A stretch of 64,000 nt of DNA from Streptomyces chartreusis (GTDB lineage: Bacteria > Actinomycetota > Actinomycetes > Streptomycetales > Streptomycetaceae), in NCBI RefSeq assembly GCF_008704715.1, contig NZ_CP023689.1, forward strand, positions 372,001 to 436,000, read 5' to 3'. Numbering within the stretch: the stretch's first letter is position 1; every line of letters starts with the position of its first letter. Shown in pieces: positions 1 through 64,000 of this stretch. The notes beneath the pieces were generated by a model. The model saw only the letters and a program-made list of their open reading frames with translations, searched no databases and had not been told where the DNA came from. Made by a program: the position numbers and the translations under genes.

Positions 1-47
1 CACACCTCGGCGAGCGCCGAGCCGTGGACCGGGGTTGTGGACGTCAC
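1..47 (-). CDS. NRPS, 5' end only (second assembly-line protein)
   Basis: Only the first 15 codons lie in the window. The frame opens with GTG at 47, whose last two bases plus the next A form the TGA stop of the upstream NRPS (GTGA overlap), so the two would be translationally coupled. The start reads [16 protein letters not shown] stretch like ALAEV just before a condensation-domain core (WPLSPLQ) is typical of NRPS proteins that begin with a C domain. Inference: this gene carries the third module of the same line. Too little sequence is present to be certain. Confidence 0.5.
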
Positions 48-3000
48 CGGGACAGGCCTCCTTCGAGGTCCGCTGCGATCGCTTCGAGCTGCTCGACCTC
101 GTCCTGGTCCAGGTCCAGCAGGGGGAAGTCGGACGGTGTGTGGCCGCCGACCGCCGGGCTCTCCGAGTGGGCCGCCAGCCCCCGCAGCAGCGCCAGCCAG
201 ATACGGCCGAGGGAGTCCGCGGCATCGTCGGCCAGCACCCGCGCCGGGCGGCTGAGGGTGAGGGTCAGTTCGGGGCCGTGGCGGGTGTCGCGGACGACGG
301 CACCGGCCTCCAGGGCGTGCGGCAGGGGCATGCGCGGATCGTCGGAGCTGTACAGGGCCCGCGGAGTCGCCGGCTCCCACGGCACGCTCGCGCCCGCGCG
401 GACGGATCCGCCGGCCCGGGCGTCGAACCGGCCCAGGTAGTTGAATCCGACCTGGGGTAGGGGCAGTTCGGCCAGGACCGGCGCGGTCTCGGCATTGAGG
501 TACCGCAACAGCCCGTACCCCAGCCCGTCACCGGGCACGGCACGGATCTGCTCCTTGACGGACTTCAGCAGCAGCCCCGCGGCCCTCTCGCCGTCCATCA
601 CCCCGAAGAGGTCCACGCCACTGACGTCGAGCCGTACGGGGTGGGCGCTGGTGAACCAGCCGACGGTACGGGAGAGATCGGCACCGTCCAACGGCGTACG
701 GCCGTGGCCTTCGACGTTCACCAGGACCGGCGCGTAGGGGTCGTCACGCCAGTGGGCGACGGCTCCCGCCAGCGTGGCGAGCAGGATGTCGTGGACACCG
801 CAGTGGAACTGGGCCGCCGTCCGGCCGACGAGGGTGGCGGTGTCGTTGTTCCGCAGGGTCCAGGACGTGTGGCGTACGGTCGCCGCCGTGTCCCGGGCCG
901 GGTCGAGGGTCGGTATGCCGGGCAGCGGAGTGGCGTCCCTCAACAGAGCTGCCCAGGAGGGCAGTTCGGCGACACGGTGATCGCTGTGCGCCTCCGCGGC
1001 CAGCAGATGCGTCCAGCGCCTGTACGAGGTGGGGACCGGGGCGGGACGCGGGGAGTGACCGGCGATCGCGGCCTCGTACGCCTCCCTCAGGTCGGGCAGG
1101 AGGATCCGCCACGACACCCCGTCGACGGCGAGGTGGTGCACGGCGAGGACCAGCCGCCCGGCCCGCTCGGGTCCCGCGTCCAGCCATACGGCCCTGATCA
1201 TCGCCCCGGTCGACGGGTCGAGCCGGGCCACGGCCTCGCGGGCGGCCGCCTCGGTGGCGTCGGCGAGTTCGCCCGGGGTACCGGTCGCGTCCACGCGGGC
1301 AAGGAGACCTGCGGTGTCCACGGAGTCCGTGCCGCCGGCGATCAGTCGTGGCCCGGCGTCGTCTTCCGTCACCCGGGCGCGGAGCATGGCGTGGGTCTCG
1401 ACGAGGGCCGTGAGAACGGTGTCGAGGGCGTCCTTACGGAGCCCGGGTGGCGTGGCGAGGATCGTCCACTGCGCGAAGGCGCCGCCCGTGACCCGCTCGC
1501 CCAGGAAGTGGGCGGCGGGCGTCCAGGGCACCTCGCCCGCACCGTCGTCGGCGTCGGATCCGCGATCAGTGGTGCCGACGGGCTCGGCGACGAGGGCGAG
1601 CCGCTCGGGGGTCTTCTCGTCGAAGATCTGCCGGGGCGTGACGACCAGTCCGGCCTGCCGGGCCCGGGTGACGAGTTGCAGCGAGGTGATGGAGTCGCCG
1701 CCGAGCACGAAGAAGCTGTCGTCGGCGCCGACACGGTCGAGTCCGAGCGTCTCGGCGACGGCGGTGCAGAAGACCTCCTCGGCGGGGGTCCTCGGTGCCC
1801 GGCCGACGGCTTCGGAGGCGAAGTCGGGCTGCGGCAGGGCCTCGCGGTCCAGCTTGCCGTTCGGGGTCAGGGGCAGCTCGTCGAGGACCACCACGGCGGC
1901 CGGGACCATGTAGTCGGGGAGCGTGCGGGAGGCGTGGGCGCGTACGGCCGAGGGGTCGGGATCGCGCCCGTCGGCAGGCACGACGTAACCGATGAGCCGG
2001 GCGTCGTGGATCGCCGCGACCGCCTGCTCGACGTCGGCGTGGTCGGCGAGCGCGGCCTCTACCTCGCCCGGCTCGATCCGGTGCCCGCGCAGCTTGACCT
2101 GCTCGTCGGCCCGTCCGAGGAACACCAACTCGCCGCCGTGGGTGTGCCGGACGAGGTCGCCGGTGCGGTACATCCGCCCGCCGCCGGTGCGCGGGTCGGC
2201 GACGAACCGGTGGGCGGTGAGCGCCGGCCTACGGAGGTAGCCGCGGGCCAGGCCGGTGCCGGTCACGTACAGCTCGCCCGTCACACCCGGCGGCACCGGC
2301 CGCAGGAAGCCGTCCAGGACGTGGACGCCGGCGCGCGCGATCGGGCGGCCGATCGTCAGCGGGCCCGCGTCGTCCAGCGGGGCGGTGACGGTGGAGACGA
2401 CGGTCGCCTCGGTGACGCCGTACTCGTTGTGAAGGTCGCAGCGGGCCGCCCAACGCCGTCGGGTGTCCGCCGGGAGGGCGTCGCCGCCGCTCACCAGCAC
2501 GCGCAGCGCGGGCAGTTCTCGGTCCGGGAGGTGGGTGAGCTGGACGGCGGGCATCACGGCGTGGGTGATGCGGTGGTCGGCCAGCAGGTCGCCGAGCTCG
2601 TCGCCGGTGGTGTGCCCGCCCGGCGGGGCGAGCACCAGACGGCCCCCCGCGCACAGCGTCGGCCAGATGTCCGCCATCGACACGTCGAAGCTCGGCGATA
2701 CCAGCTGCACGAGTCGGGTGTCCGTGCCGATGCCGTACCGCTCGATCCGATCGGCGACCAGGTTCCGCAGCCCGCCCCAGGTGACGGCGGCGCCCTTGGG
2801 CGTGCCGGTGGAACCGGAGGTGTGGATGACGTACGCGATGTGGTCGGCGTCGGGTGGAGTGAGCGTCCGGTCGTCGTCGAAGTCGCCCTCCGGTCGGTCT
2901 TCGTCAAGGGTGAGCACCTGGCCCGTGAACCCCTCCGGCACCATAGGCCGGGTCCGGGTCGTGCAGAGCACCGCAGCGGGTGCGGCGTCGGCGAGCACAA

Positions 3001-6000
3001 AGGCGATGCGGTCGGCGGGGTGGTCGGGGTCGACGGGAACGTACGCGCCGCCCGCGAGCGCGATGCCGAGCAGGGCGGTGATCAGCTCCACCGAGCGGGG
3101 CGCCAGGACGGCCACGCGGGTGTCGGGGCCGATGCCGCGTACGGCGAGGTGGTGGGCGAGGCGCTCGGCGTCACGGGCCAGTTCGGCGTACGTCAGCTCG
3201 CGCTCGGCCGCGATGAGGGCGGTGGCCGTGGGAGTTCGTGCAGCCTGGTCGGTGAAGCGGTGGGGTGGGAGCGGGGAGGTGTCCGGGTGTGCTTCAGGGG
3301 CGTCCGGCAGCGGGGTGGGATCGGCGGCGACGCCGGGCACGGCCATCCGTCCCACCGGCATCGACGGATCCGTGATCACCTGCTCCAGCACACGCGTCAG
3401 GGCGTGCACCAGGCCCTCGGCGTCCGTTTCCGAGAACACGGCGAGGCGATGGGCGAGGCGGACCTGGAGGTGGTCGGCGAGGACGATCCCCAGCGTCAGC
3501 GGGTAGTGGGTGCCCTCCACGGTCGAGACATGGTCCGTCCGAAGGCCGTCGTGGGATTCGGCGGAGCCGACCGCCCGAGGGTAGTTCTCGAAGACCAGAA
3601 CCGAGTCGAAGGCGGACCGGGACCCGGTGAGCTTCTGCAGTTCCGAGAGCCCCACGTGATGGGAGCCGATCAGGGCGGACTGGCGGCCTTGCAGCGCGGT
3701 CAGCATGTCCAGCATCCGCTGCTCGCCGTCGAGCGGTACCCGGACGGGCACGGTGTTCATGAACACCCCGACCATGCCCTCGACGCCCGGCAGTTCGGTG
3801 GGCCGGGCCGCGACGGGCGCGCCGAACACGATGTCGGTGCTGCCCGTGAGCCGCGAGAGCACCAACGCCCAAGCGCCCTGGAGCAGCGTGTTGACCGTCA
3901 GCCCACCGGCTCGGGCGAAGGCGACCAGCCGGGCGGTGAAGTCCCGCGGGAACTCGCGGGTCAGGAATCCGGCGTCGGCCGAGTCCTGCGCCCGTTCCTG
4001 GGGATCGACGAGGGTGGGTTCGTCGACGCCGGCCAGCTCGGCCCGCCACGCCGTGAGCGCGGCCTCCTTGTCCTGCCGCGCCAGCCAGGCCAGATGGTCC
4101 CTGAAGGACGGTGCCGGCCCGAGCGCGGAGTCGTCGCCGCCGGAGGCGTACAGCGCGGCGACCTCGTTCAGGACGACGGACATGGACCAGCCGTCGAAGA
4201 GGATGTGGTGCGTGACGACTATGAGCCGGTGACGCTCGTCGGACATCCGGACGAGGACGAGTCGCAGCAGCGGGGGGCGGGCCGGGTCGAAGCGTTCCGT
4301 CTGCTCCCGCGCGGCCGTCTCGGCGAGCCGTGCCGCCGTCTCCTCCGCGCCGAGCCCGGAGAGATCGACCTCCCGCCACGGGATCGCAGCGTCCGCCACG
4401 ACACCTTGGACCAGCCGTCCCGACGCAAGCCGGTGGAAGCCGGCCCGCAGGGTCGCGTGCCGTGCCGCCACACCGTTCCAGGCCGCCCGCAGTCGGGCGG
4501 CATCGAGCCGCCCGCTCAGTTCAAGCGTCCACTGGCCCTCGTAGACATCGGGGCCCTGCTCGTCGTACGCGGCGTGGAAGAGCAGCCCTTCCTGTAGCGG
4601 TGTGAGCGGCCAGATCTCGGCGAGGCCGGGAACCAGGGCCTCCAGCTCGGCGGACTCGTCCGCGCTGAGGTCGAGCAGCGGGGCATCGGCCTGCGGTGCC
4701 TTCGTGTCAGGGGTGACTTCGAGCTGTGCCACGGTGGCGATGGCGGCTGGCGTTTCGTGCTCGAAGACGTCCTGGGCGCTGAAGGCGATGCCCTTGCGGT
4801 TGCCTCGTGCGGCGAGCTGCATCGACATGATGGAGTCGCCACCCAGCTCGAAGAAGCTGTCCGCCACTCCGACGTGTTCGCGGCCCAGGACGTCCGCGAA
4901 CAGCTCGCAGAGGAGGGTCTCGGCCGGCGTACGGGGTTCACGGCCGGTGGTGGCGGCGAACTCCGGCGCGGGCAGGGCCTTGTGGTCGACCTTGCCGTTG
5001 ACGGTCAGGGGCAGGGCGTCGAGTACGACGAGGGCGGCCGGGACCATGTAGTCGGGCAGGGTCTGTGCGAGACGCGCGCGTACCTGGCCCTCGTCGAGGT
5101 GATCGCCATCGGGGACGAGGTATCCGACGAGCCGTTTCTCGCCGGGCCGGTCCTCACGGGCGACCACGACGGCCTGGGCGACAGCAGACTGCGCCGCCAA
5201 CGCGGCTTCCACCTCGCCGAGTTCGACGCGGAAGCCACGGATCTTCACCTGCGCGTCCGCGCGGCCGGCGAAGACGAGCTCGCCGTCTTCCGTCCAGCGA
5301 GCGAGATCACCGGTCCGGTACATCCGCGCCCCGTCCGCGAACGGGCAGGCCACGAACCGCTCGGCCGACAGCCCCGCCCGCTCCAAGTACCCACGGGCGA
5401 GTCCCGCCCCGGCGATGTACAACTCACCCGTCACGCCGGGGGCGACGCGCCGGAGCGAATCGTCGAGTACGTGGACGTGACGGTTGGCGAGCGGGTGGCC
5501 GATCGGCAGTACCCGAGCGGTGTCGTCGCCCGGCTCGACGAGGTGCCAAGTGGCGCACAGAGTCGATTCCGTGGGGCCGTACAGGTGCCGGACGCGTACA
5601 TCAGAGCAGGCGGCGCGGACCCGCTCCACCGCCTCCAGGGGTACGACATCGCCGCCGGTCAGGACCTCGCGGGCGCCGGTGAAGCAGTCGGGCTCCTCCT
5701 CCGCCAGCACCCTGAACAGCCCGGCGGTGACGTGCACATGGGTCACACCGGCAGTGATATGCCGCCGTACCGCCGCGGCGTCCACCGCCACACCCGGCTC
5801 GGCGATGACCACCCGGGCCCCGCTCACCAGCGGCACCCACACCTCGAACAACGAGATGTCGAAGGCATGCGGGGCATGGAAGAGAACCGCGTCGCCGGGA
5901 CCGACACCCCAACCGGGATCCCCCACCAGCGCCGCCACACTCCCGTGCGGCACGGCAACACCCTTCGGCGTCCCCGTCGAACCGGACGTGTACATCACAT

Positions 6001-6400
6001 ACGCGAGATCATCGCCGTCCAACGCAACTGACGGCGCACCGCCCGCGCCCTCGACGACCTCGTCGATCGTCACTGCAGGTGCGGAATCCTCCAGCACGAA
6101 CGCGACACGCTCCGCCGGATAGGCACCGTCCACCGGGACATAAGCCGCCCCCGCCTTCCACACGCCCAGCAGCACGCCGATCAGGTCGGCGGAACGTTCC
6201 AGCCGTACGGCCACCCGGTCACCCCGGCCGACCTCACGGTCTCGCAGATACGCTGCCACCCGGTCAGACGCCGCGTCCAACTCCCCGTACGACACCTGCC
6301 GCCCGCCCTCGACGACAGCCACCGCATCCGGTGCCTCAACCACCCGTGCGCGGAACAACTCCAGCACCGAGACGGGCGCTGCCACCGATGTGCCGTTCAT
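44..6400 (-). CDS. Two-module NRPS, A-T-C-A-T-E, starter enzyme of a peptide assembly line
   Basis: The protein has 2118 residues and uses ATG at 6400, preceded by AGGGGGAG; an upstream in-frame extension encodes only low-complexity Ala/Pro sequence. Domain order: A1 about 1-480 ([10 protein letters not shown] at 138-147, YGPTE at 274-278), T1 with Ser523 in LGGDSI, C about 595-1020 (HHILFDG at 731-737), A2 about 1045-1520 ([10 protein letters not shown] at 1194-1203), T2 with Ser1570, E about 1625-2110 ([11 protein letters not shown] at 1755-1765). There is no condensation domain before A1, so it should load the first residue. The A1 pocket reads D-I-F-(G or H, alignment-dependent)-L-G-L-L-C, close to published 4-hydroxyphenylglycine codes. 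The A2 pocket reads D-V-A-V-V-G-E-V-V and I do not assign it firmly. The E domain predicts a D residue at position 2. It lies 46 nt after the ABC exporter gene and overlaps the next NRPS. Confidence 0.95.
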
Positions 6401-6446
6401 GTCTCCCCCTTCGACGGACGACCGCTCCGCGGGCTGCTGGTGTTGA

Positions 6447-8543
6447 TCAGGGGGAGCCGTCGCCCCGTACCCGTGGGCCCCGCATACCGGGGCCGCCGCC
6501 CATGCCAGGGCCGCCCATTCCGCCGCCGGGCATGCCGCCTCCCACGCCGCCGCCGGGGCCCATTCCGCCGCCCATGGCACCGCCGCGCGTCCGGACCCTC
6601 GGGCCGGTCGAGCCCTGGGGCGGGGCCGGCTCGCGGTGGCCGTTGCCGCGGGGCGGGGGCAGCGTTTCGGACTTGCTGAACTGGGTGTTGTGGAGGTGGG
6701 TGTAGAGGCCTCCGGCGGCGAGGAGTTCGTCGTGGGTGCCCTTTTCGCGGACTCGGCCGTCGTCGATCACGAGGATCTGGTCGGCCTCGCGGACGGTGGA
6801 GAGCCGGTGGGCGATCACCAAGGAGGTTCGGTTGCTCAGGGCCGTCTTGAGGGCGCGTTGGACGGCGGCCTCCGACTCGGAATCCAGGTGGGCGGTGGCC
6901 TCGTCCAGCACGACGATCGCCGGTGCCTTCAACAGGAGCCGGGCGACGGCCAGTCGCTGCTTCTCGCCGCCGGAGAGCCGGAAGCCGCGGTCTCCGACGA
7001 CCGTGTCGAGTCCGTCGGGCAGGGAGCGGATCAGGTCGAGGATGCGGGCCTGCTCGCAGGCCTCGATCAGCTCCTCCTCGGTGGCCTCGGGGCGGGCGTA
7101 CGCGAGGTTCGCACGGATGGTGTCGTGGAAGAGGTACGCGTCCTGGGCGACGACTCCGACGGTGGCGCGCAGGGAGTCGAAGGTGAGGTCGCGTACGTCC
7201 GTGCCGTCGATGCGGACGGCTCCCGAGGTCACGTCGTACAGCCGTGACACCAGGTGGGTGATGGTGGTCTTGCCGGCGCCGGAGGGGCCGACGAGCGCGG
7301 TGAGCGTGCCGGGGGCGACGCTGAAGTCCAATCCGTGCAGGACCTCCGGCACGGGCTTGCTGCGCTGGTCACCGGAGGCCGAGTGGGTTTCCAGGGAGGC
7401 CAGTGAGACCTCCTCGGGGCGGGGGTAGGCGAAGGACACCTGGTCGAAGCGGATCTCGGGGGCCGAGGCGCTGCTGGGTGGGGGAAGCGCGACGGCGTCC
7501 GGGTGTTCCTCGATGAGCGGTTTGATGTCGAGCAGTTCGAAGATCCGGTCGAAACTGATCAGCACCGTGACGGCGTTGGCCTGCATGCTGGAGAGCTGGG
7601 TGATGGGGCCGAACAGCCGGCCCAGCAGGGTGGCCAGGGCCACCAGGGTGCCGAGTCCGATGACGCCGTCGAGTACTAGTCCGCCGCCGACGCCGTACAC
7701 CAGGGCGGTGGTGAGCGCGGTGAGCAGGGCCATGAGGATGAAGGCGAGGCGGCTGAAGATGGTGAGGCGGACGCCGACCTCTCGTACGCGCTCCGCTTCG
7801 CCTCGGTAGTCGGCCAGTTCCTCGGCCGGGCGGCCGAACAGCTTGGCCAGCATGGCGCCTTGCACATTGAAGCGCTCGTGAATCGTTCCGCTCAGGTTGG
7901 CGTGCAGTTCCATCTGCTTCCTGGAATGCGCCTGGAGTCGGCGGCCGATGTAGAGCCAGGGAAAGAAGAACAGCGGCAGCAGCACGAGCGCGATGAGGCT
8001 GACGAGCCAGGAGAGATAGAACATCTCGGCAAGCACCAGTACGACGGTGACGGCGCCGGTCGCCGACAGCAGCAGGGTGGTGAGGGCCTGCTGGGCCATG
8101 ACCACGTCGGTGCTGAGCCGGCTGGAGAGGGCGCCGGTCTGGGTGCGGGTGAAGAACGCGAGGGGCATGCGCTGCACATGGCGGAACGCCTGGACCCGCA
8201 GGTCGTAGCTGACTCCCTGGCCGATACGGCCGGACAGGGCGCTCTGCGCGAGTTGGGTGACGGAGCCGGCGAGGGCGAGCGCGGCGACGAGCAGCGCCAG
8301 GACGACGACGAGCCGGGCGTCGTCCTTCATGATCCCGCTGTCGACGATCTCCTTGAGAAGGAGGGGAGTCGTGACGATGACGAGGGAGTCGACGAGGGTC
8401 ACGAGAATGAGGGCGATCGCGATTTTCCGATGGGGCCTGACAAAGGCGAGCACCCGCCGCGATGTTCCCGGCCTGATCTTGGAGGGCTCCGAATCGTCGC
8501 CGCCCTTCATCATCACCCCACCGGGGGTCTGAGTGACCAGCAT
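6447..8543 (-). CDS. ABC exporter, fused transmembrane and ATPase domains, with Gly/Met-rich tail
   Basis: A 698-residue type-IV ABC half-transporter. The six-helix membrane domain spans about 30-335 and the nucleotide-binding domain about 365-615, with Walker A GPSGAGKT at 419-426, signature LSGGE at 523-527, Walker B IVVLDE at 543-548 and the switch His at 579. The start at 8543 is chosen because AGGAGG lies upstream and the membrane domain begins soon after; the frame runs further upstream through non-homologous Arg/Pro-rich sequence. The last 45 residues are a Gly/Met tail of GGGM- and GPGM-like units, unusual after an ATPase domain. Position directly before the NRPS and after a StrR-type activator matches Tba-like exporters of glycopeptide clusters, so export of the mature peptide is the likely role. 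It probably works as a homodimer. Confidence 0.92.
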
Positions 8544-8966
8544 GTCGACGGGGACCTCCTGCTGTAGGGATTCGGGGATGCAGCGGCCGTGAATGTGCGG
8601 AGTGACTCTCGAACGCATTCCGGTCTCGCGATCCGGGAGGCGACGATACCTGTCTGAATTCCGGCCAACCACGCGCTGCGGATGGGCATTTGTGCGTGCT
8701 GAACGACGGACAGGGAATCGTGAACATGACAGAAATCCGGGAGTGCTGCGCGCGTAGAAGTACCCCGTGTGAATCGCGTGCGCCCGGCCCGCGGAAATAC
8801 GCGGGACGGGCGGGCGGCATGCCGTTCCGCCGGGCGGCTTCGGTAATGCCGCCCGGCCGGAAGGCTTCCGTTTCCGCGAGAAGGGTCGGTGGCGCCGGTG
8901 TCCAACCGTGCGAATCACACAGTTGGACAGGCGGGTGAAGTTACACGGCCGGTTCGGCCGGTGAAG
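8544..8966. other. 423-bp intergenic region between activator and exporter genes
   Basis: No coding frame here has a credible start or family match. Apart from the GTCCAA-N17-TTGGAC element near its right end, it should hold the promoter and a leader of up to about 350 nt for the exporter-NRPS operon. I could not pick a single convincing -10/-35 pair. Confidence 0.5.
8900..8928. promoter_or_regulatory. Putative StrR/Bbr-family operator, GTCCAA-N17-TTGGAC
   Basis: GTCCAA at 8900-8905 and TTGGAC at 8923-8928 are separated by exactly 17 bp, and the symmetry extends outward and inward (8899-8910 against 8918-8929, 11 of 12 pairs). From memory, this is the consensus reported for Bbr, the StrR-like activator of balhimycin synthesis. 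It lies in the gap between the activator gene and the ABC exporter gene, 357 bp before the exporter start. Inference: the activator encoded next door binds here to switch on the exporter-NRPS operon. Confidence 0.7.
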
Positions 8967-10043
8967 TCACACGGTCGGGCAGGCCGATGAATCGGCCCGA
9001 GAAGGCGGTGAATCATCGCCCTGGGCAACGTTCTTCTCGACTCGGGCCGCGACCTCTTCCCAGATATGCGCGCACTCACGCGCCAGATGCGCGACGGTGC
9101 CGCTCCAGTACGGCGGGACCGTGTCGACTATTCCCTCCCACTCGGCCGGCGGGAGCATGTGAACGCTGAGCAGCCGCAGCAATTGACGCCCTGTCTCATT
9201 GAGACGGAGAGCGGGGTCCGCCTTGAGCCGGTTCACCGCCGAGAGCCCTTCGGTGAAGGCGGGCCCGGCAACCGCGTCATGCCGGTCCTCGCCGTGGCCC
9301 GGCTGCGGCACGACCTTCAGGATCTCCTCACGCGGGCGCGGCCGGACGCCCCGTGGCCTCGGGGGGAGCAGCGGCTCCTCCCCTCGACTGAGGCGGTTGC
9401 GCACGTCCCGCGCGGTCTCCGGGGAGATGCCGGCGGCCCGGGCGATCTGACGCAGCGAGAGATTCGGGTTCTCGCTGATCAACTGCCCCGCCCGACGGCG
9501 CCCCTCGGCGATGTCGACGGGCCGGACCCGGCCGTCCCGTCCGATCCTCGCGAAGTCCTCCGCCGGGTCACCGACCGGCGCCGACCGGCGTACGTCGGCG
9601 ACCGTGGCCGGGGCGATGCCCGTCACGGAGGCGATCTTCCGGTCCGACCACTGCGGGTGCGTCGCGATGATCCGCACGGCGGCCCGCTTGCGGTCCGGGA
9701 GCGACAGCGGCAGCCCGTGCCGCACGTTCGACTCGACGGCGAGCACGAAGGCGTCCGCCTCGGTGCCGTCGTAAAAGGTCACCGCGATGGTGCTGTGACC
9801 GCGCAGTTGGGCGGCACGCAGTCGGTGCAGCCCGTCGATCACCCGCATCGAGTCGCGGTGGACGATTATGGGCGGCAATGGAATATCCAATTCCGCGAGT
9901 GCCGCCACATGGTCCGGGTTCTCTCCCCCGTTTCTCGGTGAACCTTCCGCCGATAACGCTCGAATGTCAACGTCGACGATCCTGTCATCGGTACTCCCCC
10001 GTCGCACCCACATCTCCGTTCGCTCGATCAACGCCTTCCCCAC
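8967..10043 (-). CDS. StrR-family pathway-specific activator (ParB-like domain plus helix-turn-helix)
   Basis: About 358 residues from GTG at 10043, which has GAGGT 8 nt upstream; ATG at 10067 or 10013 are alternatives. The N-terminal half is the ParB/sulfiredoxin-like fold of StrR, Bbr, Dbv4, Tei15* and NovG, with I-V-H-R-D-S-M-R-V-I-D-G-L-H-R-L-R-A-A as core, followed by a helix-turn-helix around WSDRKIASVTGIAPATVADV. A second helical DNA-binding-like segment follows (SLRQIARAAGISPETARDV). Proteins of this family activate antibiotic operons by binding inverted repeats, and such a repeat lies just past its 3' end. Codon 30 is TTA (9954-9956), so translation should depend on the rare bldA leucyl-tRNA. 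It is transcribed in the same direction as the exporter and NRPS. Confidence 0.9.
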   Translation of the reverse strand: MGKALIERTEMWVRRGSTDDRIVDVDIRALSAEGSPRNGGENPDHVAALAELDIPLPPIIVHRDSMRVIDGLHRLRAAQLRGHSTIAVTFYDGTEADAFVLAVESNVRHGLPLSLPDRKRAAVRIIATHPQWSDRKIASVTGIAPATVADVRRSAPVGDPAEDFARIGRDGRVRPVDIAEGRRRAGQLISENPNLSLRQIARAAGISPETARDVRNRLSRGEEPLLPPRPRGVRPRPREEILKVVPQPGHGEDRHDAVAGPAFTEGLSAVNRLKADPALRLNETGRQLLRLLSVHMLPPAEWEGIVDTVPPYWSGTVAHLARECAHIWEEVAARVEKNVAQGDDSPPSRADSSACPTV

Positions 10044-10877
10044 GCGTCGCAACCTCGTGCGACGCATGCCGGCACGCTGATTCGGCCACCACGAGTCGGT
10101 CCGTCGCTGCTCGTCACAATTGGCCTGGCGACGTTCGCCGACATCACGCGCTCGTATCGTGGTGATCGGGTCCTCGGTGCCGGCGCTGTACGGCCGCGTC
10201 ACCACTGCATGGAGGCAGTCAGGTCCCGATTCACTTCGGTTCGTAGACCTGTGGAGTCCGCTCACGCGAGGAGCCGAACTATGACGCGCTCGCTTTTCGA
10301 ACGAGACTCCAGGCGAACAAGAGTCCTTTTCCCTGGCGCGTTCACTCTAACAGCAGCGCACAGTCCAGAAGCCGGACCTGAGCACGCCTTCCAGCACTTG
10401 AGACGGCTCACCAATTCCGCCGATCAGGCGGATGCGGGGCGACGCGCAGCCGGAATGGCGCATTCTCCTATACCTTCCGGCTTTCGCTCGCCCATTCAAC
10501 CACCGCCCGACCGCTCGGTCGGTCAAGTGCGGAACTCGACACCATAAAGACGACGGCCGTCGCAGTGGGTCTCCGAAGACCCCGGAAGCGGATTTACTCC
10601 CCCTCCCGCGGGGCCGCCGATTCCGAACGCGCAACCCGGCAGCCGATCAAATCCGTTTCGGCCCGGGATCCGGGCAGTCCTGACTTCACCGCCGGCGCCC
10701 GATGCTCTCACCGCGGGGGTTTCAGCGAAGTAACAGCCGTTCGGCCTGCGCCGTCGCGGCCGCGTCGCACATGGCGGGTTGCAGCGAGGTAACGGCAGTC
10801 GTTCCGGCGCGGTAACCATGGACGCGCTCTACTGAGCACGGATCGCGATGACCCCCCACTCCGACCCGGGAGGCTCC
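10044..10877. other. 830-bp region without a supported gene
   Basis: Short frames exist on both strands but have no Shine-Dalgarno-supported start, no family match and mixed codon position bias. Visible structure: a palindrome CGACCG-CT-CGGTCG at 10508-10521, and two imperfect direct copies of a roughly 30-bp sequence at about 10718-10747 and 10776-10806 sharing CAGCGAgGTAAC. The left part should contain the promoter of the StrR-like gene; I found no second GTCCAA-N17-TTGGAC site. Confidence 0.4.
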
Positions 10878-11246
10878 ATGGGCAACACAACCAGTCTCTG
10901 CGCCACATGCGGCGTCGAGTTCGTCCCGACAGCCCGTCGCCGGGGCCGCCCCGACTCACGCTTCTGCACCGCCGCCTGCCGGACGCTGTGGGAGCGGGCC
11001 CACAGCACGCGCACCGCCTCCCGGCCGTCCACCGCCGAGCCAGGGCCTGCCGAGCCGGTCGAGACGGTCGAAAGCGACGCAGACCTCCCCGCGCCGCTGC
11101 CGCCACTCGGTACCGAGGCCGCGTGCCCCCACTGCGGCCACCAGGTCACGATCGTCAACTTCGTGCTGCCGAGCCTGGATTCGGCCGGGGACGTGGACGC
11201 ACCGGACGACGACGGTGACGTGCGGAACCACTACTCCACGGGGTGA
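10878..11246 (+). CDS. Small Cys-rich protein, putative zinc-ribbon, unknown function
   Basis: 122 residues from ATG at 10878 with GGGAGG just upstream; ATG at 10848 in frame is possible but lacks a ribosome site. The N-terminus has CATC, then CTAAC 21 residues later (C-x2-C ... C-x3-C), a plausible zinc knuckle like those in small DNA-associated proteins. A second CPHCGH motif lies near residue 87, and the tail is acidic. I do not recognise a named family. It stands alone between the antibiotic activator and the DeoR gene, and nothing ties it to either. Confidence 0.6.
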   Translation: MGNTTSLCATCGVEFVPTARRRGRPDSRFCTAACRTLWERAHSTRTASRPSTAEPGPAEPVETVESDADLPAPLPPLGTEAACPHCGHQVTIVNFVLPSLDSAGDVDAPDDDGDVRNHYSTG

Positions 11247-11317
11247 GCGGCGCGGTTACCCCAGCCCGGCCCTCCTGATGCCCTCAGCTGTCCGCACATG
11301 CCTCATCGGGTCGGCGC

Positions 11318-12079
11318 TCACACGGTTTTGACGATGGTGCCCGCGCCTTCGAGCGCGGCCACCTCTTCGGCGGGGGCGCCGGCGTCGGTGACGAGGGTGT
11401 GCAGGAGCGCGGCGGGGCCGACGTAGGCGTAGGCGGTGCGGCCGAGTTTGCCGCCGTCGGTGCCGACGACGGTACGGCGGGCGGAGGCGATGCCCGCCTT
11501 CTTCACCGCGGCGTCGTCGAGGTCGTAGGCGGTGAGGCCGTCGGCCGCGCTCAGTCCGCAGCAGCCGATGACGGCGGTGTCGAAGCGCAGGGCGGCCAGG
11601 GAGGCGAGCGTGAGGGGGCCGGTGAGGGCACCCTCGGCGGCGCGGGGCTGCCCCCCGGGCACCACCAGCGTGGCCGGGCCGGGTGACTCGCCGAACACGT
11701 GGATGGCCTGGAGGGACAGGGGCATCACGGTGACGGGCCGCTCGCGCAGGAGGCGGGCGACCTCCAGGCAGGTGGTTCCGCTGTCCAGCAGGACGCTCTC
11801 GCCGTCGGCGATGAGTGCCGAGATCTCGGTCGCGATCCGGCGCTTGGCGTCGACCGCCTCATGGGCGCGCAGCGCGAAAGGCGGTTCCTCACCCCGGAGC
11901 AGCAGACTGCGGGCCCCGCCGCGGACGCGTTCGAGAACGCCCTGGGCGGCCAGGGTGTCAAGGTCGCGCCGGATGGTCATCTCCGAGGCGCCGGTCAGCT
12001 CCGCGAGCTCCTGGACCGTGGCGCCGCCGGAGTCCCTGACGGCCTTCGCGATCAGTCCGTGCCGGTCTGCGTTGCTCAT
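11318..12079 (-). CDS. DeoR-family sugar-responsive repressor
   Basis: 253 residues from ATG at 12079; an in-frame ATG at 12124 would add 15 residues without homology. The N-terminal winged helix-turn-helix (ELAELTGASEMTIRRDLDTLAAQGVLERVRGGA) is the DeoR signature. The rest is the DeoR sensor fold, with DSGTT at the usual phosphosugar site and a second conserved stretch GCCGLSAADGLTAYDLDDAAVKKA. It is divergent from the MFS transporter gene, with a shared intergenic region of about 90 bp carrying an inverted repeat. This suggests it represses that gene, and perhaps itself, until a phosphorylated sugar binds. The ligand cannot be told from sequence. Confidence 0.9.
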   Translation of the reverse strand: MSNADRHGLIAKAVRDSGGATVQELAELTGASEMTIRRDLDTLAAQGVLERVRGGARSLLLRGEEPPFALRAHEAVDAKRRIATEISALIADGESVLLDSGTTCLEVARLLRERPVTVMPLSLQAIHVFGESPGPATLVVPGGQPRAAEGALTGPLTLASLAALRFDTAVIGCCGLSAADGLTAYDLDDAAVKKAGIASARRTVVGTDGGKLGRTAYAYVGPAALLHTLVTDAGAPAEEVAALEGAGTIVKTV

Positions 12080-12105
12080 ACCGCGATTGAACACCACCGG
12101 AAAAC

Positions 12106-12122
12106 GAACAAGCAAGCTGTTC
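12106..12122. promoter_or_regulatory. Putative DeoR operator GAACA-N7-TGTTC
   Basis: A perfect 5-bp inverted repeat (6 of 7 when extended) sits between the divergent DeoR and MFS genes. A further TGTTCG at 12150-12155 pairs with CGAACA at 12105-12110, giving two half-sites of the same sense as a regulator contacting several repeats. Binding by the neighbouring DeoR protein is inference. Confidence 0.45.
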
Positions 12123-12169
12123 ATTTTCCGAGCTTTCTAACACGACTTATGTTCGTTACGGTGGGCGGC

Positions 12170-13384
12170 ATGGAACGTTCGCTTCGTGCCGCCCGTGTGG
12201 CGACCTACGTCTACTTCGTCCTGTGCGGCACCCTCATGGGCGCCTGGGTGGTGCACATCCCCGCGATCGAGGACCGCGTGGGCATCAGCCACGCCACGCT
12301 CGGCGGCCTGCTGGTGCTGCTCGGCCTCGGGGCCTTCGCCGGAATGCAGGTGGCCGGCCCCCTGACCGACCGCCTCGGCGCCCGCATCGTGGTCCCCGCC
12401 GGCGGCATCCTGTGCGGCGCGTCCCTGGCCCTGCCCGGCCTCGCACAGGAACCGTGGACGCTGGGCGGCGCGCTGCTGGTCTTCGGGTTCTGCAACGGCA
12501 TCCTGGACGTGAGCATGAACGCCCACGCCGTGCACGTGGAGAAGGCGTACGGCCGGCCCGTCATGTCGGGCTTCCACGCCACGTTCTCGGTCGGCGGTGT
12601 CCTCGCCGCGCTCGTCGGGGCGGGCGCCGCGAGCGCCGGCCTGAACCCGCCCGCGAGCATGACCGCCATGGGAGCCGTGGGCATCGTGATCGCTCTGGCC
12701 TCGGCACGTGCCCTGCTGCCTGCCGCTCCCGCCGTCGAGGGCCTCGCCTCCGCCTCTGGGGAGGAGCCCGAGGCGTCACACAGCGGCAAGCGCCGCGGCA
12801 CCACGGGCCGGGTCTGGCTGCTGGCCGTCCTGGCGCTGATGGTCATGCTGTGCGAGGGCGCCGCGAACGACTGGAGCGCCCTGCACCTGAAGGACGTCCT
12901 GGGTGCGCCTGCCGGCACGGCGGCCTTCGCGTACGGCACCTTCGCCGCGGCCATGACCCTCGGCCGGCTGCTCGCGGACCGCTTCGTCGCCCGGTTCGGT
13001 TCCATGGCGATCCTGCGCTACGGCGCGGCCACGGCCGCGGTCGGCATCACCATCGCGGCCCTCGGCCCGTGGGTATGGGCGGCGTTCACCGGCTGGGCAC
13101 TGTTCGGCCTGGGTCTGTCGGGCTGTGTCCCACAGCTGTTCAGCGCGGCCGGGCACGCCGACCCGGCGGCCGCCGGCGCCAATGTCTCCCGCGTCGCCGG
13201 ACTCGGCTACGTCGGCATGCTCGCCGGTCCCGCGGTCATCGGCTGGCTGACCCATCTCGTCGCCCTCAATGAGACCTTCCTGCTCCTGACCCTGCTGTGC
13301 GTGACCACCGCTGTGGGCGCCCGGGTCCTGCGCACCGGATCCGGCCACACCAGCGAGAGCGAAATGGCCCGCGTCGGCCAGTGA
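12170..13384 (+). CDS. MFS transporter, YbjJ/fucose-permease-like
   Basis: 404 residues with about 12 hydrophobic helices in two halves and a cytoplasmic loop near residues 190-205. The sequence NGILDVSMNAHAVHVEKAYGRP followed by MSGFHATFSVGGV is the recurring signature of the YbjJ-like MFS branch, related to fucose and glucose permeases. ATG at 12149 in frame is an alternative start. The paired DeoR regulator suggests a sugar or sugar-derived substrate, but efflux is also possible for this branch. A strong stem-loop follows the stop codon. Confidence 0.88.
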   Translation: MERSLRAARVATYVYFVLCGTLMGAWVVHIPAIEDRVGISHATLGGLLVLLGLGAFAGMQVAGPLTDRLGARIVVPAGGILCGASLALPGLAQEPWTLGGALLVFGFCNGILDVSMNAHAVHVEKAYGRPVMSGFHATFSVGGVLAALVGAGAASAGLNPPASMTAMGAVGIVIALASARALLPAAPAVEGLASASGEEPEASHSGKRRGTTGRVWLLAVLALMVMLCEGAANDWSALHLKDVLGAPAGTAAFAYGTFAAAMTLGRLLADRFVARFGSMAILRYGAATAAVGITIAALGPWVWAAFTGWALFGLGLSGCVPQLFSAAGHADPAAAGANVSRVAGLGYVGMLAGPAVIGWLTHLVALNETFLLLTLLCVTTAVGARVLRTGSGHTSESEMARVGQ

Positions 13385-13390
13385 CCGCTT

Positions 13391-13421
13391 GTGCGGCACG
13401 GGCCTGACCCCCGTGCCGCAC
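13391..13421. terminator. Stem-loop between convergent genes (bidirectional terminator)
   Basis: GTGCGGCACGGG and CCCGTGCCGCAC form a perfect 12-bp GC-rich stem with a 7-nt loop, 6 nt after the MFS stop and before the convergent P450 gene end. There is no U-tract, as is common in Streptomyces. Confidence 0.75.
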
Positions 13422-13496
13422 GAGCCCCTTCCCTCGGTCCACCGGGGCCCTGAGCGGTGCGCCCGCGTGCGCCTCCATGACCGCCTGCCGGAACGA

Positions 13497-14678
13497 TCAG
13501 CTGTCGGCTGGCACGTCCCACAGCACGTGCAGGGCGGGCGGCTTGCGGAAGACCAGGCCGTACGGGGCGGTGGGGCGATCGGGGTCGAGGCGCAGGGCGG
13601 GGAGGCGTTCGAGGAGGCGCTGAAGGGCGATGCGGGTCTCCAGGCGGGCGAGGTGCGCGGCGATGCAGTAGTGCGGGCCCTGCGCGAAGGCCAGTTGGAG
13701 GCGCGCGTTCTCGCGGCGGATGTCGAACCGGTCGGGGTCGGGGAAGAAGGCCGGGTCACGGTTGGCTCCCGCGAGGGAGACGGTGACCAGTTCACCCTGC
13801 CCGATCGTGGCGGGGCCGAGCTCCGTGTCGCGCGTGGCGTAACGGTCCACGACCGCAGCACCGGGTTCGAGGCGCAGGGATTCCTCGATCGCGCCGTCGA
13901 GGAGGTCGGCGTCGGCTCGGACGAGAGCCAGTTGGACTGGGTCTCGCAGCAGATGCAACAGCGCGTTCGTGATCATCGCCTCGACGGTCTCGATGCCGCC
14001 GAACATCAGGACTGCGGCGTTGGAGGCCACTTCGGGCTCGGTCAGCCGTCCGGCGGCGGAGCCGAGGAGCGACGAAGTACCCCGGGAGGCGATGGTGCTC
14101 GCAACGGCGGCCCGTAGTTGCGCGTACGCCGCGTCACCGTCAGCGCCCGCCGCCCGTCCCGCAGTTATGTCCGAGACCGACCGCACGATGGCGTCGTACC
14201 AGCTCAGCACCGTTTCCGCGGTGGTGCCGACCAGCCCGAGCGCCTCGGTCACGACGGCGACCGCGAGCGGTCCAGCGAAGGCACGTCGCAGATCGGCGGC
14301 GCCGGCCGGTTCCAGAGCGGTGATGCGCCGCTCGACCTCCCGCTCGATGAACGAGGCGAAACCGTCGTGCACCGCACGGGGGCGGAAGGGTGCGGCGAAG
14401 GGCTCACGGTGACGGGCGTGCCGGTCGCCCTCCAGGGACAGCATGCTCGGCCCGACGACCTGTGCGGTGGAGAACCGGGGGTCGTCGACGGTGAAGGTCG
14501 CGGCGTCCCGCATCACGTTCATCGCGAGGTCGCGACGGGTCACCAGCCAGCCGTCGAGCTCGGGCAGCCAGGACACGGGTTCATGCGCGCGCAGTTGTGC
14601 CAGCCGCGCATGCGGATCCCGGGTGAGTTCGTCGAGGGTGGTCGCGGCGCCCAGCGGGAAGGAGCGGGCCTTGCTCAT
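13497..14678 (-). CDS. Cytochrome P450
   Basis: 393 residues, soluble bacterial CYP size. The I-helix reads FGGIETVEA, keeping the Glu-Thr pair used in oxygen activation; the K-helix ExxR is EESLR; the haem loop is FAQGPHYCIAAHLA with the proximal Cys and an Ala where the usual Gly follows. ATG at 14678 has GAGGTG upstream. The substrate is unknown. No ferredoxin gene adjoins it, so it probably uses a distant redox partner. Although the antibiotic cluster is nearby, unrelated genes intervene, so I do not count it as a tailoring enzyme of that cluster. Confidence 0.93.
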   Translation of the reverse strand: MSKARSFPLGAATTLDELTRDPHARLAQLRAHEPVSWLPELDGWLVTRRDLAMNVMRDAATFTVDDPRFSTAQVVGPSMLSLEGDRHARHREPFAAPFRPRAVHDGFASFIEREVERRITALEPAGAADLRRAFAGPLAVAVVTEALGLVGTTAETVLSWYDAIVRSVSDITAGRAAGADGDAAYAQLRAAVASTIASRGTSSLLGSAAGRLTEPEVASNAAVLMFGGIETVEAMITNALLHLLRDPVQLALVRADADLLDGAIEESLRLEPGAAVVDRYATRDTELGPATIGQGELVTVSLAGANRDPAFFPDPDRFDIRRENARLQLAFAQGPHYCIAAHLARLETRIALQRLLERLPALRLDPDRPTAPYGLVFRKPPALHVLWDVPADS

Positions 14679-14831
14679 CGCACACCTCGGCCATGCACTG
14701 GGAAACCGATCATGACCAAGGCTAACAATCCCGCTGATCGCCGATCCGGCAAGTCCCGCACGAGAGGGCCCGGTTACACGACGTTAACGCCCGTGACTCG
14801 GTCGTGAGACCACTCCACCCCAACATCGCAA

Positions 14832-14851
14832 TACCTGTCGCTCGATAGGTA
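14832..14851. promoter_or_regulatory. Palindromic operator before the guanidine/urea operon
   Basis: TACCTGTCG-CT-CGATAGGTA is an inverted repeat with 8 of 9 arm positions paired, lying 22 bp before the permease start and just before its Shine-Dalgarno. This size and symmetry suit a TetR- or GntR-type dimer, and the operon ends in a TetR gene. Autoregulated control of the whole operon is inferred. Confidence 0.55.
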
Positions 14852-14873
14852 ACCCTCGTTCGGAGGTGCGGTG

Positions 14874-16475
14874 ATGAACCGATCTGAGCTCACCCCTGCG
14901 TCACATCCCGTCGACGGCGTCGCCACGGGCGCCGCTTCCGTCGGCTATCACCAGGAACTGCGTCGTGGGATGGGCGGCTTCGCGTCGTTCGCCGCGGGCT
15001 TCTCGTTCGTTTCGATCCTGACCACCGTCTTCCAGCTCTTCGGTCTCGGCTTCGGTCTCGGCGGGGCGGCGTTCTTCTGGACCTGGCCGCTGGTCTTCGC
15101 GGGCCAGCTGCTGGTCGCGCTCTGCTTCGCCGAACTGGCCGCGCGCTGGCCCATCTCCGGAGCGGTCTACCAGTGGTCGAGCCGGCTGGCCGGCACCACG
15201 GTCGGCTGGTTCACCGGCTGGATCATGATCATCGGGCAGATCCTCACCGTGGCGGCGGCCGCGATCGCCGCGCAGGCGGTACTGCCGGGCATCTGGTCCG
15301 GCTTCCAGTTCGTCGGCGGACCGGGCGCCGACCCATCCGTCGCCTCCCCGACCGGCGCGCAGAACGCGGTCCTTCTGGGCTGCGTGCTCCTGGTGATCAC
15401 CACCATCGTGAACATCCTCGGCATCCGGCAGATGGCGGCCGCCACCAGCATCGGCGTCACGATCGAGATCGTCGGTGTCATCGCCCTGGTCCTGGTGTTG
15501 TTCTTCCTGCCCGAGCGGGGCCCGCAGGTGGTCGCCCACAACACCGGCTGGTCCGGGGAAGGCAGTTACCTCGGGGCCTTCCTCGCCTCTTCCCTGATGG
15601 CGGCTTACGTCATGGTCGGCTTCGACTCGGCCGGCGAGCTGGCGGAGGAGACGCACAGCCCACGCCGCACCACGCCCCGGACCATCCTGCGGGCGCTGAT
15701 CATCTCGGGCATCGGCGGTGCGCTGCTGATCCTCTCCGGGTTGTCGGCCGCGCGCAGCCTGACCGACGGCAACCTGGCCGCCGGCGGCCTTTCCTGGGTG
15801 CTCACCGACCGGCTCGGCGACGTCCTCGGGCGGCTGCTGCTGTGCTGCGTCGCCGTCGCCGTGTTCGCCTGCACCCTCGCCGTGCAGACCTCCGGCGCAC
15901 GCATGATCTACTCCATGGCCCGTGAGGGTGCCCTGCCGTTCCACCGCCACCTCGGGAAGGTCTCGACCCGCACCGGCACGCCGATCATCACCTCGATCGT
16001 GGTGGGCGTGGGCGCCGCCGTCGCGCTCCTCGTGAACATCCGCCAGTCCGCGATCTTCACCGCACTCTCCAGCCTCTGCATCGCCATGCTCTACCTGGCC
16101 TATTTGGGCGTGACCCTGCCCCTGCTGGTCGCCCGGATCCGGCACCGGGGCACCGAGCGACTCCCGGACGGCGTCGACGAGACGGGCCGGCCGCTGTTCT
16201 CACTGGGCCGCTGGGGAACCCTCGTCAACACCCTCGCCGTGCTCTTCCAGATCGGCATGGCCGTCAACCTGCTGTGGCCGCGCGCGGAGATCTACGACCT
16301 CACCGAGGGCACCTGGTGGCTGCAGTGGAGCGCACTGCTCTTCATCGGGCTCAGCCTCGCCATCGGCGCCGGCTACTTCACCGCCCGCCGGCTGCACCTC
16401 CGGATCGAGCTGAGGCACGTCCCGCACACGCACATCGAACCGCCGACCTCCGAGGCCGTCCCCGAGCCCGCCTGA
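14874..16475 (+). CDS. APC-superfamily amino acid/amine permease
   Basis: 533 residues with about 12 membrane helices and the APC core near the N-terminus (GFGLGGAAFFWTWPLVFAGQ, then FAELAARWPISGAVYQW). ATG at 14874 follows GGAGGT by 6 nt. It is the first gene of an operon with DUF1989 proteins, a biotin carboxylase and allophanate hydrolase, where permeases of this kind are common. Uptake of guanidine, a guanidino compound or another nitrogen source is therefore likely. The family alone would also allow choline, GABA or amino acids. Confidence 0.9.
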   Translation: MNRSELTPASHPVDGVATGAASVGYHQELRRGMGGFASFAAGFSFVSILTTVFQLFGLGFGLGGAAFFWTWPLVFAGQLLVALCFAELAARWPISGAVYQWSSRLAGTTVGWFTGWIMIIGQILTVAAAAIAAQAVLPGIWSGFQFVGGPGADPSVASPTGAQNAVLLGCVLLVITTIVNILGIRQMAAATSIGVTIEIVGVIALVLVLFFLPERGPQVVAHNTGWSGEGSYLGAFLASSLMAAYVMVGFDSAGELAEETHSPRRTTPRTILRALIISGIGGALLILSGLSAARSLTDGNLAAGGLSWVLTDRLGDVLGRLLLCCVAVAVFACTLAVQTSGARMIYSMAREGALPFHRHLGKVSTRTGTPIITSIVVGVGAAVALLVNIRQSAIFTALSSLCIAMLYLAYLGVTLPLLVARIRHRGTERLPDGVDETGRPLFSLGRWGTLVNTLAVLFQIGMAVNLLWPRAEIYDLTEGTWWLQWSALLFIGLSLAIGAGYFTARRLHLRIELRHVPHTHIEPPTSEAVPEPA

Positions 16476-16546
16476 CGGCGTACCGGCACCCGGTCAGGCA
16501 CCACCCGCCGCACACAAGACACCCACGAAGGGACGACGGCGCCCCC

Positions 16547-17443
16547 ATGACGACGACCGACGGGCCGACGGCCGACACTTCACCCGACGCGGCCCCCGCC
16601 ACCGTCCGCGACCTCCACCTGACCGACAGCGTCCACAGCGCCCGCGACGACGCCCGCGCACAAGGCGGCCGAGCCGGCGACTGGATGCCGTATCTGCCCG
16701 CGTCCACCTCCCCGCACTGCCCACCCGGAGTCGACCGAACCTCCCTGGTGTGGGCGGAGACGGTGGCTCCCGGTGGCTACACCCACAAGGTCCTCGCCCG
16801 CGGCAGCCGCCTGCGCTTCGACGACCCGACCGGCCACGCCTGCGCCCATCTGCTCTTGTTCAACGCCCTGGAACCGGTGGAGCGGCTCAACGTCGCCGAC
16901 ACCCTGAAGATCCCCTGGCAGGCCTACCTGGGCGTGAACCACCCTCTGCTGTCCGGCGACGGCCGGGTCATGGCCGTCGTCACCGGCGACTCCTCCGGCC
17001 GGCACGACGCGTTCTGCGGCACCACCACCGACACCTGGAACCAGCACAAGTACGGGGACTCACGCCCCGAGGGACCGTCCCCTTCCGGACGTGGACTCTT
17101 CGTCAAAGCCGCCGCCAAGCACGGTCTGAGCCGTCGCGACCTGCCACCCAGCGTGTCCTTCTTCCAGGGCATACGGGTCGAGCCCGATGGCGCCCTCACC
17201 TGGCAGGGCGGCGCGGGACCGGGCACGCACGTCGAACTCGTCGCGGAAATGCCCCTGTTGGTGCTGGTCGCCAACGTCGCGCATCCGCTGAACCCGCGCT
17301 CCGAGTACGCCGTCGGGCCCCTGCGCGTACACGCCTGGCGCGGCCTCGCGACCGGTCCCGACGAGGAGCGGTTCACCGCCACGCCCGAACTGCACCGGGC
17401 GTACCTCAACACCGTCGACCACTGCGAAGCCCGGGGGTTGTGA
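16547..17443 (+). CDS. DUF1989 protein, urea carboxylase-associated protein 1 (putative carboxyguanidine deiminase subunit)
   Basis: 298 residues. The fold is the metal-binding DUF1989 family, with N-V-A-D-T followed by YLGVNHPLLSGDGRVMAV and the C-terminal segment N-P-R-S-E-Y. From published work on guanidine utilisation, paired DUF1989 proteins next to such carboxylases form carboxyguanidine deiminase, which turns carboxyguanidine into allophanate and ammonia. Older annotations call them urea amidolyase-associated proteins. The gene is 71 nt after the permease and 1 nt before the second DUF1989 gene, as expected for two subunits of one enzyme. The ribosome site is weak and distant. Confidence 0.85.
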   Translation: MTTTDGPTADTSPDAAPATVRDLHLTDSVHSARDDARAQGGRAGDWMPYLPASTSPHCPPGVDRTSLVWAETVAPGGYTHKVLARGSRLRFDDPTGHACAHLLLFNALEPVERLNVADTLKIPWQAYLGVNHPLLSGDGRVMAVVTGDSSGRHDAFCGTTTDTWNQHKYGDSRPEGPSPSGRGLFVKAAAKHGLSRRDLPPSVSFFQGIRVEPDGALTWQGGAGPGTHVELVAEMPLLVLVANVAHPLNPRSEYAVGPLRVHAWRGLATGPDEERFTATPELHRAYLNTVDHCEARGL

Positions 17444-17444
17444 C

Positions 17445-18269
17445 ATGGCGACCAGCCAGACCGAGGGCTTCGCGCCCGCCGAACCCATCGAGACCGTCGT
17501 GAACACCTACCCGACCACCTCGGGCGGCACGATCGCCTCCACCGTCCCGGTCGGTGCCGTGTACGCCGAGGGCTCCGCCCTGGACTGGGGGGCGAGCCTG
17601 GTCGAAGGCACGGTCGTCCTGGACGAGAAGGTGGCGCCCAACGCGGCCTGGTCGGCGGTGGTGAAGCAGGGGCACGTCCTGACCATCGTCGACGTCGGCG
17701 GCAACCAGTCCGCCGACTGTCTCCTCTACGACGCGGCCGACCCCGAGGAGCGCTACAGCGTCCCCGACACGCTGGCCTGGCAGGGCAACGCCTACGTGCG
17801 CACCGGCACCGTCCTGCGCAGCAATGAGGGACGCCCCCTCATGACCGTCGTGGCCAACGAGATCGACCGTCAGGACACCATCGGCGGCGCCTGCGGCAAG
17901 GAGTCCAACACCCTGCGCTACGGCCACCATGTGATGTTCCATCACGGCTGCCGGGAGAACTTCCTGGCCGAGGCCTCCCGGCACGGCCTCGGGGTGCGGG
18001 ACCTCGTCTCCAACCTCAACTGGTTCATGAACGTGCCCGTCGAGGCGGACGGCGCGCTGGGCATCGTCGACGGCATGTCGGCGCCCGGCCGACGGGTCGC
18101 GGTGCGCGCCGAGACGGACGTCCTGGTGCTGGTGTCCAACTGCCCGCAGATGAACAACCCGTGCAACGACTTCAACCCGACCCCGCTTCGGATGATCGTC
18201 GTGGCCCCCAGCAGCCCCGCGACCTCTCACGACGCCAACTCGCAGAGCCCCTCGGAGGCTGCCGCGTGA
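17445..18269 (+). CDS. DUF1989 protein, urea carboxylase-associated protein 2 (putative carboxyguanidine deiminase subunit)
   Basis: 274 residues, paralogous to its upstream neighbour. Likely metal ligands lie in V-G-G-N-Q-S-A-D-C, GGACGKESN and NCPQMNNPCNDFNPTP, the conserved Cys/Asn/Asp clusters of this subgroup. It starts one nucleotide after the previous stop and its own stop overlaps the GTG of the carboxylase gene, so the genes are translationally coupled. The expected role is the second subunit of carboxyguanidine deiminase, feeding allophanate to the hydrolase encoded two genes on. Confidence 0.86.
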   Translation: MATSQTEGFAPAEPIETVVNTYPTTSGGTIASTVPVGAVYAEGSALDWGASLVEGTVVLDEKVAPNAAWSAVVKQGHVLTIVDVGGNQSADCLLYDAADPEERYSVPDTLAWQGNAYVRTGTVLRSNEGRPLMTVVANEIDRQDTIGGACGKESNTLRYGHHVMFHHGCRENFLAEASRHGLGVRDLVSNLNWFMNVPVEADGALGIVDGMSAPGRRVAVRAETDVLVLVSNCPQMNNPCNDFNPTPLRMIVVAPSSPATSHDANSQSPSEAAA

Positions 18270-21200
18270 CCCGTCCCGTCACCGTTCTCGTCGCCAACCG
18301 CGGTGAGATAGCCCGCCGCGTCATCCGCACCGCCAAGCGGATGGGACTGGCCACCGTCGCCGTCTTCTCCGACGCCGACCGTGCCGCCCCGCACGTCCGC
18401 GAGGCCGACCACGCGGTCCGGCTCGGTCCGGCGCCCGCCCGCGAGTCGTATCTGCGCGGCGACGCGATCGTCGAGGCGGCGCTCGACCATGGCGCCGACA
18501 TCATCCACCCGGGCTACGGCTTTCTCTCCGAGAACGCCGCCTTCGCCCGCGCCGTCGAGGAGGCCGGCCTGCGTTTCGCGGGCCCCACCGCCGACCAGAT
18601 CACCGCCTTCGGCGAGAAGCACACCGCCCGCGCCCTGGCCAAGGCGGCCGGGGTGCCGCTGCTGGCCGGGACAGAACTCCTGGCGAGCGCAGAGGAGGCC
18701 GTCACCGCGGCCGAGTCGATCGGACTGCCCGTGATGGTCAAGGCCACCGGCGGTGGCGGCGGCATCGGCATGCAGGCCTGCGCCACCGCCGACGAGGTGC
18801 GCGAGGCGTTCGCCCGCGTGGCCGCGCTCGCCGAGTCCAACTTCGGATCGGCCGGAGTGTTCCTGGAACGTCTGGTGCGCCCGGCCCGGCACGTCGAGGT
18901 ACAGGTCTTCGGCGACGGCACCGGCCGGATCGCCGTCATCGGCGACCGCGACTGCTCGCTCCAGCGCCGCAACCAGAAGGTGATCGAGGAGGCCCCGGCT
19001 CCGGCCCTGCCCGACGGGATCCGCGCCCTGCTGCACGACTCCTCGCACCGGCTCCTCGCATCGGTCGCCTACCGCGGCGCGGGGACCGTGGAGTTCGTCT
19101 ACGACCCGGTCCGCGAGGAGGCCGCCTTCCTCGAGGTCAACACGCGGCTCCAGGTCGAACACCCGGTGACCGAGGAGGCGTACGGCGTCGACCTGGTCGA
19201 GCTCATGCTCGAACTGGCCCGCGACGGCCGGGTCGACGACTCGGTGTTCGAGCGGGAGTGGACGCCCACCGGACATGCCGTCCAGGCCCGCGTCTACGCC
19301 GAGGACCCCGGCAAGGATTCGCTGCCCTCCTCGGGCCTGATCACCCGGGCGCTCTTCCCCGGCCAGGGCGCCGACTCGATGCCCGGTGTCCGGGTCGACG
19401 GGTTCGCCGAGACCGGCCTTGAGATCTCGCCGTACTACGACCCCATGCTCGCCAAGGTGATCGCACACGGCGCCACCCGCGACACCGCGTTCGACGTCCT
19501 CGGCGAGGCGCTGGGCGCGAGCCGGATCGACGGCATCGTCACCAACCTCGGTCTGCTGCGCTGGCTGACCGTGCACGGTGAGGTGCGCGAGGCCGTGCAC
19601 AGCACCAGCACGCTCGCCACCACCTTCGACCCCGAGCCGCGCATCGACGTCCTGGTGCCGGGAGCGATGACCACCGTCCAAGACCTCCCCGGCCGGCTCG
19701 GCCACTGGCACGTGGGCGTGCCCCCGAGCGGCCCCTTCGACCCCGTCTCCTTCGCCGAGGCCAACCTGGCCGTCGGCAATCCGGCGGAGGCACCCGCACT
19801 TGAGGTCACCGCGGGCGGTCTGACCCTGCGCTTCTCCGCCGCGACCGTCGTCGCCGTCACCGGCGCCCCGGTCCCTGTCACCGTCGACGGCACCACGGCA
19901 CCCCTGTGGGAACCGGTGCCGGTATCGGCCGGCGCCACCTTGGTCCTCGGCACCGCGCAGGGCCCGGGTCTGCGCACATACGTGGCCGTCACGGGCGGCA
20001 TCGACGTGCCCGAATACCTGGGCAGCGCCTCGACATTCACCCTCGGCGGCTTCGGCGGCCACGGCGGCCGGGCGCTGCTCGCCGGGGACGTACTGCGTCC
20101 CGCCGCACACACCGCCCCGACCGGCGGCCCGACCCCGCCCGAGCGCCGTCCCGCGATCACCTCGAACTGGCAGATCGGTGTCACCGAAGGGCCGCACGCA
20201 GCACCGGAGTTCTTCACCCGCGAGGACATCGACACCCTTTACGCGACCGACTACAAGGTGCATCACAACTCTGCCCGCACCGGCATCCGCCTGATCGGGC
20301 CGAAACCGCGCTGGGCCCGCCAGGACGGCGGCGAGGCCGGACTGCACCCGTCCAACATCCACGACACGCCGTACGCGGTGGGTGCCCTGGACTTCACCGG
20401 TGACACGCCGATCATCCTGGGCCCCGACGGGCCGTCCCTCGGCGGGTTCGTGTGCCCCGCGGTGGTCGCCAGCGGCGAACTGTGGAAGCTCGGCCAGCTC
20501 CGCCCCGGCGACACCGTCCGGTTCGTGCCGGTCAAGGAGGCCGAGGCGGCCGCCCTCGACGCCCGCCGCGCCGAACCGGCGCTGATCAGCACGGGCGGCG
20601 ACGGCGACGACGGCATACTGGGCCGTCTGGAAGCCACCGATACCCGCCCCTCGGTCACCTACCGTCGGGACGGCGACGACAACGTCCTCGTCGAGTACGG
20701 CCCCATGGCGCTCGACCTCGGCCTGCGGATGCGCGTGCACGCCCTCCAGGAGACCCTGGCCGCGCACGCGCCCGACGGCATCGTCGACGTCACCCCGGGC
20801 ATCCGGTCGCTCCAGGTCCACACCGACGCCCGCCGCCTCAAGGCCCGCGACCTCACCGCCCTGCTGCGCGAACTGGAGGACGAGGTCCCGCCCACCAACG
20901 AGCTGGTGGTCCCCTCCCGCACGGTCCGGCTGCCGCTCAGCTGGGACGACCCGGCCACCCGCCTCGCCATCGAGCGGTACATGGCCGGGGTACGCGACGA
21001 CGCCCCCTGGTGCCCGTGGAACATCGAGTTCATCCGCCGCGTCAACGGCCTGGAGAGCGCCGACGACGTCTACCGTACGGTCTTCGACGCCTCGTACCTG
21101 GTGCTCGGCCTCGGGGACGTCTACCTCGGGGCCCCCGTGGCGACCCCGCTGGACCCGCGGCACCGCCTGGTGACCACCAAGTACAACCCGGCCCGCACCT

Positions 21201-21856
21201 GGACAGCGGAGAACTCCGTCGGCATCGGCGGTGCCTATCTGTGCGTCTACGGCATGGAGGGCCCCGGCGGCTACCAGTTCGTCGGACGCACCGTGCAGAT
21301 CTGGAACCGGTTCCGCAGGGGCGGTCTGTTCCAGGAATCCCCGTGGGCCCTGCGCTTCTTCGACCGCATCGAGTGGTACCCGGTCACCGCGAAGGAACTC
21401 CTCGAACTGCGCGCCGAGACCGACGCCGGCCGAGGGCCCTGCGACACGCAGGAGGGCACCTTCTCGATCGCCGAGTACAACACCTTCCTGGCCGCGAACG
21501 CCGACTCGATCGCCGCGTTCCGGCAGCAGCAGAGCGCCGCGTTCGAGGCCGAGAAGGAACGCTGGCGGGCCGCCGGCGAGTTCGACCGGAACGACGATCC
21601 CGAACCTCCGGCCGCCGACGCCGTCGTCGTACCGGACGGCGCGCTCGCGGTCACCGCGCCGTTCACCGCCACCGTCTGGCAGACCGTCGCGGAGCCGGGC
21701 ACCACCGTCGCCGAGGGCGACCCGATCCTCTCGCTGGAGGCGATGAAAATGGAGTCCAAAGTGAGCGCCCCCGCCGCCGGGACACTCCTGAAGATCTACG
21801 TCAAACCCGGTGAGCAGGTCGCCCCGGGCCAGATCCTCGCGGCGGTGCGGGCATGA
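18266..21856 (+). CDS. Biotin-dependent urea/guanidine carboxylase
   Basis: 1196 residues from GTG at 18266, which overlaps the previous stop (GTGA) and follows GGAGG by 7 nt. An ATP-grasp biotin carboxylase occupies about 1-450 (VANRGEIA at the N-terminus, G-rich lid GGGGGIG near 162). A urea-carboxylase carboxyltransferase domain of the KipI/KipA type follows (about 460-1070), then a biotinyl carrier domain with EAMKMES, the biotinylated Lys being 1161. The enzyme carboxylates urea to allophanate or guanidine to carboxyguanidine using ATP and bicarbonate. With DUF1989 partners next to it, guanidine is the more likely physiological substrate. I could not decide this from an active-site residue by eye. 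The hydrolase is encoded separately, unlike fungal urea amidolyase. Confidence 0.93.
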   Translation: MTRPVTVLVANRGEIARRVIRTAKRMGLATVAVFSDADRAAPHVREADHAVRLGPAPARESYLRGDAIVEAALDHGADIIHPGYGFLSENAAFARAVEEAGLRFAGPTADQITAFGEKHTARALAKAAGVPLLAGTELLASAEEAVTAAESIGLPVMVKATGGGGGIGMQACATADEVREAFARVAALAESNFGSAGVFLERLVRPARHVEVQVFGDGTGRIAVIGDRDCSLQRRNQKVIEEAPAPALPDGIRALLHDSSHRLLASVAYRGAGTVEFVYDPVREEAAFLEVNTRLQVEHPVTEEAYGVDLVELMLELARDGRVDDSVFEREWTPTGHAVQARVYAEDPGKDSLPSSGLITRALFPGQGADSMPGVRVDGFAETGLEISPYYDPMLAKVIAHGATRDTAFDVLGEALGASRIDGIVTNLGLLRWLTVHGEVREAVHSTSTLATTFDPEPRIDVLVPGAMTTVQDLPGRLGHWHVGVPPSGPFDPVSFAEANLAVGNPAEAPALEVTAGGLTLRFSAATVVAVTGAPVPVTVDGTTAPLWEPVPVSAGATLVLGTAQGPGLRTYVAVTGGIDVPEYLGSASTFTLGGFGGHGGRALLAGDVLRPAAHTAPTGGPTPPERRPAITSNWQIGVTEGPHAAPEFFTREDIDTLYATDYKVHHNSARTGIRLIGPKPRWARQDGGEAGLHPSNIHDTPYAVGALDFTGDTPIILGPDGPSLGGFVCPAVVASGELWKLGQLRPGDTVRFVPVKEAEAAALDARRAEPALISTGGDGDDGILGRLEATDTRPSVTYRRDGDDNVLVEYGPMALDLGLRMRVHALQETLAAHAPDGIVDVTPGIRSLQVHTDARRLKARDLTALLRELEDEVPPTNELVVPSRTVRLPLSWDDPATRLAIERYMAGVRDDAPWCPWNIEFIRRVNGLESADDVYRTVFDASYLVLGLGDVYLGAPVATPLDPRHRLVTTKYNPARTWTAENSVGIGGAYLCVYGMEGPGGYQFVGRTVQIWNRFRRGGLFQESPWALRFFDRIEWYPVTAKELLELRAETDAGRGPCDTQEGTFSIAEYNTFLAANADSIAAFRQQQSAAFEAEKERWRAAGEFDRNDDPEPPAADAVVVPDGALAVTAPFTATVWQTVAEPGTTVAEGDPILSLEAMKMESKVSAPAAGTLLKIYVKPGEQVAPGQILAAVRA

Positions 21857-23520
21857 ACGCCATGACACCGGCCGAACGTGTCGAGGCCGCCTACGACCGC
21901 ATCGAGTCCGCCGACCGGCCCGAGATCTGGATCCACCTCAGGCCCCGCCACGACGTGCTCGCCGAGGCCGCCGGGATCGATCCGGGGCTTCCGCTCGCAG
22001 GACTGGTCGCGGCGGTCAAGGACAACATCGACGTGGCCGGACTGCCCACGACCGCAGGCGCGCCGTCGTACGCCTACCGGCCGGACGCCGACGCGCCCGC
22101 GGTGGCACGGCTGCGCGCGGCCGGCGCGGTGGTGCTCGGGAAGACCAACCTGGACCAGTTCGCCACCGGCCTCGTCGGCACCCGCAGTCCCCACGGTGCG
22201 GTGCGCAACGCATGGGATCCGGCACGCATTTCCGGCGGGTCGTCGTCCGGCTCGGCGGTGGCGGTCGCACTGGGCATCGCCGACATCGCGCTGGGCACCG
22301 ACACGGCCGGCTCCGGGCGGGTGCCCGCCGCCCTCAACGGCATCGTCGGGGTCAAGCCGACCAAGGGCCTGGTGCCCGTGACCGGGGTGGTCCCCGCCTG
22401 CTACACCCTCGACTGTGTGACGGTCTTCGCCCGCGACCTGCGGCTCGCCCGCACCGCCGCGGAGGCCATCGAGGGCCCCGACCCGGCCGACCCGCTCTCG
22501 CGCACCGGCACCCGGTTGCCCCCGCCACCTGCCCGCCCCAGGGTCGCCGTCCCTGCCGAGGAGCACCTGCGGGGCATGGCCGACGGCTGGCGCGAAGCCT
22601 TCGACACCGCGGTCGCCCGCCTGGCGAGCACCGGAGTGGAGATCGTGGAGGCCGATGTGACTCCACTCCTGGAAGCCGCCCAACTGCTGTACGGCGGCGC
22701 GTTCGTGGCCGAGCGGTACGCCGCCGTGGGCGGACACCTCGACAAGCACCGCGATCTGATCGGTACGGACCTCGACCCGACCGTGGCATCCATCGTGCTG
22801 GCCGGCCGGGAGAAGACCGCCGCCGACTGGGCCGCGGACACCGCCCGGCTCGCCGCCCTCGGTGCCGCCGCACGTACGGCCCTCGATGGCTGCGCGGCGC
22901 TCCTCACCCCGACGACCACCTGGCACCCGACCCTCGACGAGGTGGCGGAAGACCCGGTCGGCGCCAACGCCCGGATGGGCCGCTTCACCAACTTCGCCAA
23001 CCTGCTGGACCACGCCTCGCTCGCCGTCCCCGCGGGATTCGTGGACGGACTGCCGTTCGGCGTGATGTTCACGGGCCCGGCCTTCTCCGACCGTGCCCTG
23101 GCGGTCCTCGCCGAGCGGTTCGCCGATCCGGGCCTCGACCTGTTCGTGGTCGGCGCCCACCTCACCGGGCAGCCCCTCAACGCCCAGCTGGTGCAAGCGG
23201 GCGGCACACTCGTGGGCCCGGCCCGCACCGCCGCCGGCTACCGACTGCACGCCCTGGCCACCCAGCCACCCAAGCCGGGCCTGGTCCGAACCACCGAGGG
23301 CCGCCCGGACGCGTCGGGCATCGAGGGCGAGATCTGGCGGCTGCCCGCGGCAGGGTTCGGGGTGCTGACCGCCGCGGTCCCCGCGCCGATGGCGATCGGA
23401 ACCGTCGAACTGGCCGACGGACGGCAGATCAGCGGCTTCCTGGTCGAGCCGTACGCCGTGGAGAACGCACCCGACATCACCCGCTTCGGAGGCTGGAGGG
23501 TCTACCTGGCATCGAAGTGA
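21853..23520 (+). CDS. atzF: Allophanate hydrolase
   Basis: 555 residues; ATG overlaps the carboxylase stop (ATGA). The N-terminal two thirds is an amidase-signature domain with the Ser-cisSer-Lys triad Lys56 (VAAVKDN), Ser130 in ISGGSSSGSA and nucleophile Ser154 in DTAGSGR, spaced as in AtzF. The last roughly 130 residues form the small AtzF-specific C-terminal domain (GAHLTGQPLN, GFLVEPYAVENA). It hydrolyses allophanate to ammonia and CO2, the final step of the operon's pathway. Confidence 0.93.
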   Translation: MNAMTPAERVEAAYDRIESADRPEIWIHLRPRHDVLAEAAGIDPGLPLAGLVAAVKDNIDVAGLPTTAGAPSYAYRPDADAPAVARLRAAGAVVLGKTNLDQFATGLVGTRSPHGAVRNAWDPARISGGSSSGSAVAVALGIADIALGTDTAGSGRVPAALNGIVGVKPTKGLVPVTGVVPACYTLDCVTVFARDLRLARTAAEAIEGPDPADPLSRTGTRLPPPPARPRVAVPAEEHLRGMADGWREAFDTAVARLASTGVEIVEADVTPLLEAAQLLYGGAFVAERYAAVGGHLDKHRDLIGTDLDPTVASIVLAGREKTAADWAADTARLAALGAAARTALDGCAALLTPTTTWHPTLDEVAEDPVGANARMGRFTNFANLLDHASLAVPAGFVDGLPFGVMFTGPAFSDRALAVLAERFADPGLDLFVVGAHLTGQPLNAQLVQAGGTLVGPARTAAGYRLHALATQPPKPGLVRTTEGRPDASGIEGEIWRLPAAGFGVLTAAVPAPMAIGTVELADGRQISGFLVEPYAVENAPDITRFGGWRVYLASK

Positions 23521-23583
23521 CCGGAGGCGGCACCGGTGCTCACCGCCGACACCGGCCGTTGACCGAGGTGGCAGGATGGGATC

Positions 23584-24267
23584 ATGACCAGGACGCGGCC
23601 CCGCCAAGGAAGACCCCGGCACACACCGCCGTCCGATCCCAACGCCTCCGGTCGGGAACAGATCCTCGACGCCGCCGGTGCGCTCTTCGTCGAACACGGG
23701 ATCTCCGCCACCAGCACCCGCATGATCGCCGAGCGGGTCGGCATCAGGCAGGCCTCGTTGTACTACCACTTCGCCACGAAGGACGAGATCCTCGCCGAAC
23801 TGCTGGCCACCTCGGTCCGGCCGAGCCTTGAGATGGTGGAGCGCATCCAGGCCTTGGTGCCGGAGCGGGCGAGCGCGGCCGCGGCGCTCTACGCGGTGGC
23901 CGCGACGGACGTACGCACCCTGTCCCGCACCCCGTACAACATCGGCACGCTCTATCTCCTGCCGGAGGTGCTGACCGAGCGGTTCGACGCATTCCGCGCC
24001 GACCGGGGCCGACTCCAGCAGAGCTACGGCGCGCTCGGCGCTTCGGCGGCGGCCGAGGGCGTCACCGGGAGCATTCCGCCCGAGCGGATCGGGGAGCTGC
24101 TGATCCAGCTGGTGGAGGTCGTCATCCAGATCCGCCGTACCCGCGATCCCGATCCGGCGGACACGGATGCCATCGCGTCGTCGTCTCTACGGCTGTGCGG
24201 GCTGGGCGAGACGGCGATCGCCACGGCAAGGGACGAGGCACGCGCCCTTCTGACCGGCCTGGCGTGA
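23584..24267 (+). CDS. TetR-family regulator
   Basis: 227 residues. The N-terminal helix-turn-helix covers about 18-65 (ILDAAGALFVEHGISATSTRMIAERVGIRQASLYYHF). The ligand domain is helical without diagnostic residues. It sits 63 nt after the allophanate hydrolase on the same strand, so it probably controls the guanidine/urea operon, and the 20-bp palindrome at 14832-14851 is the best candidate site. Confidence 0.92.
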   Translation: MTRTRPRQGRPRHTPPSDPNASGREQILDAAGALFVEHGISATSTRMIAERVGIRQASLYYHFATKDEILAELLATSVRPSLEMVERIQALVPERASAAAALYAVAATDVRTLSRTPYNIGTLYLLPEVLTERFDAFRADRGRLQQSYGALGASAAAEGVTGSIPPERIGELLIQLVEVVIQIRRTRDPDPADTDAIASSSLRLCGLGETAIATARDEARALLTGLA

Positions 24268-24316
24268 CGAACGCGCTGTCGCTCGACGCGCATGCCGGAC
24301 CCGGCCCGTCCCCACG

Positions 24317-25294
24317 TCACGCTCGACCGGCAGCCGTGGCGACGAGCTCGTAGGACCGCAGTCGGTCCTTCAACGCGTAGACGGGCATGACGAGCATCAG
24401 CTCCTCGGCTCCCGTCGCGTCGACGATGTCCGTGAGGCGCTGGACAACGGCATCGGGCGTGCCGTGGGCCTGATGAGGGAGGAAGCCGGCCAGGGCCTGT
24501 CGTTCCTCCTCGGTGAAGGGGTGTTCCGCGGCCTCGGCCGGCGTGGGAAACGGAGTGTCGCTGCGGCCTTGGAGAAGGCCGACCTTGACGACGTTCATCG
24601 GTCCGGCGAGCCACTCCACATCCTGCTGAGTCGGGGCGCACACCGTCTCCACGCATACGAGTACACGCGGCCCGGTGCACCAGCGCGAGGGCCGGAAGCG
24701 GGCCCGGTACTCATCGATCGCGGCAGCGGTGTTGTCGGGTCGGATGTGGTGGGCGATCGCGACCGGCAGGCCCAGGTCCGCGGCGAGCGCGGCACCGGCG
24801 GTGCTGGAGGCGAGCAGCCAGGGTTCGGGCAGGTCGTCGAGCGCGACCTCGTCCACGAGGAACCGCAAGGTGGCCGCCACATCGCCCCGGTACTCGTCGT
24901 CGGTGATCGGCCCCGCTCCGCGCCGCAGCGCCCGCGCCGTCGGCTCGTCCAGTGTGCCGGGGCCTCGTCCGATGCCCAGGTCGATCCGCTCCGGGTGCAG
25001 CCCGGCGAGCGTGCCGAACTGCTCGGCCAGCATGATCGGACTGTGGTTGGGAGCGAGAACGCCCCCGGAGCCCAACCGGATCGTCGATGTCGACGCGGCG
25101 GCGTGGGCGATCAGCACGACCGGCGGGAAGGCGCCGATCGCGGGCGAGTGGTGATGCTCGGCGTACCAGAGTCGCCGGTAGCCCATGGTCTCGACGTGCC
25201 GGGCGAACGTGGTCGTGTCACGCAGGGTGTCGGCAGCCCTGCTGCCGGCCTGAACCATCGCGACTTCCAGCACGGAGAGCGGTACAGCCATCAT
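24317..25294 (-). CDS. LLM-class flavin-dependent oxidoreductase (MsnO8-like)
   Basis: About 325 residues. Luciferase-like TIM-barrel enzyme: S-V-L-E at the start of strand 1, W-Y-A-E-H-H, the FMN-contacting segment GSGGVLAPNHSP, and GIGRGPGT typical of alkanal-monooxygenase-like proteins. The start is uncertain: ATG at 25294 or 25291 matches the family's first strand but has no clear ribosome site, and the frame continues upstream to 25360. Substrate unknown. It is convergent with the TetR gene and divergent from the protease. Confidence 0.88.
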   Translation of the reverse strand: MMAVPLSVLEVAMVQAGSRAADTLRDTTTFARHVETMGYRRLWYAEHHHSPAIGAFPPVVLIAHAAASTSTIRLGSGGVLAPNHSPIMLAEQFGTLAGLHPERIDLGIGRGPGTLDEPTARALRRGAGPITDDEYRGDVAATLRFLVDEVALDDLPEPWLLASSTAGAALAADLGLPVAIAHHIRPDNTAAAIDEYRARFRPSRWCTGPRVLVCVETVCAPTQQDVEWLAGPMNVVKVGLLQGRSDTPFPTPAEAAEHPFTEEERQALAGFLPHQAHGTPDAVVQRLTDIVDATGAEELMLVMPVYALKDRLRSYELVATAAGRA

Positions 25295-25559
25295 GTGATC
25301 ATCATGTCGCAACTCCCGGAAGATGGTTGGGATTTCCGACCCGCGTCGAGCGAGGGACACGCCCTACCCCGGTCGGACCCGCACGGGCACAATGAGCGCT
25401 GCCCCGCCTCCGCACGTCGTCGCGGACGAAGCCACGGCGGGGGCTCCGGCTCGCCGTCGAATCCCGCACGACACCAGCACCACGGCATGCAAGCCCGGCA
25501 CGCCCGGTGACCAGTAGGGCGTGCCCGAAGCCGACCGACCGTACTCGGGGAGATTCGGG

Positions 25560-26438
25560 ATGACAGCACGCCGTACGACCAAGGGACGCTCTCAACTCAT
25601 CGCGTACGTCCTGAGTTTGCTCGGGGTGGCCGCCCTCACGGTGTCCGGCACCAGCGCCACGGCTGCACCCGCCGCCGCGCCCGCGTCCGGCGTCGCTTCA
25701 GCCGTCGCCGCACTGGGGATGGACGGGACGGCGTGGACCGTGGACGAACGCAGCGGAAGGCTGCGGGTCCTCGCCGACTCGACGGTCTCGGACACCGAGT
25801 TGGCCCAACTCCGGCGCACCGCAGCCCGGTTCAATGGCGGCCTCACTCTCGAACGGCTCGACGGGCGGCTGCGCACGCTCCTTTCGGGCGGCGACGGCAT
25901 CTACGCCGGCGGCCGGCGCTGCACGGCGGGCGTCAATGTGCAGAGCGGGTCCACGTACTACTTCGTCACCGCCGGACACTGCACCGAGGGACTGCCCACC
26001 TGGTACACCGGCGCCGCCCTGGACACGGCCGTCGGCCCCACCACCGGGAGCAGCTTCCCCGGCAACGACTTCGGGGTCGTCCGTTACGCCAACCCGGCCG
26101 TGCCGCACCCCGGCACCATCGGGACGGTCGACGCGACGGGGACCGCGTCCGCCTACGTCGGCCAACGGGTCTGCACCCGGGGCGCCACGACCGGGGTCCG
26201 CTGCGGCGTGGTCACCGCGCTGAACGCGACCGTGAACTACGGCGGCGGTGACATCGTCAGCGGGCTGATCCAGACCAATATCTGCGCCGAACCCGGCGAC
26301 AGCGGAGGCCCGCTCTACGCCGGCGACAAGGTCATCGGCATCCTCTCCGGCGGCTCCGGCAACTGCACCACGGGAGGGACCAGCTACTACCAGCCGATCC
26401 AGGAAGCGCTGAGCGCATACGGCCTGTCGGTCTACTGA
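25560..26438 (+). CDS. Secreted S1-family serine protease
   Basis: 292 residues from ATG at 25560 with GGGGAG 6 nt upstream. A Sec signal peptide occupies about 1-36 (ending SATA-AP), a short pro-region about 37-110, and the chymotrypsin-like domain about 111-292. The triad is His140 (TAGHC), Asp170 (GNDFG) and Ser248 (GDSGGP); Cys pairs C121/C141 and C205/C215 fit streptogrisin-like disulfides. It should be exported, processed and active outside the cell as a general protease. It is monocistronic and divergent from the LLM enzyme. Confidence 0.93.
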
Positions 26439-26511
26439 CGAGGGCTCATTCGCCGTCGCACTCGGCAAGGCATCTCGAATCGACGAGCCAAAACTGGCAC
26501 CGTAAACCCTC

Positions 26512-28557
26512 GTGAAGGTGAACAAAGGCGGACAAACAGAAAACTCGGTGCGCTGGAGGCTCGTGCTGGCCAGCTCCACCATGCTCTTCGTGGAGCTGGC
26601 GCTGATCAGATGGGCGGGCGCCAACGTCGTCCATCTCAGCTACTTCTCGAACTTCATCCTGCTGGGGTCGTTCCTCGGCATCGGTATCGGATTCCTGATC
26701 CCGGCCGCTCGCGGCCAGTGGCTCAAACGCTGGACACCGATCCCCCTCGCGCTTCTCGTCGTCTTCGTCCGCGCTTACCCGGTGCAGGTGCGTCAGAGCA
26801 GCAGCGAGGTCATCTACTTCACGGCCGTGAAGACCACCGGCCTGCCCCAGTGGGTGACGCTGCCCGCGATCTTCCTGCTGACCGCATTGATCATGGCCGG
26901 GATCGGCAAGATCACCGCCGATCTCTTCCGTCAGCTCGCCTCGCTCGACGCCTACCGCTACGACCTGCTCGGCAGCATCACCGGCTCGATCTCCTTCGCC
27001 GTGCTGTCGTGGCTCCGCGCCCCCTCGGTGGTGTGGGGCGTAATCGCCGCCGTGGCCCTGCTGATCCTCGGCGGACGCCGGAACAGCCTGCTGTACGGCG
27101 TCCCCCTCACCGCGATGGTCGCCGCGCTGTTCCTGGAGTCGTCCACCGCCGGTATCTCCTGGTCGCCCTACTACAAGATCCAGCTCGAAGCCTCGCCGAC
27201 CACCACCCGGACCTACTTCATCTCCGCCAACGGAGTCCCTCACCAGAGCACCGCTCCCCTGCCGGTGCTGCTGCGCGAGAACTCCCCCTATCGGCAGGCG
27301 TACGAGCAGACGCCCCGCAACCCGCACAAACGCGTGCTGGTCATCGGGGCCGGCAACGGCAATGACGTCGCCGTCGCGCTGGCGCACGGAGCCCAGCGCG
27401 TGGACGCCGTGGAGATCGACCCCCGTCTGCAGGAGATCGGCGCGCGGCTGCACCCCGCGAAGCCGTACGACGACCCCAGAGTGCACGCGTACATCAACGA
27501 CGGACGGGCATTCCTGGAGCGCACGAACGCCAAGTACGACCTCATCATCCTGGCGCTGCCGGACTCCCTGACCCTCGTGTCGGGCGCGAGCAATCTGCGG
27601 CTGGAGAGCTACCTGTTCACCCGGCAGGCGTTCGAGGCGGCTCGCGACCATCTGACGCCCGACGGGGCGTTCGCCATGTACAACTACTACCGCAAGAGCT
27701 GGTTGGTCGACCGTTTCGCCGGGGACCTCGACGATCTCTACGGCCACGCCCCCTGCATGACGACGTACAAGCGGAACGCGGCCGTGCTGGTGGCCGGCAT
27801 GACGCCCGGCGACCAGTCCTGCAAACAGATCTGGCAGCCCAGCGGCCCGGTCCCGGCGGCCGCGACCGATGACCACCCGTTCCCCTATCTGCTGCACCGC
27901 ACCGTCCCCACGATCTACCTGGGTGCCCTGGGTGCGATCCTGCTGGTGACGCTGCTGTCGGTGCGTCTGGCCGGGGTTCGCATCCGAAGTACGGTCCGCT
28001 ACACCGACATGTTCCTTCTGGGCGCGGCCTTCATGCTGCTCGAAACGAAGAACGTGATCGGTTTCGCGCTCTACTTCGGTACGACCTGGCTGGTCAACGC
28101 CCTCGTCTTCTTCGGCGTTCTGGTCTCCGTCCTCGCCGCGGTCGAGGTCCGGCGCAGATTGCGGCGGGTCAACCTGCTGCTCCTCCAGCTGCTGCTCTTC
28201 GGCTCTCTGGCGGTGGCCTGGCTCGTCCCGGTGCAGTCCGTCCTGTCGCTGCCCTTCGCCGCCCGGCTCGCCGCCGCCATCGCGCTGGCCTTCGCGCCCA
28301 TCTTCTGCGCCAACCTCATCTTCTCCGACCGGCTGGCACTGGCCCCCGACCCGACCTCGGCGTTCGGTGCGAACCTGCTGGGCGCGCTGACCGGAGGCGC
28401 GCTCGAGTACCTGGCCCTGGTGACGGGCTATCAGGCGCTGTTGCTGATCGTCGCCATGCTGTACCTGGGGGCGTGCATCGCCATGCACTTCACCGGACGG
28501 GGGCCGGACGGAGCGATGACACGGACGCCGAAGGAAACGGTGGCCGTCAAGACCTAG
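26512..28557 (+). CDS. Membrane-bound spermine/spermidine-synthase-like protein
   Basis: 681 residues, start GTG at 26512 (no clear ribosome site, so uncertain). Hydrophobic helices span about 15-210; a Rossmann SAM-binding domain spans about 260-430 with V-I-G-A-G-N-G-N-D, the acidic D-A-V-E-I-D-P strand and NDGRAFL; six or so further helices span about 465-655. The central domain resembles polyamine aminopropyltransferases. The DTY/DSSDP-type catalytic region reads LALPDSLTL and lacks the Asp pair expected for aminopropyl transfer. Membrane-embedded members of this superfamily have unknown substrates. No polyamine gene is nearby. Confidence 0.78.
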   Translation: MKVNKGGQTENSVRWRLVLASSTMLFVELALIRWAGANVVHLSYFSNFILLGSFLGIGIGFLIPAARGQWLKRWTPIPLALLVVFVRAYPVQVRQSSSEVIYFTAVKTTGLPQWVTLPAIFLLTALIMAGIGKITADLFRQLASLDAYRYDLLGSITGSISFAVLSWLRAPSVVWGVIAAVALLILGGRRNSLLYGVPLTAMVAALFLESSTAGISWSPYYKIQLEASPTTTRTYFISANGVPHQSTAPLPVLLRENSPYRQAYEQTPRNPHKRVLVIGAGNGNDVAVALAHGAQRVDAVEIDPRLQEIGARLHPAKPYDDPRVHAYINDGRAFLERTNAKYDLIILALPDSLTLVSGASNLRLESYLFTRQAFEAARDHLTPDGAFAMYNYYRKSWLVDRFAGDLDDLYGHAPCMTTYKRNAAVLVAGMTPGDQSCKQIWQPSGPVPAAATDDHPFPYLLHRTVPTIYLGALGAILLVTLLSVRLAGVRIRSTVRYTDMFLLGAAFMLLETKNVIGFALYFGTTWLVNALVFFGVLVSVLAAVEVRRRLRRVNLLLLQLLLFGSLAVAWLVPVQSVLSLPFAARLAAAIALAFAPIFCANLIFSDRLALAPDPTSAFGANLLGALTGGALEYLALVTGYQALLLIVAMLYLGACIAMHFTGRGPDGAMTRTPKETVAVKT

Positions 28558-28669
28558 CGCCGGCGGCATTCGCCCTTTGTGGGTCCGCCGTTCGGGCTGT
28601 TGCCATCATCCGGCCACGGCCGGTCAGCACTGTGCCTTCCTACGGCGATGTTCATGACCTGGAGGGCAG

Positions 28670-30553
28670 ATGAGCACAGCAGAGCACAGGCACCGGCTGG
28701 ACAGACGGGCACTCCTGCAGGCCGCGGTGGCGATACCCGCGGCCGGCGCGGTGGTCACGGCGGCCGGTGCCGTTCCGGCGCAGGCCGACTCGATGACCGC
28801 AGGCAGTGGTCGGTCCCGGTTCGATGCCGAAAGTCCGCGGTTCGCGCTGGCCGTGCTTCCCGACACCCAGTATCTGTTCGATGCCGACAGCTCCGATCCC
28901 GCGCCCCTGCGGGCCACGTTCCGCTACCTCGTCGCCGAGCGGGAGGAGGCGAACGTCGCCTTCATGACACACCTCGGCGATGTCACGGAGCACGGCACCG
29001 AGGAGGAGATCTCGCTCGCCGCGGACACCTTCAAGGGCATCCACGGCAAGGTGCCGTACAGCGTCCTGGCCGGGAACCACGACATCCGGTCCTCCACCGA
29101 CGACCAGCGCGGCGACTCCGCCTACCTCGCGGCGTTCGGCCCGGAGCGCTATGCGTCGATGCCGACCTTCCGCGGCGCCTCGCCCGACGGCTACAACAGC
29201 TACCACGTGCTGCGCGCCGCGGACCGCGAATGGCTGGTGCTCGCCCTCGACTGGCGGGTGTCGGACAAGGGGATGCGCTGGGCGCAGGGCGTGCTCGACG
29301 CACATCCGACCCTGCCCGCCGTGCTCACCACGCACGACATCGCCTGGTCGGACGACGAGGGCGCGGCGCAGCTGTCGGACAACGGCAAGCGGCTGTGGGA
29401 CGGCCTCATCCGCGGCAACGACCAGATCTTCCTCGCGCTGGGCGGCCACTACTGGCCGCCTGGGCGCACCGTTCTGACCAACGATGCTGACAACGATGTC
29501 CACGTCCACATCACCAACTACCAGGACCGCTACTACGGCGGCGCCGGGATGATCCGCCTCTACGGCTTCGACCTGGTGCGTGGGGTCATCGACGTCGAGA
29601 CGTTCTCGCCGTGGTTCCTCGCCCGTGACCCCGAGCAGCGTTCGCCGCTGGAGGCCGAGACGATCGAACTGACGGGCCCCACGGACCGGTTCAGCCTCGC
29701 CGTCGACTTCGACGAGCGCTTCAAGGGCTTCGCGCCGGTCACCCCGCCGAAGTCGCGCCCGGCGTCGGCCGTGATGCCCCGCGGCACGGTCGCCTACTGG
29801 CGCTTCGACGCCTCCGGTACGTCCGCCGCCGGCACCCCGGGTGCTCCCGTGGCCGACGGGGCGCTCGTACGCGACCTCACGGGCAACGGCAACGACCTCA
29901 CCGTGAGCCGGCTGCACACGAGCGGGCCGGACGCCCTCACCTGGTCCGCCGACCACCACCCGGGCCAGCCGGCGCACGCCAGCCTCCGCTTCGACGGCGG
30001 GAAGGGCCCGGATCGCGGCGCCATCCTCACGACGGCCGCGGGCGCTCCGGTCAACAGCACGAAGTTCACCCGGGGTTACACGATCGAGACGCACATCATG
30101 CTCCCCGAGCCCTTCGAGGGCGACCACAGCTGGATGGGCATCCTGAGCTGGGAGGGCCGCAACGGCGACGCCGGCAAGACGACCGGCTGGTCCCCGCTGG
30201 AGCCCACGTGCAGCCTCAATCTGTCCCCGGAGCGATTCCTCCAGTTCGTCGTCTACCCCTACGCGCAGGACGCCGACCCGACGTCCTGGAGCCACGCCGT
30301 GCCGGTCGGCCGCTGGATGCACATCGCCCTCGTCAACGACGGCCGACGGACCGTGATGTACGTCGACGGCTCGAAGATCGCCCGCAACCCGGCGCAGCCG
30401 TCGACCGGCATCACCACCCTCGGCAAGCCCTTCGTCATCGGCGCCACCCAGTTCGACGAGAAGTTCGGGCAGGGCTTCTACGGCTGGATCGGCGACACCC
30501 GCATCGTGAACCGGGCACTGTCCACGCGCGACTTCCTGACGCCCTTCGCGTAA
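28670..30553 (+). CDS. Tat-exported metallophosphoesterase with C-terminal LamG/concanavalin-like domain
   Basis: 627 residues; GGAGGG precedes ATG. The N-terminus has the twin-arginine motif D-R-R-A-L-L followed by an Ala-rich helix and a QA-type cleavage site near 40. The phosphoesterase domain (about 60-330) shows LPDTQ, HLGDVTEHG, AGNHD and a later T-T-H-D, the usual dimetal ligands. The second part (about 370-627) is a LamG-type beta-sandwich (YTIETHIMLPEPFEGDH, RWMHIALVNDGRRTVMYVDG), typical of carbohydrate or surface binding. Likely a secreted or wall-associated phosphoesterase; the substrate is unknown. Confidence 0.9.
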   Translation: MSTAEHRHRLDRRALLQAAVAIPAAGAVVTAAGAVPAQADSMTAGSGRSRFDAESPRFALAVLPDTQYLFDADSSDPAPLRATFRYLVAEREEANVAFMTHLGDVTEHGTEEEISLAADTFKGIHGKVPYSVLAGNHDIRSSTDDQRGDSAYLAAFGPERYASMPTFRGASPDGYNSYHVLRAADREWLVLALDWRVSDKGMRWAQGVLDAHPTLPAVLTTHDIAWSDDEGAAQLSDNGKRLWDGLIRGNDQIFLALGGHYWPPGRTVLTNDADNDVHVHITNYQDRYYGGAGMIRLYGFDLVRGVIDVETFSPWFLARDPEQRSPLEAETIELTGPTDRFSLAVDFDERFKGFAPVTPPKSRPASAVMPRGTVAYWRFDASGTSAAGTPGAPVADGALVRDLTGNGNDLTVSRLHTSGPDALTWSADHHPGQPAHASLRFDGGKGPDRGAILTTAAGAPVNSTKFTRGYTIETHIMLPEPFEGDHSWMGILSWEGRNGDAGKTTGWSPLEPTCSLNLSPERFLQFVVYPYAQDADPTSWSHAVPVGRWMHIALVNDGRRTVMYVDGSKIARNPAQPSTGITTLGKPFVIGATQFDEKFGQGFYGWIGDTRIVNRALSTRDFLTPFA

Positions 30554-30588
30554 GAGGCGCGCACGAGTAGGTGACGGCGGAAGCCGTC

Positions 30589-30630
30589 GGGCGTCGGCCA
30601 CTACGGGCAGGACTTCCGTGGCCGACGCCC
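30589..30630. terminator. Stem-loop between convergent genes
   Basis: GGGCGTCGGCCAC and GTGGCCGACGCCC form a perfect 13-bp stem around a 16-nt loop, between the phosphoesterase stop and the end of the convergent acetyltransferase gene. Confidence 0.75.
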
Positions 30631-30652
30631 AGCTTTCGTGGCGGGCGGGGAC

Positions 30653-31540
30653 CTATACGGCTTCCGGTGTGCCGTAACGGAACTTGTATCCGGTGAAGTC
30701 GGCGATGCGGACGTATCCGAGGCGCTGGTAGAGGGCATTGCTGGTGGGGTTGGTCGGGTCCGTGTACAGGACGACGTCCGTCGCACCGGCGGCCAGCGCG
30801 GCCCGGCTCACCTCGACGGTCACGGCCGCCGCGTAGCCGTGGCCACGGAGGTGGGCCGGGGTGTAGACCGGGTCGATACGGATCATGCCGGCGACGATCG
30901 AGGTGGCGGCGGCCATGGAGACCGGGATGCCGTCCGGGGTCTCCCAGAATGTGAAGTGCCGGTCGCCGAAGCGCGAGTCGGCCCATGAGCCCGCGTCGAT
31001 CAAGTCGATGGAAGGCTGCTCGCGGACGTCGACGCAGAACTCGCGGCACCAGCGCACGACTTGCTCATGGTCCTGCGCGCTCGCGCCCCGTCCCCGGCCC
31101 TCTGGATGCGGTCGCGGTGGGGTGAGCGTGCCGATTCGGTAGAGGTGGGTCCGCCAGAAGGGGGTCGGCGCTGCGCCCGTGTGCCGCTGCCATGCCTCGG
31201 CGAAGGCGGTGGCGGTGTCGTGCTCCGCGATGACACCGGAGGGGCGGTGGCCGAGGCCGGCCAGGTGAGCGGCGAGGGTGCCGGTCTGCTCGGCGGAGAG
31301 GGGGGTGATGCTCAGGTATCCGCGGGGAGTGCGGTAGAAGACGGCGTGAGTCTCGCCTCCTGAGTCCAGTCGGCCGAGGACGTTGACTTCGGTCCCGTAC
31401 GGTTCCGCGCCGCGTGTTCGCAGTTTCTCAAGGTCGGTGAGCGGTGTGTTGTGCACGGCGGGCCTCGAACGCAGGAAGTCCCCGGCTCGGGCGAGGAAGT
31501 CGTGGACGTCGTCGGTGAGTTGCCAGTCATCCCGGAGCAT
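30653..31540 (-). CDS. GNAT-family N-acetyltransferase
   Basis: 295 residues. The C-terminal half is the GNAT fold: VYTPAHLRGHGYAAAVTVEVSR is the acetyl-CoA loop (R/Q-x-x-G-x-G/A type), and N-P-T-S-N-A-L-Y-Q-R-L-G-Y is the conserved last helix. The N-terminal 130 residues are a divergent GNAT-like half, so this is probably a tandem-GNAT enzyme. The acceptor is unknown. It lies divergent from the ABC ATPase with 223 bp between. Confidence 0.88.
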   Translation of the reverse strand: MLRDDWQLTDDVHDFLARAGDFLRSRPAVHNTPLTDLEKLRTRGAEPYGTEVNVLGRLDSGGETHAVFYRTPRGYLSITPLSAEQTGTLAAHLAGLGHRPSGVIAEHDTATAFAEAWQRHTGAAPTPFWRTHLYRIGTLTPPRPHPEGRGRGASAQDHEQVVRWCREFCVDVREQPSIDLIDAGSWADSRFGDRHFTFWETPDGIPVSMAAATSIVAGMIRIDPVYTPAHLRGHGYAAAVTVEVSRAALAAGATDVVLYTDPTNPTSNALYQRLGYVRIADFTGYKFRYGTPEAV

Positions 31541-31763
31541 GATTCATGATCCCGGACCGGCCCCGGGGCCGGTACATGCCCCTCGTCGTCGTCCACGGCG
31601 GCACGGGTTCACCCGGGCTTGGGTGTCGCGGACGGCACGGCCCGCCCCCTGCCGCGCCTCGGGTTATCCCCACCCAGGATGCGCCGGCAACCACCATGGC
31701 CTGCGACGACCGTGATCCGTAGCTTCGAGGTATCGGCTGGAAGAGATCGCGAGAGGGCGGACC

Positions 31764-32579
31764 ATGGGGCTGCGCAAGGGCAAGCGGCGGGAGACGGACG
31801 ACCGGCCGGAGGCACAGGGCACGCCCGGTCTCGCCGTCGAACTGCGCGGCGTCCGTCGGCGGTACGGCCGGGGCGCCGGCGCCGTGCACGCGCTCGCAGG
31901 CGTCGACCTCGCGCTCTCGCGCGGCACGTTCACCGCTGTCATGGGTCCCTCCGGCTCCGGCAAGTCCACCTTCCTCCAATGTGCCGCCGGTCTCGACCGT
32001 CCGACGGCCGGCTCCGTGCGGCTCGGCGGTACGGAGATCACACGCATGCGCGAGAACCAGCTCACCGAGCTGCGCCGCAGCCGCCTCGGCTTCGTCTTCC
32101 AGGCCTTCAACCTGCTGCCGTCCCTCACCGCCGAGCAGAACGTGCTGCTCCCGATGCGCCTCGCCGGGCAGCGCCAGGACCGCCGCCGGGCGGCCGCGGT
32201 GCTCGCGCAGGTCGGGCTCGCCGACAAGGCGCGGTCCCGGCCCGGCGAGCTCTCGGGCGGCCAGCAGCAGCGGGTCGCCATCGCGCGTGCCCTGGTCACA
32301 AGCCCGGACGTGATCTTCGCGGACGAGCCCACGGGGGCCTTGGACACGGGTACCGCCGCCGAGGTGCTCGGCCTGCTCCGGCAGGCGGTGGACGCGCTGG
32401 GGGCGACCGTCGTCATGGTCACCCACGACCCGGTCGCGGCCGCGTGGGCCGACCGAGTGCTGTTCCTCGCGGACGGTGCCTTCGCCGGCGCCCTCGACCG
32501 CGGCTCGGCGGAGCAGATCGCGGCCCGGATGGCCGCTCTCACCTCCCGCACGGGCGCCATGGTGGGGGCCGCGGCGTGA
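31764..32579 (+). CDS. ABC transporter ATP-binding protein, MacB/LolD type
   Basis: 271 residues: Walker A GPSGSGKS about 66, Q-loop VFQAFNLLPSLTAEQN, signature LSGGQQQR, Walker B VIFADEPTGALD and switch His in VTHD, the pattern of ATPases serving FtsX-type permeases. The stop overlaps the GTG of the permease gene (GTGA). Such pairs drive mechanotransmission for antimicrobial-peptide resistance, lipoprotein or envelope functions rather than classical transport. No two-component system adjoins it. Confidence 0.94.
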   Translation: MGLRKGKRRETDDRPEAQGTPGLAVELRGVRRRYGRGAGAVHALAGVDLALSRGTFTAVMGPSGSGKSTFLQCAAGLDRPTAGSVRLGGTEITRMRENQLTELRRSRLGFVFQAFNLLPSLTAEQNVLLPMRLAGQRQDRRRAAAVLAQVGLADKARSRPGELSGGQQQRVAIARALVTSPDVIFADEPTGALDTGTAAEVLGLLRQAVDALGATVVMVTHDPVAAAWADRVLFLADGAFAGALDRGSAEQIAARMAALTSRTGAMVGAAA

Positions 32580-35053
32580 GGAGCTTCGTCCCCAACGGCC
32601 TCGCCCGCGCGGCCGTGCGCTTCAAACCGGCGTCGTTCGCGGGCACGTTCGTCGCGCTGATGATGTCGGCGCTGATCGTCTCCGCCTGCGGCATCCTCCT
32701 GGAGACGGGCGTTCGCGCCTCGGTGCCGCCGGAGCGGTATGCGAAGGCGCCGGTCGTCGCGGCGGCGGACCAGTACGCCCGCTTCGTCACGGGCAGCGGT
32801 GACAGCCGGTCCGAGTCGGCCGACCCACTGCCGGACACGGCGCGCTTGGACGCGGCGTTGGCGGAAAGGGCGGCGCGCGTGCACGGCGTCGAGGCGGCGG
32901 TGCCGGACTTCACGTTCCCGGTGCGCCAAGGGGACGGCGTGCTGACCGGCCACGGCTGGGGGTCGCACGCCTTCACCGGTGCCGTGCTCACGTCCGGGGT
33001 TGCGCCCCGCACGGGCGAGGTCGTGCTCGCAGCGTCCGACGAGCGAGCCGACCTAGGCGACACCGTCACCCTCGAAACCGCAATCGGCCGGGCCGACTTC
33101 CGTTTGTCAGGGCTGGCGAAGGCCGGCTCCGGCGACGTGGCCGAGGGCGCCGTCGCATGGTTCGCCGACGCCCGCTCCCCCGCGCTCGCCGGGCATCCCG
33201 GAAAGGCCGACGCGATCGCCGTACTGGCCAAGGACGGTACGGACGCCGATGTTCTCGCCGCCGGTGTGAAGAAGGCGCTCGCCGGCTCCGGCGCCGAGGT
33301 GCACACCGGCGACGGCCGCGGCGCCGTCGAGGACCGGGGGCTCGGGTACGCCAAGGAGATGCTGACCGGGCTCGGCGGCTCCTTCGGCGGGATCGCCGCG
33401 ACGGTCGCCGTCTTCACGGCGTCCGGGACGGTCGCGCTGTCCGTCGCCCAGCGTGCTCGCGAGTTCGCGCTGCTGCGTGCCGTCGGCGCCACCCCGCGGC
33501 AGATCCGCCGCGCGGTCGCCGCCGAGGCGGTGCTCGTCGCGCCGCTCGCCGGGCTGCTCGGCTGCCTGCCCGGAATCGGGCTCGCGCACTGGTGGTTCGG
33601 CCAGCTGAAGGACCGCGGGGCCATCCCGGACGCCGTGGAGCTGCAATTCTCCTGGATCCCGCTCGTCGTCGCGGTCGGCACCGGTCTGCTGACCGCACTC
33701 GGGGCCGGCTGGGCGGCGGGGCGTCGCCCGTCGAAGATCAAGCCGGGGCAGGCGCTCGCCGAGGCGTCGGTGGAGCGGCTGCGGCCGGGCGTGATCCGGA
33801 TCCTGCTGGGCTTGGGCGCCCTGGTCGGCGGTGGGTTCCTGACGGTCGTGGCCGCCCGTTCGGCCGGGGACGATGCCGCCAACGCGGCTCTCGGCGTCGT
33901 CATGCTCTTCATGCTCGCCGTCGCGCTGCTCGGCCCGCTGGTGGCGCGGCTGTGCGCGGCACTGTTCGGGCTCGCGCTGAGCGTCGGCGACGCCTCGGCG
34001 TCACTGGCCGCCGCCAACTCTCGTACGAACGCTCGCCGGTTGGCCTCCGCGATCACCCCGATCGTGCTGGCCATGGCCTTCGCCTCGACCCTCGTCTTCA
34101 TGCACACCAGCGAGAGCCATGTCGCCGCGGAGCAGCTACGGGCCGGCGTCACCGCGGACCACGTGGTCACGGACCCCGCCGGGCTGCCGATCGACGCCGC
34201 CGCCCGGGCCGCCCGCGCACCCGGCGTCGACGCGGCCGTGGGCCTGCTCGAAACGCAGGTGCTGGTGCCAGTCGGCTCCGGCGGCGACCGATGGCTGCAA
34301 GGCTCGTCGACGCAGGGAATCTCGGGCTCCGGCGAGCAGCTCGCAAGGGTGCAGGACCTCGACGTACGCGGCGGCAGCCTGGACCGCGTAGGCAAGGGCC
34401 GGATCGCCATCGACAAGACGCTCGCCGCGTCGGCGAAGGTCGGGGTGGGCGACAAGCTGCCCCTCTACCTCCCGGACGGCACCAGGACCGACCACGAGGT
34501 CGTGGCCGTTTACGGCCGCGGGCTCGGCCTCGCCGCCGTGACCATGGACCGCGCCTCCCTCGCACCCCACGTCACCTCGCCCTTCGACAGCACACTGCTG
34601 ATACGGGGCGGAAACGCGAAGGCCCTCGCCTCACTCGGCGAGGTCACCGACGCCTCCGGCTACGCCGTCGAGCAGAACACCGACCGCGAACTCAACGCTT
34701 GGGCCAACTACACGATGGCCGCCGTACTCGGCGGCTTCGCGGCCGTCGCCGCCGCCAACACCCTCGTGATGACCGTCCTCGACCGCCGCCGCGAACTCGG
34801 CACACTCCGCCTCATCGGCTCCACCCGACGCCAGGTCATGCGCATGCTCCGCTGGGAAGGCCTGCTGGTGGCTCTGGCCGGCATCGCCCTCGGCACGGCC
34901 ATCGCGGCAGCGACCCTGATTCCGATGATGCGCGGCCTGACGGGCGAGGGGCCGTACGTACCTCCGCTCGTCTACGCAGCCTTTGCCGGGGGCGCGGTGG
35001 CCCTGGGCCTGGTGGCGGTGACGCTGCCGGCCAGGGCGGCGTTGCGGCGCTGA
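32576..35053 (+). CDS. FtsX/MacB-family ABC permease, double-domain
   Basis: 825 residues from GTG at 32576. An N-terminal helix (FAGTFVALMMSALIVSACGILL) leads to an extracellular region, then one FtsX domain (about 255-400) with the conserved REFALLRAVGATPRQIRR coupling segment. A second extracellular region and FtsX domain follow (about 700-825) with RRELGTLRLIGSTRRQVMR. This duplicated 10-helix layout is typical of actinobacterial exporters that pair with one LolD-like ATPase. It is translationally coupled to that ATPase. Confidence 0.92.
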   Translation: MRSFVPNGLARAAVRFKPASFAGTFVALMMSALIVSACGILLETGVRASVPPERYAKAPVVAAADQYARFVTGSGDSRSESADPLPDTARLDAALAERAARVHGVEAAVPDFTFPVRQGDGVLTGHGWGSHAFTGAVLTSGVAPRTGEVVLAASDERADLGDTVTLETAIGRADFRLSGLAKAGSGDVAEGAVAWFADARSPALAGHPGKADAIAVLAKDGTDADVLAAGVKKALAGSGAEVHTGDGRGAVEDRGLGYAKEMLTGLGGSFGGIAATVAVFTASGTVALSVAQRAREFALLRAVGATPRQIRRAVAAEAVLVAPLAGLLGCLPGIGLAHWWFGQLKDRGAIPDAVELQFSWIPLVVAVGTGLLTALGAGWAAGRRPSKIKPGQALAEASVERLRPGVIRILLGLGALVGGGFLTVVAARSAGDDAANAALGVVMLFMLAVALLGPLVARLCAALFGLALSVGDASASLAAANSRTNARRLASAITPIVLAMAFASTLVFMHTSESHVAAEQLRAGVTADHVVTDPAGLPIDAAARAARAPGVDAAVGLLETQVLVPVGSGGDRWLQGSSTQGISGSGEQLARVQDLDVRGGSLDRVGKGRIAIDKTLAASAKVGVGDKLPLYLPDGTRTDHEVVAVYGRGLGLAAVTMDRASLAPHVTSPFDSTLLIRGGNAKALASLGEVTDASGYAVEQNTDRELNAWANYTMAAVLGGFAAVAAANTLVMTVLDRRRELGTLRLIGSTRRQVMRMLRWEGLLVALAGIALGTAIAAATLIPMMRGLTGEGPYVPPLVYAAFAGGAVALGLVAVTLPARAALRR

Positions 35054-35202
35054 GGCAGCGGCTCCGGCCACTCAGCGCGTCACACATGCCGCCCGCAAGC
35101 AGTACCGATTCCTTGACGCCTCTACTTCCTGATGATTCCATCATTACTGAAGAAAGATTCAGTGTTGCCTCGCCGAGCAGGGACACCCTGGAGGACTTCG
35201 TG

Positions 35203-36210
35203 ATGTCACAGCACGCAACCGCGTACGCCTACACACCGCCCCCGCCCCGTGTCCGCACGGGCCTGGAGGAAGCGGTGGACAGACTGTCGCGCGTGGACCA
35301 ACTCGTGGCCGAGCTGCCCGAAACACCACCCCGTGCACCGGAAGCAGACGGCGATCAGGAGCGGCTGGGCGAGGTCACTGTCACGCACCGCTTTTTGGAC
35401 GCCCCCGGCGACGGCGAAACCGTGCGCTGGCACTACGTGGAGGGCGGCCCCCTCGACGCACCTGTCGTCGTGTTCCTCCATGGCGTACCCGACTCGTGGT
35501 GGCAGTGGCACTACGCCATCGAGGCCCTCGGCTCCGACTTCCGCTGCCTGGCCATCGACCTGAAGGGCTACGGCCAGTCGGAGAAGGGCACCGGCGACTT
35601 CCGCCAGGAGGGAGTCGCCATCCAGCTGGAAGCGCTACTGGACCAGCTTCGGATAGAGAGGTTCAGCCTGGTAACGCACGACAGGGGAACACCGGTCGGC
35701 GACCACCTCGTGGCACGCATGGGCAGCCGTGTCATCCGCTACGGCCGGGGGCAGCAGCACCTCTGGCATCTCCACCCCGACCTGCATCCGCAGCAGGACA
35801 TGTTCACCTCGCCCGAGGCCCCGGCGGTGCTGGCCGATGCCCGCCGCATCGTCGTCACCGCGTACTCCGTGCTCGGCGAACGCGAAGTGAAGGTGTCAGA
35901 CCTCGTTCGAACCGTTCAGGAGTTCAGCTACGACGGCATCAACACCGCCGTCCCCCGTTACTTCAACTCTTCGTCGTTCCGGCAGGAATGGATCGATCGA
36001 CGCACCCGGCTCATCTCCCAGTGGAAGTGCCCCGTACTGCTGCTCCAGGGGGCCGACGACCCTCTCCAGCCCCGCGAGTTCTACACCGATCCCGACGTGG
36101 TGGCGAAGCTCCCGGAAGGCAGCGATGTGCATCTCTTCGACTCGGGCCACTTCTGGCCCTTCGAAGCCCCTGAAGAAATGGCCGCCGTCCTTCGGGACTT
36201 CCTCGGCTGA
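35203..36210 (+). CDS. Alpha/beta hydrolase, epoxide hydrolase/haloalkane dehalogenase-like
   Basis: 335 residues from ATG at 35203, 8 nt after GGAGG. HGVPDSWWQWH is the HGxP oxyanion element; the nucleophile elbow reads THDRGTPVG with Asp as nucleophile, as in epoxide hydrolases and dehalogenases; the catalytic His is in DSGHFWP near the C-terminus and an acidic residue in GADDPLQP. The first 60 residues are extra and charged. The cap region lacks a clear Tyr pair, so the exact reaction is open. An AT-rich stretch at 35130-35165 may hold its promoter. Confidence 0.88.
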   Translation: MSQHATAYAYTPPPPRVRTGLEEAVDRLSRVDQLVAELPETPPRAPEADGDQERLGEVTVTHRFLDAPGDGETVRWHYVEGGPLDAPVVVFLHGVPDSWWQWHYAIEALGSDFRCLAIDLKGYGQSEKGTGDFRQEGVAIQLEALLDQLRIERFSLVTHDRGTPVGDHLVARMGSRVIRYGRGQQHLWHLHPDLHPQQDMFTSPEAPAVLADARRIVVTAYSVLGEREVKVSDLVRTVQEFSYDGINTAVPRYFNSSSFRQEWIDRRTRLISQWKCPVLLLQGADDPLQPREFYTDPDVVAKLPEGSDVHLFDSGHFWPFEAPEEMAAVLRDFLG

Positions 36211-36273
36211 CCTCCGCTCCAATGCCCTGAGAAGGAGGTCGGCCGGCTCTCCGCGGTCGCGGTCGTCGGCCCG

Positions 36274-36297
36274 GGTGTGCCGGGGCGGTTGCACACC
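36274..36297. terminator. Stem-loop between convergent genes
   Basis: GGTGTGC and GCACACC pair around a 10-nt GC-rich loop in the short gap between the hydrolase and the convergent TPR gene. The stem is modest, so the call is tentative. Confidence 0.45.
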
Positions 36298-36319
36298 TCG
36301 CCCCGGCACCGACCCGCCC

Positions 36320-39300
36320 CTACTCGTCGCGCAGGCGGGTCGCCAACGACGTCAGTGCCTCGGCCTCCTCCGTGTGGCCCAAAGCCGTCAACAGGTCGAT
36401 CGCTGCGTCGAGGCGGATCAGGGCAGGAGCGGGGCGTTCCAGGTAGAGGCCCTCCACTGCGCCTGCGAGGCGGACGCACTCGGCCCATTCGCCGGCGTCG
36501 TCGTCCTGGTTCGGGTCGCCGAGCAGCGCGAGAGCCTTGTCCAGGGCGATGAGGGCTTCCTCGTACTCGCCGGCGTAGGCCGCCACCCGTCCGTGTTCGT
36601 ATGCCAGGGCGGTTTCCAGGGAGCGGCCGTGGGTCTCGAACTCGGCGGTGCGCGCCTCGTCGGCGATTCGGCCGGCCTCCGTGAGGAAGGCGCGGGCGCT
36701 GTCCAGGCCGTGCGGGCCCTGCTGTTGGGCCTGGAGGCGGGCGAGTTCGCGCAGGCTGTTGCTGAGGTGCTCGTAGCGCGGGGCGCGGGCGTGAGCGGCG
36801 AGTGCCTGGTCCGCGGCCTCGCGGGCCCGGTCGAACTCGCCTGACTCGCCAAGGAGTACGGCCGTCTCCGCGGCGATCATCGCGTGGCTTCCCGGGTCGT
36901 CGTCCCAGCCCGCCGACTCGGCGGCGAGGGCGACGAACTCCGCCGTGGCGGCCTTGAGGTCCTCCCCCGCGTGCAGCGCGCGGGCACGGGTGAGGCGCAG
37001 TTGGGCGACCAGTCGGTCGTCGACTTCGCCAGCGGCCACGTCCGGCTCCGCGAGCAGCGAGTCGAGCAGGGCTATGCAGTCCTCGACGCGGCCCAGGTCG
37101 AGGCTGAGCTGAGCCGCGTTGCTGTAGGTGCAGTACGCGTCCGTACGGCTGCCTTGGCGTAGCTCCAGTTCCGCCGAGCGCGTCAGGTGGTGCAGGGCCT
37201 CATCGGGGCGGCCGAGGTGCATGACGGCTTCGGCCAGGTCGCCGTGCAGACGGGCGGTGCCCACCGCGTCGGCGGGCCATTCGGCGGCCAGGCGCAGGCC
37301 TTCGGCCAGGTCCGCCTGAGCGGCCTGCGCGTCGTGGAGAGCGAGCTGGAGCCGGCCGCGCAGGCCGAGCGTGCGGGGCAGGTGCCAGGCGGGGCCTTCC
37401 GACTTCAGCCGGTCCAGGAGTGCGTCGATCTCGGTGACCGCGGCGGGCAGGTCGCCGGAGAGGGCGTGCGTGCTGGTCCGCAGCAGCAGCGCGCCCGACA
37501 CCTGTACGGCGATGTCGTGCTCGGTGGCGAACGCGAACAGCTTGTCGACCTCGGCCTGAACCGGGGCTGCGTGCTCCTCGCTCCTCGACGTCTGGAGGCG
37601 CAGGCCGAGTGCGGTGGCCCGGAGGCGGAGGAGGCGGGCCTCCTGGGACGGAGTGAGGTCGGGGGTCTCCTCGTACAGGCGGACCATGGACGCGTGGGCC
37701 GCGGTCAGCGCGGCGGCCTTCGGGTCGGTTGCGTCGACGTCCTCCCCGGCGTTCTCCGAGGGCGCGTCCGTGCTCTGGGTGGCGTTCTCGGCCGGTACGT
37801 CGGCGTCCTGCCCGGCGTTCCCGGCCGGTACCTCGGCGCCCTCCGCGGCCTTCCCAGCGGACGCATCCGCCACAGCCTTCTCGGCCACCGCAAGGAGCGC
37901 ACAGGCCCGAGCCACCGCCGCCTGCCCCGCCTCCCCGGCGTCGTCGTACAGAGCCGCGGCCTCCTCGTGGAGGTCGGCGGCGTCGGTGAACTCGTCCTTG
38001 TCGCCCGCCCGGCTCGCCTCCTCGGCCAGCAGGTCGGCACGCAGCCGCACGAGCGGGCCGACGGCCGGGTCGTCGGGGTGGGTGTAGTCGCGGGCGGCGA
38101 CGAGGGTGCGCAGGCGCGCCCAGCAGGCCTGTGCGTCCGGGTGGCCCTGCTCGTCCAACGCCCGTGCGCGGACGATCAGTTCGGGGAGCGCGTCGGGGAC
38201 TGCGGCGGCCGTACGGGAGGTCGGCGCGGTCGCCGGGACGGCAGCGGCCGGGGCCACGTCGTCCAGGGCGCGGGCGCGCAGGGTCAGTTCCAGTGTGTCC
38301 ACGAGCGGGGCGCGGTCGAGGCGGGCCCGGCGGCGGTCGGCGTGGGCCGTGGTTCCGTTGCGGGCGTCGAAGCGGGCGGCGAGGTCGTCGGCGCGACGGC
38401 GTACCTCGGCGCGCAGGTCGGCCACCGTCCAGGTGCGGCCGGCGTAACCGGCGGCGGGCAGTTCGCCGTGGCCGAGGCTCTCGACGCGCTGGAGGAGGAC
38501 CTCCGCTCCGGTGAGGAAGCCGAGCTGATCGAGCGGCGAGTCGACCTCGTCGAACATGATCCGGTTCTCGGCGAGCAGTTCCAGGCCTCGGGCTTCGTTG
38601 CCGGTCAGCGCGCAGAACTCCAGGTGCCGGCCGACCTCCTGGGACATGGAGGGGTTGCGGCGGCAGCCGCGGTAGCCGGCGAGGTGCAGTTCCCGGGCCC
38701 GGTCGGTGCGGCCGGTGCGCAGCAGGGGCAGCAGCGCGTACGACACGGAGCGGGCCGGCTCCTCCTGGCAGGACTCCTTGCCGGCCAGCACGGGTTCCCA
38801 CACGCTCAGCGCCCGCTCGTCGTCGCCCTCCATGAGGTGGTACAGGGCGCGTTCGCAGATCTCACAGGCCTCGCAGTCGCTGAGCTGGGTGCGGGTGCGG
38901 CTCGCCCACAGCTCGTAGGCGGGGGTGGCGCCCTCGCCCAGGTGGGCGGCGAGCTGGTAGGCCTGCCCGTAGTAGGGCTGGAGGCCGAGGTCCGCCTTCT
39001 CGTACCGGTCGCGCATCTCCGTCAGCCACTGGCGCAGTCCGGTCAGCGGTACCTCGGGCAGCTGGCGCAGGGCGTGGCCGACCCACTTGAAACGCCAGAA
39101 CAGCAGGTGGCGCAGGCGGTCGTCGAACACGTCGGGCTGCTCGTCGAAGAGATTGAGCAGGCGGGCGAAGACGACGGGCGACTTCCGGGGTTCGGAGCCG
39201 TAGGTGTACGCCTCCTGGAGTTCGAGGAGGGCGTGGACCAGCGCGCGGGGCTCGTCGAACTGCTCGGCGGCGTCGACGAGTTCCTCGGCTGTGACGGTGC

Positions 39301-39379
39301 GGGTGCGGCCGTAGGGGCGCCGGTCGTTCTCCTGGAGCGCCTGGTACAGCTCGTCGGTGTTCTGGGGTGCGGTCGGCAT
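36320..39379 (-). CDS. Large TPR-repeat protein linked to HSP90
   Basis: 1019 residues from ATG at 39379. Nearly the whole chain is helical with repeated A/L-rich 34-residue-like units, clearest in about 680-1000 (GRPDEALHHLTRSAELELRQG, EYEEALIALDKALALLG). An Ala/Glu/Asp-rich spacer with repeated A-E-N-A and G-N-A-G units sits at about 525-570. A Cys-rich bit (SDCEACEICERAL) near 170 is unexplained. It starts 2 nt after the stop of the HSP90 gene, so the two are co-expressed. TPR proteins are standard HSP90 partners in eukaryotes, so a co-chaperone role is possible here but is inference. No enzyme domain is visible. Confidence 0.85.
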   Translation of the reverse strand: MPTAPQNTDELYQALQENDRRPYGRTRTVTAEELVDAAEQFDEPRALVHALLELQEAYTYGSEPRKSPVVFARLLNLFDEQPDVFDDRLRHLLFWRFKWVGHALRQLPEVPLTGLRQWLTEMRDRYEKADLGLQPYYGQAYQLAAHLGEGATPAYELWASRTRTQLSDCEACEICERALYHLMEGDDERALSVWEPVLAGKESCQEEPARSVSYALLPLLRTGRTDRARELHLAGYRGCRRNPSMSQEVGRHLEFCALTGNEARGLELLAENRIMFDEVDSPLDQLGFLTGAEVLLQRVESLGHGELPAAGYAGRTWTVADLRAEVRRRADDLAARFDARNGTTAHADRRRARLDRAPLVDTLELTLRARALDDVAPAAAVPATAPTSRTAAAVPDALPELIVRARALDEQGHPDAQACWARLRTLVAARDYTHPDDPAVGPLVRLRADLLAEEASRAGDKDEFTDAADLHEEAAALYDDAGEAGQAAVARACALLAVAEKAVADASAGKAAEGAEVPAGNAGQDADVPAENATQSTDAPSENAGEDVDATDPKAAALTAAHASMVRLYEETPDLTPSQEARLLRLRATALGLRLQTSRSEEHAAPVQAEVDKLFAFATEHDIAVQVSGALLLRTSTHALSGDLPAAVTEIDALLDRLKSEGPAWHLPRTLGLRGRLQLALHDAQAAQADLAEGLRLAAEWPADAVGTARLHGDLAEAVMHLGRPDEALHHLTRSAELELRQGSRTDAYCTYSNAAQLSLDLGRVEDCIALLDSLLAEPDVAAGEVDDRLVAQLRLTRARALHAGEDLKAATAEFVALAAESAGWDDDPGSHAMIAAETAVLLGESGEFDRAREAADQALAAHARAPRYEHLSNSLRELARLQAQQQGPHGLDSARAFLTEAGRIADEARTAEFETHGRSLETALAYEHGRVAAYAGEYEEALIALDKALALLGDPNQDDDAGEWAECVRLAGAVEGLYLERPAPALIRLDAAIDLLTALGHTEEAEALTSLATRLRDE

Positions 39380-39381
39380 CG

Positions 39382-41256
39382 TCAGCTGTCCTTGCGGAGG
39401 GCGTGGGCGAGAAGGTCGAGGAAGGAGCGGTTGATCAGGCTCGACTCGGCGGGCCTGAGGGGACGTCGGGACAGCATCACGGCCTGCCCGTAGAGGGCTT
39501 CGGCGCTGGTGCGGGCCAGCTCGGGCTCGTCGATGGCGACGGCGGTGCGGACCAGCGGGTTGAGCTGGTTGAGGATCAGCTGGGCCCGCGGTGCCTCCTG
39601 GCGCAGCGCGCCGAGGATGTCGCCCCACAGTCCGCCCTCCTGCTCGCGGGCGAGCCGGGAGCGGGTGCGTTCGTGCCGGGCCTCGCGGCTGTCGACGAGG
39701 AGGGCGGGGGCGGACGCGGGCTGGAAGGTGCGCAGGGCGACGTCGCAGTCGAAGACGGCGAGCGCGTCGCGGGCCTGCGCCAGGTAGGGCGCGGCGGCGA
39801 GTTCCGTCTCCCGGTCCACGGGGTCGAGGTGGGCGGTGAGGGTCGCCGGGTCGAGGTCGGCGACACTGACCTCCGGCCTGATCTCGGGCATCCGGTGGAC
39901 CAGTTCACGGTCGTAGGTGTAGCCGCCGTTGACGACTCCGAGTCCGGCGGCCGAGGCGATCGCCGCGACCTGCCGGAACTCCTCCACGCTGGACGTCACG
40001 AGCACGGTGCGGTGGGTGCGTGCGAACTCGTCGAGGGTGGTGTGCCCGTCGGTGGTCTCGAACGGCAGCCAGGGCAGCAGCATCCGCAGGATCTCGTCGT
40101 CGTGCACCGCGAGCGACTTCACGGCCAGATGGTGGGTCTGGAGGAAGCGGCCGAGCAGGTCCGGGTCGCTGGCGGCGGCACGGGCGATCCACTCGCGCAG
40201 CCGCTCGGCGAGGGCGTCGCGGACGGCGGCGAGGGTGGCGTCCTCGTAGAGGGACTCGCGGGACGCCGTCGGGCGCAGGCTCTCCGCGTCGACGACGCAG
40301 CGTACGAAGAACGCCCACTCCGGCAGGATCTCCTCGGCCTGCTCGGACAGCAGCATGCCCTTGACGTGCACGCGGTGGCCGTGGCGACGTCCGGCGGGCA
40401 CCGCTTCGGGCAGCACACACGCGATGCCCTTCAGGCCGACGGCCGGCAGGTCCAGTTCGATGGTGTCGAGCGGGGTGAACCCGAAGACCTCCTCGCCGTA
40501 CGCCGCCAGCGCACGGGACCTGGCTCCCGGCGTGGGGAAGCTGCGCGCCCAGGGCGCCGGCTCGGGATTGACGGGCGCGGCCGCGCCGCCCGAACCGTCG
40601 TCGAAGGTCACCGGGTGGCGCAGCAGCGAGCCGAAGTGCCGGGCCAGCGCGTGCACCTGCTGCGGGCGCGTCCATTCGCCCGCGTCGGACCGCGGGGTCA
40701 GGGTGACGGTGGTGCCCGGTCGGGGGCGGTCGGAGGCGGGCAGGGTACGGACGGTGTAGCTGCCGTCGCCGCGTCCGCGCCACTCCACGGCGGGGGCGTC
40801 GGGGGTGCGGGCGGAGCGGCTGAGGACGTGGATCTCGTCGGCGACCAGGAAGCAGGACAGCAGGCCGATGCCGAACTGGCCGATGAAGTCGGCGCGTTGC
40901 TCGGCGATCCTCCCCCAGCCTCGAATTGGCTCGGCCGGGGGCACCCCCATCGCGCGCTTGCTGCTGCGGCCGATCGTGGCGAGGAACGTGTGCACGTCGG
41001 CCTCGGTGAGACCGACGCCGTCGTCCTCGACGCGTACGACCTTGCCGTCGGCGTAGAGGCGGATGCCGAAGTCGCCGTGGGGCTCGACGGCGTGCCGTGC
41101 GGTGAGGGCGTCGACCGCGTTCTGCAGGAGTTCGCGCAGGTAGACGCGAGGGCTGGAGTAGAGGTGATGGGAGAGGAGGTCCACCAGGCCGCGGAGGTCG
41201 ACCTGGAAGGTGCGGTCGGTGGCGGCGTGGTCGGCGGAGGTGTCGCGCAAGGGCAT
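39382..41256 (-). CDS. htpG: HSP90-family molecular chaperone
   Basis: 624 residues, near the usual HtpG length. The N-terminal GHKL ATPase has LRELLQNAVDA (Asn and Glu of motif N), the D-D-G-V-G-L-T loop and GQFGIGLLSCF. The middle domain (about 215-480) holds the catalytic Arg region RPTASRESL, and the C-terminal dimerisation part is shorter than in E. coli HtpG. Right in the ATP lid, between GRSSKRA and RADFIGQFG, lies a 14-residue stretch encoded by a 42-bp palindromic element (40909-40950) not expected in the family. It forms an operon with the TPR gene. Activity after the lid insertion is uncertain. Confidence 0.9.
   Translation of the reverse strand: MPLRDTSADHAATDRTFQVDLRGLVDLLSHHLYSSPRVYLRELLQNAVDALTARHAVEPHGDFGIRLYADGKVVRVEDDGVGLTEADVHTFLATIGRSSKRAMGVPPAEPIRGWGRIAEQRADFIGQFGIGLLSCFLVADEIHVLSRSARTPDAPAVEWRGRGDGSYTVRTLPASDRPRPGTTVTLTPRSDAGEWTRPQQVHALARHFGSLLRHPVTFDDGSGGAAAPVNPEPAPWARSFPTPGARSRALAAYGEEVFGFTPLDTIELDLPAVGLKGIACVLPEAVPAGRRHGHRVHVKGMLLSEQAEEILPEWAFFVRCVVDAESLRPTASRESLYEDATLAAVRDALAERLREWIARAAASDPDLLGRFLQTHHLAVKSLAVHDDEILRMLLPWLPFETTDGHTTLDEFARTHRTVLVTSSVEEFRQVAAIASAAGLGVVNGGYTYDRELVHRMPEIRPEVSVADLDPATLTAHLDPVDRETELAAAPYLAQARDALAVFDCDVALRTFQPASAPALLVDSREARHERTRSRLAREQEGGLWGDILGALRQEAPRAQLILNQLNPLVRTAVAIDEPELARTSAEALYGQAVMLSRRPLRPAESSLINRSFLDLLAHALRKDS
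40909..40950. repeat. In-frame palindromic mini-element inside hsp90
   Basis: A 42-bp segment with CCCCC-a-GCC opposite GGC-c-GGGGG around a central AATT-containing loop, flanked by CCTC and CACCCCCAT. It resembles the GGGGGTGCCCCC...GGGGGAGG palindromes common between Streptomyces genes, but here sits inside the coding region, a multiple of three, adding 14 residues. Confidence 0.6.
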
Positions 41257-41349
41257 GGGGCAGTCCGGGGTGAAGGGAACGGCAGGGGTGGGCGGTGGTC
41301 CGTGGGACCGGCCGAGGGCGGGCGGTGACGGTGTGACCGAGAAACCGAC

Positions 41350-41519
41350 GTGGCCAAGTGGCCGGTGCGGACGGGTGGCTGATGCGGACGGGTGGCCGGG
41401 TTGCCGGTGCGGCCGTGTGGCCGGGGGCCGGGTTGCTGGTGCGGCCGGGTGGCCAGGTGGCCGGTGCGGTCAGTGAGGCCGGTGCGACCGGTGCGACCGG
41501 TGCAGCCAGTGCGGCCGGG
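41350..41519. repeat. Degenerate GC-rich tandem repeat upstream of hsp90
   Basis: About seven imperfect units, each beginning GTGGC or GTGAG and containing GGTGCGG, 17 to 32 bp long, ending in four near-perfect 9-bp copies of GACCGGTGC (41478-41513). It lies between the downstream end of the next minus-strand gene and the HSP90 start, so it should be within or next to the hsp90 promoter region. No coding frame or CRISPR-like spacing fits it. Confidence 0.7.
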
Positions 41520-41523
41520 GCGG

Positions 41524-42513
41524 TCAGAAGGCCTTGCGGAAGCGCGCGTACGCCTTCTCCGGCGCCGCCATGAAGGTCCACGGCCACTCGGTGATCACAC
41601 CGTTCAGCTCGCGGAAGACATTGGAGGCCTTGCTGCTGCCCGCCAGCGAGAGGGCCATGGCGAAGATGTTGTAGTCGCCCTGCCAGCCCAGGCGGCGCTC
41701 GTACGCGTGGTGCAGGATGCTGCGCTCCGCGGCCTCCCTCAACTCGGTCCGGATCCGGGGCTGCTGGAGGCAGTCGCGGTCTTCGGACTCCACCCACTCC
41801 TCGATACGTGCCATGGCGACGACACAGCCGAGCCGGTGCCCGTCGGGCGCGGCGGCGAAGGCCTTCTGGGCGAACTCCGTGGCCTGGCCCGGCTCTCCGC
41901 CCCAGCGGGGCTGGAGGTGCGACACCCACTCCAGGTGGAGGTCAAGGTTCAGCGGATCACGGCGCAGACCCGCCGCGAGCCGGGCCTCCTGGACGCTGTC
42001 GTCGAGAGACATGCCGCGTCCCGAGGTGAGCAGATGGCGCCACGGCGTGACCCAGTCGGGCCGCAGCTCGGCGGCCTCTAGCAGGTGCTCCTCGGCGATG
42101 CGCAGCCGCTCGTAGAACGTCTGCCACTGGTCACGGCTGACGTCCACGGCTCGGGCGGACGTACGCGCCTCCCAGCCCCAGGAGACATGGCGCGCGCCCG
42201 ATATGAGCAGGGCGGTCGCCCGGAGCTCCGTGTCGCCCTTGTCCTCGTCGGCGGCCCGGACGATCCACTCCTCCACACCGTCCACGACGGCCAGTTGCCC
42301 GAGGACCGCCTGCTCACGGCCGAGGTCGAAGGGGGCCAGCGCCGCCTTCACCGCCGGCCAGTCACCCGCGTCGGCGGCCTCGACCAACGCGAGCACCCGC
42401 GTGTCCCCCAGGGCACGCAGCGCGTACGTCCCGTGCTTCTGCTTGCGTGCGGGAAGGACATGCGGATCCGCCGCCGGTCTCTCCGCGTCCCTACCGAACA
42501 GCTTGCCGAACAT
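41524..42513 (-). CDS. Helical repeat protein, DUF4034-like, unknown function
   Basis: 329 residues. Begins M-F-G-K-L-F-G-R-D, then a helical TPR/SEL1-like body, with W-P-A-V-K-A-A-L-A near 52 and PDWVTPWRHLLTSGRGMS near 155, and a C-terminal basic end (ARFRKAF). The pattern recalls DUF4034 proteins, often found near contact-dependent or stress genes. I assign no function. It is transcribed with the HSP90/TPR pair and the HEAT-repeat gene but separated from hsp90 by the tandem repeat. Confidence 0.75.
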   Translation of the reverse strand: MFGKLFGRDAERPAADPHVLPARKQKHGTYALRALGDTRVLALVEAADAGDWPAVKAALAPFDLGREQAVLGQLAVVDGVEEWIVRAADEDKGDTELRATALLISGARHVSWGWEARTSARAVDVSRDQWQTFYERLRIAEEHLLEAAELRPDWVTPWRHLLTSGRGMSLDDSVQEARLAAGLRRDPLNLDLHLEWVSHLQPRWGGEPGQATEFAQKAFAAAPDGHRLGCVVAMARIEEWVESEDRDCLQQPRIRTELREAAERSILHHAYERRLGWQGDYNIFAMALSLAGSSKASNVFRELNGVITEWPWTFMAAPEKAYARFRKAF

Positions 42514-42638
42514 GCCGCGCCCTCCCCTGGGTCCCGCGTGATCATCTGGGGCAGCATAAACGGCACCACCGACACCGCTTCCACAGGGTTTTCACCCGGG
42601 CTCCACGGCATGGGTGCAGTCGCCCCCCGCCTTCCCGG

Positions 42639-44141
42639 TCACGCCGAGAAGCGACCGCACCCGTCCAGCGCTCGCAGCGCCTCCTCGGCCACCGCACGGG
42701 TCTCCGCCTGCGAGGCGCCCGCGGCGAGGGCGGTGAGCCGGGCGCGCAACCGCTGCTCGTCCCGCGGCCGGGTGCCCGTGCTCACCACCCAGTGGGCCAG
42801 GCCCTCGGCGGCGTGGTGGCGGACCGTCTCGTCCGGGTCGTCGAGGGCGCGGACGAAGCGGGCGAGGTCGTGTTCGGTGTCCCCGTCGGTGGCGTTGTGC
42901 GTGTCGAGGAGCGACAGCGCGGCGGCACGGACGTCGGCCGAGGGGGTCCGGTCCACGATCCGCCGGAGCCCTGGCAGTGCCTCCGCCAGACCGATGAGCG
43001 CGTTGTGCGTCTGCCAGACCGTGTCCGGGTCGGCGGCGAGGTGGTCCACCAACGCCCGTGCCACGGAATGGCGTTCCCAGAAGCGCAGCCCATCGGCGAC
43101 CAGCGTGTCCAGGCCCGTTACCGCACCCGCGCGCACAACACCGTCGGGGTCGTCCAGCAGCGGAAGCAGCAGCCACACGGCGTCCCAACGCCCCGCCTGC
43201 CCGATGCCCTTCGCGGCGTCCGCACGCGTACGGCCGAGCAGCGCGCCGTCCGTCACGGCCGTACGCAGCACATGGACGGCCACCCGTGTCCCTACGGCTC
43301 CGAGCGCGGCCGCCGCCGACGACCCGGCGGCGGCATCGCCGAGCCATCGGATCGCCGGTCCGGTCACCCGCTCGTCGCCCCGTTCGGCGAGCAGCCGTAT
43401 CAGCAACTCCGCGACACCGGCGTCCTGTTCGGCCTCCAGCGCCTCGGCCAAGGCGTCCCGGCTCCGTTTGTCCTCCATGTCGGCCAGTCGGCGGGCCACC
43501 GTGCTCCGCACCTGAGGCGCTTCGTCTCTCAGGCCCGTCACGAGCGAATCGCGGATGCGCTCGGTCCACTGTTCCGGGAGCAGTTCGAGAGCCAGCACGC
43601 GAGCGTCCGCCGTGCCCTGCTCCGCCGTACGGACCAGCTCGGCGCCGACGGCCGGGTCCTTGCGGAAGTCGAACACCAGGCTGCGGGCGCGCCCCCACAC
43701 GGCCCAGTCCGGGTCCCCCAGAAGCGCCAGGAGCGCGCCGACATCACCGGGCACGCCCAGCGCTCGCAGGCCGTCCAGGGCGTTGATCCGCAGGTGGTGA
43801 TCGGGGTCCCGCAGCAGACGAGAGAAGGCGTCCACGATCGCCGGCCCGTCGAGCCCGAGCAGGATCGCGGAGCGCGAGGCCCGGCGCCGTACCCAAGGAT
43901 CCTCGTCGCCCATCAGGCCGGGAAGAACCGCGTGGCCTGCCTCGGCCACCCCGAGGCGGCCCAGTCCCGCGGCCACGCCCTCACGCACCTCGGCCGCCCG
44001 GTCATCGGCGAATCCGACGAGCACCCAGGCGTGCTCGTCCCGCCCGATCCGGCCCAGCCCTTTCGCCGCGGCGGCGCGCCGCCAGGTGTCGCCGTCCTCC
44101 AACTCCCTTAGGAAGAAGGCGATCTGCTGCTGCGATCCCAT
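42639..44141 (-). CDS. HEAT-repeat (PBS-lyase-type) protein
   Basis: 500 residues from ATG at 44141; GTG at 44147 is possible. The chain is made of about 12 helical repeats of roughly 30 residues with a D-x-x-P/A-x-V-R core (DEDPWVRRRASRSAILLG, DPDHHLRINALDGLRALG, DDPDETVRHHAAEGLAHW). HEAT proteins act as scaffolds; there is no catalytic domain. It lies upstream of the DUF4034-like gene with a 125-bp gap. Confidence 0.87.
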   Translation of the reverse strand: MGSQQQIAFFLRELEDGDTWRRAAAAKGLGRIGRDEHAWVLVGFADDRAAEVREGVAAGLGRLGVAEAGHAVLPGLMGDEDPWVRRRASRSAILLGLDGPAIVDAFSRLLRDPDHHLRINALDGLRALGVPGDVGALLALLGDPDWAVWGRARSLVFDFRKDPAVGAELVRTAEQGTADARVLALELLPEQWTERIRDSLVTGLRDEAPQVRSTVARRLADMEDKRSRDALAEALEAEQDAGVAELLIRLLAERGDERVTGPAIRWLGDAAAGSSAAAALGAVGTRVAVHVLRTAVTDGALLGRTRADAAKGIGQAGRWDAVWLLLPLLDDPDGVVRAGAVTGLDTLVADGLRFWERHSVARALVDHLAADPDTVWQTHNALIGLAEALPGLRRIVDRTPSADVRAAALSLLDTHNATDGDTEHDLARFVRALDDPDETVRHHAAEGLAHWVVSTGTRPRDEQRLRARLTALAAGASQAETRAVAEEALRALDGCGRFSA

Positions 44142-44227
44142 GAACACCCCGATGAGTCAGACCAGCGAGCGGGCCGGAGGTTGTACCGGGGCGCGGTCGG
44201 TGGGCCGAAGGGGTGGGGTTGCCGCTG

Positions 44228-44722
44228 TCAGCTCGGCGGGACGGGGAAAAGCATGCAGCTGCTGGTGGCGTGGGCCAGCAGACGGTCGTCGGAATCGAGC
44301 AGTTCGGCCTGGGCCAGGGCGGTGCGGCGACCGTGGTTGAGTACGGTGCCGACGGCCCGGACCTTGCCGCTGTCGACGGTGATCGGGCGCAGGAACTTCA
44401 CGTTCAGGTCGAGCGAGGTGTACCCCATGCCGGCCGGGAGCACGGACTGCACGGCACAGCCGGCGGCCGAGTCCAGGAGCGTGGCGTAGACGCCGCCGTG
44501 GACGCTGCCGATGGGGTTGTAGTGCTCCTCCCCCGGCGCCAGGGCGAACACGGCGTGACCGAACTCGACCTGGTCCAGGGTGAAACCCAGGGTCGCGGCG
44601 ATGGGCGGGGCGGGCAGGCGTCCGCTCAGCACCTTGCGCAGGAAGTCGAGGCCGCTCTCCTGGCCGACGTCGGCCGCGGAAATGCTCGGATCCTGCCACT
44701 CGTATGTGCGTGACCTCGTCAT
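44228..44722 (-). CDS. PaaI-type hotdog thioesterase
   Basis: 164 residues, ATG at 44722 with GGGGAGGA 8 nt upstream. The hotdog signature GSVHGGVYATLLDSAAGCAV carries the HGG motif with catalytic Asp, followed by DLNVKFLRPI, as in PaaI/YbgC-like acyl-CoA thioesterases. It is divergent from the HxlR regulator, and the shared gap holds a perfect palindrome. The natural acyl-CoA is unknown. Confidence 0.92.
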   Translation of the reverse strand: MTRSRTYEWQDPSISAADVGQESGLDFLRKVLSGRLPAPPIAATLGFTLDQVEFGHAVFALAPGEEHYNPIGSVHGGVYATLLDSAAGCAVQSVLPAGMGYTSLDLNVKFLRPITVDSGKVRAVGTVLNHGRRTALAQAELLDSDDRLLAHATSSCMLFPVPPS

Positions 44723-44744
44723 ACGTCTGTTCCTCCCCGTCTGG

Positions 44745-44759
44745 CTTCGATAATCGAAG
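44745..44759. promoter_or_regulatory. Perfect palindrome, putative HxlR operator
   Basis: CTTCGAT-A-ATCGAAG is a perfect 7-bp inverted repeat around one base, between the divergent thioesterase (start 44722) and HxlR (start 44813) genes and in an unusually AT-rich spot. Binding by the adjacent HxlR dimer, repressing both genes, is inferred. Confidence 0.55.
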
Positions 44760-44812
44760 TTAGCCGTGCGGGGAGCTGGCTGTCAATGGCGAAGCCAGCC
44801 TACGATGGCGTC

Positions 44813-45277
44813 ATGACCTGGTTGGAGACGAGCACCGAGAACTGCACGGTGCAGCGCACCCTCGATCTGATCGGCGAGAAGTGGTCGCTGCTCGTGCTGC
44901 GCGACGCCATGAACGGCGTGCGCCGCTTCGACGACTTCCGCCGGCACGTGGGGCTGTCGGAGGCGGTACTGGCGGACCGGCTGCGCAAACTGGTCGCCGC
45001 CGGGGTCCTGGAGACCGTGCCGTACCGCGAGGCGGGCCACCGGACCCGGCACGAGTACCGGCTCACCGGCAAGGGCTGGGAACTGTGGCCGGTGATGATC
45101 GCCCTGAAGCAGTGGGGGGACCGGCACACGGCTGACGCCGAGGGGCCGCCGCTGGAGGTCCTCCACCGTGACTGCGGTGCACCCGTGGAGGCTGTCGTCG
45201 TCTGCACCGGCGATCACGAGCCTCTCACCCCGCGGCAGGCCTGCACACGGCCTGGTTCCGCGGCACACACCTTGTGA
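44813..45277 (+). CDS. HxlR-family winged-helix regulator
   Basis: 154 residues from ATG at 44813; an in-frame ATG at 44786 would add nine residues. The core reads CTVQRTLDLIGEKWSLLVLRD, with a Cys near the N-terminus as in redox- or aldehyde-sensing HxlR proteins, then FDDFRRHVGLSEAVLADRLRKL as recognition helix and YRLTGKGWEL. It probably controls itself, the divergent thioesterase and perhaps the FAD monooxygenase 166 bp downstream. Confidence 0.92.
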   Translation: MTWLETSTENCTVQRTLDLIGEKWSLLVLRDAMNGVRRFDDFRRHVGLSEAVLADRLRKLVAAGVLETVPYREAGHRTRHEYRLTGKGWELWPVMIALKQWGDRHTADAEGPPLEVLHRDCGAPVEAVVVCTGDHEPLTPRQACTRPGSAAHTL

Positions 45278-45443
45278 CCGGACGACCGCGAGGACTGTTC
45301 TCGAGGAGCGGGGCGCTGGCCGGCCGTGTCGGTCGTCCGTCAGGGCTGTCGGTCCGATATCGGTGGCTCGTCGGCGGGGCTTGGCACCTTTCAGGGACAG
45401 CCGGCCGGAGCACACCGGTCGGCCCGATCCCGAAGGAGCGACC

Positions 45444-46574
45444 ATGCATACTCCCGTCACGGTCATCGGCGCCGGACTCGGCGGCCTCACCCTGGCCCGC
45501 GTCCTGCTCGTCCACGGAATCCCGGCCACGGTCTACGAGGCCGATCCCTCCCCGTCGGCGCGTACGCAGGGTGGAATGCTCGACATCCACGACTACAACG
45601 GGCAGCTCGCCGTCGAGGCGGCCGGTCTGATGGACGAGTTCCACGCCATCGTCCTGGAGGGCCGCCAGGCGATGCGGGTCCTCGACCGGGACGGGACCGT
45701 CCTGTTCGAAGAAGCCGACGACGGCACGGGCGGACGCCCCGAGGTGATGCGCGGCGAGCTGCGGCAGATGCTGATCGACTCGCTGCCGGCCGGCACGGTC
45801 CGGTGGGGGCACAAGGTCACCGGCACGCGCGCCCTGGGCGAGGGTCGTCACGAGGTGACGTTCGCCGACGGCACCACTGTCACCGCCGACCTGCTGGTCG
45901 GCGCGGACGGTGCGTGGTCACGGGTGCGGCCGCTGCTGTCCGCCGCCACGCCCGAGTACGCCGGGACATCGGTCGTGGAGACCTACCTCTACGACGCCGA
46001 CACCCGGCATCCCGCCGCTGCGAAGGCGGTGGGTGGCGGTTCGATGATCGCGCCTTCGCCGGGCAGGCAGTTCTTCGCGCACCGGGAGAGCGGCGACACC
46101 CTGCACATCTATGTGGCGCTGGCCGAGCCGCTGGACTGGTTCGCCGCGATCGACTTCACCGATCCCGAATCGGCGACCGCACGGATCGCCGCGGAGTTCG
46201 CCGACTGGGCGCCGGAGCTCACCGCGCTGATCACCGACACGGACACCGCGCCGGTCCTGCGCCCGCACTACGCCCTGCCGACCGACCACAGGTGGGACCG
46301 GGTGCCCGGGGTCACGCTGCTCGGCGACGCCGCCCACCTCGCCATCCCGAACGGCGAAGGCGCCAACCTCGCCATGCTCGACGGCGCCGAACTCGGCAGG
46401 GCCATAGCCGCGCGCCCCGACGACATCGAGGCCGCGCTCACCGAGTACGAGCAGGTCATGTTCCCGCGCAGCGCCGAGATCGCCGCGTCCGAGGACGCCG
46501 AGATCCACCGGGTCGACTCGGAGGCCAACACGGCCCAGGGCCTGATCGACATGTTCTTCGAGAAGGGTCAGTGA
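45444..46574 (+). CDS. FAD-dependent monooxygenase, TetX-like
   Basis: 376 residues, ATG at 45444 after GAAGGAG. GAGLGG near the N-terminus binds the FAD ADP moiety, R-x-E-L-R is the second motif (MRGELRQML), LVGADGAWSRVR is the DG motif and LLGDAAHLAIPNGEGANLAMLD the GD motif, all of the PHBH/TetX class. It uses NAD(P)H and O2 to hydroxylate a small aromatic or polyketide. Resistance is possible but unproven. It ends 13 bp from the convergent methyltransferase gene. Confidence 0.92.
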   Translation: MHTPVTVIGAGLGGLTLARVLLVHGIPATVYEADPSPSARTQGGMLDIHDYNGQLAVEAAGLMDEFHAIVLEGRQAMRVLDRDGTVLFEEADDGTGGRPEVMRGELRQMLIDSLPAGTVRWGHKVTGTRALGEGRHEVTFADGTTVTADLLVGADGAWSRVRPLLSAATPEYAGTSVVETYLYDADTRHPAAAKAVGGGSMIAPSPGRQFFAHRESGDTLHIYVALAEPLDWFAAIDFTDPESATARIAAEFADWAPELTALITDTDTAPVLRPHYALPTDHRWDRVPGVTLLGDAAHLAIPNGEGANLAMLDGAELGRAIAARPDDIEAALTEYEQVMFPRSAEIAASEDAEIHRVDSEANTAQGLIDMFFEKGQ

Positions 46575-46587
46575 GCAGCTCGAAGAA

Positions 46588-47409
46588 TCAGGACGGGGAT
46601 TCCTCCTCGGCCTTCCAGCCCCAAGCGGTGAGCATGCCGCCGGACAGGGCGGCGCACTCGTCGGAGTCCAGGTAGCGGACGCCCGCGTCCACGGCCGCGT
46701 CGTCGACCAGACCGGTGGCGAGCATCGCCGCCCTGCTCCGCTTCCAAGTGTCCGCCCAGAACCGGCTGATGGGACTCCCCGGCACCAGAGGCGGCACATG
46801 GATCTCGGCGGCGGCGGACTCAAGTCCCGTCCCACGCAACAGATGTGGGTACGACGGCACCCGGGAGACGTCGGTACCGATGGTGGCCCGCAACCCCTCC
46901 CACATCGCCCGCATCACGGTGGTGTACGGCGTGACGGGTGTCCGATCGCTGGTCAGATCGACGGCGTCGCTGAGCACCAACACCCCACCGGGAGCGACGA
47001 GGTCGGCCAGAGCGGCGATCAGGCTTTCAGGCTCGGGCAGGTGCATGAGCACGAAGCGCGCGTGGACGAGCTGGAACCTGCCGTGGACGGAGTCGGGGGC
47101 GGTGATGTCGGCCTGCAGCACGTCGAGCCCGGGCCGCTCGGCGAGGAACCGTACGTCACGGTCCACGGCGAGCACGCTCTCCACCCCGGCCTCGTCCAGC
47201 AGCCGGCGGGAGACGGTGCCCGTGCCGGCACCCACGTCGAGGCAACGCCAGCCGGGACCTGCCCCGAGTGCCCGCAGCCTCGCCATCGTGATGTCGTCGT
47301 AGGCGAGGGCACCGAAGTCGATCCGCTCGCCCTCGCCGGCCTGTTCGGGACGGAAGACGGCCTCGCCGTAGCGACCGCCGCCCGGCGCGTCCCCGCAGGC
47401 GGCGCACAT
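46588..47409 (-). CDS. Class I SAM-dependent methyltransferase
   Basis: About 274 residues from ATG at 47409; the frame stays open to a GTG at 47502, giving 304, and the start cannot be settled. Motif I is L-D-V-G-A-G-T-G-T-V, motif II the acidic V-L-A-V-D-R-D, then LQADITAPD, and H-A-R-F-V-L-M-H-L-P-E-P as post-motif. The N-terminal CAAC may be incidental. The acceptor is unknown. It is convergent with the FAD monooxygenase with almost no gap. Confidence 0.85.
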   Translation of the reverse strand: MCAACGDAPGGGRYGEAVFRPEQAGEGERIDFGALAYDDITMARLRALGAGPGWRCLDVGAGTGTVSRRLLDEAGVESVLAVDRDVRFLAERPGLDVLQADITAPDSVHGRFQLVHARFVLMHLPEPESLIAALADLVAPGGVLVLSDAVDLTSDRTPVTPYTTVMRAMWEGLRATIGTDVSRVPSYPHLLRGTGLESAAAEIHVPPLVPGSPISRFWADTWKRSRAAMLATGLVDDAAVDAGVRYLDSDECAALSGGMLTAWGWKAEEESPS

Positions 47410-47646
47410 CACCGGGCCGTCCTCGTGACGCGGAAGCTGTGGGCGAGCGGGAGACACCGGTTCAGCGGGTGGTCGAGGAGATTCATGGCCGTACCTCTTC
47501 ACGCGTGGGGCGATGCCGGGCGGCCCGCCTCACCGATCCTCCACAGGCCGCCGCTCCCACGACCGAGGCGCGCCGCGCCTGAGCCGATCGGCGCAGGCGC
47601 GGCGCAGTCGAACAGCGAACGTCGGATCGCTGGAGCGTTCACGCAC

Positions 47647-48171
47647 CTAAGGGTGATAGAGAGCCCGGGCACGCGCCGCGTCGACGGGCTCCCCCTCCCC
47701 GAGATCGAGAAAGTGCCGCACCTGCCACGCCTGCGAGCTGCCCGCCTGGCGACTGGTCGTGGTCACCCACGGCGGGTACACACGGAACCCTCGTTTGCCG
47801 TCGGAGCCATCGCGGGACATGACTCCACGCCGGCCCAACTCCTCGCGCGGAAAGACGAACTGCCCGAAGTGGCCGCTGTCCCGGCTGCTGATGACGACGA
47901 GATCGATCCCGTCTTCGACATCGAAGGGCCGGATCGGGCCTTCTTCGGATCGCTGCCACACGGTGACGAACTGGCCGACCTTGGTCGGAGTCGTCTTGGC
48001 CACGCGGAACCTGACCGACAGCCCGTCGAGCGTGAACGCGTGCGCCGCGTACTCGGCACTCTCCGGTTCGGGCACCGGCTGCGAGCAGGCGAAGCCACTC
48101 GGGTCGTACACCGATGTCTTCGCCGCGAGCAGGTCTCCATGAAGCCCTGACCAGGACTGATTCGCCACCAT
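47647..48171 (-). CDS. MepB-family protein
   Basis: 174 residues; GTG at 48177 is an alternative start. FRVAKTTPTKVGQFVTVWQR followed by PFDVEDGIDLVVI and GQFVFPREEL matches the MepB family (named from the mepRAB locus of Staphylococcus), whose biochemical role is unknown. No mepA-like efflux gene is nearby. Confidence 0.85.
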   Translation of the reverse strand: MVANQSWSGLHGDLLAAKTSVYDPSGFACSQPVPEPESAEYAAHAFTLDGLSVRFRVAKTTPTKVGQFVTVWQRSEEGPIRPFDVEDGIDLVVISSRDSGHFGQFVFPREELGRRGVMSRDGSDGKRGFRVYPPWVTTTSRQAGSSQAWQVRHFLDLGEGEPVDAARARALYHP

Positions 48172-48248
48172 CCCCACATCGTGCCATCACGCCCGCCACA
48201 CCCCTGCCGGGGGTCACGGCCGCCTCGCGGCACGTTCGCAGCGCTCCC

Positions 48249-48725
48249 TCAGAGCACCGAACCCGGGTTCTCGGGCCGGATGCGTCCGCGCCAGCCGTCG
48301 CTGTCGGCGCCGCCGCTCTCGACGTAGTCCTTGAAGCGGCGCAGGTCGCCCTTCACCCGCCGGTCGATCAGGCCCAGTGCGTCGGCGCCCTTCTCGGCCA
48401 TGCCCGTGGGCTCGACGTCCATCGTGAGCTCGACCCGGGTGTGCATGTCGTCAAGGGGCTCGAAGCGGACCGAGCCGCGCTGCCGGGTGTCGCCGTCGAC
48501 GGACCGCCAGGTGATCCGGTCGTCCGCGAGCTGGTCGACGATCTCCGTGTCGAACTCGCGCCGCACCCCTCCGATGCTGGTGATCCAGTGGTTGTGCCGG
48601 TCGTCCAGCTGCGTGACCTCGTCGACGCCCTCCATGAAGTTCGGGAACTCCTCGAACTGGGTCCACTGGTCGTACGCCTTGCGCAGCGAGACGTGTACGT
48701 CGATTGCTTCCTTGACCGTGCTCAC
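48249..48725 (-). CDS. SRPBCC-family protein
   Basis: 158 residues from GTG at 48725, 5 nt after GGAGGA. START/Bet v1-like helix-grip fold: DVHVSLRKAYDQWTQFEEFPNFMEGVDEV at the N-terminus, T-W-R-S-V-D-G-D and GSVRFEPLDDMHTRVELTM as strands, as in the cyclase/dehydrase-like SRPBCC proteins of Streptomyces. It may bind a hydrophobic ligand; the function is unknown. Confidence 0.88.
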   Translation of the reverse strand: MSTVKEAIDVHVSLRKAYDQWTQFEEFPNFMEGVDEVTQLDDRHNHWITSIGGVRREFDTEIVDQLADDRITWRSVDGDTRQRGSVRFEPLDDMHTRVELTMDVEPTGMAEKGADALGLIDRRVKGDLRRFKDYVESGGADSDGWRGRIRPENPGSVL

Positions 48726-48883
48726 GGATCCTCCTCGCTCAGTTCCAGGGCGAGACCGACCGCTCTCGACGGACCGGTCCTCCCCGGCGTGCGGGACCCC
48801 GGGTACCCGGGAATGCGATCTGAATCAGTCGGGGAGGAGTCTCCACGGCAGAATGGCACTGCAGTTCGGACAGGGGGCGGAAC

Positions 48884-50236
48884 ATGGGCGACGGCGGGCT
48901 CGACGATCGGCTCGGCTCGGCGGTTCGGGCAGGGGACGCCGAGGCGGTGCGGGATCTGCTGGACGAGGGCGCCGATCCGAACACGCTGGACGCGGACGGG
49001 CTGCCGTTGTTGTGCGTGGCGGTGGCGGCGTATGACGAGCCGGTCGCCGCTGTGCTGGTGGAGGGTGGCTCGGATCCTGATCTGCCGCTGCCGGACGGGA
49101 CCACCCCGCTGTGGCGAGCCGTCGACGGTGGTTCCGCGGCCGTCTTCTCGGCGGTGCTGGGCAGGGAACCGCGGCTGCGGATTCCGGAGCCAGACCGTGA
49201 CCGGCTGCTCGCCTTCGCGCGGAGCCGGTACGAGACGGGCGCGGCCGAGGAGCTGCGGCGCAGGACGGGCGCGACAGGTCCGGCCACGACGGTCCGGGTT
49301 CAGGACGACGAGTACGACTGGGTCGAGCAGGTTTCGCTCAGCGGCCTAGTCGTACGGGCCGGGCACGGCGCCATCCTGACATCGCTGGAGTGGGCCTTCC
49401 GCGTGCTGACCCCGGTCGACGAACTGATCACCCGCGCCGTCGCGCAGCCGGACAGCGAGCATGTGGACTGGTCCACGGTCCGCTGGATCCTCGCCCAGCG
49501 GCGCAGCTTCGAGACATGGTCCGACGTGGTGGCCCACCGGCACCGGGCGGACCCGAAGAGTCGCCGGTTCGTGCTGGATTACCTGCGGACACGGGAGTTC
49601 ATCGAGACCGACCCGCACCACGTCAAGAAGGACAGTGACCTCCTGGCCGGCTGGGCAGTCGAGGAGACCGACGCCGAGATGCTCGCGATGGTCCTCGACA
49701 TCTACACCGGGCACGACCATCCGGACCAGGAGGCCATCGGCCTTCGCCATGCCGGCCATCCCGACCCGCGTGTACGCCGTGAGGTGCCGTACGCCCTCTG
49801 CCCGGAGGGCACTTCCCGCACGCCCGAGGCCCGGGCCGCGCTGCTCGCCCTCATGCGGGACGATCCGGACGGGCTGGTGCGTCTCAGGGCGTGCACGGCG
49901 AGCATGCGGGACGACGCGCTCTTCCCGGAGGTCATCCGGGCCCTGCTGCTACTGGCCGAGGACGCGGATCCCGACCTGCGAGGTTCGGCGGCCGTGCAGT
50001 TGGCCGCGTCCTCGGACCGTACGCCCGCCGTCGCCGACGCCTTGGTCGCGTTGCTCGGCGAGGACAGTCAACTCGTACGCCTGGAAGCCGCGTACGGTCT
50101 CGCCCTCCGGGACGACCCTCGTACCGCCGATGCGATCGAGCGGGTGGGGCCGCTCGGCCCCGGTTTCGAGCACGACCATCGAGCGAGCGGGCTGTGGTGG
50201 TGGGAACGGCGGCAGGCGAACCCGGACGGCGAGTGA
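48884..50236 (+). CDS. Ankyrin plus HEAT repeat protein
   Basis: 450 residues. Ankyrin repeats at about 1-115 (GDAEAVRDLLDEGADPNTLDADGLPLL, then DEPVAAVLVEGGSDPDLPLPDGTTPL), a linker domain at 115-290 without a match, and HEAT repeats at about 290-430 (GHPDPRVRREVPYAL, DDPDGLVRLRACTASM, DADPDLRGSAAVQLA). Purely a protein-interaction scaffold by sequence. Similar repeats occur in the HEAT protein at 42639-44141, but the genes are on opposite strands. Confidence 0.87.
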   Translation: MGDGGLDDRLGSAVRAGDAEAVRDLLDEGADPNTLDADGLPLLCVAVAAYDEPVAAVLVEGGSDPDLPLPDGTTPLWRAVDGGSAAVFSAVLGREPRLRIPEPDRDRLLAFARSRYETGAAEELRRRTGATGPATTVRVQDDEYDWVEQVSLSGLVVRAGHGAILTSLEWAFRVLTPVDELITRAVAQPDSEHVDWSTVRWILAQRRSFETWSDVVAHRHRADPKSRRFVLDYLRTREFIETDPHHVKKDSDLLAGWAVEETDAEMLAMVLDIYTGHDHPDQEAIGLRHAGHPDPRVRREVPYALCPEGTSRTPEARAALLALMRDDPDGLVRLRACTASMRDDALFPEVIRALLLLAEDADPDLRGSAAVQLAASSDRTPAVADALVALLGEDSQLVRLEAAYGLALRDDPRTADAIERVGPLGPGFEHDHRASGLWWWERRQANPDGE

Positions 50237-50428
50237 CTGCTCGGCAGCCGTAATTCGGTGGAACGGCGCCACCGGTCGCCATTACCGTGCTGCCGACCCG
50301 AGTAGTCCAGGCGAGGACGTGCCGTTGTACACCGTGTGAGACCTCCCGAGAGCTGATCTGTCGCGCGTCGCGCATCTGCGCCGCGCTGATTCTTGCTGCG
50401 GACTTCTCACTGAAACCGGTGTACTTCT

Positions 50429-50977
50429 GTGCTCAACATCTGGGTGGTCATGCCCACCTGCCTTCCGCTCGTCGTCCGGCGCTGCCACGCGTGCGCGTCC
50501 GAGCGTTTCCTGGCGAACGGCAAATTCCGCGTCAACGCCAACCACAAGCTCCTGGACGCCTGGCTCCTCGTGCTCTGCACCTCGTGCGGGGACACCGCGA
50601 AGCTCACGGTCCTGGAGCGCGTGAAGGTGCGCTCCATACCCTCCGAACTGCTGGACCGGATGCACGACAACGACCCCGGCCTGGCAGCCGAGCTGCTCCA
50701 GGATCCGGCCGTGCAGCGTCGCAATCGCATCGCCCTCGACTGGGACGGCGCCTGGCGTCTCGACACCAACGGTTCGGATCACCTGGACCGTGAGGTCATC
50801 GACGTCTCGGTCCGCTTCGCGGCGCGGATTCCTGTCCGGCCGGTGCGGCTCATCGCTGAAGGCTGCGGTCTTTCCCGGGCCGAGGTCGAGCGACTGGTCT
50901 CGGAAGGGAAGCTCGTTTCGGCGGTCCGGCTGAACGGCAAACTCGCCGGCGACTTCACCTTCACGCTCAAACGCTGA
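50429..50977 (+). CDS. DUF1062 family protein
   Basis: 182 residues from GTG at 50429; ATG at 50450 is an alternative. R-R-C-H-A-C near the N-terminus and C-T-S-C-G about 30 residues later form a probable zinc ribbon (CxxC...CxxC). The C-terminal 45 residues resemble an S4-like RNA-binding hairpin (GLSRAEVERLVSEGKLVSAVRL). This is the DUF1062 layout; the function is not known. Confidence 0.82.
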   Translation: MLNIWVVMPTCLPLVVRRCHACASERFLANGKFRVNANHKLLDAWLLVLCTSCGDTAKLTVLERVKVRSIPSELLDRMHDNDPGLAAELLQDPAVQRRNRIALDWDGAWRLDTNGSDHLDREVIDVSVRFAARIPVRPVRLIAEGCGLSRAEVERLVSEGKLVSAVRLNGKLAGDFTFTLKR

Positions 50978-51106
50978 GCCCTTCGAGGACGCACAGGGAA
51001 ACCCCCCGAGCGGGACGATCTTGGCTGATATACGCTGCGCCTGGTTTGATCGAACAGTTCGGCGAATTCGCCTCGGCGGATTCGCCCTGCCCGGGGGGGC
51101 ATTCCC

Positions 51107-53254
51107 ATGACTTCGCAGTCCCGCGCGGTGCTCGGCATCGCGCTCACTCCCGTTCTGGCCCTGGCGTCCGCAGCTCCGGTCGCCGCCGGCACCACCACCG
51201 CGGCAGCCGCCAGCACTGCGGCGCCCACGGTCGACAAGCGTGCGCCGGGCCTTTGGGGCACCCGCACCCTGCACGCCCCGAACCCCAACCCCGTCTCCGC
51301 CTCGGGCGGCCTGAACGCCCTGGTGTCGGCCGGGAACGGCACGCTCGTCTCCATGACCGGCGACGGACTCTCCCGTTCCACCCGGATCCGGCCCGCCGGC
51401 AGCACCGGCTGGCTCGCCCCGCAGACCTGGGCGGACGCCGGCGGGTACAACACCGAGTTGGTGGCGCTCGGCGACGGCTCGGTGCGCCTGGCCTGGCGTG
51501 CCAAGCGTGCCGACGACCACAACGACTACTGGCTGAAGGTGGCCACCCTCAAGCCCGGCGCGAGCGCCTTCTCCGCGCCCGAGTACGTCGCCGCGGTCCC
51601 CGAGAAGGGCTACCACCACCTGGCGGCGGCACCCGACGGCCGAGTGGTGGCCGTGTGGGCGGTCTCCGGTGTCGTGAAGGCCGCCGAGAAGGCCGGCCCG
51701 CAGGCCGCGTGGACCGCCCCGTCCGACCTCAACACGCAGCCCCCGTCCGGCAGTCGGAACATCTCCAGCATGGACCTGGCGGTCGCCAAGGACGGCACCT
51801 CGTTGCTGGTGTGGCAGTGGCAGTCGAGCAAGGCCGTCGTCGCCCTGGAGAAGGCCCCGGCCGCGACGGCCTGGGCCGCGGTCCCGGGCTTCCCCGTCCC
51901 GGGTGCGGACCTGGCACGCCCGAAGGCGTTCGCCAATCCGCAGGGCGGCTTCGACGTGTTCTACGACGACCTCGCGCACCTCATGCACACCCGCCGGGCG
52001 GCGGGCGCCACGCAGTGGAGCACCCCGCGTTCCGCCGCCGGCTACGGCAGCACGTCCGGGATGACGACGCCCGTGTACCTCCCCAACGGCGATCTCTTCG
52101 TCGCCGGCGAGCCCGGCTACTCGACCGGCTCCTGGTACGCCCTGCGCTCGGCGTCCACCGGGGCCTGGCAGCCGTACACCCAGCCCTTCTCCACGCACAA
52201 GAAGGTGCGCGCGGTCCGCGCGGCCGCCACCTCGGGCGGCACGGTCACGGTGACGTGGCGGGAGGGCTACTCGTACGAGGAGTACACGATGGCCGCCGTG
52301 TTCAAGGGCGGCACCTGGTCCGCCCCGCGGCGGCTGAGCTCGACGAGCGCCCAGTTCGCGGGGGCGCCGCAGGTGGCCGCCGACGCGCTGGGCCGCCCGG
52401 TCGTGCTGTGGGACGAGTACAAGCGGTCCGAGACCGACAGCACCGTCCTGACCGGCGTCTACCAGGCCACCACCGGCAGCCGCGCGCTGCCCAAGTGGCG
52501 TGACCACACGGACGACGGCAAGGCCGACGTGTTCGGCAAGGGCAGCAGCGGACTGAAGGTGTACGCGGGTGACGCGACGAAGCTGTCCGCCGGGCAGCGC
52601 GCGACCAGCTGGCCGACGGGCACGCTGGTGCTGCCGTTCGGCGACCTCGACGGCGACGGCTGCAATGACGTGTTCGTCCGCCAGACGAGGGGCGAGGCGG
52701 ACGTCTACCCGACGATGTGCGGCGGACTGCCCGACATCCAGTCGCTCCACGTCAAGGTCTCGTCGGACTGGAGCGCGTACGACGCGGTCCTCTCGCCCGG
52801 CGACCTGACGGGCGACGGCCGCGCCGACCTGCTGACCCGGTCCGCGGCGTCCGGGAAGCTGTACCTGTACGCCAACAACGGCTCGGGCGGCTTCAAGGCC
52901 CGCACGCTCGCCGGGTCCGGCTACGGCGGCTACAAGAAGCTGATCTCCGCCGGAGACCTCGACGGCGACGGCAAGAACGACGTGCTGGGCATCGACGCGT
53001 CGAACGAGCTCTGGCGGTTCAGAGGCACCGGCGCCGGCACCTTCAAGCCACGGTCCCTGGTCTTCAAGGACTGGGGCACGTCCTACAAGGACGTGGTCGG
53101 CGGCCTCGACCTGTCCGGGGACGGCCGGGCCGACCTGATCTCACTCGACAAGGACGGCCGCGCCTGGCTGAACCGGGGCAACGGCCAGGGCGGCTTCGCC
53201 AACCGCACCCAGGTCGGCAAGGCCACCAACTGGTCGAGCATCCGCATCTCCTGA
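51107..53254 (+). CDS. Secreted FG-GAP/VCBS-repeat beta-propeller protein
   Basis: 715 residues. Sec signal peptide about 1-28 (ending PVAA-GT). The first 460 residues form a repeated W/G-rich beta structure with exo-sialidase-like blades. From about 465 four FG-GAP units carry calcium-loop motifs D-x-D-x-D-G (GDLDGDGCNDVF, GDLTGDGRADLL, GDLDGDGKNDVL, LDLSGDGRADLI). Typical Streptomyces extracellular repeat protein, probably adhesive or ligand-binding; no catalytic motif seen. A strong stem-loop follows. Confidence 0.87.
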   Translation: MTSQSRAVLGIALTPVLALASAAPVAAGTTTAAAASTAAPTVDKRAPGLWGTRTLHAPNPNPVSASGGLNALVSAGNGTLVSMTGDGLSRSTRIRPAGSTGWLAPQTWADAGGYNTELVALGDGSVRLAWRAKRADDHNDYWLKVATLKPGASAFSAPEYVAAVPEKGYHHLAAAPDGRVVAVWAVSGVVKAAEKAGPQAAWTAPSDLNTQPPSGSRNISSMDLAVAKDGTSLLVWQWQSSKAVVALEKAPAATAWAAVPGFPVPGADLARPKAFANPQGGFDVFYDDLAHLMHTRRAAGATQWSTPRSAAGYGSTSGMTTPVYLPNGDLFVAGEPGYSTGSWYALRSASTGAWQPYTQPFSTHKKVRAVRAAATSGGTVTVTWREGYSYEEYTMAAVFKGGTWSAPRRLSSTSAQFAGAPQVAADALGRPVVLWDEYKRSETDSTVLTGVYQATTGSRALPKWRDHTDDGKADVFGKGSSGLKVYAGDATKLSAGQRATSWPTGTLVLPFGDLDGDGCNDVFVRQTRGEADVYPTMCGGLPDIQSLHVKVSSDWSAYDAVLSPGDLTGDGRADLLTRSAASGKLYLYANNGSGGFKARTLAGSGYGGYKKLISAGDLDGDGKNDVLGIDASNELWRFRGTGAGTFKPRSLVFKDWGTSYKDVVGGLDLSGDGRADLISLDKDGRAWLNRGNGQGGFANRTQVGKATNWSSIRIS

Positions 53255-53286
53255 CGGCTCGAAGACCACAGGAGTGGACCGGGCAC

Positions 53287-53319
53287 GGCGGGCGCCGCAG
53301 CCAACATGCGGCGCCCGCC
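53287..53319. terminator. Strong stem-loop between convergent genes
   Basis: GGCGGGCGCCGC and GCGGCGCCCGCC pair perfectly over 12 bp around a 9-nt loop, 8 nt before the end of the convergent XRE-polymerase-like gene. It should stop transcription from both sides. Confidence 0.8.
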
Positions 53320-53326
53320 CCCGTGT

Positions 53327-54799
53327 TCACCCGGTGCCGACGGTGTAGACGTCCTTGACCTTCACCTCGGTGACACCGCGCCCCTCCGCGAACACCGCGC
53401 GCCAGTCGCCGATGACGTGGAGTTCGTCGGTGCCCATCGCGCGGACGACCATGAGGCCCTCGTCGTAGGCCCGGTGCGCCTTCCACCACAGGTTCGCGAA
53501 GGCCTGGGATCGGATGAGGTGCATCCAGTCGGGGCGGTACAGCTCCCGGTTGTAGTTCGACTCCCCCATCGTGGAGACGAACTTCGAGTACATCGCCTTG
53601 ACGTACTCCAGCGTCACGTCGTCGTTGTCGGCGATCGCACGGTCCCGGGCGTCCTTGAGGGCGATCCGGAACTTCTCCAGCAGGCCCTCGGTCGCCCCCG
53701 AGGTCCATGACTCGTGGATCTCCGGCGGGTCGCACAGGCCGTACTTCGGGCCCGAAATACGCAGCAACAGACGCAGCGTCGACTCCGTCACCCACAGCGG
53801 GCCCGGCTCGTCGCGGCTGCCGATCGGGTTGGGCAGGTAGGCGTCGTGCTCCCAGTCGGGCGGCGTGATCAGGTGGATGCCCGCGCGACGCCGGTCGTGG
53901 TGGTTGCCGGTGGAGTGCTCCAGCTGGCCCAGCGGCAGGTGCGTCTTCAGCGCGCTCAGATACGCCCCGTTGACGTCGAGCGCGGTGATCTCGTGCTTCC
54001 CGGCGGGCAGTTCGGACCGGGACCACTTGGGGCGTGCTTCCCAGATCTGGTCTGCGCCGCGGGAGGACTGCTTGCGCAGTACGTCCGGCATCCACGGGTG
54101 AGCGACCACGTCGTACCGGCCGCCCATACGGCTGTGGTCGAGCAGTGCCATCGCGTCCGGGATCGCACGCTTGACCAGGGCCTCCGTGGCCGATTCCACG
54201 TCGCCGGAGTGCTCGGCGAGCGCGGACGCGACGGCGGTGCCGATCAGATCCGGGGTGTCGGCGGTCTGCAGACGGCGGCCGACGGGGACGACGCGGACGC
54301 CTTGCTCCGACTGTGGCTGCGGCTCCGGCTGCGCGGCCTCGGCAGAGCCGCACTCCGCAGGGTCCAAGTGCTGAGGGAACCCCGCGACCTGGTGACGGGC
54401 CGGCTCCCCACACAGCACGCACGGCTGGGGCGCGGCCAGCACGTCTACGTCGTCGTCCCCGCTGTCTTCCGCCTGCCCGGCGTCGGCGGGAGCATCGCCC
54501 TGGGAGTCGCTCTCGGAGGAGGCCGAGTCCTCGGCCGACGTCTCCTCTGCGGCCTCCGCGGCCAGCTTGCCCCTGGCCCCCTCCAGAAAGTACGCGTACT
54601 TCTGCCGCACTTCCCCGCTCGGATCCCGCCCGGACTCCCAGCCCCCGACCGTGGAAGGACTGACCCCCAGTGCCTGCGCGAGCTGGGCACGCGAGAGGTT
54701 CAGTTCTTCGCGCAAGGTGCGCCGTTCCTCGGCGGACGGCAGCGGGACTTCCTTCTTGGCGCCGGCGAGCAGCGCGTCGATCGCGCCGAAGTCGGTCAT
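53327..54799 (-). CDS. XRE helix-turn-helix fused to a family-B DNA polymerase-like palm (Tap-like)
   Basis: 490 residues. An XRE helix-turn-helix spans about 23-75 (LREELNLSRAQLAQALGVSPSTVGGWESG), then an acidic Ser/Ala/Asp linker (80-122) and a C-x2-C...H/C cluster at 127-150 that might bind zinc. The last 220 residues line up by eye with the palm of phi29-type DNA polymerase: motif A DVNGAYLSAL at 275-284 (phi29 DVNSLYPAQM), motif B VKAMYSKFVS at 400-409 (phi29 LNSLYGKFAS), motif C MGTDELHVIG at 455-464 (phi29 YCDTDSIHLTG). Spacings are also similar. The first metal-binding Asp of motif C is Gly here, so catalysis is doubtful, and no exonuclease motifs are clear. The layout recalls Streptomyces telomere protein Tap. 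Its start overlaps the stop of the small XRE gene by 4 nt. Confidence 0.8.
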   Translation of the reverse strand: MTDFGAIDALLAGAKKEVPLPSAEERRTLREELNLSRAQLAQALGVSPSTVGGWESGRDPSGEVRQKYAYFLEGARGKLAAEAAEETSAEDSASSESDSQGDAPADAGQAEDSGDDDVDVLAAPQPCVLCGEPARHQVAGFPQHLDPAECGSAEAAQPEPQPQSEQGVRVVPVGRRLQTADTPDLIGTAVASALAEHSGDVESATEALVKRAIPDAMALLDHSRMGGRYDVVAHPWMPDVLRKQSSRGADQIWEARPKWSRSELPAGKHEITALDVNGAYLSALKTHLPLGQLEHSTGNHHDRRRAGIHLITPPDWEHDAYLPNPIGSRDEPGPLWVTESTLRLLLRISGPKYGLCDPPEIHESWTSGATEGLLEKFRIALKDARDRAIADNDDVTLEYVKAMYSKFVSTMGESNYNRELYRPDWMHLIRSQAFANLWWKAHRAYDEGLMVVRAMGTDELHVIGDWRAVFAEGRGVTEVKVKDVYTVGTG

Positions 54800-55107
54800 C
54801 GCACTCCCCCGTCGACGGTTGCGGGCGGTGCGGTGTTGGCCGGGCGGGCGGAGACGCGGCGACGGTCGGCGGGCAGCGCCTCGGTGGCCCTCGTCGGGCC
54901 CGCCAGGAGTTCGAGGACGTCGATGCCGTAGTGCGAGGCGACCGCGTCGCAGTCGACCAGGCTCCAGGCCGCCGTACCGGACTGACGTCGGCTCACCTGG
55001 GCCTGGCTCACCCCCAGGGCCGAGGCGAGTTCGGTCTGCGACTCACCGGACGCGTGCAGGAGTGCGGCCACCGCGGACCGTACACGCTCCTCCAGACTCA
55101 TACTCAT
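54796..55107 (-). CDS. Small XRE-family DNA-binding protein, partner of the polymerase-like protein
   Basis: 103 residues from ATG at 55107; ATG at 55101 is equally possible. The helix-turn-helix is SQTELASALGVSQAQVSRRQSG. The tail is Arg/Pro-rich. Its stop codon overlaps the next start (ATGA), so it is the first gene of a two-gene operon. A TGGACA/TAGGTT pair about 15 bp apart upstream (near 55115-55142 on the minus strand) could be the promoter. It may regulate the operon or act with the larger protein at a DNA site. Confidence 0.82.
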   Translation of the reverse strand: MSMSLEERVRSAVAALLHASGESQTELASALGVSQAQVSRRQSGTAAWSLVDCDAVASHYGIDVLELLAGPTRATEALPADRRRVSARPANTAPPATVDGGVR

Positions 55108-55286
55108 TGCGCGGAACCTAGCACAGAGATCACATTGTCCATACGTTTTTCGCATGCTCGCGCGCGAGTCGGAGGAAGACGTGACTCGCCTCGCCCCGCC
55201 GTCCGAGAGCCACCCCCGGTCACCGATCGCGATCAAGATTCACCTCTGAGATGGTGAAACCGGAATGTTCCTGGAGGCGAGGCGTC

Positions 55287-57131
55287 ATGGACGATCTCGG
55301 TCCGCCGTTCAGGCCGCTCCGCCGACGGGACGGGTACCTGCCGCTGGAGGACCTCGGCCTCATCGGGGACGGTGCGACGGCCGCACTCGTCGGCCTGGAC
55401 GGTTCCATCCCTTGGCTCTGTCTTCCGCGGTTCGACTCCGAGCCGGTGTTCTGCGGCTTGCTGGACCACGCGCGCGGCGGGCACTTCACCGTCGCGCCGC
55501 AGGACGTGACCGAGGCCCGGCAGCGTTACGAGCCGGACACCGGCGTCCTGGTCACCGAGCTGCGCTGTGCCACCGGGCTGGTGCGCGTGACCGACGCGAT
55601 GGCCGTACGTTCCGGCACCGATCTCACCGACGACGCCCCGGCCGGGCGAGGCGAACTCGTACGGTCGGCCGTCGTCCTTGACGGCCACGTCAGACTGCGT
55701 GTGGACCTGGAGCCGCGCGGCGGCGGACAGACACGTGCCCTGTTCAGCGGACTGGAGCTGCGCCCTTCGCGGCGCCCGGACCTGCGCCTGCACCTCCGCG
55801 CCAACCGCCCAGTCGCCGGCACGCACAGCGTCCACGACCTGGCACAGGGAGAGCGGCTCGACGTCGTACTGTCCTGGGGCCGCTTCCACCGCCACCACCG
55901 GTTCGACGCGGACGCGATGCTGCGGGACACGGTCGACGCCTGGCGACGCTGGATGAAGCACTTCGACTACGCCGGTCCCGAGGAGGAGTTGGTCCGGCGC
56001 TCCGCGATCACCTTGAAGCTGTGCGACGACTGGGCCAACGGCGCACTGGTCGCCGCGCCCACCTCGTCCCTGCCGGCGCCGATCGGCGGCATCCGCAACT
56101 GGGACTACCGCTACGCCTGGATCCGTGACGCGGCCTTCGCCGTGTTCGCCCTGCGCCGCATCGGCTTCGGCAGCGAGGCGGACGCCTTCCTGGGATGGGT
56201 CCTGGACGCCTACGAGCAGGGCCGGGGCCCCCGGATCATGTACACCCTCGACGGCCTCCCGGTGACCGCCGAGGTGGAGGACCACGAGCTGGAGGGGTAC
56301 CGCCGTTCCGCCCCGGTGCGCTGGGGCAACGGTGCGACCGACCAGCGTCAGCACGACGTGTACGGCGAGATCCTGGACTGCGCCGACCAGTGGCTGCGCA
56401 CCGGCCGGGAGGTCCAGCCGGCGCTGTGGGACGGGCTGGCTCGGCTGGCCGACGCCGCGGAGCAGGCGTGGCGGCACCCCGACCAGGGGATCTGGGAGGT
56501 CCGCAGCGAGGGCCGGGCCTTCACGTACTCGGCCGCGATGTGCCAGGTGGCCCTGGACCGGGCGGCGACCATCGGCGAGCAGCTGGGCCTACCCGGACGG
56601 GTCGCGCACTGGCGGACGTCGGCCGACCGGCTGCGCCGGCACATTCTGGAGGAGTCCTGGGACGAGGACGCACAGACCCTGAGCGCCCATCTCGACGGCG
56701 GCGGCGCCCTGGACGCCAGCCTCCTGGCGCTCCCGCTGCGTGAGGTCGTTCCTGCGGACCACCCTCGGATGGCGGCGACCTGCGCGGCCGTCGCGGAGCG
56801 CCTCTCGGCCGGCGACGGCCTGCTCTACCGCTATCTGCACGAGGAGTCACCCGACGGACTGGCGGGCGACGAGGGCGCCTTCGTGCTGTGCAGCTTCTGG
56901 CTGGTCGACAACCTCACCGCCCAGGGGCGGGTAGACGAGGCCGAAGAGCTGTATGCCTCGCTGTGCGCACGGGCCAGTCCGCTCGGCCTGATGTCGGAGC
57001 AGATCCACCCGTCCACAGGAGAGTTCATGGGCAACTTTCCCCAGGCGTTCAGTCACATCGGGATCATCGCCAGCGGCGTCAACCTCGCACGAGCGCAAGC
57101 GGGGGCACGTCCGGGGGTGGTGGCATCGTGA
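55287..57131 (+). CDS. Glycoside hydrolase family 15 (glucoamylase/trehalase-like)
   Basis: 614 residues from ATG at 55287 after GGAGGCGAGG. An N-terminal beta-sandwich (about 1-210) and an (alpha/alpha)6 barrel follow. Conserved GH15 elements: NWDYRYAWIRDAAF, the general-acid region H-E-L-E-G-Y-R-R-S-A-P-V-R followed by GNGATDQRQHD-Y-G-E, and the general base in LMSEQIHPSTGE. No signal peptide, so it acts inside the cell, probably on trehalose or malto-oligosaccharides. Its stop overlaps the GTG of the zwf-like gene; the three-gene operon links glucose release to the pentose phosphate route. Confidence 0.92.
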   Translation: MDDLGPPFRPLRRRDGYLPLEDLGLIGDGATAALVGLDGSIPWLCLPRFDSEPVFCGLLDHARGGHFTVAPQDVTEARQRYEPDTGVLVTELRCATGLVRVTDAMAVRSGTDLTDDAPAGRGELVRSAVVLDGHVRLRVDLEPRGGGQTRALFSGLELRPSRRPDLRLHLRANRPVAGTHSVHDLAQGERLDVVLSWGRFHRHHRFDADAMLRDTVDAWRRWMKHFDYAGPEEELVRRSAITLKLCDDWANGALVAAPTSSLPAPIGGIRNWDYRYAWIRDAAFAVFALRRIGFGSEADAFLGWVLDAYEQGRGPRIMYTLDGLPVTAEVEDHELEGYRRSAPVRWGNGATDQRQHDVYGEILDCADQWLRTGREVQPALWDGLARLADAAEQAWRHPDQGIWEVRSEGRAFTYSAAMCQVALDRAATIGEQLGLPGRVAHWRTSADRLRRHILEESWDEDAQTLSAHLDGGGALDASLLALPLREVVPADHPRMAATCAAVAERLSAGDGLLYRYLHEESPDGLAGDEGAFVLCSFWLVDNLTAQGRVDEAEELYASLCARASPLGLMSEQIHPSTGEFMGNFPQAFSHIGIIASGVNLARAQAGARPGVVAS

Positions 57132-58594
57132 TCAATCATCTCGCCGTCCTCGGCGGGACGGGAGACCTCAGCGCGCGCTTCCTGCTGCCGGCCCTGGCGG
57201 CGCTGCGAGCGGCGGGGCATCTCGGCGACGGCTTCCGGCTGACGGCTGCCAGCCGCCAGGACTGGGACAGCGCACGGTTCCGGCAGTGGGCGGCCGGTCA
57301 GCTCGACCGCCACGCCGACACCTGTCCGGCGGACGCCCGTCAGTCGATCGTGGATGCCGCCCGCTATCAACGGGCGGACGTCACGGACCCGTCCGACGTC
57401 GCGGCGCTCATCGCCCCCGATGAACCCCTCGCCGTCTATCTCGCCCTTCCACCGGCGCTCTTCCCCGCCGTGGTCACCGCCCTGCACCGGGCGAAACTGC
57501 CGCCGGGCAGCCGGATCGTGCTGGAGAAGCCCTTCGGTGAGGAGCTGGCCGACGCGGTGGCGCTGAACCGGCTGCTCGCCGACACCCTGCCGGAGGAGTC
57601 GGTGTTCCGCGTCGACCACTTCCTGGCGATGACGACCGTCCAGAACGTCCTCGGCAGCAGGCTCGCCAACCGCGTCCTCGAACCCATCTGGAACAGCACC
57701 CACATCGCCGAGGTGGAGATCGTCTGGGACGAGACCCTCGCCCTGGAGGGCAGGGCCGGCTACTACGACGGTGTCGGCGCCCTCAAGGACATGCTCCAGA
57801 ACCACCTGCTGCAACTGCTCTGCCTGGTGGCCATGGAACCGCCGATCACCCTCGGCGAACGCGACCTGCGCGACCGCAAGGTCGATGTGCTGCGGTCGGT
57901 CCGCCCGCTGTCCGACGCCGACGTCGTACGCCGTACCCGCCGCGCCCGCTATCTCGCGGGCCGGATCGGCGACCGGGACGTGCCCGCGTACGCCGACGAG
58001 GAGGGCGTCGCCCCCGAGCGGCGTACGGAGACCTTCGCCGAGGTCGAGCTGCAACTCGACAGCTGGCGCTGGTCGGGCACGAACTTCCGCCTCCGCACCG
58101 GGAAGGCCCTCGCGGCGGACCGCAAGGAAGTCGCCGTGCACTTCCGCGCCGTACCGCACCTGCCCTTCGGCCACGGCGGGGAAGCCCTGCCCAACTCGCT
58201 GATCTTCGGCCTGGAACCGGAGGGCCTGACCCTGGACATCACGGGCATCGGATCGAAGACCCACACCTTCGTCCCGCTCGAACTGACGGCACAGATGGAT
58301 CCGCCCGAACTCCCCGCCTACGGCAGGCTCCTGCTCGACGTCCTGAACGGCGACCCGGCCCTGTCCATCCGCGGTGACGAGGCCGAGGAGGCGTGGCGGG
58401 TCTTCGAGCCCGTGCTGTCCGCGTGGTCGAGGGGCGTCGTGCCGCTCGGCGAGTACGCGGCGGGTTCGGACGGGCCGGTGAGCGAGGGGTCGGGAGGGCT
58501 GTGGCACGAGGGCGCGGGAACGGACGGGCCGGGCGGTCGTCCGCGGGCCGCTCGGGGACGGGCGCCCACCGCGCGTCCCCGTGGAGCGCCGTGA
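57128..58594 (+). CDS. zwf: Glucose-6-phosphate dehydrogenase
   Basis: 488 residues from GTG at 57128, overlapping the previous stop. GGTGDLSARFLLPAL is the NADP-binding loop, L-E-K-P-F-G-E the conserved EKP motif, and RVDHFLAM the active-site RxDHYL with Phe for Tyr. The C-terminal 35 residues are Gly/Arg/Pro-rich and unlike the family, probably a ragged extension. It oxidises glucose-6-phosphate to 6-phosphogluconolactone. It is likely a second isozyme, since Streptomyces usually carry another zwf in the central pentose phosphate cluster. Confidence 0.93.
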   Translation: MINHLAVLGGTGDLSARFLLPALAALRAAGHLGDGFRLTAASRQDWDSARFRQWAAGQLDRHADTCPADARQSIVDAARYQRADVTDPSDVAALIAPDEPLAVYLALPPALFPAVVTALHRAKLPPGSRIVLEKPFGEELADAVALNRLLADTLPEESVFRVDHFLAMTTVQNVLGSRLANRVLEPIWNSTHIAEVEIVWDETLALEGRAGYYDGVGALKDMLQNHLLQLLCLVAMEPPITLGERDLRDRKVDVLRSVRPLSDADVVRRTRRARYLAGRIGDRDVPAYADEEGVAPERRTETFAEVELQLDSWRWSGTNFRLRTGKALAADRKEVAVHFRAVPHLPFGHGGEALPNSLIFGLEPEGLTLDITGIGSKTHTFVPLELTAQMDPPELPAYGRLLLDVLNGDPALSIRGDEAEEAWRVFEPVLSAWSRGVVPLGEYAAGSDGPVSEGSGGLWHEGAGTDGPGGRPRAARGRAPTARPRGAP

Positions 58595-59136
58595 TCTCGC
58601 CGCGCGCCCAGCCACGCGGCCCGTGCATCGTGGTGATGGGGGTCTCCGGCACCGGCAAGTCCACGGTGGCGCACTCGCTGGCGCAGCGCCTCGCGATCCC
58701 CTTCGCGGAGGCGGACGAGTTCCACTCCCCCGGCAACATCGCCAAGATGTCCGCGGGCATCCCGCTCGACGACTCGGACCGCCGGCCCTGGCTGCAGGCC
58801 ATCGGCCGGTGGCTCCACGAGCACGCCGTGGGCGGGAGCGGCGGTGTGGTGACGTGCTCGGCGTTGAAGCGGCGCTACCGCGACACGCTCCGGGAGGCCG
58901 CACCCAGTGTCTTCTTCCTCCATCTGACGGCGAGTGAGGAAGTGCTGGAGCGACGGATCGGCCATCGCACGGGGCACTTCATGCCGGAGTCCCTCCTCGC
59001 GTCGCAGCTGGCGACCCTGGAGCCCCTCGCGCCGGACGAGCGGGGAGCCGTACTGGACACCGGCCCGCCTCCCGACACGGTCGCCGCACGTGCCGTAGCC
59101 CTGCTGCCGCGCCCGAACGAGCGGGCTGAGGAGTAG
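58591..59136 (+). CDS. gntK: Gluconokinase
   Basis: 181 residues from GTG at 58591, overlapping the zwf stop (GTGA) with GGAG upstream. P-loop GVSGTGKST, then EADEFHSPGNIAKMSAGIPLDDSDRRPWL, the signature of GntK-type gluconokinases, and CSALKRRYRD. It phosphorylates gluconate to 6-phosphogluconate. With glucose-6-phosphate dehydrogenase it supplies the same intermediate from two sides. No 6-phosphogluconate dehydrogenase gene follows. Confidence 0.94.
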   Translation: MISPRAQPRGPCIVVMGVSGTGKSTVAHSLAQRLAIPFAEADEFHSPGNIAKMSAGIPLDDSDRRPWLQAIGRWLHEHAVGGSGGVVTCSALKRRYRDTLREAAPSVFFLHLTASEEVLERRIGHRTGHFMPESLLASQLATLEPLAPDERGAVLDTGPPPDTVAARAVALLPRPNERAEE

Positions 59137-59151
59137 CGACCGCCCCCGGCG

Positions 59152-59610
59152 CTACTCCGTGCCCTCGCGGAAGACGACGACCGGGCACGCGGCGTGCTGA
59201 ACGCAGTGCTGGGCGACCGACCCCAGCAGCAGTCCGGCGAATCCGCCGAGTCCGCGGCTGCCGACCACGAGCAAGGACGCCTCGCGGGCAGCATTGAGAA
59301 GCACGCTCGCGGGGGTGCCGTGGCGCACGACGGTCCGTACCTCCACCGGCGGCCGGGAGCCCATCGCCTCCTCCACGGCGTCTTCGAGTTCCTGGCGTGC
59401 CCGGGCCTCCAGGGCCCCTTCGTCGCTGCTGGACGGCGGCAGCCAGGCGAGCGATCCGTGGAACTGGGGGATGTCCCAGGCCGTCACGGCCTCCACCGCG
59501 GCACCGGTCAACTCCGCCTGCCGCACCGCCCAACGCAGGGCCTGCTTGGACGAGTCCGAACCGTCCACTCCTACGACGATGCGGCCCGCGTCTTCCCGCT
59601 GGTCACCCAC
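59152..59610 (-). CDS. Universal stress protein (UspA family)
   Basis: 152 residues, single Usp domain. I-V-V-G-V-D-G-S-D at the N-terminus and the ATP-binding G-x2-G-x9-G-S pattern in GSRGLGGFAGLLLGSVAQH near the C-terminus. ATP-binding Usp proteins of actinomycetes respond to stress, hypoxia or stationary phase. GTG at 59610 follows GAGGAG. It is convergent with gntK, only 15 bp apart. Confidence 0.93.
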   Translation of the reverse strand: MGDQREDAGRIVVGVDGSDSSKQALRWAVRQAELTGAAVEAVTAWDIPQFHGSLAWLPPSSSDEGALEARARQELEDAVEEAMGSRPPVEVRTVVRHGTPASVLLNAAREASLLVVGSRGLGGFAGLLLGSVAQHCVQHAACPVVVFREGTE

Positions 59611-59748
59611 GCCTCCTCCTCACCGCCCATCCCGGCGACGCACTGCCGTCCCGGCCCCACCGCACACGCGCTCGGACTCCAGCCTCGTACCGATGGCCCC
59701 GCGCTCGCAGCCCGAGAGGTCCGGACGGGCGTGCTGACCTCTCGGGCG

Positions 59749-60336
59749 TCAGGCGGACCTTCGCGGTGCCGGAGCTGACCCCTCTTGCAGGCGAAGGCCG
59801 TCGAGGATGACGTTCATCAGGGGCCGGGCCGTCGACTCCCACTCGTCCCGGTCCAGTCGGCTGAGGCAGGCGACGAGTACGAGGACGCCGTGGGCGTCGA
59901 CGTCCGTGCGGAGGGAACCGGCCGCCTGTCCGGCGTCGAGCAGCTCGCCGAGGGCGCCTTCGATGGGGCTGTGGCTGTGGGCGACGAGGTCCTGCCAGGC
60001 CGCCGGCTCGAGCGCCGTCAGGACGCCGCGCTTGATCTCGGCGTAGTCGACCACCCGGTCGAGCCAGAGACGCAGGGCCTCCACGGGCTCGTGCTCGTGT
60101 TCCTCCAGCAGGGCGGAGGCGGCGGTCACGAGCTCTTCGACGTCACGCCGGTAGACCTCGGCGAGGAGGGCTTCGCGGTTGGGGAAGTTGCGGTAGAGCG
60201 TGCCCTGCCCCACTCCGGCCCGCTTGGCGATCTCGTTGAGGTGGACGCGGTCGGACTCGGCGAGGGCTGCCCGGGCGGCCTCCACGATGCGGTTCCGGTT
60301 CTCCACCGCGTCCTGACGGCGTGCTGGCGCGCTCAT
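59749..60336 (-). CDS. TetR-family repressor of the divergent SDR gene
   Basis: 195 residues from ATG at 60336 after GGAGAGG. Helix-turn-helix about 12-60: IVEAARAALAESDRVHLNEIAKRAGVGQGTLYRNFPNREAL. The C-terminal domain resembles the AcrR-like group with YxxDVEEL. It is divergent from the SDR gene, with two identical palindromes between, a classic autoregulated TetR arrangement. The ligand is unknown and is likely the SDR substrate. Confidence 0.93.
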   Translation of the reverse strand: MSAPARRQDAVENRNRIVEAARAALAESDRVHLNEIAKRAGVGQGTLYRNFPNREALLAEVYRRDVEELVTAASALLEEHEHEPVEALRLWLDRVVDYAEIKRGVLTALEPAAWQDLVAHSHSPIEGALGELLDAGQAAGSLRTDVDAHGVLVLVACLSRLDRDEWESTARPLMNVILDGLRLQEGSAPAPRRSA

Positions 60337-60364
60337 AGGCCTCTCCAGATGTTCTGCCTCCGGC

Positions 60365-60416
60365 AAGTGGACACGTGTCCGGTAACCTGGAAGGAGCACC
60401 GGACACGTGTCCACTT
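60365..60416. promoter_or_regulatory. Double TetR operator, 19-bp inverted repeat
   Basis: Two copies of GGACACGTGTCC (60369-60380 and 60401-60412), each itself a perfect palindrome, lie within perfect 19-bp inverted arms (60365-60383 and 60398-60416) spaced by 14 bp. Centres are 32 bp apart, about three helical turns. The region between divergent TetR and SDR genes is therefore very likely the operator for both. Confidence 0.8.
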
Positions 60417-60431
60417 TACTTGGAGGCAGCA

Positions 60432-61172
60432 GTGCTCTCTCTCAACGGCAAGATCGTCGCCATCACCGGCGCGAGCGGGGGGATCGGTGAGGCCACGGCC
60501 CGTCTGCTCGCCCAGCGAGGAGCCTCGGTCGTCCTCGCGGCACGCCGGGGCGAGCGCATCGATGCCATAGCGCAGGACATCCGGGAGGAAGGAGGCCGTG
60601 CGGCCACGTGCGTCGTCGACGTCACCGAGGCCGAGGACCTACGGCGCCTGGTCTCCACCACCGTCGAGCGCTACGGCCGCATCGACGTCCTGGTGAACAA
60701 CGCCGGCATCGCCCCCATCAGCCCTCTCGCAGACCTCGACACCGAAGGCTGGTCGGCAATGATCGACGTCAACCTGCGCGGCATGCTCAACGGCGTCGCC
60801 GCCACGCTGCCCGTCTTCCGCGAGCAGGGCAAGGGCCACCTGGTCAGCATCGTCTCCGTGGCCGGGCTGTCCGTGTCCCCTTCCATGGCCGTGTACGCCG
60901 CGACCAAGAACGCGGTGCGCACGGTCCACGAGGGTCTGCGCACGGAGTCCACCGACGGGGTGGTGCGTACGACGGCCATCTCGCCGGGGTACATCCGCAC
61001 GGACCTCGCCGACTCGATGGCAGACCCCGCCCTCCGGCACCGGACCCGCGAGAACATGGACGCGATGGGCATCGCGCCCGAGGCTGTCGCCCGCGCCGTG
61101 GCCTTCGCCGTCGAACAGCCCGACGACGTCGAAATCGGCGAGATCAATGTCCGCCCTACAGTCCAGGCGTGA
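60432..61172 (+). CDS. Short-chain dehydrogenase/reductase
   Basis: 246 residues from GTG at 60432, 5 nt after GGAGG. TGASGGIG is the NAD(P) loop, NNAGIAP the central motif, and the catalytic Ser-Tyr-Lys are in IVSVAGLS and YAATKNA. An Arg pair after strand 2 (LAARRGE) suggests NADPH preference. Classical SDR of the YdfG/clavulanate-dehydrogenase-like group. Controlled by the adjacent TetR protein; the substrate is unknown. Confidence 0.93.
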   Translation: MLSLNGKIVAITGASGGIGEATARLLAQRGASVVLAARRGERIDAIAQDIREEGGRAATCVVDVTEAEDLRRLVSTTVERYGRIDVLVNNAGIAPISPLADLDTEGWSAMIDVNLRGMLNGVAATLPVFREQGKGHLVSIVSVAGLSVSPSMAVYAATKNAVRTVHEGLRTESTDGVVRTTAISPGYIRTDLADSMADPALRHRTRENMDAMGIAPEAVARAVAFAVEQPDDVEIGEINVRPTVQA

Positions 61173-61219
61173 CGCGCACTGTCGAGCGCCAAGGGGCTCG
61201 ATCGCCGATGGCGCCGTGG

Positions 61220-61642
61220 CTACAGCTCACACCATTCGCTCAGTTCAGCGGGCGCCCCCGTCTGGATGAAGGTGTGCACGAGGGCCCATGCGCGATCGAC
61301 GTTCAGCGCGAAGCCGCCGCTGAACGCAGCCAGGTCATCCATGACCGGGACCTCGACCACGGCATCCGCCACGACTGTGTCGCCTCCGACAAGCAGGAAC
61401 GACCTCTCAGCGTCATCGAACAGATGGAGGACTGCTTGATCACCCCGAAAGCTGAGCGTCAGCAGGGGAGACTCACTGCCCGGGAGCCGGAGTTCAAGGT
61501 GCCCCTGGCCACGGGAGCGCAGTCGCTTGAAATGATCCGCTAGTTCCCCGGCACTAGAACATCTCTCGACTGCAGAGAACCGTCCCGATTCCAGTGCAGT
61601 CGCTGCCCACGTCACGCTCATCCCTACGCCCCCCACGTGCAT
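61220..61642 (-). CDS. Imm1-like putative immunity protein
   Basis: 140 residues from ATG at 61642 with GGGAG just upstream; the frame extends to 61852 through non-homologous Arg/Ser-rich sequence. The domain shows a beta-rich region (LTLSFRGDQAVLHLFD) and a C-terminal F-I-Q-T-G-A-P-A-E-L-S-E-W, similar to the tG-x-x-P-x-x-x-W ending of Imm1-family immunity proteins. No toxin gene is next to it in this window. Identification rests on that pattern and is moderate. Confidence 0.6.
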   Translation of the reverse strand: MHVGGVGMSVTWAATALESGRFSAVERCSSAGELADHFKRLRSRGQGHLELRLPGSESPLLTLSFRGDQAVLHLFDDAERSFLLVGGDTVVADAVVEVPVMDDLAAFSGGFALNVDRAWALVHTFIQTGAPAELSEWCEL

Positions 61643-61838
61643 CTCGCTCCCTGGATTTCCCATCCCTGCCGACGCGGCCACGTCCCGGTGAGTCTCCCAA
61701 AGCCATCCCGGCACCAGCCGATCGGCCATCCCCCTGGACGCGAGCCGCTCAGCAAGGCCGGACCGCCCGAGTGATGAGTTTTCGCGATCCCGCCCGTCAC
61801 ACCTACGACGGGACACGACGAGGCGGAAGGATGACGTC

Positions 61839-62837
61839 ATGAGTGCGGACACGCGGCTGGAGGAGCTGGGTGTGAGTGGGCTGGGTGAGGTCGACGAGAC
61901 GGCGTTCTCGGGGCTGGCGGAGCAGCACCGGCGGGAGCTGCACGTGCACTGCTACCGGATGCTCGGGTCGTTCGAGGACGCCGAGGACACCGTGCAGGAG
62001 ACGTTCCTCCGCGCCTGGCGGCGGCGGGAGACCTTCGAGGGCCGGTCGACGTTCCGGGCCTGGCTGTACGGCATCGCCACGAACGCCTGCCTGGACCTGC
62101 TCGCCAAGCGTCGCCCGGAGCCCGCGACCGGCGGCGAGGTGCTGTGGCTGCAGCCCTACCCGGACCGCCTGCTCGACGAACTGCCCGCAGGCGACGCGGA
62201 CGAGCCGGAGGCCGTCGCCGTCGCTCGGGAGACGATCGAGCTGGCGTACCTGATCGCCGTCCAGCACCTCGCGCCGCGCCCACGGGCCGTGCTGATCCTG
62301 CGTGACGTGCTCGGCTGGCCGGCGAAGTACGTCGCGAAGCTCCTCGGCGACTCCGTCAACTCCGTGAACAGCGCGCTCCAGCGGGCCCGCGCCGGCATGC
62401 GGGAGCACCTGCCCGCCGAGCGGCAGGACTGGACCGGCGGCGAACAGGACGCCGGGACGCGCGAGCTGGTACGCCGCTTCACCGACGCCAGCGTTGCCAC
62501 TGACATCCCGATGCTCGCCTCGATGCTGCGGGACGACGTCCGCTGCTCGATGCCGCCCACGCCGGGCCTGTACGTCGGCCGCGACGCGGTGGTGAACGAC
62601 TGGGTCCAGAGCGGCTTCGAGGGCATGAAGGGCCTCCGCAGCGTCCCCACCTCGGTGAACCGGCAGCCCGCGATCGCGTTCTACCTCTGGCAGAAGCAGG
62701 AGGGCGCGTACCTGCCGCTGACGATCGACGTCCTGCGCATCACCGGCGGGGCGATCAGCGAGATCGTCACGTTCCACGACGACCAGTTCCCGCGGCTCGG
62801 GCTGCCGGAGCGGCTCCCGGCGGACGGCACGGAGTAG
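61839..62837 (+). CDS. ECF sigma factor with SnoaL-like C-terminal domain
   Basis: 332 residues, ATG after GGAAGG. Sigma region 2 about 25-90 (HCYRMLGSFEDAEDTVQETFLRAWRRRETFEGRSTFRAWLYGIATNACLD), region 4 about 135-185 (LAPRPRAVLILRDVLGWPAKYVAKLLGDSVNSVNSALQRAR), and a NTF2/SnoaL-like domain to the end. Sigma factors with SnoaL tails (SigG/SigJ-type) often lack an anti-sigma partner, the tail itself modulating activity. The next gene encodes a membrane protein that might be linked to control. Confidence 0.92.
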   Translation: MSADTRLEELGVSGLGEVDETAFSGLAEQHRRELHVHCYRMLGSFEDAEDTVQETFLRAWRRRETFEGRSTFRAWLYGIATNACLDLLAKRRPEPATGGEVLWLQPYPDRLLDELPAGDADEPEAVAVARETIELAYLIAVQHLAPRPRAVLILRDVLGWPAKYVAKLLGDSVNSVNSALQRARAGMREHLPAERQDWTGGEQDAGTRELVRRFTDASVATDIPMLASMLRDDVRCSMPPTPGLYVGRDAVVNDWVQSGFEGMKGLRSVPTSVNRQPAIAFYLWQKQEGAYLPLTIDVLRITGGAISEIVTFHDDQFPRLGLPERLPADGTE

Positions 62838-62942
62838 TCCCGATACGGACCCGACACTCCCACCGCGCGGCAGCGGCCACGGGCCGGTCCGCGCACGCGA
62901 CGACGCAGCCCATACGCCAATTGCCGAACGACGGAGGAAGAC

Positions 62943-63413
62943 ATGAACGGCGGCATGAACGACCCCGGGGTCCTCGCAGCCCCGACATCAGGCCGGACCA
63001 GCCACACCCACCCACCCCGCGGACTCGCCGGCACCGGCTTGATTGCCGCGCTCGCGGCCACGGTGGCCACCACCCTCGCCGCGGCCCTTGCTCAAGCCGC
63101 CGGCGTCGACTTCCAGATCCCCGATGGTGGCGAGACGATCCCGCTGTCCGGCTTCGCCGTGGTGACCGGCTTCTTCTCGTTCGTAGGGATCGTCATTGCG
63201 GCCGCCCTTCTTAGCTGGAGCACTCACCCCGCCAAGCGATTCGTGTGGACGGCAGTGTCACTGACCGCGATCTCGATGGTCCCGCCCCTCCTCTCCGGGG
63301 CAGACACCGCGACCATCACCGCCCTCCTCGCGCTGCACCTCGTCCCCGCGACGGTGATGATCCCTACCCTTGCCCGGAGCCTCCGCACCCGGACCGCCTA
63401 CCTCCGCCGATGA
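62943..63413 (+). CDS. DUF6069-like four-helix membrane protein
   Basis: 156 residues, ATG 4 nt after GGAGGAAG. Four hydrophobic segments (about 28-52, 68-88, 100-118, 122-142), the second pair separated by a short charged turn, as in DUF6069 membrane proteins. Function unknown. It follows the ECF sigma gene by 105 bp on the same strand, so they may be co-transcribed. Confidence 0.82.
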   Translation: MNGGMNDPGVLAAPTSGRTSHTHPPRGLAGTGLIAALAATVATTLAAALAQAAGVDFQIPDGGETIPLSGFAVVTGFFSFVGIVIAAALLSWSTHPAKRFVWTAVSLTAISMVPPLLSGADTATITALLALHLVPATVMIPTLARSLRTRTAYLRR

Positions 63414-63465
63414 GTTTCGGTTCCGCGAGCGGTCCGAATTCCGAGGCGACTACGAGGAGTGCGGA

Positions 63466-63810
63466 GTGGACCTGTACAGCGTCATGTGCGTGAGTGACCG
63501 GATCAAGGCACTGGAGTGGTTCGAGGTGTTCTTCGGGCGCCCGGCGGACGAGGTCATCGGCGAGGAGTACCTGTGGCGGGTCGGTGAGAACGCATGGGTC
63601 GTCATCGACGATCGGGATGTGCGCGCCGAGCGAGTGGGCGGAGCCATGATCACGCTCGGCGTGAACGACCTCGACGTCATCCTCGCCCGACTCTCCGCAC
63701 ACGGGATCGACCACGAACCGGTCGAGACCTACAGCAACGGCGTACGCCACGTAGTCGTACTCGACCCCGACGGAAACAGCCTCTCGCTCGCCGAGGCACC
63801 CACCGTGTGA
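63466..63810 (+). CDS. VOC-superfamily (glyoxalase-like) protein
   Basis: 114 residues from GTG at 63466, about 6 nt after GAGGAG. beta-alpha-beta-beta-beta units: LYSVMCVSDRIKALEWFEVFFGRPADE and the second half RHVVVLDPDGNSLSLAE, the usual VOC ending where Glu binds metal. Could be a dioxygenase-, glyoxalase- or bleomycin-resistance-like protein; the substrate is unknown. Third gene of a possible sigma/DUF6069/VOC group. Confidence 0.87.
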   Translation: MDLYSVMCVSDRIKALEWFEVFFGRPADEVIGEEYLWRVGENAWVVIDDRDVRAERVGGAMITLGVNDLDVILARLSAHGIDHEPVETYSNGVRHVVVLDPDGNSLSLAEAPTV

Positions 63811-63946
63811 GTGTGCCCGGGCGACCTCAGTATCCGTCGAGGTACCGTGATCCTGCGTGTCGTCGTTGCCGTATGCCAAGCGTTCCAACGGTCCAGTCCC
63901 TCAGGTTTATGAGGTTCTCGAATGACGCCGATCCGATTGAGGCACC

Positions 63947-64000
63947 GTGGCTGACGCCGCCGCTCGTGCGGAGAAACGGGTCGAGGTGGTGCGAGACGAC
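63947..64000 (+). CDS. Possible 5' end of an unidentified gene, cut by the window edge
   Basis: GTG at 63947, preceded by GAGG 5 nt upstream, opens a frame reading M-A-D-A-A-A-R-A-E-K-R-V-E-V-V-R-D-D to the edge. Another open frame from ATG at 63909 overlaps it, so even the frame is uncertain. I do not recognise the product. Confidence 0.3.
   Translation, partial: MADAAARAEKRVEVVRDD

Follow-up and report, generated by a model that had tools for sequence, protein, structure and literature searches.

A Tap-like Streptomyces protein with a predicted phi29-type polymerase palm is linked to Sg2247-type telomeres

Results

The locus

The window, a 64-kb stretch covering positions 372,001–436,000 of a 9.91-Mb single-contig Streptomyces chromosome, contains a Tap-like (telomere-associated) gene on the minus strand at 53327..54799, for which the list of open reading frames gives an ATG at 54799 and a product of 490 residues. 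The protein joins a helix-turn-helix (HTH) head to a phi29-type polymerase palm, the fold of which is predicted. The XRE/Cro-type HTH occupies residues 23–68 (54596..54733, minus strand), as defined by Pfam HTH_3 (residues 27–68, E 8.5e-11), the sole Pfam domain seen in the protein, and by modeled helices at residues 23–55. A Cys/His cluster at residues 127–150 (CVLCG...H...C; 54350..54421, minus strand) could, judging from its sequence, form a metal-binding knuckle, and the family consensus repeats both CVLCG and the HLDPAxC stretch. The phi29-like polymerase region spans residues 190–488 (53336..54232, minus strand) and is under purifying selection, with dN/dS values of 0.13–0.24 against 15 relatives. 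Among the matches listed, the named proteins nearest to it come from S. chartreusis. The Tap-like gene is single-copy in its genome. The core of the same chromosome also encodes a second Tap-type HTH domain (G000:C1:3971630-3971950), in an 831-aa frame without a match to the polymerase region.

Directly upstream, and overlapping the Tap-like gene by 4 nt (ATGA), is a small XRE-type HTH gene on the same strand (54796..55107), whose listed frame opens at 55236 and whose likely start is 55107. Homologs of this frame were present at 15 of the 30 loci scanned, including the window locus, and its product matched a PHROG transcriptional repressor (E 1.5e-10); it probably regulates the operon. On the other side, a convergent gene ending at 53254 faces the Tap-like gene, and a perfect 12-bp inverted repeat between the two (53288–53318; GCGGGCGCCGCA, a 7-nt loop, and TGCGGCGCCCGC) is likely to be a terminator common to both.

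Polymerase motifs and predicted fold

A first-pass annotation, made from the DNA letters, proposed an HTH fused to the palm of a protein-primed polymerase and named structure prediction beforehand as a test. The proposal held, both for the HTH, through the Pfam match, and for the palm, through a predicted structure that is phi29-like across the motif region. The model contains putative palm and fingers that match phi29 residues ~126–493 (we assume a numbering shift of 3 between the 572-aa phi29 record and the published polymerase). Motifs A, B, and C occur in the order originally described, as DVNGAYLS (residues 275–282, 53954..53977), YVKAMYSKFV (residues 399–408, 53576..53605), and GTDELH (residues 456–461, 53417..53434), all on the minus strand, with spacings of 129 and 54 residues between the key positions D275, Y404, and D458. 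Among 240 proteins (the top 120 matches from two separate searches, the window protein included), D275, N277, Y280, K401, Y404, K406, T457, D458, K480, and K482 were identical in every sequence, and D275, N277, D458, K480, and K482 remained invariant in all 55 members of an alignment (A4) reaching down to 27% identity. Given this identity and invariance, together with the phi29-like predicted structure, the motifs exceed chance.

Profile alignment paired D275 and D458 with the DVNSLY and DTDSIH motifs of phi29, and YSKF in the motif B region with YGKF of phi29-like polymerases; the lysine of Kx3NSxYG had no clear placement in the window protein. The direct sequence profile match to phi29-like polymerases was weak (E 0.019), and placement in this family therefore rests mainly on the predicted fold. 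The 3'-5' exonuclease domain is absent, the HTH and linker standing in its place, and matches to phi29 start at chain residues 126–180. Neither a thumb nor TPR2 was identified in the window protein, where the end of the match was read against what we take to be the places of TPR1, TPR2, and the thumb in phi29.

A full YxDTDS motif C is also absent. Position 456, the first Asp of DTD, is Gly in 215 proteins, His in 23, Ala in one, and Asn in one, so that none of the 240 has an intact DTD. The first reading of the DNA was thus correct that Gly replaces this Asp, but mistaken in treating the change as loss of a metal ligand. The catalytic carboxylates of phi29 polymerase are Asp249 and Asp458 (PMC4974454), and these align with intact D275 and D458; the Gly is therefore no argument against catalysis. 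The window protein thus has the pair of Asp residues that characterizes protein-primed family-B polymerases, and D275 and D458 would be its metal ligands.

Relatives of the protein carry names such as helix-turn-helix transcriptional regulator, and detection of the HTH alone by Pfam would suit an ordinary XRE-family transcription regulator. This explanation is very improbable: it is already contradicted by a region of ~300 residues that is predicted to fold like phi29 polymerase and has invariant catalytic Asps, and by the pairing of the gene with a terminal-protein-like gene and a telomere class, described below. A role in defense, also raised at first, found no backing in PADLOC, which gave weak matches to the HTH only. 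One family member, from S. davaonensis (P0084), is clearly misannotated in public records as dihydrolipoamide S-succinyltransferase.

A distant third branch (L065–L069; frames of 841–872 aa, 27–31% identity) has DRNG-S-Y/F-PSA as motif A and NVD as motif C, with a terminal-protein-like gene immediately behind. In one complete genome (G150), this branch lies at 5.63 of 8.96 Mb, far from the ends.

Relation to Tap and the partner gene

The suspected likeness to Tap was confirmed by a match to telomere_Tap (NF047542) with E 1e-20 to 1.1e-20, residues 4–143 aligning with profile positions 3–129. The protein has an N-terminal HTH of the Tap type, scores 74 bits against a whole-protein cut-off of 600, and is not followed in the window by a terminal-protein gene in the same operon. 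Because the cut-off is not reached and the partner is not adjacent, we do not file the protein as Tap, yet the gene likely works like Tap. In a profile alignment with archetypal Tap, motif A was in register and motifs B and C were out of register. An archetypal Tap scoring over the cut-off was not found in the same genome.

At 23 of the 30 loci scanned (the window locus and 29 others), a gene of terminal-protein size (~190 aa) lies directly downstream of the Tap-like gene, its start ranging from 8 nt ahead of the Tap-like stop codon to 233 nt beyond it; no adjacent partner was found at the other seven, the window locus among them. The 23 partner sequences are conserved as a family. Pfam HTH_3 was detected in 12 of them (E up to 1), and of three given to NCBIfam, one matched telomere_Tpg weakly (E 0.0099, 15.9 bits against a cut-off of 90) and two had no match to it. 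In the chromosome studied, the single terminal-protein-like gene is intact, encodes 191 aa, and is separated from the window gene with which it would usually share an operon; it lies at G000:C1:9910986-9911561 (L054 10888-11463), with 537 bp between its end and the right terminus of the chromosome. The early statement that no Tpg-like gene adjoins the Tap-like gene therefore holds for the window and fails for most other loci.

Plasmids carry the pair as well. Plasmid pRLB1-9.2 has the gene order dnaB, Tap-like, terminal-protein-like; for a linear plasmid of this strain, written there as pRLB1-9.1, Tidjani et al. reported that neither a Tap nor a Tpg homolog is present (PMC7205883). The dnaB replicative helicase gene stands directly before the Tap-like gene (L062 5059-6468), and a DnaB-like frame precedes the Tap-like gene at one further locus (L026), an arrangement that suggests a plasmid replication module. 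In another strain, a 12,993-bp plasmid (NZ_CP109261.1, H110) has a terminal-protein-like gene, and its Tap-like counterpart resides on a larger plasmid (H45), on which the smaller one may depend for its ends.

The telomere and its co-occurrence with the gene

Although the window itself is not telomeric, as first noted, the chromosome has at its right end a recognizable non-archetypal telomere of the Sg2247 class. Five hairpins were scored there, with loops GGA, GTA, GGA, GGA, and GGA, and across 46 nt the sequence shares 95.7% identity with the left terminus of pSCAT, a plasmid that is listed as Sg2247-type (PMC8743542) and carries a Tap-like and partner pair. The left assembly end (L053 1-220) showed no telomere hairpins and no inverted-repeat start matching the right end; the chromosome is thus not closed there, or its ends are unequal.

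Three sets of genomes and plasmids tie the gene to this telomere class. First, a 23-nt pattern from the right end had exact matches in 35 contigs belonging to 32 named genomes, the majority at a contig end, and all 32 genomes encoded the polymerase region (E 1.2e-110 or better), which suggests that the gene family likely initiates replication of those ends with a protein as primer. Second, in a sample of 392 Streptomyces genomes that overlaps these 32, the gene was present in 19 of 20 genomes having the motif with at most one mismatch and in 143 of the 372 others (Fisher p 3e-7, kinship ignored), and in 14 of 14 with no mismatch. The exception (G227) matched at 4.33 Mb of contig 1, probably not an end. 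With two or three mismatches, many of the matches were internal and the gene was present in 18 of 31 genomes. Conversely, 143 of 162 gene-bearing genomes lacked the motif at up to one mismatch; many of these assemblies are drafts that lack the chromosome ends, and some genomes may have telomeres of another type. A full-strength archetypal Tap was encoded in 3 of the 20 motif genomes, compared to 261 of 392 genomes over the cut-off (p 1.6e-6, kinship ignored); a fourth motif genome (G263) had a weak match only.

Third, in a plasmid collection, 16 records matched the right end, and in 15 the match was no more than 2.6 kb from one end of the record. The gene was on seven of these records and on another plasmid of the strain for five, among the 60 of 142 records listed. 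CLI2509, whose end match is internal, carries the partner and a fragment of the Tap-like gene, and an S. xanthii plasmid with a matching end carries the partner without a Tap-like gene in the plasmid sequence. On pSHJG1 and pSHJGH1 (L300, L301), which have an Sg2247-like left end, the polymerase region was not found on the plasmid itself; both are described as hybrids whose other end is archetypal (PMC8743542).

Among the matches listed for single-contig genomes, 26 of 27 loci lay no more than 1 Mb from an end, and for ~17 the distance was at most 100 kb (sizes to 0.1 Mb). The Tap-like locus of one genome (G398) is near the chromosome middle.

The separation of the window gene from its partner and the lack of a telomere at the left assembly end could mean that the gene is an orphan, left over from plasmid or arm exchange, in a strain whose ends are served by another system. 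Of five lone tpg genes tested elsewhere, three were pseudogenes (PMC3572947). We nevertheless judge an orphan unlikely. The gene is the sole copy in a genome with no archetypal Tap over the cut-off, its polymerase region is under purifying selection, and the partner gene is present once, intact, and beside the telomere.

Discussion

We consider it probable that the window protein is a minimal protein-primed family-B polymerase that initiates telomere patching at the Sg2247-type ends of its own chromosome. This assessment covers the whole telomere-polymerase interpretation, within which catalysis is less secure than the fold or the link to the telomere. In the mechanism we propose, replication forks would leave a 3' overhang that folds into hairpins with GGA and GTA loops, and the HTH head would bind this overhang. 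The Tap-like protein would then recruit the ~190-aa terminal protein encoded beside the right telomere, and the palm, with two metal ions on D275 and D458, would attach the initial nucleotides to a terminal-protein Thr or Ser. A tentative candidate is T117, which is the same in all 23 partner sequences and sits roughly at the place of T114 in Tpg; S175 may be another. The product would be a short oligonucleotide, as for Tap (13 nt in vitro), which another polymerase would extend; only a short product is expected because the protein lacks an exonuclease domain and its match ends before the phi29 thumb.

Catalysis is the step that an alternative denies. The protein might be a non-catalytic landing factor that binds the overhang and brings the terminal protein, its palm an inherited scaffold and synthesis the work of another polymerase such as DinB. 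Tap was earlier viewed this way (introduction of PMC4513846), one of two Y-family polymerases has been reported as required for end patching, and the missing first Asp of motif C, exonuclease domain, and thumb speak for this view. However, a dead palm should somewhere have lost either Asp, whereas the residues matching phi29 Asp249 and Asp458 are kept in all 240 proteins and all 55 of the broader alignment, and Tap and Tac polymerize in vitro without added polymerase (PMC4513846). We therefore regard a landing factor as rather unlikely and favor a polymerase.

More broadly, and on balance, we think that Streptomyces maintains its linear chromosomes with a captured replication system of the phi29 type, in which Tap, GtpB, and the window family are HTH-fused, initiation-only, protein-primed family-B polymerases, with an exonuclease-like part kept in Tap and lost in the window family. 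A 2015 study showed polymerization by Tap and Tac on their terminal proteins, although according to its authors neither contains a DNA polymerase motif and Streptomyces has no B-family polymerase (PMC4513846), and the proteins that patch Sg2247-type ends have been called elusive (PMC8743542). If our proposal is true, it provides both a polymerase for Tap, said to lack the motif, and the protein pair so far missing for end patching at Sg2247 telomeres, with a candidate pair now named whose polymerase tracks the telomere motif in every exact-motif genome. It also names residues to mutate (D275 and D458 in the window family; candidates D434 and D664 in Tap, L013 numbering), and it would show a phi29-like polymerase serving a cellular chromosome, with a likely reason for its short product. 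In the CC-licensed PMC texts covered (titles, abstract openings, and passages of individual papers), no statement was found that assigns Tap or GtpB to the family-B polymerases; new elements would be the identity as a polymerase, the pair of catalytic residues, the Sg2247 tie, and the explanation for Tap.

Comparison with known systems

GtpB (SGR_RS00475) and GtpA (SGR_RS00470) of S. griseus IFO 13350 are the telomere-associated and terminal proteins of a non-archetypal telomere, according to PMC7205883, which cites Suzuki 2008 by title for the telomere role in S. griseus and reports GtpB homologs as ~50% identical to each other. Five listed S. griseus proteins are members of the window family and are 48–52% identical to the window protein. 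As this is the identity level of the GtpB homologs, GtpB is probably a member, which would give the telomere role earlier support from S. griseus. A polymerase fold of GtpB was not found reported in the text covered. The genome paper for S. albidoflavus J1074 points to XNR_5804, a gene with a Tap domain, at the right end and anticipates a new Tap/Tpg pair that still awaited identification (PMC3937824).

The phi29-type polymerases share with the window protein the palm and fingers (predicted in the latter), two catalytic Asps, and the motif order. Unlike phi29 polymerase, the window protein has an HTH head, no exonuclease domain, no identified thumb, and Gly in place of the first Asp of YxDTDS, and its gene belongs to a cellular chromosome rather than a phage.

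Tap and the window protein have the same order of HTH head, linker, and polymerase-like C-terminus. Tap is longer (~700–750 aa compared to 490), shows DxNxAF, KxxxKGGxGK, and SD motifs in 39 of 39 sequences, and its model matches phi29 polymerase from residue 5–6, whereas the match of the window protein starts later; missing from the window protein is a segment of Tap, starting near residue 167, whose model seems to overlay the exonuclease domain of phi29. A terminal-protein gene (~185 aa) follows at 29 of 39 Tap loci scanned, as at most loci of the window family, but the window protein is tied to another telomere class, and of three partners compared with telomere_Tpg, one matches it weakly. 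Tap and Tpg function together in vitro, and Tac of plasmid SCP1, which is reported to share no sequence with Tap, nucleotidylates its terminal protein Tpc in vitro (PMC4513846). By description, Tac/Tpc resembles the Tap-like protein and its partner, as the Tap-like protein is proposed to act on its terminal protein in this way.
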